DNA of 36,296 nucleotides from Chloroflexota bacterium (GCA_014360805.1 JACIWU010000024.1:1-36296); one strand, 5' to 3'; numbered from the stretch's first letter, positions 1-36,296 are shown. A program made the numbers and translations. The notes: a model not told the origin generated them from the letters alone.

Positions 1-118
1 CCCCGAAGGCCGCCAGCGCCTCGCAGATGGCCGCGCCGATCCCGCCCGCGCCCCCTGCCACCAGCGCCACCTTCCCGCTCAAATCGTACAGTTTGCGATA
101 GTCGTCAAGTGAGGACAT
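1..118 (-). CDS. SDR-family oxidoreductase, N-terminal fragment
   Basis: Partial gene running off the left edge, so only about 39 residues are visible. They begin MSSLDDYRKLYDLSGKVALV and continue into AGGAGGIGAA. The latter is the glycine-rich TGxxxGIG-type dinucleotide-binding loop of classical short-chain dehydrogenases, with the first Gly-rich position altered to AGGAGGIG. ATG at 118 is preferred over the in-frame ATG at 124, because GGAG lies about 6 nt before 118 but touches 124. The gene has its own promoter with an operator-like palindrome just upstream. Family-level: cytosolic NAD(P)-dependent alcohol/ketone, sugar-acid or acyl-thioester reduction. The substrate cannot be told from this fragment. 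Confidence 0.85.
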   Translation of the reverse strand, partial: MSSLDDYRKLYDLSGKVALVAGGAGGIGAAICEALAAFG

Positions 119-171
119 GTTCATCTCCTGGTTCGTATTCTGCGCAGCGCGCCATGGGGTTTCCAATAATC

Positions 172-185
172 GATAATCGATTATC
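172..185. promoter_or_regulatory. Perfect 14-bp palindrome, putative operator
   Basis: GATAATCGATTATC is a perfect palindrome centred on CG. It lies immediately downstream of the -10 box of the SDR promoter, at roughly +2 to +15, where a repressor would block transcription. A central CG with A/T-rich arms is common in LacI- and some GntR-family operators. The regulator is not in the window. Confidence 0.55.
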
Positions 186-193
186 CGAGAGGC

Positions 194-222
194 ATTATAC
201 CACGGTTCGCGCCGCGTGTCAA
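194..222 (-). promoter_or_regulatory. Sigma70-type promoter of the SDR gene
   Basis: Read leftward, TTGACA (222-217) is followed after exactly 17 nt by TATAAT (199-194). Both hexamers match consensus. Transcription would start near 187, about 70 nt before the SDR start codon. Confidence 0.8.
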
Positions 223-237
223 GGCGCTTGACCGATC

Positions 238-419
238 GCAGTGCGCGTAGGCAGGTTCCCATCCTGCCCCTGCCCCCGGCGGCTGTGGAAAGCCGCCCTA
301 CGTGTCTACTGGCAGTGCGTAGGGCAGGTTTCCATACCTGCCCCTGCCCCCGGCGGCTACAGAAAGCCGCCCTACGTGTCTACCGGCAGTGCGTAGGGCA
401 GGTTTCCATACCTGCCCCT
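238..419. repeat. 74-bp tandem repeat, about 2.5 copies
   Basis: Copies lie at 238-311, 312-385 and (partial) 386-419. The full unit holds two hairpins: GGGCAGGT/ACCTGCCC and GGCGGCT/AGCCGCC. Copies 2 and 3 are nearly identical, while copy 1 has diverged at a few bases. Similar hairpins recur near 12385 and 16585. This fills most of the gap between the SDR promoter and the next gene. No coding sequence is supported here. Confidence 0.8.
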
Positions 420-523
420 ACCCCGCACGGCACGACGCCCGCTTGCGCGCACGCCCGTCGTCGCCTATAATCCCTCCACATTCGGCCATCGGCAAGATTC
501 GCGGTCATGCACGGGAGGCAGCC

Positions 524-2359
524 GTGTCCGCCCAACAAGAGCCGACTTCCGGCAGCGGCATCGCCTGGCACTTGCGCAAGATTCTGGACCTGGCCGACCG
601 CATCTCGCGTGCCTACCACACGCGCAAGTATCGCACGTGGGAGCGGACGGTGGGCCACGCTGCGCCCGCCGACGACGGGGGCAAGCGCGGCTTTATCCTC
701 ATCCAGATTGACGCCCTGTCCCACGCGCACCTCCTGCAAGCCATGGAGCGGGGCTACGCGCCCTTCCTGTCCAGCCTCGTGCAGAGCGGCGCCGCCAGAC
801 TGGCCCGCTGGCGCTGCGGTCAACCCACCACCACCCCCGCCGTCCAGGCGGGCATCCTCTACGGCGACAACTACGACATCCCCGCCTTCCGCTGGTACGA
901 AAAAGAGCGCCATGCTTCTGTCGGCTGCAAGTCGCCCGGGTTCATGGCCGAGTTGCAACAGAGAATCGCCGCCTCGCGCCCGGGAATCCTGCAAGGTGGC
1001 TCTAGTTATGTCAATATGTTTGACGGCGGCGCTACCCTGTCTCTGCTCACCCTCGGCTCCATCGGCCGCCACCGATTCTTTGAGAACATGCGCGGCGTCG
1101 GGTTCCTCGTGCTCCTCGCCCTCAGCCCCTGGCGCATCGCCATCATCCTGGGCCGTGCGGCGTGGGAATACCTACTCCATTTCGCGCGACAGGTGCGCGC
1201 CCTCTTCTATCCAAGCCTGCGCCGTTCCTACGCGCACCCGTCGCCCTTCCTGAAGGTCGCCAACGACGTCATCTTCCGCGAGATTCAGACCTTCGCCGCC
1301 TTGCTGGATGTCTATCGCGGCGTGCCGTCTATCGCCACCAACTACAACTCCTACGACGACGTAGCCCACCATTACGGGGCCGACAGCACCCAGGCGTTTC
1401 GCACCCTGCGCGCCATTGACCGACAAATCCAACGCATTGACCGGATGCGCAGGCGCTACACGCGCCGCCAGTACGACCTCTACGTCCTGTCGGATCATGG
1501 CATGACCCCTTCCGTCCCGTTCCAGCATCTGTACGGCCAAACCATTGGCCAGTGGATCCGCGAGCATGTCCAACAGCCCGTGCTCCTGGATGAGGCGGCG
1601 TCGGGCGACGACCTAGCCGCGCTCCGCATGCGCTTCCTGCTGGACGAACTCAAGGGCGTGGAAGCGAGACTCGGCAGGAGGCAAAGCGCCCTCCTGCGCC
1701 GCCTTCGCCACTTCTTGCACAGGCGGATTCCCGCCAGCGTGGACCCCTCCGATTGGAATTTGCAGCGCATCAGCGACATTGTCGTGCGCAACTCCGGGCC
1801 TGCGGCGCACGTGTACTTCAACGTCGCGCCCCGCAAGTTACGGCTGGGCGAGATCGCCCTCCTCTACCCTGACCTCTTATCGGCCCTCCTGGAGCACCCG
1901 GGCATCGGCATCATTCTCGCGTCGGAGGCCGACTGCGCCGTGGCGCTGGGCAAACGCGGACAGACGCTGCTCACCCCGCGCGGCGCCGAGGTAGAGGGAG
2001 AGAATCCGCTGGCCCTCGCCGACGAACCCGACATCGCGGCAGAGCAACTCCGCGAACTGGCCGCGTTCCCCCACAGCGGCGACCTCATCCTGTTCGGCGG
2101 CTGGCACAGGCCCGGCGTCCTCGTCTCGTTTGAAGACCAGGTCAGCACCCACGGGGGCGTCGGCGGTCCGCAGGACTATCCCTTCATCCTGTACCCCGCC
2201 CAATACCGCATCCCCACCGAAACCATCACCAATGCCCGCCAACTCTACCCCTTCTTCGCCGACCTGTACTTGAATCAGAAGGAGCCGCTCCCTCTCCAAA
2301 CAACAGGAGACCGCTCGGCGGTGAGCGGTCTCCCATCTGCGAAAGGAGATGTCGCTTAG
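524..2359 (+). CDS. Alkaline-phosphatase-superfamily phosphodiesterase, membrane associated
   Basis: A 611-residue protein of the type I phosphodiesterase/nucleotide pyrophosphatase branch of the alkaline phosphatase superfamily. The metal-site residues are visible in order: QIDALSH (Asp near 63), PTTTPAVQAG with the probable Thr nucleophile near 103, YDDVAHHYG (Asp/His), SDHGM near 324, and STHGGVGG near 542. A hydrophobic stretch at about residues 190-222 (GVGFLVLLALSPWRIAIIL) suggests one or two membrane segments inserted in the catalytic domain. GTG at 524 is chosen because GGGAGG precedes it by 5 nt; upstream in-frame ATG codons lie in the repeat array. Substrate unknown; phosphodiesters, nucleotides or phospholipid head groups are family possibilities. 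The last 15-20 codons run through a strong hairpin, and the gene converges tail to tail on the next one. Confidence 0.85.
   Translation: MSAQQEPTSGSGIAWHLRKILDLADRISRAYHTRKYRTWERTVGHAAPADDGGKRGFILIQIDALSHAHLLQAMERGYAPFLSSLVQSGAARLARWRCGQPTTTPAVQAGILYGDNYDIPAFRWYEKERHASVGCKSPGFMAELQQRIAASRPGILQGGSSYVNMFDGGATLSLLTLGSIGRHRFFENMRGVGFLVLLALSPWRIAIILGRAAWEYLLHFARQVRALFYPSLRRSYAHPSPFLKVANDVIFREIQTFAALLDVYRGVPSIATNYNSYDDVAHHYGADSTQAFRTLRAIDRQIQRIDRMRRRYTRRQYDLYVLSDHGMTPSVPFQHLYGQTIGQWIREHVQQPVLLDEAASGDDLAALRMRFLLDELKGVEARLGRRQSALLRRLRHFLHRRIPASVDPSDWNLQRISDIVVRNSGPAAHVYFNVAPRKLRLGEIALLYPDLLSALLEHPGIGIILASEADCAVALGKRGQTLLTPRGAEVEGENPLALADEPDIAAEQLRELAAFPHSGDLILFGGWHRPGVLVSFEDQVSTHGGVGGPQDYPFILYPAQYRIPTETITNARQLYPFFADLYLNQKEPLPLQTTGDRSAVSGLPSAKGDVA
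2306..2333. terminator. 10-bp hairpin inside the phosphodiesterase 3' end
   Basis: GGAGACCGCT (2306-2315) and AGCGGTCTCC (2324-2333) pair perfectly around an 8-nt loop. There is no T-run on either side. It may act as a bidirectional 3' end or stability element between two convergent genes only 7 nt apart, even though it lies within the upstream coding sequence. Confidence 0.45.
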
Positions 2360-2366
2360 GTGCGCG

Positions 2367-3545
2367 TTACGGACGGCACAGCACCTGCCCCACGTAGATG
2401 CAGTTCGGGTTCGTCAGGTTGTTCCGCACCATGATGGCGTACACCGTCGTGCCCCAGCGGATGGCCAGCGAGTACAGCGTGTCGCCGCGCTGCACCACGT
2501 AGCACTGTCCGGGTGGCGGCGGGGTTACCGTGCACGGCACCCGCAACCGCTGCCCTGCATAGATGTTGAAGCAGCAGGTGGAGATGCCGTTGATGCTCGC
2601 CAGGTACCAGATGGTCGTGCCGTAGCGCCGCGCGATGGAGTACAGCGTGTCGCCGCGCTGCACCACGTACCAGCAGTCCTGCGGCGGCGGTGGCGGCGGC
2701 GTTACGCCCGGGATGCACAGTACCTGCCCCACGCGGATGAGGCTCGGGTTCGCGATGCCGTTGGCGGCGGCGATGGCCTGCACCGTCGTGCCGAAGCGCC
2801 GCGCGATGGAGTACAGCGTGTCGCCCCAGCGCACGGTGTAGTAGAACGCGCACGGGCCGGGGGGCACTGGCGTCGCCGTCGGGCCAGGGGTCGCGGTGGG
2901 TCCCGGCGTAGCCGTTGGGCCAGGCGTGGCCGTCGGACCGGGCGTCCGCGTCGGCGTGGCCGTCGGCGCGGGCGTGTTCGTCGGGCCACCCGTAACCGTG
3001 ATGGTGGCGTTCTGCGTGGACGCCGGAATCGGCTGCGTCAGGTTGTCCAGCAGCGACACCGACGTGAAGATCACGCTCGCCGACCCGCCGCTCACCCCCT
3101 GGAACACGATGCGCGCCAGGGTACCGGTCCCCGAAACGGGCGAGGCCGGCGCCAGCAGCGTCATCGCGTAGATGATGGTGCCCGAGGCGTTATCCGCCGA
3201 GTTCACCGCCACGAACCCGTCGGCGGGGTTCGGGAAGGTCCCCGGCTGGATCTGCACGCCCGTCTGGTAGGCCAGCGCGTCCTGCACCTGGAGCCGCGTG
3301 GGGTCAAAACTGAGCCTGACCTCCACGCCGAACAGCCCCGTTACGTTCTGAATTTGCACGTCCAGGGTAACGGTGCCACCGACGGGTACGCTTGAGGCGC
3401 TTGGGATCAGCGCCACCGTTGCGCCATCCGCCCGTGCGACGTCGCTCCCCGCGAACGGTGTCCCCAACCCCACCAGGATGGTAACCGCTGCCACGACGAG
3501 AGAAACGATGCGCCGGGCCAGTGGCACTTTCTCTCTTCCGTTCAT
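2367..3545 (-). CDS. Secreted cohesin-domain protein with three LysM repeats
   Basis: A 392-residue exported protein. Residues 1-40 are a signal peptide (basic start, then RIVSLVVAAVTILVGLG). A cohesin-type domain spans about 42-188 (VPVGGTVTLDVQIQNVTGL, then VEVRLSFDP). A Thr/Pro/Gly linker follows at about 190-232 with TPGPTA repeats. Three LysM modules lie at about 232-280, 290-338 and 345-392, each with the GDTLYSIA-type core and paired cysteines. LysM binds peptidoglycan, so the protein should sit in the cell wall and display its cohesin. ATG at 3545 has AAGGAGG 8 nt upstream. The gene lies 127 nt downstream of the dockerin-bearing giant on the same strand, so its cohesin is a candidate receptor for that dockerin (inference). 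Confidence 0.85.
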   Translation of the reverse strand: MNGREKVPLARRIVSLVVAAVTILVGLGTPFAGSDVARADGATVALIPSASSVPVGGTVTLDVQIQNVTGLFGVEVRLSFDPTRLQVQDALAYQTGVQIQPGTFPNPADGFVAVNSADNASGTIIYAMTLLAPASPVSGTGTLARIVFQGVSGGSASVIFTSVSLLDNLTQPIPASTQNATITVTGGPTNTPAPTATPTRTPGPTATPGPTATPGPTATPGPTATPVPPGPCAFYYTVRWGDTLYSIARRFGTTVQAIAAANGIANPSLIRVGQVLCIPGVTPPPPPPQDCWYVVQRGDTLYSIARRYGTTIWYLASINGISTCCFNIYAGQRLRVPCTVTPPPPGQCYVVQRGDTLYSLAIRWGTTVYAIMVRNNLTNPNCIYVGQVLCRP

Positions 3546-3619
3546 GTGTCATTCCTCCTTATACCAACTAGTGTCCTTTTGACAATCTTGGTGAGGACGG
3601 GGGATAGGCCCGGCCTCCG

Positions 3620-3660
3620 GGGTGGGCCTTGGGGCTTGGTCCTGCGCCCCAGGCCCACCC
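3620..3660 (-). terminator. Long GC-rich hairpin after the 1905-residue gene
   Basis: The arms 3620-3635 and 3646-3660 pair over 15 bp with one bulged T, around a 10-nt loop. The hairpin begins 12 nt past the stop codon of the large secreted-protein gene. It lacks a U-tract, so it may be a weak terminator or a 3' stabiliser allowing read-through into the LysM gene. Confidence 0.5.
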
Positions 3661-3672
3661 TTTCGCACAAGG

Positions 3673-6600
3673 TTACTGAATCCGCAGCAACTTGATGTCG
3701 GGGTCAGCGCCGATACCGCGGATCGGCCCCAGCCACAGGGACCCGTCCTGAGCCTTCACGTCCAGCGCCACGGCCTGCGCCGTCAGCAACTGCACGTTGC
3801 CGAAGCGGAGCATGGTCGGCCCGGACTTCACGCCCTTGAACGTGATTCGCGCCAGCACGGCATTGCCCTGGAGCGCCGGAGTCGGATCCAGCAAGGTGGC
3901 GGCGAAGCGGATCACGCCGGCGGACGTGTCCACGGAGTTCAGCGCCACAAACGCGCCGCTCCCCGCGAACACCTCGCCCACGCCGATCTGCACGCCATCC
4001 TTGTTCACATCCGCGTCCAGCACGCTCAGCGCCGCCGGGTCGTAGCGAATCTCCAACTCGCCCGCGTACAGGTCGGCCACGCTGCTCGCGACGACCTCAA
4101 CCGTCGTCTCGGAACCTGCGGGCACGATGCGGAACGAAGGCGAGAAGCCCAGTTTGGCCTGGCCGCGTGCAGCCGCCGAGACAGCCGCCACCGTGCCCCA
4201 GTCGGTCGGGCCGGTGCGGTTGTAGTTCGCGCCCACCAGCACCAGGTCAATCAGGTTGCAGGTGCCATCGCCGTTGATGTCGGCACGAGAGTCCGCCGGC
4301 GGCGTGGAGCCGTACATCGCACCCACGATGACCAGGTCCACGATGTTGATGGTGCCATCGTTGTTGGCGTCGCCGCCCAGCAGCATCGTGCTGCCAATGT
4401 CCACCGACCCAGAGGCCGGCACGACGACGCCGGTCTTGCGGGCCGACAGGTAGCCCGGCTTGCTCGCAGTTACGGTGTAGGTCCCAGCAGGCACGCCGGC
4501 GATGGTGAAGGTGCCGCCGCTGCCGGTGCTAACCGGAGGCAGTGCGCCCGCCGCCACGGACGTGCCGCTATGATCCGTCCGCGACTGCAGCGACACCTGG
4601 CCGCTGATGGAGCCGGTCGTGATCACCACTTCCAGCGACCCGCCCTGCGTCGTGCTGCACATCTGCTCGCCGTAGCGGTCCACGAGCATGCCCAGGGTGA
4701 ACGCCACGTTCGCGGTGCCGGTGGCGAGACCCATGAAGTGGATCGTCGCTACCACGCCGCTGCCGCTCACCGGAGGCGCCGGGTTCTGGAGCGTGAAGGT
4801 GTAGCGTATCACGCCGGTCCCATTGTCGGCCGAGTTGTTCTGCGTGTACCCGCTGCCGGCGGGCAGGAACGGCCCAGGCGTGATCTGGATGCCGGGCGTC
4901 GCCGGGTCGTCGTCCACCACCTGCACGCGGGTGTAGTCAAACGACAGTTGCAGGTCCACCCCGTACAGGTTGGAGACGTTCTCCACCCGGATGTCCACAC
5001 CCACCGTCTGGCCCACGCCCACCGTCTGCGTTGTCGGCGACAGGTGGATCAGCGCGCAGGTCGTTACCAGGATGTAATCGATCTTGGTCTCGGCGTCCAC
5101 GCCGCACGGCCCGGAGACCGTCAGCGTTACGGTGTAGACGCCCGGGGTGTTGTACACGTGCGACGGGTTCTGCTCACTAGACGTTCCACCGTCGCCGAAG
5201 TCCCACGACCAGGATGTGATGTTGCCCACCGACAGGTCCGTGAAGTTCACGGTCAGCGGAGCCTGCCCTTGCGTGGGCGTGGCGCTGAAGTCGGCCTGCG
5301 GCGGCTCGCACGCGGTGGTCGTGTTGATGTAGATGTCCTTCGGGTCCGTCGGATCGTACCAGAACATCACCCTGTACTCCGGCATCTGCGCCGCCAGCGG
5401 AGTCGGCAGGTACTGCGTGCACGCAAAGTTCTCACGCAGGTTGTACCACCACCAGTCGGTGGTCATCAGGTACTTCTCGCCGGCGGGGAACAGAAGTTCG
5501 GTGTACTTGTCGGGCGAAGTCCGATACTCGGTGAGCATCCAGAGTTGCGGAATCTGCACGCCGTCAAACAGGTAGATTTCCTTCAGTTCGCCGTAGAACT
5601 GCGGCTCGCGGGCCTCGTCCACGATGGAGATGCGCAGAGGCGGCCGCTGCGTGAGCACGTTGCCGATGCAGTTCGGATCTGCCCACAGCATGTACGCGGG
5701 GTTGCCCAGCGTCAACTCCGTGCGGTTGGGCGGGATGATCTGCGGGTTCGGGTTGTTCCAGGTCTCCGGCATGCTGAGGATATCTTCCCGCACGGTGTGC
5801 AGGTAGTTGAACGGCGGCATCACCGAAATCACGTTGCCGATTCCGTAGCCCTGCAGGATTTGGCTGTCCTCGTAGTTCGTGAAGTCCTCGGGCTTCGGAA
5901 CAGGCGTGCGGATGGTGATGTACTTGAACTCAAACCGATCCTCGTTCGGATACTGGTAGGGGTTGGGCACGGTCATCAGAGCCACCACGTTGTACTCGTG
6001 CCCGTCCACGAAGAACCGCTTGAGGTACCACGGGTCGCCCGCCACCAGGTCGTGCCCACCCGCGCCATCGTCAATGGCCGAGCGACTCGCGCCCAGCGCG
6101 CGACCGATGATGAGGTTGACGGTCTCGGTGGCCGAGTTGATCTGGTCCACGTACACGAACCACGCGCCGTTGAGGCTACCCAGGTTCGTGCCGCCGGCCA
6201 GGATGCGCCGATAGCCGTTGCGGTCCACGATGGCCATGTCGCCGGGCCGCAGCGTTACAGGCGAGCCAGGCACCAGGTCAGGGTGCTTGCTGTTGTTGGC
6301 CTGCATCCCGCCGCCCGTGTACCACAGCGTCAGGTCCGCCGAGGTCGCGGGCACGGCGATGTTCGCCAGGCTCACCATGTGATCCAGCAACTGGGCGCTC
6401 TGGCCGCGCTGCAGATGGACCGCCCTGGCGAAGATGACCAACTCATCGCCGGTCAGCGCAGTACCATCGGTATCCAGGTAGTCAATCGCGCCGTTGCCGT
6501 TGAAGTCCGCACCGATGCTGGTAACCTGTTGCAGCGTGTACTCCGAGTGGATCGTAACCGCGTCCTCCAGCCCGTCAAAGTCGGCGTCAAAGGTAGTCAG

Positions 6601-9390
6601 GCCGTAGCCCGCCGAGGGCAGTTGCCCGCTCGGGATGGAGCCGCCCACAGGCGCAGGGAGTTCGTCCTCGCCCGTCGCGATGGGGAAGGCGAAGACGCTC
6701 TTGCCCGGCTGCCCAGCGCTGGGCTGGTCGTTCATGTCCAGGTACATGTAGGTGAATTCCTGCATGACCGCCGGGAACGTCATCACCTCGGTCGGGGTGA
6801 TCACAGGCGCACCGGTTCCCGCGATGGTGGCCCGCACGATCTTGTCCACGTAGGAAGGCTCATACCACATGCGGGCGAACACCTTCTCACCTGCATTCCC
6901 TTCGCGGATAGAGATCTGCCGGTACAGGTCCACCAGCGGCTCGCCACCGTTCTGGTACTCGTTCATGTAGGCCGGGTTGAGGGTTACGAAGTCCTTGCGC
7001 GGCGCCTGCGCGTGGTCCGGGTCAAACGGCGCCAGCGGGTCCGTGTACGGCAGCACTTCCACCGGGTAGTTGGCCAGCCGGTCCATGTAGGCCGTTACAT
7101 CGCCCGCGCCCTTGTTGCCCAGGATGCCGTCGGGCCACGTCCAGTCCTGAATCTGGCCGAGCACAGGCTCGCCGTAAATCCAGTCGCCGTAGATGCGCAG
7201 GCCCTCGGTGTTCTTGTACTTCTTGCCGCCCACCGCCGGGTCAAACCAGAACATGATGGGTACCGGCGGCTCGGCCGTGCCCAACAAGTCGGCCCAGTCG
7301 GGCGCGGTGCGCAGCCAGTAGCGGCGCTCGGACTGGTAGTTGAAGAACACGCTCTTCAGCAGGTACAGGTCGGGATTGCCCTGCCCCGTGATGGCCTCGC
7401 GGACATCGGGGAACACCAGTTCCGTGTACCACCACGGCACAGTCATGAACTGTCGCGTGCTCCAGAACTGGCCGCCGTCCTCTACTCGCTCCGAGTACAG
7501 TTCGCGCAGCATGCCCAGGAACTGCGGGTTCTTGTCTTCTTCCACGTAGTAGAGGCTGGTCTCGCGCGCGTCGGTGTACGGGCTATTGGGGCCGTAGCCC
7601 ACGTAGGGCAGGGTCTTGTTCTTCTGGAGAATCGGCGGAACCGGCCCTACCAGCCGCCCGACAGACTGCACGCTGATTTCCCACCGCTGCTGCACCGGAT
7701 CCCAGATGTCGTATTCGCTGAACTTCTGGATGGCGTTGATGTCCTGGATATAGTAGTGCTCGTAGTTGTACGGCGGCAGGACAGGCAGGTTATCGCCAAC
7801 CAGATAGGGCTGGAGTTCCACCGAGTGCTGCGAGATGCGAACCGGCACCTTCGGGATGGGCGTGCGGATGGTGATGAACTGGAACTGCGTTACGTCGGGC
7901 ACGAAGTTGTAGGGGTCGTAGGCTGGGTCAATGAAACCATCGTTGTCCACGTCCAGGTCCGGGACCGGCCCGAACGGCTCACCGGGCGTAACGCCACCGT
8001 TCCGGGTCATGATCGCCACCACGTTGTACTCGTGGCCATCCACGTAGAAACGCTTCAGGAACCACGGGTCGCCCGGGCGGCGGTCTTCGCGGTACATCCC
8101 GTCTTCCATGGCGCTGTGCGTAGCGCCCACGGCGCGCCCCACGATGAGAATCGCCTGGTTTTCGTCGCGGTCCACGCCCTGGAGATACACAAACCACGGC
8201 CCGGTCGGGAAGCGGGTCATGTTTGTGCCGGGGCCGCCGTTACGGACGGCGCGGATCAACTGCGCAGGCCCTTGCGAGCCGGCCAGCACCATGTCGCCGA
8301 TCTGCAACGTTACCGACGGGAAGGGCCGCGGCGTCAGGTCGCCGGTGTAGTAGATGCCCAACTGCACCCCATTGTCCGACACCTGCTCCACCATGGCCAG
8401 GTGGTCCAGGAACTGAACGCCCTTGCCCCGCTCCACCGGCATCGCGCCCAGCCGTAGCACGGCCAGTTCGTTGCCGTTCAACTCGGTGGCGTCGCGGTCC
8501 AGACGGCTGATGAGGCCATCGCCGTCAAAATCCGCCGCGATGCTGGTCAGCGCGTACAGCGAGCGCTCGCTCTCCACGTGGACGATGTCGGGCACGCCAT
8601 CAAAGTCGCCGTCAAGGCTGGTGAGCCCATACCCGAACTGCGCGTTGGCCGAGGTCATGTCCACAGCGCCGCTGGCCGTGAACAGATCCTCGTACTTCAT
8701 GCCCACGGGGAACACGAAGGACGTACCCACGTTGCCCCAGGTCGGGAGTGGCGGAGGCTCGGCGGTCAGTTGCTTGCCCTCCATCAGCAGGTAGGTGAAC
8801 TCCTGCATCAGGGCCGGATACCAGATATCGGTAACCGGCATGGTGGGCTCAAACTCCCACCGCGGTTCGGAGATGTCCAGGACGCCGTTGCCGTTCAGGT
8901 CTTTGTCCCAGTGCTCCGGCTCGTACCACATCCGGAACCACACCTTCTCCGAGGCATTGATGGGGGTCAGGATCTTCTGGTACAGCCCCTTGGCCCAGTT
9001 TTCGTCGCGGGTGGCGCCTTCGTACATCCATGCGGGGTTGAAGGTAACCAGGTCGCGACTAGGGGCTTGCACGCCTTCGGGGTCAAACACGGAAACGGGG
9101 TCCGTGTACGGCGGATCCTCTGGATTGGTGTCCAGAACGGGATCATCCGCCAGTGGGTTGCCTGCCCGGGGGTCGCCTTCTATGGGCAGGTTCACGCGGC
9201 TCCACCCGGTCCCGTAGATGCGCAGGGTGTGGGCCACACCGTTCTGCGCCGTGGGGCCAGATGGAGGCGCTTGCGGCGGCGCTGCGGTAGCCGGCGCCAC
9301 GCCTGAGGGGACGACCGCCAACAGCATGGACAGGATCACAAGCACAGCCACAATGTTGGCGATCCTTTGGACGATGAATCTCGCTTGCAT
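3673..9390 (-). CDS. Giant secreted multidomain protein: duplicated module, PKD, cohesins and dockerin
   Basis: A 1905-residue exported protein. The signal peptide is at about 1-37 ([20 protein letters not shown]). Two homologous modules of about 650 residues follow, near 52-725 and 728-1358. Both begin LRIYG, share PYTDP...FDP..AQAP-type segments, and contain DxDxDG calcium-type loops (for example [12 protein letters not shown] and [12 protein letters not shown]). I recognise no family for this module. Next come a PKD domain at about 1363-1440 ([18 protein letters not shown]), cohesin 1 at 1445-1590, a carboxypeptidase regulatory-like domain at 1592-1668, a complete type I dockerin at 1671-1725 ([13 protein letters not shown] and [13 protein letters not shown]), and cohesin 2 at 1743-1885. 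ATG at 9390 has GGGAGG 7 nt upstream. The likely role is extracellular calcium-dependent assembly or surface-layer structure. No catalytic domain is visible. Confidence 0.85.
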
Positions 9391-9568
9391 TTTGCTGCCT
9401 CCCTATTGATTTACTGGCGGTGTGAGAACACCTTTGACGGTTACACGCTAGACCCGACGGAAACATTCACCAGGCGACAAGCAACAAGGTACAAAACGAC
9501 CCTGCACGCCATCGTCAGGACGTGTGCACAACACGTGCCAAAGGAGGAGTCCCCTCTACTCTTGACAT

Positions 9569-9597
9569 ATTATACCACATTTTATGTCGCGTTTCAA
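9569..9597 (-). promoter_or_regulatory. Sigma70-type promoter of the giant secreted protein
   Basis: Leftward TTGAAA (9597-9592), a 17-nt spacer, then TATAAT (9574-9569). Transcription would begin near 9562, giving a leader of about 170 nt before ATG 9390. I see no recognisable riboswitch in that leader. Confidence 0.75.
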
Positions 9598-9741
9598 GCC
9601 CCCTGCGACAATTGACTTGTGATTCGTATGGCTCTACCCACGCAACCGGAAACCGGCCCACCCCCGCGATGCCCAACGGCGCGGAAAGGGGGTTCTGCCA
9701 CCCTTCGGTCTGCAAGTTCCGTGCCACTCCCGCCCCCTTGC

Positions 9742-10134
9742 TCCCCCTCTCCCCCTGGGAGAGGGTCAGGGTGAGGGCGCCGCTCCCGTCCGCGGGGGTG
9801 AACTCCCGCGCTACCCGCGCAAAGCCCCTCCGGGGCTACCCCCCAGCCCGCAGGGCTTTGCCCCCTCAGCCCGATGCTTTAGCGTCGGGCGAACACATGC
9901 GCAGGCACACCTCACCCCCTGCCTTCGGCTTCCCCCTCTCCGCCAGCGGAGAGGGGGAATGAGGGGGTGAGGTCGGCATGCCCGCACGGGGGTGAACCCC
10001 CGCGCTACCCGCGCAAAGCCCCTCCGGGGCTACCCCCAGCCCGCAGGGCTTTGCCCCCTCAGCCCGATGCTTTAGCGTCGGGCGAACACATCCGCCGTTC
10101 CCTCTCCCCCTGGGAGAGGGACAGGGTGAGGGCA
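9742..10134. repeat. Composite intergenic repeat: two 104-bp direct copies framed by CCCTCTCC palindromes
   Basis: Near-identical direct repeats at 9794-9898 and 9988-10091 differ by one base change and one extra C. Each contains a GGGGGT/ACCCCC hairpin, an AAAGCCC/GGGCTTT hairpin, and a CGATGC-TTTA-GCGTCG hairpin. They are separated and framed by palindromes of the CCCTCTCC...GGAGAGGG...GGTGAGGG type near 9742-9777, 9929-9972 and 10098-10134. ORFs here encode Pro/Arg-rich low-complexity peptides and are not credible genes. The rest of 9391-10248 shows no gene. Confidence 0.8.
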
Positions 10135-10168
10135 TAATGGCCACACCGCCCCTGGGGATTTCTACGCA

Positions 10169-10196
10169 GCGGCGGGGCTATCCCCAACCCCGCCGC
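10169..10196 (-). terminator. 9-bp GC hairpin downstream of the radical SAM gene
   Basis: GCGGCGGGG (10169-10177) pairs perfectly with CCCCGCCGC (10188-10196), about 52 nt past the radical SAM stop codon. There is no U-tract, so its use as a terminator is uncertain. Confidence 0.4.
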
Positions 10197-10248
10197 GCAG
10201 ATGGCCTCCTATGGGCATAACGCACGAACTTGCGTTCGGGTGCGCGCC

Positions 10249-11262
10249 TCACAGCCCCACACCATCTATCGCCGCGCCGCAATACTCACACTGCCCATCC
10301 CGCACGTGCCGCTCCCGCACCGAGAACCCGAATCGCCCGATCACCAGTCGGCCGCAGTTCCAGCAGTACGTATTCTCCTCCCGCGCGCCCAGCACGTTGC
10401 CGATGTACACGTACCTCAGGCCCACCTCCTTGCCGATGGCCCACGCCCGCTCCAGCGTCTGCACCGGCGTGCTGCCCCGGTCCAGCATCTTGTACATCGG
10501 GTGGAAGCGGCTCAAATGCCACGGCGTCTCCACGCCCAACTCCTGCGCAATGAACGACGCCAGTTCGCGCAATTCCCCGGGGTCGTCGTTGAGGCCCGGA
10601 ATCACCAGCGTGGTGATCTCCACCCATATCCCCTGCTGCTTCATCAGGCGCAGCGAATCCAGCACCGGCTGCAACCGTGCGCTGCACTGCTGGCGGTAGA
10701 ACTCGTCGCGGAACGCCTTCAGGTCCACGTTCGCGGCGTCCAGGTACGGGTAGAACGCCTCCAGCATCTCCGCCGTCATGTAGCCGTTGGTTACGTAGTT
10801 GTTCGCCAGTCCCTCCTGGTGCGCCAGCACGGCGATGTCCCGGGAGTACTCAAAGAAGATCGTCGGCTCGGTGTACGTGTAGGAGATACTCCGGCAGCCC
10901 GTGGCCAGCGCGTCCTCCACGATATCCTCGGGCGGGACATGTCGCCCCACGATGCGGCCCTGGTCGCGAGGCATCTGCGAGATGTCCGCGTTCTGGCAGA
11001 AGCGACACCGGAAGTTACACCCCACCGTCGCCACGGAGTACGAGGTGGTGCCAGGGTAGAAATGAAACAACGGCTTCTTCTCTATGGGATCCACGGCCTG
11101 CGAAATGGGGCGGGCATACACGAGCGAGTACAGCGCCCCTTGCTGATTTTGCCGCACGCCGCAGATGCCCACCTCGCCCTCGCGAATGGAACAGCGGTGC
11201 GCGCACAGGTGGCACCGAACGCGCCCGCCTTCTAGCCTCTCATAAAGCCAGGCCTCTTTCAT
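10249..11262 (-). CDS. amrS: AmmeMemoRadiSam-type radical SAM enzyme
   Basis: A 337-residue radical SAM protein. CxxxCxxC is visible as GCNFRCRFCQN (Cys82, Cys86, Cys89), preceded by a cysteine-rich N-terminus (CHLCAHRC...GICGVR) and followed by SYTYTEPTIFFEYS and VDLKAFRDEFY, typical of the PflA-like AmrS family. A C-terminal zinc-ribbon-like pair (CWNCG, CEYCG) closes the protein. The family is named for co-occurrence with AMMECR1 and MEMO proteins, neither of which is in this window; the reaction is not established for this copy. ATG at 11262 is chosen over GTG 11271 because the AGGAGG site sits 8 nt before the ATG and overlaps the GTG. That same site overlaps the upstream gene's TGA, so translation is coupled. 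Confidence 0.85.
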   Translation of the reverse strand: MKEAWLYERLEGGRVRCHLCAHRCSIREGEVGICGVRQNQQGALYSLVYARPISQAVDPIEKKPLFHFYPGTTSYSVATVGCNFRCRFCQNADISQMPRDQGRIVGRHVPPEDIVEDALATGCRSISYTYTEPTIFFEYSRDIAVLAHQEGLANNYVTNGYMTAEMLEAFYPYLDAANVDLKAFRDEFYRQQCSARLQPVLDSLRLMKQQGIWVEITTLVIPGLNDDPGELRELASFIAQELGVETPWHLSRFHPMYKMLDRGSTPVQTLERAWAIGKEVGLRYVYIGNVLGAREENTYCWNCGRLVIGRFGFSVRERHVRDGQCEYCGAAIDGVGL

Positions 11263-11267
11263 CGGAC

Positions 11268-11741
11268 TCACCTCCTAAGCGCGAATTGCCACTCGCAGCC
11301 CTCGTCAGTCCTGCGGAAGGACACCATTTCCGCGCGGATGCCCCGCGCGTGAAAGAACGCCGCCAGCAGTCCCACCACCACGCAGGGCGGGACCGCGTCG
11401 GGCTGGGCCGCCCGTAGCCGATCCACCACCCCCAGGCACAGGCACGCCCGAAACTCGCAGGTCAGCGCGTCGCCCGACCGAGAGAACCCGCACCCCTCCA
11501 CAATCCCCTGCGCCCGCAGCCAGTCGCCGAAAGCGCCGATGATCTCGCCCATGCCGCCCAGCAGTTCAGGGCTGGGAAGATCCAGCCCGTCGGCCAGGCT
11601 CCGCCCGTCGGGCGATTCAAACGCGGCCACGATGGCCCGCGCCAACTCGGCTTGCGTCAACGGCGGCTTGCCCTGCGTCGCCAGAGCGTACAGCACGAAG
11701 CCCACCAGGTTCCCACGCCTGTCCTGCCCCCGCGCCCTCAT
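11268..11741 (-). CDS. Unknown protein with a cysteine-containing C-terminal domain
   Basis: A 157-residue soluble protein. ATG at 11741 is chosen for its GGGAGG site 5 nt upstream, in preference to a start at 11777. The N-terminal half is mainly alpha-helical by composition. The C-terminal half (EFRACLCLGVVDRLR, then PPCVVVGLLAAFFHARGI, ending GCEWQFAL) has cysteine spacing and a terminal CxW/F strand reminiscent of V4R or methanogen-type output domains; this is a resemblance only. It directly precedes the radical SAM gene with 5 nt between coding regions, so a joint role is likely. No function is assigned. Confidence 0.7.
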   Translation of the reverse strand: MRARGQDRRGNLVGFVLYALATQGKPPLTQAELARAIVAAFESPDGRSLADGLDLPSPELLGGMGEIIGAFGDWLRAQGIVEGCGFSRSGDALTCEFRACLCLGVVDRLRAAQPDAVPPCVVVGLLAAFFHARGIRAEMVSFRRTDEGCEWQFALRR

Positions 11742-11764
11742 AGCCACCTCCCGCTCTTGCATTC

Positions 11765-11793
11765 TTGACAAAAGCACCAGACCTGCGTATTAT
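11765..11793 (+). promoter_or_regulatory. Sigma70-type promoter of the coiled-coil gene pair
   Basis: TTGACA (11765-11770), a 17-nt spacer, then TATTAT (11788-11793). Transcription should start near 11800, 52 nt before the ATG at 11852. Read on the other strand, the overlapping TATAAT (11794-11789) could also serve the leftward gene, but it lacks a good -35. Confidence 0.7.
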
Positions 11794-11808
11794 ACCCCAT
11801 AGGGGTAT
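11792..11808. promoter_or_regulatory. CsoR-like palindrome over the promoter start site
   Basis: ATACCCC (11792-11798), spacer ATA, GGGGTAT (11802-11808): a 7-bp perfect inverted repeat covering the -10 edge and start site. The TACCC...GGGTA layout resembles operators of the CsoR/CstR family (copper or persulfide sensors). The regulator is not in the window. Confidence 0.5.
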
Positions 11809-11851
11809 CTCCGCGAGAACCCATTGCGATCCGACCGATGGGAGGTATCAG

Positions 11852-12085
11852 ATGGACACCAACGATCCTGGCGCTCTGTCGCCGGAAGCATTGCGCGAAG
11901 AATTGGAGAAGGCGCAACGCGCGCTAGAGGACCTGGAGGAAGAGCGCCTCATGACCATGGGCCAGACCGGAGTCCACATCGGCGCCAGAGAACTCAACCG
12001 TTTGACCTCCTCGTTCGCACGCGACGAAGCGCGACTACGGGCCCGCATCCGAGAACTCACCGCCCTCCTGGAGGGGAGCCGATGA
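11852..12085 (+). CDS. Small coiled-coil protein, unknown function
   Basis: A 77-residue acidic/basic helical protein with heptad-like spacing (LREELEKAQRALEDLEEERL and later DEARLRARIRELTALLE), predicted as a coiled coil. No signal peptide, cysteine pair or enzyme motif is visible. ATG at 11852 has GGGAGG 6 nt upstream; the longer in-frame extension begins inside the promoter. It overlaps the next small gene by 4 nt (ATGA), so the two are translated together. I do not recognise the family. Confidence 0.7.
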   Translation: MDTNDPGALSPEALREELEKAQRALEDLEEERLMTMGQTGVHIGARELNRLTSSFARDEARLRARIRELTALLEGSR

Positions 12086-12306
12086 ACACCGAGCAGCGAA
12101 TTCGCGAACTGCAGCAACGGCTAGACGATTTGCGGGCGCGCCTGCCCAAACATTCCGTCCCCGCGGCCATGATTCTGGAACTGGAAACGCTGGAAGAGGA
12201 ACTTGCGGATCTGCAAGCCCAATCCCACGCAGATTCTAGCACGTCCCAGCCGCCTGCGCAACCGCGCCCGGCGAACGCGGCGTTGACCGAGCCCCAGCCG
12301 CGCTGA
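12082..12306 (+). CDS. Small coiled-coil protein with Pro-rich tail, unknown function
   Basis: A 74-residue protein. The first about 50 residues are helical with leucine heptads (RIRELQQRLDDLRARL, then ILELETLEEELADLQAQ). The remainder is a Ser/Pro/Gln-rich disordered tail. Its ATG overlaps the previous stop (ATGA), and GGGGAG lies 3-4 nt upstream inside the preceding gene. The pair may form a heteromeric coiled coil (inference). No family is recognised. Confidence 0.65.
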   Translation: MNTEQRIRELQQRLDDLRARLPKHSVPAAMILELETLEEELADLQAQSHADSSTSQPPAQPRPANAALTEPQPR

Positions 12307-12621
12307 CAATCCCTTGGCGCAGGTGTGCGTGGGGGGCGAAAGGCGCGCGAGGAGGGTTTGTCGGGCCACGGTCAGGCAAGGGGCCGGTATGGAAACCCGC
12401 CCTACGCTCCATGCGTTTCATTACTACGGCGCATCGGTCTAACCAATTTCCACCGAATCGTGCACACTACCATGCCCTGACGAGCGTTGACGCAGATGGG
12501 CATGTGCCGTATAATCAACGGCGAGAAGGCTGGCGGGATTGGTTTGCCGGAGCGCGTATCGCCTGCGGGCAGCCATGGGTGGAAGCCTTCCGCAGCGTTT
12601 AGTGCGAGAGGAGGCAGTGCC
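12307..12621 (+). promoter_or_regulatory. HicBA upstream region with sigma70-type promoter
   Basis: A gene-free gap of about 315 nt. TTGACG (12487-12492), a 17-nt spacer, then TATAAT (12510-12515) form a strong promoter, giving a leader of about 100 nt before hicB. A degraded copy of the intergenic CCTAC-type repeat lies near 12380-12410. Short ORFs in the gap overlap the promoter and are not credible. Confidence 0.7.
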
Positions 12622-12831
12622 ATGCGTTTCAAGGTCGTGCTGGAAACCAGCGACGAAGGCGGCTACACGGCATACGTACCCTCGCTCCCTGGCTGCATCA
12701 GCGAAGGGGAGACGCTAGAGGAAGCTCTGAAGAATATCCAGGAAGCGATTGAACTGTATCTGGAGCCGGTGGAGGACGATTGGATCGCCTTGGCCCCAGA
12801 GACGGCGGTGGTGCGGGAGATTGAACTTTGA
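12622..12831 (+). CDS. hicB: HicB-family antitoxin
   Basis: A 69-residue protein with the compact HicB partial RNase H-like fold. It opens with alternating strands (MRFKVVLETSDEGGYTAYVP), carries the family signature SLPGCISEGETLEEALKNIQ, and ends in a helix. It lacks the C-terminal DNA-binding domain of longer HicB proteins, so autoregulation through DNA binding is not evident. ATG at 12622 has GAGGAGG about 7 nt upstream; the longer ORF start upstream lies near the promoter. It binds and masks HicA in known systems. Gene order here is antitoxin first. Confidence 0.85.
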   Translation: MRFKVVLETSDEGGYTAYVPSLPGCISEGETLEEALKNIQEAIELYLEPVEDDWIALAPETAVVREIEL

Positions 12832-13055
12832 CCAAAGTACCCAGCCTTTCGTACCACCAGATCATTCGCGCTTTGCAGAGGGATGGCTGGACGGTCGTGC
12901 GGCAACGTGGCAGCCACATCCGCTTGCAGAAGCGACTTGGCGACGAGGTGCTGAAAATCATAGTGCCGGCACATCGTCCGGTCAAACGATCCACACTGGC
13001 TCATATCCTGAAACAAGCGCGCTTGAGCGTGGACGACTTCTTGAAGTTGCTGTGA
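12828..13055 (+). CDS. hicA: HicA-family mRNA interferase toxin
   Basis: A 75-residue protein with the double-stranded-RNA-binding-like HicA fold. Visible motifs are IIRALQRDGWTVVRQRGSHI, with the conserved catalytic His30 in GSH, followed by a PAHRPVKRSTLAHILKQA segment. The start is TTG at 12828, overlapping the hicB stop by 4 nt (TTGA), so toxin synthesis depends on antitoxin translation. In the family it cleaves mRNA and halts translation until the antitoxin binds. The sequence looks intact with the catalytic residue present. Confidence 0.85.
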   Translation: MTKVPSLSYHQIIRALQRDGWTVVRQRGSHIRLQKRLGDEVLKIIVPAHRPVKRSTLAHILKQARLSVDDFLKLL

Positions 13056-13223
13056 ACCCCTTGTTGAGGCGCGATGCCGGCCCCAACGCGCAAGGGTTCT
13101 TGCAGACCCTCGTTCCCCGCAAATGAAACGGCACCGTCCATTCCGGCCCCGCCGCGAACCGCGCACAGTCGCAAAGACGATTCAGCCCCACCGGGATCGC
13201 GCGCCACAGCCCGGGGCCACCGT

Positions 13224-13943
13224 CTAGGGCAATTCCAGCCCGTGGGCCTCAAGCAGCGCCTGGTCGCGCAGAAGGTCGGCGGTCGAGCCGTCGGCCACCA
13301 CCCGACCCCTGTCCAGGATCACCATCCGCGGGAACAGGTCTCGCACCATGAGCAAGTCGTGCGTGCTCACGATCATCGTCTGGGTCATGCTATCCAGCAG
13401 CCGTATCAGCATGCGCCGTCCGCGGGGATCCAGCCCGGCTGTCGGCTCATCCAGCACCAGCACCGACGGCTCCATCGCCAGCACGGTGGCCAGCGCGATG
13501 CGCTTCTTCTCGCCCGCGCTCAGACGGTGGGGAACCCTATCCGCGTAGCTCTCCATCCCCACGGCAGCCAGGGCGCGGCTCACCCGTCGCCGCACCTCGC
13601 CCTCGGGTAGCCCCATGTACACCGGACCGTAGGCCACATCCTCAAACACCGTCGGCGAGAACAACTGGTCGTCGGGATCCTGGAACACCAGGCCCACCAG
13701 GGCGCGGACTCTCTTCACATGCTCGCCGGCCACAGGAAGCCCAGCCACCCGCACCCGCCCATCCTCGCTCGCCAGGATGCCGTTCAGGTGCAGGATGAGC
13801 GTGGACTTGCCCGCGCCGTTGGGCCCCACGATAGCCACCCGCTCCCCCGGATACACCTTCAGGCTCACACCGTTCAGGGCCTGCTGGCCGTCTGGATACC
13901 GAAACGAGAGATTGTCCACCTCAATCAGCGGCGCGCGCTCCAA
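13224..13943 (-). CDS. cbiO: Cobalt/nickel ECF transporter ATPase
   Basis: A 239-residue ABC ATPase powering nickel/cobalt uptake. Walker A is GPNGAGKST, the Q-loop lies in LVFQDPDDQLF, the signature is LSAGEKKR (a variant of LSGGQ), Walker B is VLVLDEPTAGLDP, and the switch histidine is in STHD. The start is TTG at 13943: GGAGG lies 5 nt upstream and overlaps the cbiQ stop, while no ATG is suitably placed. It is the last gene of the fur-cbiMQO unit. ECF transporters usually work with two ATPase copies; one gene implies a homodimer. Confidence 0.9.
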   Translation of the reverse strand: MERAPLIEVDNLSFRYPDGQQALNGVSLKVYPGERVAIVGPNGAGKSTLILHLNGILASEDGRVRVAGLPVAGEHVKRVRALVGLVFQDPDDQLFSPTVFEDVAYGPVYMGLPEGEVRRRVSRALAAVGMESYADRVPHRLSAGEKKRIALATVLAMEPSVLVLDEPTAGLDPRGRRMLIRLLDSMTQTMIVSTHDLLMVRDLFPRMVILDRGRVVADGSTADLLRDQALLEAHGLELP

Positions 13944-13952
13944 TGTACCCTC

Positions 13953-14744
13953 CTACCCGAACAGGATTCCCAGAACAGCCAGGAACGCCAGGATCGCCAT
14001 GCTGCCCGCCAGAATCCCGTACTGAGAAGCCGAGAGCCGTCCCGTCGGGAGCGTGCGAACCTCCCCGTCGTACCCCCGCGCCAGCATGGCCTGATACACC
14101 CGTTCGCTGCGCTCGTAGCCGCGGACGAACAGATTGCCCACCATGCCGCCGGTAACGCGGGCGCGCCAGGCCAGCGTGCCGCCGCTTTTCGGCCCGATGT
14201 CGGCGCTGCGGGCATCCCGCGCAATCCGCAGCCGATTCACCTCGTGCACGAACAGGAACATGTACCGCCACATCAGCCCAAACACCGCCACCAGCAGCCG
14301 CGGAACCCGCAACGCCCGCATGGCCGCAAGAAGCTCGGTGAAGCGGGTCGTCGCCGTCAGCAGGATGGCGAACTGCACCGACAGGTAGGACTTGACCAGC
14401 ACCGACAGGAAACGTTCCAGCCCGGGCACGCTCGCGTCCAGCGCCAGCGGCCCCAGGCGCAGGGAGCCCAGCGGTGCGCCGGGCGTGGAAAAGACCAGCG
14501 GCAGCGCCGCCAGCGCGAACGGCGCCGCGATCAGGCCCCGCGTGAGCGTGAACCCGACGCCCAACCGCGCCGCAACCGCCAGGGCGAGGATCGCCGCCAG
14601 CAGCAGGACATACGATGGCCACGCGCCCAAAGGCAGCGCCGCCGTAACGAGGATGCTCGCTACGGCGACGACAACCTTCACGCGCGGGTCGGCCCCATGC
14701 ACCAGGCTCGCCCGAGGACGATAGGGATCCAGAATATCCGGCAT
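13953..14744 (-). CDS. cbiQ: Cobalt/nickel ECF transporter transmembrane (T) component
   Basis: A 263-residue membrane protein. It opens with DPYRPRASLVHGADPRVKV, typical of EcfT/CbiQ, followed by about five to six hydrophobic helices. Near the C-terminus are the two Ala-Arg-Gly-type coupling motifs (LFVRGYERSERVYQAMLARG, then YDGEVR) that dock on the ATPases. A final helix ends in LAVLGILFG. ATG at 14744 has GGAG about 5 nt upstream. It lies 18 nt from cbiM and 9 nt from cbiO, one transcript with shared ribosome-binding overlap at the cbiO end. Confidence 0.9.
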   Translation of the reverse strand: MPDILDPYRPRASLVHGADPRVKVVVAVASILVTAALPLGAWPSYVLLLAAILALAVAARLGVGFTLTRGLIAAPFALAALPLVFSTPGAPLGSLRLGPLALDASVPGLERFLSVLVKSYLSVQFAILLTATTRFTELLAAMRALRVPRLLVAVFGLMWRYMFLFVHEVNRLRIARDARSADIGPKSGGTLAWRARVTGGMVGNLFVRGYERSERVYQAMLARGYDGEVRTLPTGRLSASQYGILAGSMAILAFLAVLGILFG

Positions 14745-14762
14745 CTGCTCTCCAAACTGCGC

Positions 14763-15779
14763 TTACTGCTGCATGGCCCGATGACGCACTCCCTGCGCCA
14801 CCAGGTAGGCCGCCGCGGCAACCACCAGCGCGCCCAACACGCCCGCAACGATGGTAGCCACGGCCTCATTCGCGATGCCCGGGAAGACGTAGTCCGGGAT
14901 GATGTTGTACAACGGCTCGCGGGCCGCCTCCAAAAAGCCCTGCTGCTCGGCCACCCACTCCAGCCCATCGGGGTACGCCGACGCCAGCGGCGACAGCACC
15001 GCCAGCACCATGGCCAGCGCCACGCCGCCGATCCAAAGCGCCTTCTGTCCTGCGGTGGCCTTTGCCGCCGGCGCCACCAGGTCAGGGCGCGCCGCCAGCA
15101 CGAAGACCAGCGCGCCGGCTGTGATCAGCCCCTCGCCGATCCCGATGAGGGCGTGAATCCCGCCCATGGCCGGCACCGACACGTTCGCCGGCGACGTGCC
15201 CGAAGCCGCCAACTGCAACGCGCACATCAGCGCCGCGATGACGATGGACAGCCACGCCGCCACAAACCCGCTCACCGGCAAGGCCCAGCGCCGATTGCCG
15301 AAGGCCCGAAGGAGCAACTGGTACGCGCCGTATCCTACCAGCACCCCCACAATCGCCATGTTGAACAGGTTCGCGCCCAGCACCAGGATGCCCCCATCTT
15401 GGAACAGCAGCGCCTGGATGCTCACCACCGATGTCATGACGACCATCGCGGCCCACGGCCCCAACAGCGCCGCCGCCAACGTCGCGCCCAGGAGATGCCC
15501 CGAAGTACCGCCCGTTACGGTGAAATTCAGCATCTGGCCGGCAAAAATCACCGCCGCCAAGACCGCCAGCAGCGGAACCTTCCGCTCGTCCAACTCACGG
15601 CTCACCCGCCGCAACGCGTACCCGATCACAATGATGGACACGACCCAGAACAGAATGGACACGGGAACCGAGAGGAAGCCGTCGGGGATGTGCATCGGCT
15701 GGGAACCACCGGAAGGCCCGTGGCCCCCCGCAATGCGCCCGAGGGCCAATACAGAGGAAACCACCGCGTTGCCTGACAT
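14763..15779 (-). CDS. cbiM: Nickel/cobalt substrate-binding component, CbiM fused to CbiN-like PDGLE domain
   Basis: A 338-residue membrane protein. The CbiM/NikM metal-binding start MHIPDGF appears at residue 29, followed by about seven hydrophobic segments. A C-terminal domain with AYPDGLEW (about residue 270) and a last helix correspond to the PDGLE/CbiN-like part, so M and N are fused. In known NikM/CbiM the metal is coordinated by the free N-terminal Met-His, so the 28-residue extension is odd: it is not an obvious signal peptide (GRIAGGHGPSGGSQP). ATG 15779 is chosen for AAGGAG 8 nt upstream; an alternative start at 15695 would place MH at the N-terminus but has a poorer ribosome site. 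Confidence 0.85.
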   Translation of the reverse strand: MSGNAVVSSVLALGRIAGGHGPSGGSQPMHIPDGFLSVPVSILFWVVSIIVIGYALRRVSRELDERKVPLLAVLAAVIFAGQMLNFTVTGGTSGHLLGATLAAALLGPWAAMVVMTSVVSIQALLFQDGGILVLGANLFNMAIVGVLVGYGAYQLLLRAFGNRRWALPVSGFVAAWLSIVIAALMCALQLAASGTSPANVSVPAMGGIHALIGIGEGLITAGALVFVLAARPDLVAPAAKATAGQKALWIGGVALAMVLAVLSPLASAYPDGLEWVAEQQGFLEAAREPLYNIIPDYVFPGIANEAVATIVAGVLGALVVAAAAYLVAQGVRHRAMQQ

Positions 15780-15831
15780 CGTCTCATCTCCTTGCTGGAA
15801 TATTGCGACCGCGCGATGCTTTGCGACAGGT

Positions 15832-16287
15832 CTACGCCTCGTCCGTATGCGCCTCCCCATGGGCGCGCGCCTGGCAGGCAGGGCAGATGCCGAAGAAGGC
15901 GAAATGCTCGGTGCGTGGCAGATACCCCAACGTCTCGCGCAAATACTGCCGCACCGGCTCCAGGAGCGAATCGGGGAGCGTCAGCCGCTCGCCGCACTCC
16001 AGGCAAACCAGGTGGTGGTGCGGATGCTCGGCGATGTACTCGTATTCATGGCAGTCGCCGCCCAGGTCGGTCTCGGCCACCAGCCCCGCAGCCTTGAGCC
16101 ACTGCAGGTTGCGGTACACGGTGGGCACCGAAAGCGTGGGATAGGTGGCGGCCAGTTCGTCCAGAATCTGCTGGATCGTCATGTGGCATCCCGCGCCCTT
16201 GATGACCTCCAGGATGGCGAGGCGCTGGGGCGTGAGGCGATACCCCTGACTCTGCAACTGGTGCGCGACCTGCATGTGGTGAGACAT
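15832..16287 (-). CDS. Fur-family metal-responsive repressor
   Basis: A 151-residue Fur/Zur/Nur-type regulator. The winged helix is at about 10-75 (GYRLTPQRLAILEVI, SVPTVYRNLQWLKAAG). The dimerisation/metal part contains HPHHHLVCLECG and FFGICPACQ, giving two CxxC pairs (Cys95/98 and 135/138) for structural zinc. ATG 16287 is chosen because AGGAG lies 7 nt upstream; the ORF's first ATG (16329) lies upstream of the predicted transcript start. It heads the cbiMQO operon 52 nt upstream, so nickel/cobalt (Nur-like) or zinc sensing is plausible. The sequence does not settle which metal. Confidence 0.85.
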   Translation of the reverse strand: MSHHMQVAHQLQSQGYRLTPQRLAILEVIKGAGCHMTIQQILDELAATYPTLSVPTVYRNLQWLKAAGLVAETDLGGDCHEYEYIAEHPHHHLVCLECGERLTLPDSLLEPVRQYLRETLGYLPRTEHFAFFGICPACQARAHGEAHTDEA

Positions 16288-16300
16288 GGTTTGCTCCTGT

Positions 16301-16349
16301 AAGCATTTGCATCTGGAAGCATTATACACAGCGCACGAGGCCCTGTCAA
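16301..16349 (-). promoter_or_regulatory. Promoter of the fur-cbiMQO operon with AAGCATT direct repeat
   Basis: Leftward TTGACA (16349-16344), 17 nt, TATAAT (16326-16321), start near 16314. A 7-bp direct repeat AAGCATT (16301-16307 and 16317-16323) brackets the start site. It is a candidate binding site for the regulator encoded by the first gene, though it does not match a textbook Fur box. Confidence 0.65.
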
Positions 16350-16350
16350 A

Positions 16351-16660
16351 TTCTCCCCTCGCCCCGCCGCGCGGGGAGAGAAGGGGGAACGGGGGATGTG
16401 AGGGGTAACCCCTGCGCGCGCCAGGGTTTCACCGCCGAGGACGCCGGAGGCGCGGAGGGTCACGGATTGGCCCGCGTGTCCGCCGGTAGGGGCGACCCGC
16501 GGGTCGCCCCTACGTGGTGCGTCCACGCCCCCCGCCCGTGCGCACGCCACCCCCTTCTCGCCCCGCCCCGCGGCAACAGCACACGTAGGGCGGCTTTCCA
16601 TAGCCGCCCGCCCGTCCCCTCGCCCCGCCGCGCGGGGAGAGGGCTAGGGTGAGGGGTGCA
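16351..16660. repeat. Dispersed GC palindromes in the gap before the nifS-like gene
   Basis: This gene-free stretch holds two CCCCTCGCCCCGC...GGGGAGAG...GTGAGGGGT-type elements (16352-16403 and 16612-16656). It also has a perfect 28-bp palindrome at 16486-16513 (GTAGGGGCGACCCG and its complement) and a CGTAGGGCGGCT/AGCCGCC hairpin near 16585-16608. A related copy lies at 19514-19558. No credible ORF is present. Confidence 0.75.
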
Positions 16661-16676
16661 CCGAAAGGGCTGCCCT

Positions 16677-16733
16677 TTGACAGAAATCCGACTTTATGAT
16701 AGGATTTGCCCTGCGAATATGACCAAAGTCATA
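16677..16733 (+). promoter_or_regulatory. Promoter and palindrome upstream of the sulfur operon
   Basis: TTGACA (16677-16682), 17 nt, TAGGAT (16700-16705), start near 16712. Just downstream, TATGAC-CAAA-GTCATA (16718-16733) is a perfect 6-bp inverted repeat at about +6 to +21, placed like a repressor site. The leader to ATG 16861 is about 150 nt. Confidence 0.55.
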
Positions 16734-16860
16734 GTCGGCACTGCTCGCATCAGATAGAATACAGTTGGCAGAAGCGGCGCGCTCGGCATGGCGCAGCAGT
16801 CATCGTTCTCGTCCAAGCGCGCCGCCCCACTGCCACGAATTCTCGCTAGGGAAGTGAAGC

Positions 16861-18033
16861 ATGCAGAACGAAATCATCTACATGGATAATGCAGCGACGA
16901 CACGGGTGGACCCGGCCGTCGTGGAAGCCATGTTGCCCTTCTTCACCGAAAAGTACGCGGTGGCATCGTCGCAGTTCAGCCACTCGCCCGGCATAGAGGT
17001 GCGCGAGGCGCTGGATGCCGCCCGCGCTACCATCGCCCAGGCCCTGGGCGCGGCCAAGCCCGAAGAGGTCATCTTCACCTCGGGCGAGACCGAGTCCAAC
17101 AACTGGGCGCTCAAGGGCATGGCGCGCGCCTTCCGTGGCAAGAAGAACCACCTCATCATCTCCAAGATTGAGTCGCGGTCCGTGCTGGATACCGCGCAAG
17201 CGCTTGAAAAAGAGGGCGTGCGCGTTACCTATCTGGACGTGGACGGCGAGGGGTTCGTGAACCTGGAGCAGTTGCGCGCCAGCATCACCGACGACACGTT
17301 CCTGGTGTCCATCCAGCACGCCAACGAAGAGGTGGGCACCATCCAGGACATTGACGCCATTGCCGCCATCGTCAAGGAGCGGGGCGTGGCGTTCCACACC
17401 GACGCCTCGCAGACCTTCACCAAGGTCCCGCTGAACCTCGCCGAGACGCCCGCCGACCTGGTAACCATCACGGCGCACCTGATTCACGGGCCCAAGGGCA
17501 TCGGCGCGCTGTACGTCCGCGAGGGCACGCCCATCGCCAAGTGGATGCACGGCGGGTTCATGGAGTTCAACTTGCGCGGCGGCGTGGAGAACGTGCCGGG
17601 CGCCGTGGGCTTCGCCAAGGCCGTGGAGATGACCAGCGCCACCCAGGTGGAATACATCTCCAGCCTGCGCGACCGCCTGATTGACGGCATCATGGCGCGC
17701 ATCCCCAAGGCCGAACTCAACGGGCCGCGCCACCGCCGCCTCCCGGGCAACGTCAACATCTCGTTCCACTACGCCGAGGGCGAATCCACCCTCCTGCACC
17801 TGGATATGATGGGCATCGCGGTGGTAACCGGTTCGGCCTGCTTCAGCCGCTCGCTGGAGCCGAGTTACGTGCTGATGGCCATGGGCAAGACCCACGAACT
17901 GGCCCACGGCTCCATCCGCTACTCGCTGAGCCGCTACAACACCGCCGAGGAAGTGGACCGCGTCATTGACGCCACGGCGGAGGTCATAGAGACTTTGCGT
18001 CGCATCAGCCCACTGGGGAAAGATGAGAAATAG
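16861..18033 (+). CDS. NifS/IscS-like protein lacking the PLP lysine
   Basis: A 390-residue protein with full-length cysteine desulfurase architecture. It starts IYMDNAATT and retains SGETESNN (PLP phosphate loop), Asp181 and Gln184 (DASQ), His206, Arg239, and Cys327 in the mobile loop (TGSACFSRSLEPSYVL). However, the PLP-bonding lysine of SxHK is Leu207 (TAHLIHGPKG, codon CTG). The PLP-stacking histidine of EHKxVLDT is Ser105, the NNE asparagine is Glu156, and the GT of the RxGTEN loop is Val242. It is therefore unlikely to make the PLP aldimine or desulfurate cysteine. Archaeoglobus fulgidus IscS is a family precedent lacking this lysine. Cys327 could still carry persulfide and the fold could still dock IscU, encoded next. 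TusA and DsrE neighbours suggest an alternative sulfur source (inference). No ATG alternative changes this reading. Confidence 0.85.
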   Translation: MQNEIIYMDNAATTRVDPAVVEAMLPFFTEKYAVASSQFSHSPGIEVREALDAARATIAQALGAAKPEEVIFTSGETESNNWALKGMARAFRGKKNHLIISKIESRSVLDTAQALEKEGVRVTYLDVDGEGFVNLEQLRASITDDTFLVSIQHANEEVGTIQDIDAIAAIVKERGVAFHTDASQTFTKVPLNLAETPADLVTITAHLIHGPKGIGALYVREGTPIAKWMHGGFMEFNLRGGVENVPGAVGFAKAVEMTSATQVEYISSLRDRLIDGIMARIPKAELNGPRHRRLPGNVNISFHYAEGESTLLHLDMMGIAVVTGSACFSRSLEPSYVLMAMGKTHELAHGSIRYSLSRYNTAEEVDRVIDATAEVIETLRRISPLGKDEK

Positions 18034-18044
18034 ACAACAGCCAT

Positions 18045-18123
18045 TAGCCTCTAGCCCCTAGCCTCTAGCCCTTCGCTAAAGGCTAACGGCCAAAGGCTAA
18101 AGGCTATAGGCTAAAGGCCAAAC
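18045..18123. repeat. Opposed heptanucleotide repeats between nifS-like and iscU genes
   Basis: Four units of TAGCCTC-type (18045-18072) face seven units of GCTAAAG-type (18075-18123) across TCG. The two arrays are imperfect inverse complements, so the intergenic RNA can fold into a long hairpin ending just before the iscU ribosome site (AAGGAGG at 18126-18132). A repeat-number change would change spacing or folding upstream of iscU. Confidence 0.75.
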
Positions 18124-18137
18124 GCAAGGAGGAACTT

Positions 18138-18785
18138 ATGCCAATCCCATACAGCGAAAAAGTCATTGAGCATTTCAAGAACCCGCGCAACGTGGGCCGC
18201 ATGGAGGACTACGACGCGAAGGCCACCGAGGGCAGCCCCGCCTGCGGGGACATGGTAACCCTGTACCTGAAGGTGGACGAGGAGACCAAGACCATCAAGG
18301 ACATCAAGTTTGAGTCCTACGGGTGCGCGTCCAACATCGCCACCGGCTCCATCATCACCGAACTGGCCAAGGGCAAGACGCTGGACGAGGCGCGCAAAAT
18401 CAACTGGAAGGCCGCTGCCGAGGAACTGGGCGGGCTTCCTGCGGTCAAGGTGCACTGTTCGGTGCTGGCCGTGGACACCCTGCGCGCCGCCATCCGCAAC
18501 TACGAGGAGAAGCACGGCCTGGTGGAAGACCGCGAGCCTACAACCGTGGAGATCGTAGAGAAGCGGCTCCGCCACGTGATGAACCCCCTCACCGGCCTGG
18601 ACATCGTCAAGACCCACGTGGTCAAGAAGGTGGATGTGGGCAACGGCGTAGTTACCGTCTGGGTGGACCTGACCCGCGATCACCAGTTCGCCAACAACAT
18701 TGAGCAGGAGATCCGCGAGCGCCTGGAGCCCCTGTGGGACGTGGCCGAGGTGCACGTGATCTTCAACGACGACGAGCAAGAGTAG
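18138..18785 (+). CDS. iscU: IscU-type scaffold fused to a MIP18 (DUF59) domain
   Basis: A 215-residue protein. Residues 1-125 are an IscU/NifU N-terminal scaffold. Its three cluster cysteines Cys36 (GSPACGD, with Asp38), Cys63 (YGCASNIA) and Cys107 (VHCSVLA) are all present. Residues about 133-210 form a MIP18/PaaD-like domain (VEKRLRHVMNPLTGLDIV, then DLTRDHQFANNIEQEI) of the kind used in Fe-S targeting and SUF-associated assembly. The scaffold assembles [2Fe-2S]/[4Fe-4S] clusters and the fused domain may deliver them (inference). ATG 18138 has AAGGAGG 5 nt upstream. It follows the lysine-less NifS-like gene and precedes tusA by 29 nt. Confidence 0.85.
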   Translation: MPIPYSEKVIEHFKNPRNVGRMEDYDAKATEGSPACGDMVTLYLKVDEETKTIKDIKFESYGCASNIATGSIITELAKGKTLDEARKINWKAAAEELGGLPAVKVHCSVLAVDTLRAAIRNYEEKHGLVEDREPTTVEIVEKRLRHVMNPLTGLDIVKTHVVKKVDVGNGVVTVWVDLTRDHQFANNIEQEIRERLEPLWDVAEVHVIFNDDEQE

Positions 18786-18814
18786 TCGCGGCGTTGGCCG
18801 CATTGGAGGTGCGT

Positions 18815-19039
18815 ATGGCGCACATTGTTGTGGATGTAAAGGGCGAGACCTGCCCGATTCCGCTTATTGAGACGCGCAAGGCCCTGCGCAAAGCCGCCGA
18901 AGGGGATGTGGTGGAAGTCGTCGGCACCCACCAGGCCTCCAAGCGCGAGATCCCCATGGCGGTCAAGAACCTGGGCCTGCAACTGCTGGACATCACCGAC
19001 GCGGATGACGGGACCTGGCGAATCCGCATCCGCAAGTAG
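18815..19039 (+). CDS. tusA: TusA-family sulfur carrier
   Basis: A 74-residue protein of the TusA/SirA/YeeD fold. The CPxP signature ETCPIPLIETRKAL places the persulfide cysteine at Cys13. The rest follows the two-layer pattern (EGDVVEVVGTH, then ending DGTWRIRIRK). TusA proteins relay sulfane sulfur between sulfurtransferases, DsrE proteins and acceptors. ATG 18815 has GGAGG 5 nt upstream; the longer ORF start lies in the iscU coding region. It sits between the iscU fusion and the dsrE-like gene and is very likely on the same transcript. Confidence 0.9.
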   Translation: MAHIVVDVKGETCPIPLIETRKALRKAAEGDVVEVVGTHQASKREIPMAVKNLGLQLLDITDADDGTWRIRIRK

Positions 19040-19057
19040 GCCGAAAGGAGGCCAACC

Positions 19058-19477
19058 ATGGCCGACAAGGCAACCATCATCGTCCACAGTGGCGATTACG
19101 ATAAGATTTACAGCGCGCTGATTATCGGGACGGGGGCGCTTTCCATGGGGATGGAAGCGTCCCTGTATTTTACCTTCTGGGGACTCCAACGCCTGAAGAA
19201 GGACGGGCTGGAGGGAGGCCCGCTGTCCAAGATGCACATGCTCGGCCTGGGCAAGTGGATGATCCGCCGCCGCATGCAGAAGGCCAACGTGGCCAAACTG
19301 GAGAAACTCATGCGGGAGTTCCGCGACCTGGGCGGCAAGGTCATTGCCTGCGAGATGACCATGGAGATCATGGGCGTGGGCAAGGAGGACCTGCGCGAGG
19401 ACTGGATTGACGAGTACGGCGCGGTGGGGGCCTACGTCCAGGAGGCGAAGGACTCCAAGATCACGCTGTTCATCTAG
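19058..19477 (+). CDS. DsrE2-like sulfur-transfer protein
   Basis: A 139-residue DsrE/DsrF-type protein. The N-terminal strand-helix ATIIVHSGDYDKIYSALIIG is followed by MGMEASLYFTFWGLQRL, and later KVIACEMTMEIMGV carries the single cysteine (Cys98) at the usual active position. In sulfur-metabolising organisms such proteins exchange persulfide with TusA. AAAGGAGG precedes ATG 19058. It is last in the four-gene sulfur unit, 18 nt after tusA. Function as a sulfur donor/acceptor is family-based. Confidence 0.85.
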   Translation: MADKATIIVHSGDYDKIYSALIIGTGALSMGMEASLYFTFWGLQRLKKDGLEGGPLSKMHMLGLGKWMIRRRMQKANVAKLEKLMREFRDLGGKVIACEMTMEIMGVGKEDLREDWIDEYGAVGAYVQEAKDSKITLFI

Positions 19478-19604
19478 CGGACAGCGATCAGCCGTCGGCC
19501 GCGGGGCGTTCGCGTCCCCTCGCCCCGCACCGCGGGGAGAGGGTTAGGGTGAGGGGTCCAATCCCCTCGCCCCGCACCGCGCGCCCCTCTTACATTATGT
19601 CAAC
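19478..19604. repeat. Gap after the sulfur operon with one dispersed GC palindrome
   Basis: A CCCCTCGCCCCGC...GGGGAGAG...GTGAGGGGT element lies at 19514-19558, followed by a truncated second start of the same element to about 19585. This may also act as the 3' end of the upstream operon. No gene. Confidence 0.6.
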
Positions 19605-19633
19605 TTGCAAAAATGCGCAACCTGTGCTAAAAT
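19605..19633 (+). promoter_or_regulatory. Promoter of the acyl-CoA operon leader
   Basis: TTGCAA (19605-19610), 17 nt, TAAAAT (19628-19633). The start would be near 19640, leaving about 420 nt before the thiolase ATG at 20062. Confidence 0.6.
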
Positions 19634-19639
19634 AACAAT

Positions 19640-20061
19640 ACGCACGGGACAAACAGAAAACCGACGAGCACCGATCGCTCATCACGAACGAGGGAGTTTG
19701 CATGCTAGCCATGCCGACTAGCAAACGGGTTTGGTTACGCTCCGTACCCATCCTTTTGCCCTGTGCGCATGACCCGCGAACAACCGAGCACGAGGACATG
19801 GGGTAGGCCCGGAAAGCCCCCCCCTTCCCCGTGCTCTTTCTATTATCGCTCTCTGGCACCGAGACGAACCAGCCGTCAGGCTGCGAACCCAAAACCAACG
19901 GGGGCCATCCTGCGCCCTGCCTGAGGCATCCCTAACCAGGCCCCCGCAGGCCATCCGTCGGGCAATTCGGGATGGGCAAATCCCGTGAACGTTCATGGCG
20001 TTACCGCACCGTACAAACAGGAGCAAACCGTATCCCTCATTCTGTCGCAAAGGAGGCGCGC
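19640..20061 (+). ncRNA. Long structured leader with internal terminator-like hairpin
   Basis: The 5' segment CGCACGGGACAAA (19641-19653) can pair with TTTGCCCTGTGCG (about 19755-19768). An inner hairpin has GTTTGC...GCAAAC arms (about 19696-19726). A terminator-like stem GAGCACG (19786-19792)/CGTGCTC (19830-19836) is followed by TTTCTATTAT. A second GAGCAC at 19666-19671 could compete for the same arm. Downstream are further stems, GGGGGCC/GGCCCCC and CCATCC/GGATGG (to about 19978). The 19640-19846 part could be a stand-alone small RNA of about 205 nt or an attenuator for the thiolase operon. It matches no riboswitch consensus I recognise. Confidence 0.5.
19786..19846 (+). terminator. Attenuator-like hairpin with T-rich tail
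   Basis: The outer stem GAGCACG/CGTGCTC encloses a G-rich/C-rich inner stem, followed by TTTCTATTAT (19837-19846). It lies between promoter and thiolase start, so it would have to be read through for the operon to be expressed from 19605. Confidence 0.55.
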
Positions 20062-21261
20062 ATGAAAGAAGTTGTCATCGTCGGAGGAGTCAGAACGGCC
20101 ATCGGGAGCCACGGAGGAGCGTTCCGCGACGTTCCGGCCCAGGAACTGGCGGCAGCGGTGCTGCGGGAGGTCATCCAGCGCACAGGGGTTGACCCCAACC
20201 AGATTGACGATGTCATCATGGGCTGTATCGGCCAGCAGAGCGATGCGCCCAACATCGGCCGCGTCGCCGCCCTCATGGCCGGCATCCCCACCCACGTGCC
20301 GGGCTACACGGTGCAGCGCAACTGCGTGTCGGGCATGATGGCCATCACCAACGCCGCCCAGGCCATCAAGGCCGGCGACGGCGACCTGTTTCTGTGCGCC
20401 GGCGTGGAGAGCATGTCCACCGCCCCCTACTGTGTCCGCGGCGCACGTTGGGGCCTCAAACTCCGCTCCACCACCTTCATTGACACCCTATGGGAGGGCC
20501 TCACCGACCCCGTGTGCGACATGATCATGGGCTACACCGCCGAAAACCTCGCCATGATGTACGGCTTCACCCGCGAGGAACTGGACAAGTACGCGGTGGA
20601 ATCGCACAAGAAAGCCTTCATGGCCACCCGCACGGGCCGCTTCAAGGACGAAATCGTCCCGTTCCGTGTCTCCAAGAAGGTGGCTGGCCAGGAAGTGGCC
20701 TACGAGGAGATCGTGCAGGATGAATGCATCAACCCCGCCCTGTCGGTGCAAAAGGCGGCCCTTTACCCCACCGTCTTCAAGAAGGGCGGCGTCGTAACCC
20801 CGGCCAACGCATGCCCCATCAGCGACGGCGCGGCGGCCACCCTGGTGATGTCCAAGGAGAAGGCCGACGCCCTGGGCCTCAAGCCCTGGGCCTACATCCG
20901 CGCCTACGCCTACGCCGGCCTCCCGCCGGAGATCATGGGCCTGGGCCCGGCCGTCTCCACCCCCATCGCCCTGAAGAAAGCGGGCCTGACGCTCAAGGAC
21001 ATTGACCTCATTGAGATCAATGAGGCCTTTGCCGCGCAGACCCTCGCCTGCGGGCGGGAACTGGAAGACGAAGGCTGGGACTGGAGCAAGGTCAACGTCA
21101 ACGGCGGCGCCATCGCCCTGGGCCACCCCGTCGGCTGCACCGGCACCCGCATCGTCGTTACCCTCATGCACGAGATGAACAAGCGCGACGTCCAGTTCGG
21201 CCTGGCCACCGCCTGTGTCGGCGGCGGGCTGGGCGGCACCATCATCATTGAGCGCAAATAG
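20062..21261 (+). CDS. Thiolase (acetyl-CoA acetyltransferase type)
   Basis: A 399-residue thiolase. The acyl-carrying Cys88 lies in QRNCVSGMMAI. The second active-site set is visible as EINEAFAAQT, His355 in GGAIALGHPVGCTG, and Cys385 in TACVGGGLGG. It condenses two acetyl-CoA or cleaves 3-ketoacyl-CoA; direction depends on the cell. ATG 20062 has AAAGGAGG 6 nt upstream; the longer in-frame ORF extends into the structured leader and is rejected. First gene of the acyl-CoA operon, followed 23 nt later by a small unknown gene and then hydroxyacyl-CoA dehydrogenase. Confidence 0.92.
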   Translation: MKEVVIVGGVRTAIGSHGGAFRDVPAQELAAAVLREVIQRTGVDPNQIDDVIMGCIGQQSDAPNIGRVAALMAGIPTHVPGYTVQRNCVSGMMAITNAAQAIKAGDGDLFLCAGVESMSTAPYCVRGARWGLKLRSTTFIDTLWEGLTDPVCDMIMGYTAENLAMMYGFTREELDKYAVESHKKAFMATRTGRFKDEIVPFRVSKKVAGQEVAYEEIVQDECINPALSVQKAALYPTVFKKGGVVTPANACPISDGAAATLVMSKEKADALGLKPWAYIRAYAYAGLPPEIMGLGPAVSTPIALKKAGLTLKDIDLIEINEAFAAQTLACGRELEDEGWDWSKVNVNGGAIALGHPVGCTGTRIVVTLMHEMNKRDVQFGLATACVGGGLGGTIIIERK

Positions 21262-21284
21262 CACGGCACAGAAGGAGGCGTAGC

Positions 21285-21554
21285 ATGACCGACGTGATGG
21301 CAATGTACAAGGACAAGGCCACCCGCCAGGCATTCATCAGCAAGGGCCTGGAAATCTACAACTCGCTCAAGGCCCAGTTGGAGCCTGCCCACAACGGCGA
21401 AATCGTCGCCATAGAACCCAACACCGGCGACCATGTCGTGGGCAAGACCCTGGGCAAGGCCGACAAGGCCATGTTCCAGAAGCACCCCGACACCTGGGTG
21501 CTGTTCGTGCGCATCGGCCAGCCCGACGCGAACATCCCGTTGAAAACCTGGTAG
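21285..21554 (+). CDS. Small conserved-looking protein in the thiolase operon
   Basis: An 89-residue protein of unknown function. The N-terminal half is helical. The C-terminal half (NGEIVAIEPNTGDHVVGKTL, then KHPDTWVLFVRIG) resembles the short beta-alpha-beta pattern of DUF5678-like proteins (GxxVAI...GD...G...A...P...F..IG); this is a resemblance, not an assignment. A good GGAGG precedes ATG 21285. It sits between thiolase and 3-hydroxyacyl-CoA dehydrogenase, so a regulatory or accessory role in this pathway is likely. No cysteine, signal peptide or membrane segment is seen. Confidence 0.8.
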   Translation: MTDVMAMYKDKATRQAFISKGLEIYNSLKAQLEPAHNGEIVAIEPNTGDHVVGKTLGKADKAMFQKHPDTWVLFVRIGQPDANIPLKTW

Positions 21555-21619
21555 CAACCTCGCGCCGGCCGCCATCGGCGCGGTCGGCACCCATATCACG
21601 CAAAGAGGAGGGTACGAAG

Positions 21620-22849
21620 ATGTACATTTTCAAAGCCGCTGTTGTAGGCGCTGGCGCCATGGGCGGTGGAATCGCCCAAGTCATCAGTTTCTCCGGCCTG
21701 CCCGTCGTCCTCAAGGACATTGACCAGGCCGCCTTGCAGAAGGGCATGGATACCATTCGGAGCATCTACCAGAGCCGCGTGGAAAAAGGCAAAATGAGCG
21801 CGGGCGAGATGCAGAGCAAGATGGACCTCGTTACGTCCACCCTCACCTACGACGGCTTTGAGGACGTGGACATCGTCATTGAGGCCGTCCCCGAGAAGAT
21901 GGCCATCAAGAAGCGCGTCTTCGCCGAACTGGACGAGGTCTGCCCCGAGCACACCATCTTCGCCTCCAACACCAGCGCCCTGTCCATTTCCGAGATGGCC
22001 GCCGCCACCAAGCGCCCGGGCAAGGTCATCGGGATGCACTTCTTCAACCCCGCCCACGTCATGAAACTGGTGGAGGTCATCCCGGGCCTGGACACCACCC
22101 AAGAAACCGTGGACGACGTGGTAATGTTCACCGAGAGCCTGCGCAAGATCCCCGTCGTCGTGCAGGAATGCCCCGGCTTCCTGGTGAACCGCCTGCTGAT
22201 GCCCTACCTGAACGAGGCCGTCTATGCCCTGCAGGAAGGCACCGAAAGCGCCACCAATATTGACGCCGCCATGCGCGAATTCGGCTGGCCCATGGGCCCC
22301 TTCCAACTGATGGACATGCTCGGAATTGACATCTGCGCCGACGTCGGCGAGTACCTGTACTCCGAGTACGGCGAACGCATGACGCCCGCCTACCTGTTCT
22401 TCAAACTCGTGCAGGCCAAGCGTTTCGGCGAGAAGACCGGCGCCGGGTTCTACGACTACCCGGGCACCGGCGACTCCGAAGCCGTCCTCAAGATGATCCA
22501 GGAAGTGCAGGCCGAGGGCAAGGCCCAGAAGGGCACCGAGTTCTCCTGGGAGCGGCTCATCATGCCCATGATCAACGAGGCCGTCCTGTGCGTAACCGAG
22601 CACGTGGCGGCCGTCAACGACATTGACATGGCCATGATCGCCGGCACCGGCATGACCTACAAGGGCGAGCGCATGGGCCCGCTCCAGTTGGCCGACACCC
22701 TGGGCCTGGACTATGTCCTGCAGAAACTGGACGAGTTCACGGCCAAGTACGGCCCGCGTTTCCGCCCGGCCCGACTGCTCAAGACCAAAGTCCGCGCCGG
22801 CCACCTGGGCAAGAAGACCGGCAAGGGCTTCATGGAGTACACCACCTAG
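21620..22849 (+). CDS. 3-hydroxyacyl-CoA dehydrogenase
   Basis: A 409-residue enzyme interconverting 3-hydroxyacyl-CoA and 3-ketoacyl-CoA with NAD(P). The Rossmann loop is AAVVGAGAMGGGIAQ near residues 6-20. The catalytic pair appears as SNTSALSI and His140 in GMHFFNPAHVMKLVEVI. Two C-terminal 3HCDH domains follow (CPGFLVNRLLMPYLNEA; then RLIMPMINEAVLC), so the protein is longer than the single-domain butyrate type (about 280). ATG 21620 has GAGGAGG upstream. It precedes the crotonase gene by 99 nt. Confidence 0.92.
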   Translation: MYIFKAAVVGAGAMGGGIAQVISFSGLPVVLKDIDQAALQKGMDTIRSIYQSRVEKGKMSAGEMQSKMDLVTSTLTYDGFEDVDIVIEAVPEKMAIKKRVFAELDEVCPEHTIFASNTSALSISEMAAATKRPGKVIGMHFFNPAHVMKLVEVIPGLDTTQETVDDVVMFTESLRKIPVVVQECPGFLVNRLLMPYLNEAVYALQEGTESATNIDAAMREFGWPMGPFQLMDMLGIDICADVGEYLYSEYGERMTPAYLFFKLVQAKRFGEKTGAGFYDYPGTGDSEAVLKMIQEVQAEGKAQKGTEFSWERLIMPMINEAVLCVTEHVAAVNDIDMAMIAGTGMTYKGERMGPLQLADTLGLDYVLQKLDEFTAKYGPRFRPARLLKTKVRAGHLGKKTGKGFMEYTT

Positions 22850-22948
22850 CGCACGGTCGGCACTGGCGTGGGGCGGGGCCGCCCGCCCCACTTCCCGCGA
22901 AACGGCAAACCTATTCTACAGAACACGACGAGAGAAAGGAGCGAGACC

Positions 22949-23734
22949 ATGGGTGAGTACCAGAATGTGAAAGTGTCCGTTGAGGAGCGCATCGCCATCC
23001 TGACCATTGACCATCCCCCCGCCAACGCCTTTGACACGCGGACCGTCATGGACCTGAACGCCGCCTTTGACGAGGTCCTGGCCAACCCCGAGGTCAAGGC
23101 CATCATCATCACGGGCGCGGGCCAGTTTGCCTTCGTGGCGGGCGCCGACATCAACGAGATCAACGCCCTCAAGGGCCACGACGACGCCAAGGAAGTGGTG
23201 GTCAAGGGCCAGCAACTCTTCAGCAAGATTGAGGCCAGCCCCAAACCGGTCATCGCCGCCATCAACGCCGTGTGCCTGGGCGGCGGCAACGAACTGGCCA
23301 TGTCCTGCCATATCCGCATTGCCTCGGACCGTGCCCGCTTCGGCCAGCCCGAGATCAACCTGGGCATCATCCCCGGCTGGGGCGGCACCCAGCGCCTGCC
23401 GCGCTACGTGGGCAAGGGCAAGGCCTTTGAACTCCTGTTCACCGGCGACATGATCACCGCGCAGGAAGCCTTCCGCATCGGCCTGGTGAACAAGGTCGTG
23501 CCCGCCGGCGACGTCATCAAAGAGGCCAAGGGCCTGGCCAAGAAGATCGTGTCCAAGTCGGCCCTGTCCCTGGCCGCCATCATTGACGCCGTGAACAAGG
23601 GCTTGGAAATGGACCTGCAAGATGCCCTGCTGTACGAGGCCGAGCACTTCGCCAAACTCTGCGAGACCTACGACATGCGCGAGGGTGTGGCCGCCTTCCT
23701 GCAGAAGCGCCAGGCCAAGTTTGAAGACCGGTAG
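22949..23734 (+). CDS. Enoyl-CoA hydratase (crotonase family)
   Basis: A 261-residue crotonase-fold enzyme hydrating 2-enoyl-CoA. Oxyanion-hole residues are in GAGQFAFVAGADINE and AVCLGGGNELAMSC. The catalytic glutamates are Glu115 (GGGNE) and Glu135 (FGQPEINLGIIPGWGGTQRL), both present as in active hydratases. ATG 22949 has AAAGGAG about 7 nt upstream; the longer ORF would start in the intergenic spacer. Between 3-hydroxyacyl-CoA and acyl-CoA dehydrogenases, as expected for the cycle. Confidence 0.92.
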   Translation: MGEYQNVKVSVEERIAILTIDHPPANAFDTRTVMDLNAAFDEVLANPEVKAIIITGAGQFAFVAGADINEINALKGHDDAKEVVVKGQQLFSKIEASPKPVIAAINAVCLGGGNELAMSCHIRIASDRARFGQPEINLGIIPGWGGTQRLPRYVGKGKAFELLFTGDMITAQEAFRIGLVNKVVPAGDVIKEAKGLAKKIVSKSALSLAAIIDAVNKGLEMDLQDALLYEAEHFAKLCETYDMREGVAAFLQKRQAKFEDR

Positions 23735-23747
23735 GCCCGTCATCTCC

Positions 23748-23782
23748 CAGGCTCCCGAAGTTCTCCTGACTTCGGGAGCCTG
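23748..23782. terminator. 14-bp perfect hairpin between crotonase and acyl-CoA dehydrogenase genes
   Basis: CAGGCTCCCGAAGT (23748-23761) pairs perfectly with ACTTCGGGAGCCTG (23769-23782) around TCTCCTG. There is no U-tract, so it may tune mRNA stability or expression ratio within the operon rather than end transcription. Confidence 0.5.
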
Positions 23783-23806
23783 ACGCCAACCAAAAGGAGC
23801 GCATCT

Positions 23807-24979
23807 ATGGACTTCACATTTCCCAGAGAGTACGAACTCCTTCGCCGCATGATCCGCGAGTTCGCGCAGAACGAGATCGCGCCCATCGCCGAAGAGATTG
23901 ACGTGGAAGAGAAAGTCCCGATGGACGTCATCCGCAAGGCGGCCAAACTGGGGCTGATGGGCGTGCCCTTCCCGCAGGAATACGGGGGCGCGGGCGCGGG
24001 CGAAATCGGCTACTGCATCCTCATGGAGGAAATCAACAAAGTCTGCGGCTCCACCGCCACCGTCATCGGCGCCCACACCGGCATCGGCGCCATGGCCATC
24101 TACCTGGACGGCACGCCCGAGCAGAAGGAAAAATACCTCACGCCCCTGGCCCGTGGTGAGAAGATCGCCGCCTTCGCCCTCACCGAACCCAACGCCGGCT
24201 CCGATGCCGCGGCCATCCAGACCCGCGCCGTGCGCGACGGCGACAACTACATCCTCAACGGCACGAAAATCTGGATCACCAACGGCGACATCGCCGACAT
24301 CATCACCGTCTTCGCCGTAACCGACCCGGCCCTGGGCGCGCGCGGCGGCGTTACAGCCTTCATCGTGGAGAAGACCTTCCCCGGCTTCCGCGTGGGCACC
24401 AAAGAGACCAAGATGGGCATCCGCGGCTCCTCCACCGCTGAAATCATCTTTGAGGACTGCGTCGTGCCCAAGGAGAACGTCCTGGGCCAGTTTGGCGCGG
24501 GCTTCCTCACGGCCCTGAAGACGCTGGACGTGGGGCGCATCAGCCTGGGCGCAGGCTGCCTGGGCGGCGCGCAAGCGGCCTTGGACGCGGCCATTGACTT
24601 CGCCAAGAACCGCTACCAGTTTGGCCAGCCCATCGCCCAGAAGCAGGCCATCCAGTGGATGATCGCCGACATGGCCACCGAGATTGAAGCTCTGCGTTCG
24701 CTCGTTTACCGCACCGCCTGGATGATGGACTCGGGCAACATGGGCCGCGACTTCAGCACCTACGCCGCCATGTGCAAGGTCTTCGGCTCCGAAGTGTTGG
24801 ACCGCTGCGTGGACAAGTGCGTGCAAATCCACGGAGGCATGGGCTACATGAAGAAGTACCCCGTGGAGCGGATGTACCGCGACGCCCGCATCACCCGCAT
24901 CTTTGAGGGCACCAACGAAATCCAGCGCCTTGTCATCGCCACCAACCTGTTCCGCAAAGTCGGCGTCCGCATCCGCTAG
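23807..24979 (+). CDS. Acyl-CoA dehydrogenase (short-chain type)
   Basis: A 390-residue FAD enzyme oxidising acyl-CoA to 2-enoyl-CoA, or the reverse with an Etf. Visible motifs are AFALTEPNAGSDAAAIQTRA (FAD/substrate loop), ILNGTKIWITNG, and the C-terminal RITRIFEGTNEIQRLVIA with catalytic base Glu367 in the position used by butyryl-CoA and other short-chain dehydrogenases. AAAGGAG lies 8 nt before ATG 23807. It is followed by etfB, its electron partner; with the ferredoxin-type EtfA downstream, a bifurcating Bcd-Etf complex is possible. Confidence 0.92.
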   Translation: MDFTFPREYELLRRMIREFAQNEIAPIAEEIDVEEKVPMDVIRKAAKLGLMGVPFPQEYGGAGAGEIGYCILMEEINKVCGSTATVIGAHTGIGAMAIYLDGTPEQKEKYLTPLARGEKIAAFALTEPNAGSDAAAIQTRAVRDGDNYILNGTKIWITNGDIADIITVFAVTDPALGARGGVTAFIVEKTFPGFRVGTKETKMGIRGSSTAEIIFEDCVVPKENVLGQFGAGFLTALKTLDVGRISLGAGCLGGAQAALDAAIDFAKNRYQFGQPIAQKQAIQWMIADMATEIEALRSLVYRTAWMMDSGNMGRDFSTYAAMCKVFGSEVLDRCVDKCVQIHGGMGYMKKYPVERMYRDARITRIFEGTNEIQRLVIATNLFRKVGVRIR

Positions 24980-25017
24980 AGCGAGCCGCGCAGGAGCAAT
25001 CACCAGGAGGGCCAATT

Positions 25018-25809
25018 ATGAAGATCGTCGTTACAATCAAACAGGTACCCGACACCACCGAGGTCAAACTGGACCCCCGCACCGGCACGCTCATCCGCGA
25101 AGGGGTGCCCAGCATCATCAACCCCGAGGACAAGAACGCGCTGGAAGAGGCGCTGAAACTCAAGGAAAGCCTGGGCGCGCACGTCGTGGTCATCACCATG
25201 GGCCCGCCCCAGGCCGATGACGCGCTGCGCGAGGCCCTGGCCATGGGCGCCGACGAGGCTATCCTCCTGTCGGACCGAGCCTTCGCAGGCGCCGACACCT
25301 GGGCCACCGCCACCACCCTCGGCATGGCCATCAAGAAGATCGGCGACTACGACCTTATCCTGGCCGGCCGCCAGGCCATTGACGGCGACACCGCCCAGGT
25401 AGGCCCCCAGTTGGCCGAATATCTGGGCATCCCCCAGATCACCTACGTAACCGAACTGACGCTCACCGACGGCGGCGTGCGCGCCAAACGCAAACTGGAA
25501 GACGGGTATGAGATCATAGAAGCCCGGCTGCCCGCGCTGCTCACCATCACCAAAGAGGCCAACAAGCCCCGGTATCCCACCGCGCCCGGCATCATCACCG
25601 CCTACCGCGCGCGCCAGGTAACGCTGTGGACATCCCAAGACCTGGGCGCGGAGCCCGGGACGCTGGGACTGGAAGGCTCGCCCACCCAGGTGCGGCGCTC
25701 CTTCAGCCCGCCGGCCAAGGAGCCGGGCGAGACCATCACCGCGCCGCCCGACGAGGCCGCACGGCAAATCCTGAGCCGACTCAGAGCGCGCAACATCATT
25801 CAGGGATGA
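25018..25809 (+). CDS. etfB: Electron transfer flavoprotein beta subunit
   Basis: A 263-residue EtfB. It begins MKIVVTIKQVPDTTEVKLDP, has NPEDKNALEEALKLKE, and carries the nucleotide-binding segment DLILAGRQAIDGDTAQVGPQ with AEYLGIPQITYVTEL. It partners acyl-CoA dehydrogenase encoded 38 nt upstream. Unusually, etfA is not next to it but about 4.9 kb downstream in the same operon. Whether this subunit binds FAD (bifurcating) or AMP cannot be decided by eye. Confidence 0.92.
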   Translation: MKIVVTIKQVPDTTEVKLDPRTGTLIREGVPSIINPEDKNALEEALKLKESLGAHVVVITMGPPQADDALREALAMGADEAILLSDRAFAGADTWATATTLGMAIKKIGDYDLILAGRQAIDGDTAQVGPQLAEYLGIPQITYVTELTLTDGGVRAKRKLEDGYEIIEARLPALLTITKEANKPRYPTAPGIITAYRARQVTLWTSQDLGAEPGTLGLEGSPTQVRRSFSPPAKEPGETITAPPDEAARQILSRLRARNIIQG

Positions 25810-25885
25810 GGCGAGTCCGACGTCTCCGAAGGAACCGCTCGGGCCTCCGGAGTCTCGCGCATCGCACCGCGAAGGGACACAGCGC

Positions 25886-27805
25886 ATGGCAACGGTCATC
25901 GTATCGGCCGCGCGGACGCCTTTCGGGCGTTTTGGCGGCACGCTAAAAGACACGCCCGCGGTGGAACTGGGCGCGTGGGCAATCCGCGCGGCCTGCTCCC
26001 GCGTCGCGCTGGCGCTGGATGAGCGCGATCAGGTCATCCTGGGCCACTGCGTAGGCGGGGGCGTGGGCCAGGTGCCCGCGCGCCAGGCTGCCCTGCGCGC
26101 CGGCGTGCCCGTCGCCGTTGGCGCCATGTCCCTCAACACGGCCTGCACCTCGGCGCTGAACGCCGTCATCTGGGGCGACCTGCTCATCCAGAGCCGCCGC
26201 GCCCGTTGGGTCGTCGCCGGCGGCATGGAGAACATGAGCCAGTCGCCCTACATCCTGCCGCGCGCCCGCTGGGGCTACCGCCTGGGCGACGGCCCCCTCG
26301 TGGACGACCTGACGGCGTCGCTCACCTGCCCGCTGGGGGGCAAGCACATGGGCGACTACGCCAATGACGCCGCCAAAGCCTACGGCATCACGCGGGCCGC
26401 GCAGGACGAATGGGCGCTCCGCAGCCATCGGCGGTACTTCGCCGCCAAAGACGCGGGGTTCTTCCGAGACGAAATCGCGCCGGCCACGGTCAAGGTCGGC
26501 AAGACCGAGACCACCCTGGACACGGACGAGCAGCCCCGCGCCGACACCACGCTGGAGAAACTCGCCGCCCTGCCCCCGGCCTTCTCACCCGAAGGGACGG
26601 TAACGGCAGGCAACGCCCCAGGGCTAAACGACGGCGCGGCGGCCCTTGTCCTCATGGACGAGGCCGACGCCCGCGCGCTGGGCCTGCAACCCCTGGCCTG
26701 GATCGTCGGCGCGGCCCAGGTCTCCGACGAGCCGCCGCGCATCAGCACCGTCCCTGCCGACACCGCCCGAAGGCTTCTCGCCGAGCACGGTCTGCGCCCC
26801 CGCGACGTGGACCTCTGGGAAATCAACGAGGCGTTCGCGGCCGTGCCCCTCATCTGCATCCGCGAACTGGACATTGACCCGGAGCGCGTCAACGTCAACG
26901 GCGGGGCGGTCGCCATCGGCCACCCCGTGGGGGCCACGGGCTCCCGCATCCTCATGACGCTGGCCTACGAGATGCGCCGCCGCGGGGCGGCTCTGGGCGT
27001 CGCCACGCTGTGCGGCGCTGGCGCCAACGGCGCGGCGGTGCTCCTGGCCTCGGATCCGAACGCCGCCAAACCGAAAGCGCGCTCCGCAGCAAGTACCCGC
27101 AAGCGCCCCAACCCCGCCGACGAGAAGCCGAGCGGACCGCCCCCGCTGCGCTTCGCCCTGTTTGATCTGGACCAGACCCTGTACCCCATGAGTTCGGGCC
27201 TCATGGACGAGGTGGGTCGCCTCATCAAGCAGTACATGCGCGAGCGGTGCGGCTTCGCCGAAGGTGAAATCGTCGCCCTGCGCGACCGGTACTTCCGCGA
27301 GTATGGCACCACTCTGCGCGGGCTGATGCTCCACCACAACGTGGACCCCGAAGACTACCTGGCCTACGTCCACAACCTGCCGCTGGAACGGTTCATCGCG
27401 CCGAACCCCGCCCTGGACAAGGCCCTGGCCGCGCTCCCGCTCACCAAGGTCGTGTTCACCAATGCCAGCGAAGCCCATGCCCGGCGGGTGCTCAGCCTCC
27501 TCGGCGTGGAGCGCCACTTCTCCGCCATCATAGACATCAAGGCTGTTCGTTATGTAAACAAGCCGGACCCCGAAGCCTACGAGTTGGCGCTTGCCCTGCT
27601 GGACGCCCGCCCCGAGGAGTGCCTCTTGTTGGACGACACGCCGCGCAACCTGGTGCCTGGGCGCACGATGGGCATGATCACCGTCCTGGTGGGCAGCGAT
27701 GACCCCGACGATGCCCACTTTGCCATCCCGCGTATAGAAGACCTGCCGCGTATCACGGCGCTGCTGGACGGCCGGCTGCCGAGCAAGGGTGAGGGGGCGC
27801 CATGA
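25886..27805 (+). CDS. Thiolase fused to a HAD-family phosphatase
   Basis: A 639-residue fusion. Residues 1-390 are a thiolase with Cys87 (NTACTSALNA), EINEAFAAVP, the histidine of GGAVAIGHPVGATG and the cysteine of TLCGAGANG, all intact. A Pro/Lys/Arg-rich linker spans about 391-420. Residues 421-630 are a HAD hydrolase resembling pyrimidine 5'-nucleotidases: FDLDQTLYP (Asp427, Asp429), VFTNAS, NKPDPEAY and LLLDDTPRN. No ATG, GTG or TTG lies between the linker and motif I in frame, so the HAD part cannot be separately started without losing its catalytic aspartates. The stop overlaps the next ATG. The fused phosphatase might clear nucleotide or CoA-derived by-products (speculative). Confidence 0.88.
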   Translation: MATVIVSAARTPFGRFGGTLKDTPAVELGAWAIRAACSRVALALDERDQVILGHCVGGGVGQVPARQAALRAGVPVAVGAMSLNTACTSALNAVIWGDLLIQSRRARWVVAGGMENMSQSPYILPRARWGYRLGDGPLVDDLTASLTCPLGGKHMGDYANDAAKAYGITRAAQDEWALRSHRRYFAAKDAGFFRDEIAPATVKVGKTETTLDTDEQPRADTTLEKLAALPPAFSPEGTVTAGNAPGLNDGAAALVLMDEADARALGLQPLAWIVGAAQVSDEPPRISTVPADTARRLLAEHGLRPRDVDLWEINEAFAAVPLICIRELDIDPERVNVNGGAVAIGHPVGATGSRILMTLAYEMRRRGAALGVATLCGAGANGAAVLLASDPNAAKPKARSAASTRKRPNPADEKPSGPPPLRFALFDLDQTLYPMSSGLMDEVGRLIKQYMRERCGFAEGEIVALRDRYFREYGTTLRGLMLHHNVDPEDYLAYVHNLPLERFIAPNPALDKALAALPLTKVVFTNASEAHARRVLSLLGVERHFSAIIDIKAVRYVNKPDPEAYELALALLDARPEECLLLDDTPRNLVPGRTMGMITVLVGSDDPDDAHFAIPRIEDLPRITALLDGRLPSKGEGAP

Positions 27806-28587
27806 TGGACAAGACCTGCTCCCTCGCCCAGGCCGTTCGCGCCATCGCGCCCGGCAGCCTCCTCGCCATCGGCGGCCTCATGCTCCACCGCCGCCCTATG
27901 GCCGCCGTGCGCGAGATCATCCGCGCGCGCATCGGCGACCTGACCCTGCTCGGCGCCACGCTGGGGCTGGACGCCGACCTCCTGGTAGGCGCGGGCCTGG
28001 TGCGACGCGTCCGCACGTGCTACTTCGGCCTGGAAGCCTTCGGCCTGGCGCCCATGTTCACCCGCGCAGCCCCGGCAGGCGCGCTGGAAATCGTGGAGGA
28101 GACGGAAACCAGCATCGCTTGCGGCCTGCGCGCTACGCTCGCCCGCGTCGGGTTTATCGCGTCGCCCGCATGGATGGGCACGGACTTCCTGCGCGTGCGG
28201 CCCGACGTGCGCACCGTCGCCGACCCGTACACCGGCGAGACGTGCGTCGCCTTCCCGGCCATCGCCCCCGACGTGGCCCTCATCCATGCCCTGGAAGCCG
28301 ACCCTATGGGCAACGCCATCCTGGGCGGCAACCTGGCCGTGGACTGGGAACTGAGCCTCACGGCGCGAACCGTCATCGTAACGGCCGAGCGCATCGTGCC
28401 GCGTCTGTCGGCCGAGGCCGACCTGCTGGGGCAGCGCGTTACCCATGTGGTGGCCGCGCCCAACGGCGCTGCGCCCACATCCTGCCATCCGCTGTATCCG
28501 CTGGATGCCCAGGCCATCCTCGCCTACGTGGAAACCTGTGCGTCCGACCGATTCCAGGAATACCTGAGCGCGTGGCTGCAAACATGA
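27802..28587 (+). CDS. CoA-transferase-family alpha subunit
   Basis: A 261-residue protein resembling glutaconate CoA-transferase/IpdA alpha subunits: GSLLAIGGLMLHRRPMAAVRE, then EIVEETETSIACGLRATLAR, then PYTGETCVAFPAIAPDVALI and ADPMGNAILGG. The start ATGATG at 27802 overlaps the stop of the thiolase-HAD fusion by 4 nt, and its own stop overlaps the beta subunit start, so the three are translationally coupled. Acidic residues near 99-102 correspond roughly to the region holding the essential glutamate in IpdA-type hydrolases (tentative). Transferase versus hydrolase is discussed with the beta subunit. Confidence 0.85.
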   Translation: MMDKTCSLAQAVRAIAPGSLLAIGGLMLHRRPMAAVREIIRARIGDLTLLGATLGLDADLLVGAGLVRRVRTCYFGLEAFGLAPMFTRAAPAGALEIVEETETSIACGLRATLARVGFIASPAWMGTDFLRVRPDVRTVADPYTGETCVAFPAIAPDVALIHALEADPMGNAILGGNLAVDWELSLTARTVIVTAERIVPRLSAEADLLGQRVTHVVAAPNGAAPTSCHPLYPLDAQAILAYVETCASDRFQEYLSAWLQT

Positions 28588-29426
28588 AACCGGAATTCAC
28601 GCCCGACGAAATCATCGCCACATGCATCAGCCGACGGCTCCGCGATGGCGACATCGTGGTGCAGGGCCTCTCCACGCCCTTGACCCTCGCCGGCTACATC
28701 CTGGCCAAATGTACCCACGCGCCCAACCTGGTGCTGGCCTCGGCGGTGGGCATGGCCGTTACGCTGGACTGGAAGCCGCTGTCGCTCCTGCGCGACGAGG
28801 CCATGTGGCTGGACCGCCCGCTGCGCCGCATGAACTTCCCGTCCATCTGCCGCGAGATTCTGCCCACGCTGGAGCCGCGCGAATTCCTGCGCCCCGCCCA
28901 AGTAGACCCGCGCGGCCATTTCAACAACGTCTGCATCGGCGACTGGCGTCGGCCCCGGCTGCGGCTCCCCGGCTGCGGCGGCATCGCCGACATCACGCCC
29001 ATCTACCGGCGGGTGGAACTCTACGTGCCGCGCCACGACGCCCGCGTCTTCGTGCCGGCGGTGGACTTCATCAGCGGCGTGGGCCACATCCCCGACCGCC
29101 CTCGCGACTGGTATCTGGTCAGCGACCTGGCCACATTTGACCTGGACGAGGGCCAGGTGCGGCTCGTCAGCCTGCACCCGGGCGTGTCATTGGACGACGT
29201 GTGGGCGCGCACGGGCTTTCCGCTACGGGTGGCCAGCCCGCTATCGGAAACCCCGCCGCCCACCGCCGAAGAGTTGCGCCTGCTCCGAGAGGAGATTGAC
29301 CCGCTCGGCATCCGCAAACTGGAGACCGTGGGCGGGGCCGCGCGGGCCCAATTGTTGAAAGAAATCATCCACCGGGAGATGCACTCTCAACGGCGAGACT
29401 CCCGGCCCTACACCATCACTCAATGA
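28584..29426 (+). CDS. CoA-transferase-family beta subunit, catalytic Glu apparently absent
   Basis: A 280-residue partner of the preceding alpha subunit (GDIVVQGLSTPLTLAGYILA, PGCGGIADI, FISGVGHI, then SLHPGVSLDDVWARTGF). The family I catalytic motif, normally ExG after the NLxL strand, reads NLVLASAVGMAV, with Ala where Glu is expected. Mycobacterial IpdAB is a known pair of this fold lacking that Glu and acting as a ring-opening hydrolase on CoA thioesters, so a hydrolase or lyase role is possible here. ATG 28584 overlaps the alpha stop. My alignment is by eye. Confidence 0.8.
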   Translation: MKPEFTPDEIIATCISRRLRDGDIVVQGLSTPLTLAGYILAKCTHAPNLVLASAVGMAVTLDWKPLSLLRDEAMWLDRPLRRMNFPSICREILPTLEPREFLRPAQVDPRGHFNNVCIGDWRRPRLRLPGCGGIADITPIYRRVELYVPRHDARVFVPAVDFISGVGHIPDRPRDWYLVSDLATFDLDEGQVRLVSLHPGVSLDDVWARTGFPLRVASPLSETPPPTAEELRLLREEIDPLGIRKLETVGGAARAQLLKEIIHREMHSQRRDSRPYTITQ

Positions 29427-29435
29427 GGAGGACCC

Positions 29436-30665
29436 ATGTCGTTACCCGTTCAACCCGTAGAAACCGAAGTTACCACCGACTGGGACGCCAAGTTCGCCGG
29501 CCGCGCCGTCAAGATGACCAGTTCCGTCATCCGCGAACTGCTCAAACTCACCGAGAAGCCCGACATCATCTCGTTCGCAGGCGGGTTGCCCGCCGCCGAA
29601 CTGTTCCCCATCCGCGAGTTCCGCGAGGCATGCGAATACGTCCTCACCACCAACGGCAGCAAGGCGCTCCAGTACGGCGCTACCGAGGGTTACACGCCCC
29701 TGCGCGAGTACCTCTGCGAGAAGATGCAGAAGTACGGCGTCCCCGCCGAGGTGGAAAACATCATCATCACCAACGGCTCGCAGCAGGCGCTGGACCTCAT
29801 CGGGCGCATCTTCCTGGACAAGGGCGATGTCGTCATCACCGAGCGGCCCACCTACCTGGGCGCGCTCCAGGCGTGGCGCGCCTACGAGCCGCAATTCGCA
29901 ACCGTGCCCCTGGACGACGACGGCATGTGCGTGGATGAACTGGAGCCTGTGCTCAAGGCCCACCAGGGCAAGGTCAAGTTCATCTACGTCCTGCCCAACT
30001 TCCACAACCCGGCGGGTACCACGCTCCCGCTGGAGCGCCGCGCAGAACTGGTGCGCCTGGCCGCTAAGTACGGCGTGCCCATCATAGAAGACGACCCCTA
30101 CGGCGAACTGCGCTTTGAGGGCGAGGACATCACGCCCATAGAGACGCTGCACAAGGAGAACGTCATCTACCTGAGCACGTTCTCCAAGACCCTGGCGCCG
30201 GGCATCCGCATCGGCTGGGTTACCGCGCCGTCCAAGATCATCAGCAAACTGGTGCAGGCCAAGCAGGGCGCGGATTTGCACACGGGCGTCTTCGTGCAGA
30301 TGGTGGCTCACGACATCTGCAGCCGCGGCCTGCTACGCGCCCACGTCAAGAAGGTGCGCGAGGCCTACTACGAGCGGCGCAACGCCATGCTCCACGCCAT
30401 GGAGGAGCAGTTCCCCAGCGGCGTAACCTGGACGCGGCCACAGGGCGGCCTATTCCTATGGGTACGCCTGCCCGAGCGGGTCAACACCACCGAGTTCCTG
30501 AAAATCGCATTGGAGGAGAAAGTCGCCTATGTTCCAGGCGCCGCGTTCTACCCGGACGAAGGCGGCCACAACACCATGCGCCTCAACTTCTCCTACTGCC
30601 GTCCGGAAATGATCCGCGAAGGCATCCAGCGCCTGGCCCGCGCCATCATGCGCGAATTCGGATGA
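29436..30665 (+). CDS. PLP-dependent aminotransferase, class I/II (2-aminoadipate/aromatic type)
   Basis: A 409-residue fold-type I aminotransferase. It has ISFAGGLPAAELFP and LQYGATEGYTPLREYL, typical of the LysN/2-aminoadipate branch. Further on are NGSQQALDLIGR, PNFHNPAGTT, DDPYGELRF, the PLP lysine Lys251 in STFSKTLAPGIRIGW, and MRLNFSY with the carboxylate-binding arginine. It would link amino acids and 2-oxo acids to the acyl-CoA pathway, for example by feeding branched or aromatic 2-oxo acids. ATG 29436 has GAGGAGG 4-5 nt upstream, 10 nt after the CoA-transferase-like stop. Confidence 0.9.
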   Translation: MSLPVQPVETEVTTDWDAKFAGRAVKMTSSVIRELLKLTEKPDIISFAGGLPAAELFPIREFREACEYVLTTNGSKALQYGATEGYTPLREYLCEKMQKYGVPAEVENIIITNGSQQALDLIGRIFLDKGDVVITERPTYLGALQAWRAYEPQFATVPLDDDGMCVDELEPVLKAHQGKVKFIYVLPNFHNPAGTTLPLERRAELVRLAAKYGVPIIEDDPYGELRFEGEDITPIETLHKENVIYLSTFSKTLAPGIRIGWVTAPSKIISKLVQAKQGADLHTGVFVQMVAHDICSRGLLRAHVKKVREAYYERRNAMLHAMEEQFPSGVTWTRPQGGLFLWVRLPERVNTTEFLKIALEEKVAYVPGAAFYPDEGGHNTMRLNFSYCRPEMIREGIQRLARAIMREFG

Positions 30666-30738
30666 GAGGCTATCCGCGAGCGCCCCTGCGCGTTCGCACC
30701 GTTGATCCCACCAACTACTGCCAGCGAGGAGGTCAAGG

Positions 30739-31941
30739 ATGGAACTGAAGGTCATTGAGGAAAAATGCACAGCGTGTGGCACCTGCCAGATGGTCTGCCC
30801 ATTTGGAGCCATTGAGGTCAAGGGCAACGTGGTCGTCGTGTACGAGACGTGCGTCTCCTGCGGCATCTGCGTGGAGGCCTGCCCCGAGCAGGCGCTGGTC
30901 CTGGGCGAAATGCCCACCACCGGCGTGCGCCTGAGCGACTACCGCAACGTGTGGGTCTTCGCCGAGCAGCGCGACGGCATGCTGACCAAAGTGGCCCGCC
31001 AACTCTTGGGCAAGGCCCGCGAACTCGCCGACACCCTGGGCGCCAAGGCTATCGCCGTGCTCCTGGGCCACAACGTGGACAACCTGGCCCAGGAACTCAT
31101 CTGGTACGGGGCCGACGAGGTGCTCCTGGCCGATCACCCGTTGCTGGAACACTACCGCACCGACGCTTACACCAAGGTTTTCGCCAACTTGGTGCAGGAG
31201 AAGAAGCCGGAGATCGTCCTGTTCGGCGCGACCCACATCGGCCGCGACCTGGCCCCGCGCGTGGCCCAGCGCCTTCACACCGGCCTCACCGCCGACTGCA
31301 CCGGCCTGGACATAGACGAGAGCGAGCGACTCCTGCTCCAGACCCGACCGGCCTTCGGCGGCAACATCATGGCCACCATCGCCTGCCCGCGCCACCGCCC
31401 GCAGATGGCCACCGTGCGCCCTGGCGTCATGCGCGCCCTGCCCGAGGACAAGACCCGCACCGGCGAGATCACCCGCGTGGACGTGGACCTGTCGGAGAGC
31501 GACCTGATGACGAAGATCCTGGAAGTCATCAAGGAGGGCAAACACACCGTGGACCTGGAAGAGGCCAAAGTCATCGTAACGGGCGGGCGCGGCCTGGGTG
31601 GCCCCGACGGGTTCAAACTCATTGAGCAACTGGCCACCGTCCTAGGCGGGGCCGTCGGCGCTTCCCGCGCGGCCGTGGACGCGGGCTGGATCTCCCATGA
31701 CCATCAAGTGGGCCAGACCGGCAAGACCGTGCACCCCGAACTCTACATCGCCTGTGGGGTGTCGGGAGCCATCCAGCACCAGGCCGGCATGAAGGACGCC
31801 AAGTACATCATCGCCATCAACAAAGACCCGTCGGCGCCCATCTTCCAGATTGCCGACTTTGGCGTGGTGGGCGACCTGTACAAGGTCATCCCAGCCCTCA
31901 TCAAGGAGATTGAGGCAGCCACCGCAGGAACCGCTGTGTAA
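30739..31941 (+). CDS. etfA: EtfA with N-terminal two-cluster ferredoxin domain
   Basis: A 400-residue fusion. Residues 1-60 hold two [4Fe-4S] motifs (Cys10/13/16/20 and Cys38/41/44/48: [12 protein letters not shown] and [12 protein letters not shown]). About 67-400 is EtfA, ending with the FAD-binding segment [38 protein letters not shown] and [12 protein letters not shown]. Ferredoxin-bearing EtfA is known from bifurcating Etf systems such as caffeyl-CoA and lactate dehydrogenase complexes, so reduced ferredoxin may be an extra donor/acceptor. ATG 30739 has GAGGAGG upstream. Its partner etfB is far upstream at 25018. Confidence 0.92.
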
Positions 31942-31951
31942 TGCTACGTAA

Positions 31952-31986
31952 CACGTGCGACGCACCTGCGCGGTGCGTCGCACGTG
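31952..31986. repeat. 15-bp perfect hairpin after etfA with TGCGTCGCA repeats
   Basis: CACGTGCGACGCACC (31952-31966) pairs perfectly with GGTGCGTCGCACGTG (31972-31986), loop TGCGC. The core 9-mer TGCGTCGCA occurs three times on the plus strand before 32040, plus once as its complement. Without a U-tract it may be a REP-like element or the operon's 3' boundary. Confidence 0.6.
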
Positions 31987-32068
31987 AAGGTTGAACTGCA
32001 CATGCGCAGTGCGTCGCATGGGTGCGATGCGTCGCAAGGGGAATCCATCAGCAAGGAGGCCACGCGCC

Positions 32069-32479
32069 GTGGCGGAAACCGTAACCCGCCTCCGCGTTCG
32101 GTACGCCGAAACGGACGCCATGGGGATCGTCCACCATTCGGCATACGCCGTCTGGTTTGAGGCTGGACGGACCGATTTCTTCCGCGCCGCCGGCCTCGCC
32201 TATGCCGAGTGTGAAGCCAGGGGCATCTTCCTGCCCGTTACCGAACTGTACGCGCGCTTCTCGCACCCAGCCTTCTACGACGAGGAGGTGACGATCTGCA
32301 CGCGCCTCGCCGAACTCCGAAGCCGCGGCATCACCTTCCGCTACGAGGTGCGTAACGCCGCCGACCTACTCCTTGCCACGGGCCACACCCGCCACATTTG
32401 CGTCACCAAGAACCGAGAAGTTCAGTCCATCCCTATATGGCTTCGTCAAATCCTAGCCGGAGGGGCCAGCGCTCTATGA
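32069..32479 (+). CDS. 4-hydroxybenzoyl-CoA/acyl-CoA thioesterase (hot-dog fold), first copy
   Basis: A 136-residue YbgC/FadM-like thioesterase. RVRYAETDAMGIVHHSAYAV holds the catalytic aspartate, followed by WFEAGRTDF, RFSHPAFYDEEVTI and GITFRYEV. GTG 32069 is chosen for its AAGGAGG 9 nt upstream; earlier ATG codons sit in the repeat hairpin region. The His-His in place of Tyr-Tyr after the Asp differs from the next copy. It hydrolyses acyl-CoA in the family and is likely tied to the acyl-CoA pathway upstream. Coupled to the next gene by ATGA. Confidence 0.88.
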   Translation: MAETVTRLRVRYAETDAMGIVHHSAYAVWFEAGRTDFFRAAGLAYAECEARGIFLPVTELYARFSHPAFYDEEVTICTRLAELRSRGITFRYEVRNAADLLLATGHTRHICVTKNREVQSIPIWLRQILAGGASAL

Positions 32480-32898
32480 CAACGCCGCGCGTTTCCGAGA
32501 GCACGCTCCGCGTGCGTTTCGCCGAAACCGACGCCCAGGGCATCGTGTACTACGCCAACTACTTCGTGTGGTTTGAGGTGGGGCGCGTCAACTACCTGCG
32601 CGAGGTCGGGTTTGACATCCCCCGCCGCGAGAAGGAAGGCATCACCTTCGTCATCGCCGAGGCGCGGTGCAGGTATCACGCCTCGGCCCGCTTTGACGAC
32701 CCCATCCTCGTCCGCACGTGGGTGAGCCAGGTTCGGCAGCGCAGTTTCACGTTCTCGTACCAGGTCATCAACCAGGAGACCGGCATCCTGTTGGCCGAAG
32801 GGGAGACCGTTCAGGTGATGATGGACCCCAAGACGCTCCGCCCCATACGCATACCCGACGAGTTCCGGGCCCAATTGTTGTCGGAGCAGAACCCGTGA
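32476..32898 (+). CDS. 4-hydroxybenzoyl-CoA/acyl-CoA thioesterase (hot-dog fold), second copy
   Basis: A 140-residue paralogue of the preceding gene. RVRFAETDAQGIVYYANYFV has the catalytic Asp and the usual YYANYF, followed by WFEVGRVNYLREVG and the YHASARFDDPILVRTWV strand. ATG 32476 overlaps the previous stop by 4 nt, and its own stop overlaps the next GTG. The motif variation between copies suggests different acyl specificity, possibly as a heteromer (inference). Confidence 0.9.
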   Translation: MTTPRVSESTLRVRFAETDAQGIVYYANYFVWFEVGRVNYLREVGFDIPRREKEGITFVIAEARCRYHASARFDDPILVRTWVSQVRQRSFTFSYQVINQETGILLAEGETVQVMMDPKTLRPIRIPDEFRAQLLSEQNP

Positions 32899-33698
32899 TC
32901 CAGACCGAGCAGATAGGCGCGGTTACCAAGTTCCGCCTGGCCAGGGGCTTCCTCCGGCGCCCGGCCTACTGGACGGCCGCCTACTTCGTGGATGGCCTGC
33001 TGGTGGACACGGGCTGCCACTTCACCGCCCGCGAACTGTGCGCCGCCCTCCGCCGCCAGACCGTGCGCTTCATCGTCAACACCCACCACCACGAGGATCA
33101 CATCGGCGCCAACGCCGAGATCGCCCGCGAGCACGGCGCGACCATCTACGCCCACCCGCTGGCACTGCCCTACCTGCGCGACCCGTCGCTCATCCGTATG
33201 CAACTGTATCGGCGAATCTTCTGGGGTTGGCCCACGCCGTCGGAGGGTCGCGAAGCCCCGCCCGAAATCGCGACCGAGCATCACCGCTTCCAGGTCATCC
33301 ACACGCCAGGCCACAGCCCGGACCACATCCTCATCTACGAACCCAGCGAGGGCTGGGCCTTCACCGGCGACCTGTTCATCGGCGGCAAGGACCGCGCCTA
33401 CCGGCCCGACTACGACATCCGCGCCACCCTGGACTCGCTCCGCCATCTGGCGGCGCTGGACATCTCGTACCTGTTCCCGGGCAGCGGCAGCGTGCGCCCC
33501 AACCCCCGCCGCGAAATCCTGGACAAGATCGCCTACCTGGAGGAGTTGCAAGTGCGCATCCGCCAACTCCACGACCGCGGATGGGACGAGAAGCGCATCG
33601 CCCGTGCCCTGTTCGGCCGCGAAGGCACGCTCACCTACCTGACGGGCGGCCATTTCTCCAGCGTCAACCTGGTTCGTGTATTCTTGAGGGACACATGA
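32895..33698 (+). CDS. MBL-fold metallo-hydrolase
   Basis: A 267-residue metallo-beta-lactamase-fold protein. The HxHxDH zinc motif is NTHHHEDHIGANAEIA, with VDTGCHF before it, IHTPGHSPDHILIY (third His), FTGDLFIGG (Asp) and a C-terminal GGHFSSVNLVR. The start is GTG 32895, overlapping the thioesterase stop (GTGA). Family roles include thioester hydrolysis and lactonase/glyoxalase activity. Being between thioesterases and DUF362, a thioester or CoA-linked substrate is plausible. Confidence 0.88.
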   Translation: MIQTEQIGAVTKFRLARGFLRRPAYWTAAYFVDGLLVDTGCHFTARELCAALRRQTVRFIVNTHHHEDHIGANAEIAREHGATIYAHPLALPYLRDPSLIRMQLYRRIFWGWPTPSEGREAPPEIATEHHRFQVIHTPGHSPDHILIYEPSEGWAFTGDLFIGGKDRAYRPDYDIRATLDSLRHLAALDISYLFPGSGSVRPNPRREILDKIAYLEELQVRIRQLHDRGWDEKRIARALFGREGTLTYLTGGHFSSVNLVRVFLRDT

Positions 33699-34771
33699 CC
33701 GTCGCCATCGTGCGCAGCACCCTGGACCAGGTCGCCGAAGCCCTGGCCCAGGCGCTGGACCGAATCGCATACAAGCCGACCCGCGAGGCCATCTTCATCA
33801 AGCCCAACGTGCCCGACTACGGCCCGCCCGGCATTGGCCTGTTCACCGATCCCGCCGTGGTGGAAGGGCTGCTGCGCTACTTCGCGGGCCGCCCCATCGT
33901 CATCGGCGAGGGCGCCATCGTGGGCCGCTCGGCCATGGAAGCGTTCCGCCGCACAGGCTACGCCGACCTGGCCCGGCGCTACGGCGCGCAACTGGCGGAC
34001 CTGAACGACGCGCCCCGCGTGGAGGTGGAATGGGAATTCGGCAGAATCCGACTGCCGGCGCTGCTCCAGACCCACGAGTACGTCAACGTTGCCAAGATGA
34101 AGACCCACATCCAGACCGGCGTAACGCTGGGCCTGAAGAACCAGAAGGGCCTGCTCACCGAAGCCGACAAGAAGCGGTTCCACAAGATCGGGCTGGACCG
34201 CGCCATACCGGCCTTGGCCCGCGTCGCAAGGCCTCACCTCACCGTGGTGGACGGCATCGTAGCCCTGGAGGGGTTGGGGCCGTGGCGCTTCGGCACGCCC
34301 GTGGACATGGGCATCCTTGTGGCGGGCACCGACGTGGTAGAGGTGGACAACGCCTGCCTGGCGCTGATGGGTATGCCCCGCGAGCGAGCGCCGCACATCC
34401 CACCAGCGCCCGTCCATGCCGTGGGCGTGCCCATTCCGGAAGCCGCGCGCCCGTTCGCGCTGGACTATCCCGGCTACTTCCGCTATCATAATGTATACGA
34501 ACATGTCTCGGACTCGTGCAGCGGATGCAACGCCGCCCTCTACCTCGCCTTCCGCGCACTACGCAAATCCCGATGGGGCCGCATTCGCCTGTTGTGGAGC
34601 GGGCAACTGCGCCGCACCGACATCGTCCTGGGGAGCGGCGCGGCCCTGCCTGCGGATCATGGCCGTGTGCTCTGCGTGGGCGACTGCGCGGCGGCCTTCG
34701 CACGCAAGGGCGGCTTCCGACTTGTTCGTGGCTGCCCGCCCGACCCGGCGGAAATCGCCCGCCGCGTCTAG
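33695..34771 (+). CDS. DUF362 domain-containing protein
   Basis: A 358-residue protein of the DUF362 family: IFIKPNVPDYGPP, IVIGEGAIVG, YVNVAKMKTHIQTGVTLGLK (N/KxK core), GLLTEADKKRFHK, and LTVVDGIVALEGLGP. A cysteine pair CSGCNAALYLAF and later cysteines near the C-terminus are present, but no full 2x[4Fe-4S] ferredoxin domain as in longer members. Function in the family is not established. ATG 33695 overlaps the MBL stop by 4 nt, giving a four-gene coupled unit with the two thioesterases. Confidence 0.85.
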   Translation: MTVAIVRSTLDQVAEALAQALDRIAYKPTREAIFIKPNVPDYGPPGIGLFTDPAVVEGLLRYFAGRPIVIGEGAIVGRSAMEAFRRTGYADLARRYGAQLADLNDAPRVEVEWEFGRIRLPALLQTHEYVNVAKMKTHIQTGVTLGLKNQKGLLTEADKKRFHKIGLDRAIPALARVARPHLTVVDGIVALEGLGPWRFGTPVDMGILVAGTDVVEVDNACLALMGMPRERAPHIPPAPVHAVGVPIPEAARPFALDYPGYFRYHNVYEHVSDSCSGCNAALYLAFRALRKSRWGRIRLLWSGQLRRTDIVLGSGAALPADHGRVLCVGDCAAAFARKGGFRLVRGCPPDPAEIARRV

Positions 34772-34826
34772 CACGGGAGCGGAAAGGATGTGTCAATATT
34801 ATGTCAAATAGTTCACAGGAGGCTTT

Positions 34827-35570
34827 ATGAAAGCGCCGCTTGGAGTGCTCAACCTGCACGGGTTTACGTCAAGCCTGGACTGTGTCAACGGCCTCAACCC
34901 CTACATTGAGGCCCTGGGCCTGCCCTACCGCATGCCCGTACTCCGCGGGCACATGCAAACGCCCGAGGCCCTGATCGGCGTAACCTGGCGGGACTGGTAC
35001 GCCGACGCCGAGGCCGCCCTGAAGGACCTGCTCACCGAGGCCGAAAAGGCCGTCGTCGTGGGCCTGTCCATGGGAGGGCTGGTGGCTCTGCACCTGGCTG
35101 CCGAACACCCCGACCAGGTGGACGCCATCGCCCTCGTAGCCGCGGCGCTCAAACTGCGCAACCCGCTCGCGCCGGGGAACGCGCTGGCCTTCCTGCAACC
35201 CATCGTCGGCAAACTCGTCCGATGGTGGCCCATGCCGCCCAACTACGCCGACAAGGAATTGGAAAAGTACGACACCAACTACGACCGCGCCCCCATGGAC
35301 GCCATCCTGTCTTTTCTGGACTACACCACCTACGTCGAGGGCCGCCTGCCCGAGGTCCGCGCTCCCGCCCTCATCATCCAGTCGCACAAGGACCAGACGG
35401 TGGCCCCCAACTCGGCCCAGATCATCCACGACCGCATCGCCTCCACCGACAAACGTATCGTCTGGTTTGAGCGAAGCCACCACGAGATGATGCGCGACCT
35501 GGAGCGGGAGAAAGTCTTTGAGACGATCCAGGCGTTCCTGAAAGAGCGCCTGGCCAAGGTCAAGGCATAG
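34827..35570 (+). CDS. Alpha/beta hydrolase (carboxylesterase/monoacylglycerol lipase type)
   Basis: A 247-residue hydrolase similar in layout to small thermostable carboxylesterases. It has the LNLHGFTSS oxyanion region, the nucleophile elbow GLSMGG, the acid in QSHKDQTV, and His in SHHEMM. No signal peptide, so cytosolic. ATG 34827 has AGGAGG 6 nt upstream. Just before it lies a TGTCAA direct repeat (34791-34796 and 34802-34807) of unknown meaning. It sits between the thioesterase/MBL/DUF362 group and an acyl-CoA synthetase, consistent with lipid or ester breakdown. Confidence 0.88.
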   Translation: MKAPLGVLNLHGFTSSLDCVNGLNPYIEALGLPYRMPVLRGHMQTPEALIGVTWRDWYADAEAALKDLLTEAEKAVVVGLSMGGLVALHLAAEHPDQVDAIALVAAALKLRNPLAPGNALAFLQPIVGKLVRWWPMPPNYADKELEKYDTNYDRAPMDAILSFLDYTTYVEGRLPEVRAPALIIQSHKDQTVAPNSAQIIHDRIASTDKRIVWFERSHHEMMRDLEREKVFETIQAFLKERLAKVKA

Positions 35571-35730
35571 ACCTATCCCTTTGCCTACGATGGCCGTCGC
35601 ACAGGGAGGTGCCGTATGTGAACAGACGTGCAGAACCACAGAATCGGAGCCGTCCGCGCTGAGGCCGCCACAGGCCCATGCCCAACGTCCGGTAAATCGT
35701 TCGCATAGAGTACGAGGAGGAGGTAGGAAA

Positions 35731-36296
35731 ATGGAAAAGCCCTGGCACAAGTTCTATGATGAGTCAGTTCCCAAGCACATTGACTACCCGGCGATCCCCC
35801 TGCACGAACTGTTGAGGCGCTCGGCCCAGAAGCACCCCGACCGTGTCGCCCTCATCTACGGCGCGCCGCTGGGGTCCCGCTACATGGCGAAGAAGATCAC
35901 CTTCCGCGAACTGGATGAACTGGTTACCCGATTCGCGGCGGGCCTCCAGAAACTGGGCGTGAAGAAAGGCGACCGCGTGGCCCTCTACCTGCCCAACTGC
36001 CCGCAGTACATCATCGCGTACTACGGCGCGGCCCGCGCGGGCGCAGTCATCGTGCCCTGCAACCCCCTGTACGTGGCCCGCGAGTTGGAGCACCAGGTCA
36101 ACGACTCGGGCGCGGAAACCCTCATCGCTCTCACAGCCTTCTACGGCAACGTCAAGCAGGTGCGCGCCAACACGCCGCTCAAACGCGTCATCGTTACCAG
36201 CATCAAGGAGTACTTCCCGGGCCTGCTGCGCACCCTGTTCACCGTCGCCAAAGAGAAAAAAGAAGGCCACGCATTGAGCATTGAGGGCGAGAAGGA
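35731..36296 (+). CDS. Long/medium-chain acyl-CoA synthetase (AMP-binding), N-terminal part
   Basis: Partial gene running off the right edge, 188 residues visible. It begins MEKPWHKFYDESVPKHIDYP and contains PLHELLRRSAQKHPDRVALI, ITFRELDELVTRFAAGLQ, KKGDRVALYLPNCPQYIIAY and AARAGAVIVPCNPLY, the typical N-terminal domain of AMP-forming acyl-CoA ligases. The P-loop-like YTSGTTG motif lies beyond the edge. GAGGAGGAGG precedes ATG 35731. It would activate fatty acids released by the upstream esterase for the beta-oxidation genes. Confidence 0.9.
   Translation, partial: MEKPWHKFYDESVPKHIDYPAIPLHELLRRSAQKHPDRVALIYGAPLGSRYMAKKITFRELDELVTRFAAGLQKLGVKKGDRVALYLPNCPQYIIAYYGAARAGAVIVPCNPLYVARELEHQVNDSGAETLIALTAFYGNVKQVRANTPLKRVIVTSIKEYFPGLLRTLFTVAKEKKEGHALSIEGEK

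Follow-up and report, generated by a model that had tools for sequence, protein, structure and literature searches.

How can an Fe-S assembly operon supply sulfur when its NifS/IscS homologue has lost the lysine that defines a cysteine desulfurase? Textbook Fe-S assembly on IscU begins with a PLP-dependent cysteine desulfurase. The window analyzed here, meaning the whole stretch of 36,296 nt from a Chloroflexota bacterium whose lineage is labelled Anaerolineae (GCA_014360805.1 JACIWU010000024.1:1-36296), carries such an operon at positions 16861-19477. The original prediction had proposed that sulfur reaches IscU here by a route that does not begin with cysteine.

The operon and its four proteins

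The four genes all lie on the plus strand and encode, in order, a group-I NifS/IscS homologue of 390 aa, hereafter IscS* (16861-18033), an IscU-MIP18 fusion of 215 aa (18138-18785), a TusA-like sulfur carrier with a CPxP motif (18815-19039, its start corrected to ATG 18815) and a DsrE2-like sulfur carrier with a single conserved Cys98 (19058-19477). Consecutive genes are separated by 104, 29 and 18 bases, and a GGAGG-type ribosome-binding sequence precedes each of iscU-mip18, tusA and dsrE2. The gap between iscS* and iscU (18034-18137) is filled by TAGCC/GGCTA-rich, hairpin-like repeat sequence. A dispersed repeat with 72 matches in its own genome is found upstream of the operon (16340-16660), and a fragment of the same repeat just 3′ of dsrE2 (19513-19560). 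A divergent cluster on the minus strand (15832-16329 and 13953-15860) encodes a FUR-family regulator, a CbiM-type uptake protein and a membrane protein that is possibly CbiQ; this regulator is a candidate for control of the Fe-S operon.

Pairwise alignment of IscS* with E. coli K-12 IscS (45% identity) placed Ser105, Glu156, Leu207, Val242 and Cys327 opposite His104, Asn155, Lys206, Thr243 and Cys328, respectively. The Schiff-base lysine of PLP-dependent group-I cysteine desulfurases is replaced by Leu207 (codon CTG, 17479-17481), and the PLP-stacking His104 and PLP-contacting Asn155 are also absent, with Ser105 (TCG) and Glu156 (GAA) in the window and Asp and Gln in the clade described below; codon 242 is GTG. 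Asp181, Gln184, His206 and Arg353 are retained in the window protein, as is the equivalent of the persulfide-carrying Cys328 (codon 327, TGC, 17839-17841), and both the loop cysteine and the substrate-binding arginine, Cys327 and Arg353, are present in all 81 clade members.

IscS* has a class-V aminotransferase fold and is nearest to NifS/IscS, below every curated NCBIfam cut-off (NifS, 471.9 vs 530.75 bits; IscS, 387.3 vs 643.2 bits). Its AlphaFold model (pLDDT 87) superimposes with a TM score of 0.91 on both 1p3w and 4eb5 and of 0.91-0.93 on IscS/NFS1 structures, IscU-bound ones included; the uncertain loops are 33-41, 230-237 and the Cys loop 326-331. Cys327 and the overall fold are thus kept, as originally proposed. 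Judged from its sequence, IscS* is by class not a cysteine desulfurase, as the defining lysine was tested for and is absent, and it probably has neither bound PLP nor desulfurase activity.

Family profiles bore out the predicted partners. The fusion protein matches NifU_N (PF01592, 156.7 bits) with three IscU cysteines at 36, 63 and 107, and MIP18/SufT (DUF59; PF01883, 43.8 bits vs a gathering score of 23.5). The TusA-like protein matches PF01206 at 80.0 bits with its CPxP motif and is below the NCBIfam TusA equivalog cut-off (34.9 vs 78). The DsrE2-like protein, 68-78% identical to homologues beyond the genus, matches only the broader Pfam DrsE_2 (PF13686) and misses the NCBIfam SulfCarrDsrE2 cut-off for DsrE2 of sulfur oxidisers (62.7 vs 210 bits). 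Among the TusA-contact residues of IscS, Arg55 is present in 81/81 clade members and Glu49 in 70/81.

A lysine-less clade and its gene neighborhood

We scanned ~85,000 prokaryotic genomes and found at least 80 loci with 53-97% identity to IscS*. The window and the 80 matches listed make up the clade set (n=81), which spans at least nine phyla of bacteria and archaea. Bacterial hosts among the matches listed are Chloroflexota (including Dehalococcoidia), deltaproteobacterial MAGs, Syntrophales, Nitrospirota, Atribacterota, Bacillota and one actinobacterial MAG; archaeal hosts among them are Methanosarcinaceae, Methanofastidiosum, Methanomassiliicoccaceae, Theionarchaea, Altiarchaeales and Heimdallarchaeota. 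Both other genomes of the window genus encode IscS* at 97% identity and eight genomes from other families of the class encode a homologue at 52-63%, position 207 being always Leu or Thr in these ten genomes.

A lysine at position 207 of homologues had been named beforehand as evidence against the prediction. The residue is Thr in 69, Leu in 12 and Lys in none of the 81 clade members, whereas conventional paralogues (n=57), taken largely from the same genomes and class, have Lys in 56, His105 in 56 and Thr242 in 57. Elsewhere in the site the clade has Asp105 in 78, Gln156 in 77 and His184 in 80 members; Thr242 is lost alongside the replacements H105D, N156Q, Q184H and K207T/L, and Thr77 and Ser204 are usually kept. 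Only the window genus has Ser105 and Glu156, and only the window itself has Gln184; the wider family has Asp105, Gln156 and His184.

In the tree, the lysine-less sequences form one clade on a long stem (SH-aLRT 100), and scattered independent losses of the lysine among these homologues are thereby ruled out. A. fulgidus IscS falls outside the 81-member clade; common descent with it is unsupported by the tree, in which the position of its long branch is unsure. Profile scores are bimodal among 150 genomes of the class, with 26 carriers at ≥543 bits and every other copy at ≤445 bits. Of 61 genomes in the Methanosarcina family, 37 have a copy at ≥663 bits, and 11 of those are without a second match.

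Comparison of the window with its congeners gave dN/dS values of 0.03-0.05 for IscS*, 0.05-0.08 for IscU-MIP18, 0 for TusA and 0.05 for DsrE2. These low values within the genus indicate that the replacements in IscS* are maintained and not drifting, and the value for IscS* together with the fixed replacements rules out pseudogene decay. Sequencing error or a MAG artefact is ruled out by the agreement of two congeners and the 80 loci listed. Codons, alignment, congeners and the 81-member clade all confirm that Leu207, with Ser105, Glu156 and Val242, does not stem from a single sequencing error.

The linkage of the four genes, for which a survey of relatives had been proposed and whose absence would have counted against the prediction, is conserved across bacteria and archaea in the loci listed. 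The IscU-MIP18 fusion was found in 78/80 loci listed, the remaining two being contig ends (78/78 uncut loci), TusA in 75/80 and DsrE2 in 73/80; no other neighbor family exceeds 14/80, and a search for further conserved partner genes around these 80 loci found none. With the window counted, the IscU cysteines C36, C63 and C107 are invariant (79/79), as are the TusA motif cysteine (76/76) and DsrE2 Cys98 (74/74). The commonest order is tusA-dsrE2-iscS*-iscU/mip18, and many Anaerolineae-type genomes have iscS*-iscU/mip18-tusA, with dsrE2 next in some, the window included. In five to seven of the 80 loci listed, some of them cut by contig ends, TusA or DsrE2 is missing from the neighborhood, so some hosts may do without one of the carriers or encode it at another site.

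Control loci encoding conventional IscS paralogues (n=67), with flanks of mostly 1-1.5 kb and some of 3 kb, had IscU in 40/67, the MIP18 fusion in 0/67, TusA in 0/67 and DsrE2 in 1/67. Chance gene order is ruled out by the absence of TusA and the fusion from these loci and by the low counts of other neighbors (≤14/80 listed). The sole control with DsrE2 (L186/L236, genome G025 of the same class) is itself lysine-less: Lys is replaced by Gln (GNQFYGPQG), the His206 equivalent is lost and the Arg353 equivalent is Val. This IscS is encoded by an ORF at 3973-5178 of the reverse complement (minus strand) of contig G025:C46, accompanied by IscU, a zinc ribbon and the DsrE2-family gene. Its lysine was lost independently of the 81-member clade, and because this independent loss also comes with a DsrE2 gene, a functional link between the two is suggested. 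As read from these sequences, the PLP site of the clade is dismantled in a coordinated and conserved way, and sulfur-carrying cysteines persist in four linked proteins.

Known relatives and other Fe-S genes of the hosts

Lysine-less IscS proteins are already known from A. fulgidus and M. acetivorans, but for the conserved four-part TusA-DsrE2-IscS*-IscU/MIP18 module a literature search restricted to open-licence papers found no description. The A. fulgidus protein (PDB 4eb5, 4hvk; D199K variant 4r5f), which had been named as the precedent, shares the fold, the replaced lysine, the Cys loop and the IscU partner. The precedent extends to the missing lysine and not to the rest of the site: in A. 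fulgidus IscS, Asp stands at the lysine position, Asn, Ala and Leu replace His205, Gln183 and Arg356, respectively, and His104 is kept, so that a different set of residues is lost, and IscS* shares neither its clade nor its losses.

The closer published relative is IscS1 of M. acetivorans. IscS1-IscU1 (MA0808-MA0807), with IscS1 devoid of the catalytic lysine, was published as a possibly non-functional paralogue (PMC7585200). The STGSACFS loop of IscS1 is identical to that of the clade, the 24.2 kDa of IscU1 match an IscU-MIP18 fusion in size, and the pair lies in a cluster with four genes called unknown; the accessible text describes neither the linkage to TusA/DsrE2 nor a MIP18 fusion nor the spread beyond methanogens (PMC7585200). 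From the STGSACFS motif and the 24.2 kDa IscU1, we infer that IscS1 belongs to the IscS* clade. The Methanosarcina sp. DH2 locus (L095), a clade member, has TusA, DsrE2 and the IscU-MIP18 fusion.

The E. coli system shares with the module the fold, the Cys loop, the IscU cysteines and the docking of IscU and TusA on IscS. It differs in that IscS is PLP-dependent and donates sulfur to TusA, IscU is unfused, and the operon holds IscR, IscA, HscAB and Fdx. The SMS and MIS systems (PMC12192291) are, like the module, minimal anaerobic Fe-S machines, and SMS takes sulfide without a cysteine desulfurase; however, SMS is SufBC-like and MIS is described with a cysteine desulfurase, whereas the module is IscU-based and has none. 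In the DsrE-TusA trafficking of sulfur oxidisers (PMC4175335), DsrE-family proteins and TusA pass sulfur via cysteines, as proposed here.

Other Fe-S genes of the host genomes, namely those for IscU, SufB/D and class-V cysteine desulfurases, were surveyed by family (profile) searches, to which all absences below refer. Each of the three genomes of the window genus has one group-I IscS and one IscU, both of the module. SufB/D, detected by the same search in 14/14 control genomes, was not found in the window genome (96% complete) or in one congener (98%); the other congener is the same bar one weak SufB/D match. This match lies in a SufC-SufB-like pair (L194, G002:C38) on a 3 kb contig whose sufC start looks chimeric. 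Within the class, strong SufB/D matches (E≤1e-60) occur in 0/26 carriers vs 95/124 other genomes, uncorrected for relatedness. In a Heimdallarchaeota genome (G056), the sole IscU is that of the module and SufB/D was not found, but a SufS-like enzyme is present. In a Methanofastidiosum (G058) and a Dehalococcoidia genome (G046), no class-V cysteine desulfurase was found, the other class-V proteins above threshold being transaminases; each has a SufB-type protein. A conventional IscS is also present in many host genomes. In some genomes, the module is the sole IscU-type assembly set found.

Elsewhere in the window genome, two group-II desulfurases, SufS-like L001 and EF2568-like L002, retain the lysine; enzymes of both types are also found in the congeners, and in the window genome they are not linked to the module. 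All three genomes of the genus (G000, G001 and G002) encode a COX1-family oxidase. The window organism may therefore not be a strict anaerobe, and because of this oxidase, free sulfide is not an obvious donor in the genus.

Possible sulfur routes

Since the lysine is lost and the module is sometimes the sole IscU-type set found, sulfur must reach the clusters in another way, and a route starting elsewhere than IscS* is strongly implied. This much of the predicted non-cysteine route stands. The exclusion of cysteine itself need not carry over to the window genus, where the two lysine-bearing group-II desulfurases encoded outside the module may keep cysteine as the ultimate donor.

We lean, with a little more confidence than doubt, toward a PLP-free ISC variant in which persulfide on DsrE2/TusA, or sulfide, is relayed via Cys327 to IscU. 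IscS* would carry out no cysteine desulfuration; its dimer would dock the partners and relay sulfur. Persulfide sulfur would arrive on DsrE2 Cys98 and TusA and be handed to Cys327, whose flexible loop would convey it to IscU, where clusters would be built; the fused MIP18 domain would aid cluster delivery to target proteins. E. coli IscS offers TusA and IscU separate docking faces around its mobile Cys328 loop, and in the IscS-TusA complex Cys328 comes within ~4 Å of the TusA cysteine (PMC2854127). The flow from DsrE2/TusA through Cys327 to IscU would be the reverse of E. coli TusA traffic, a direction that we infer from the presumed inability of IscS* to make persulfide; the parts assigned to the individual carriers, and to MIP18 in cluster delivery, are likewise putative. 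Anaerobes such as Methanofastidiosum would draw their sulfur primarily from sulfide or another sulfane donor, whereas the window genus may obtain it through a SufS-like or EF2568-like enzyme outside the module. In line with the relay, sulfide can supply IscU in anaerobic E. coli that lacks IscS (PMC13015791).

The conserved Cys loop may, by analogy with A. fulgidus IscS, instead be a mere cluster ligand. IscS* would then be an inert structural partner whose dimer holds IscU, with Cys327 transiently ligating the nascent cluster, sulfide entering IscU directly and TusA/DsrE2 serving other sulfur trafficking. As summarised in PMC7585200, the lysine-less A. fulgidus IscS has no desulfurase activity, and in the IscS-IscU crystal its cysteine was seen to ligate the cluster; the IscS* model resembles 4eb5 and 1p3w alike (TM 0.91). 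However, an inert partner leaves unexplained why TusA and DsrE2, with invariant cysteines, accompany IscS* in >90% of the loci listed and never stand beside a lysine-bearing IscS in our sample, and A. fulgidus IscS is outside the clade and has lost different residues. We regard this alternative as rather unlikely.

We consider it doubtful that desulfuration is split between proteins, such that a lysine-bearing group-II enzyme (L001 or L002) strips sulfur from cysteine and loads TusA/DsrE2, with IscS* as the acceptor platform and cysteine still the donor. TusA is known to accept sulfur from desulfurases, and both types of enzyme occur in the window genome and its congeners with the lysine retained in the window copies, but they are unlinked to the module in the window genome. 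Moreover, G058 and G046 have the module and no class-V cysteine desulfurase that was found, so that this arrangement would not be general unless these genomes are incomplete.

A PLP site without its lysine can in principle work weakly if PLP binds non-covalently. That IscS* binds PLP in this manner, or via another residue, and desulfurates cysteine is nevertheless very improbable: Asp181, His206 and Arg353, whose retention also speaks against the PLP-free ISC variant, and usually Thr77 and Ser204 are kept, but the lysine, the stacking His, the PLP-contacting Asn and Gln and the second-subunit Thr are replaced, mostly by fixed residues, and the lysine-less IscS of A. fulgidus is reportedly inactive (PMC7585200).

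Beyond the relay via Cys327, we tentatively entertain a further-reaching possibility, namely that the module is a separate desulfurase-free Fe-S machine of anaerobic bacteria and archaea, in some lineages the sole IscU/SufB-type machine. The emptied PLP pocket would have been re-used, with the fixed Asp105, Gln156, His184 and Thr207 beside Asp181 and His206 forming a new site that might hold, for instance, iron or the sulfide/polysulfide that charges Cys327.

The module is widespread and has kept every sulfur-carrying cysteine while apparently discarding the enzyme chemistry. Sulfide-dependent Fe-S assembly in M. acetivorans is unaffected by iscSU2 deletion and also by loss of SufBC; the authors state that additional factors are yet to be discovered (PMC10500019; PMC7585200). 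IscS1-IscU1 with TusA and DsrE2 is a genetically testable candidate for this missing sulfide route, and the module is also relevant to Fe-S cluster assembly wherever sulfide is abundant and oxygen absent.
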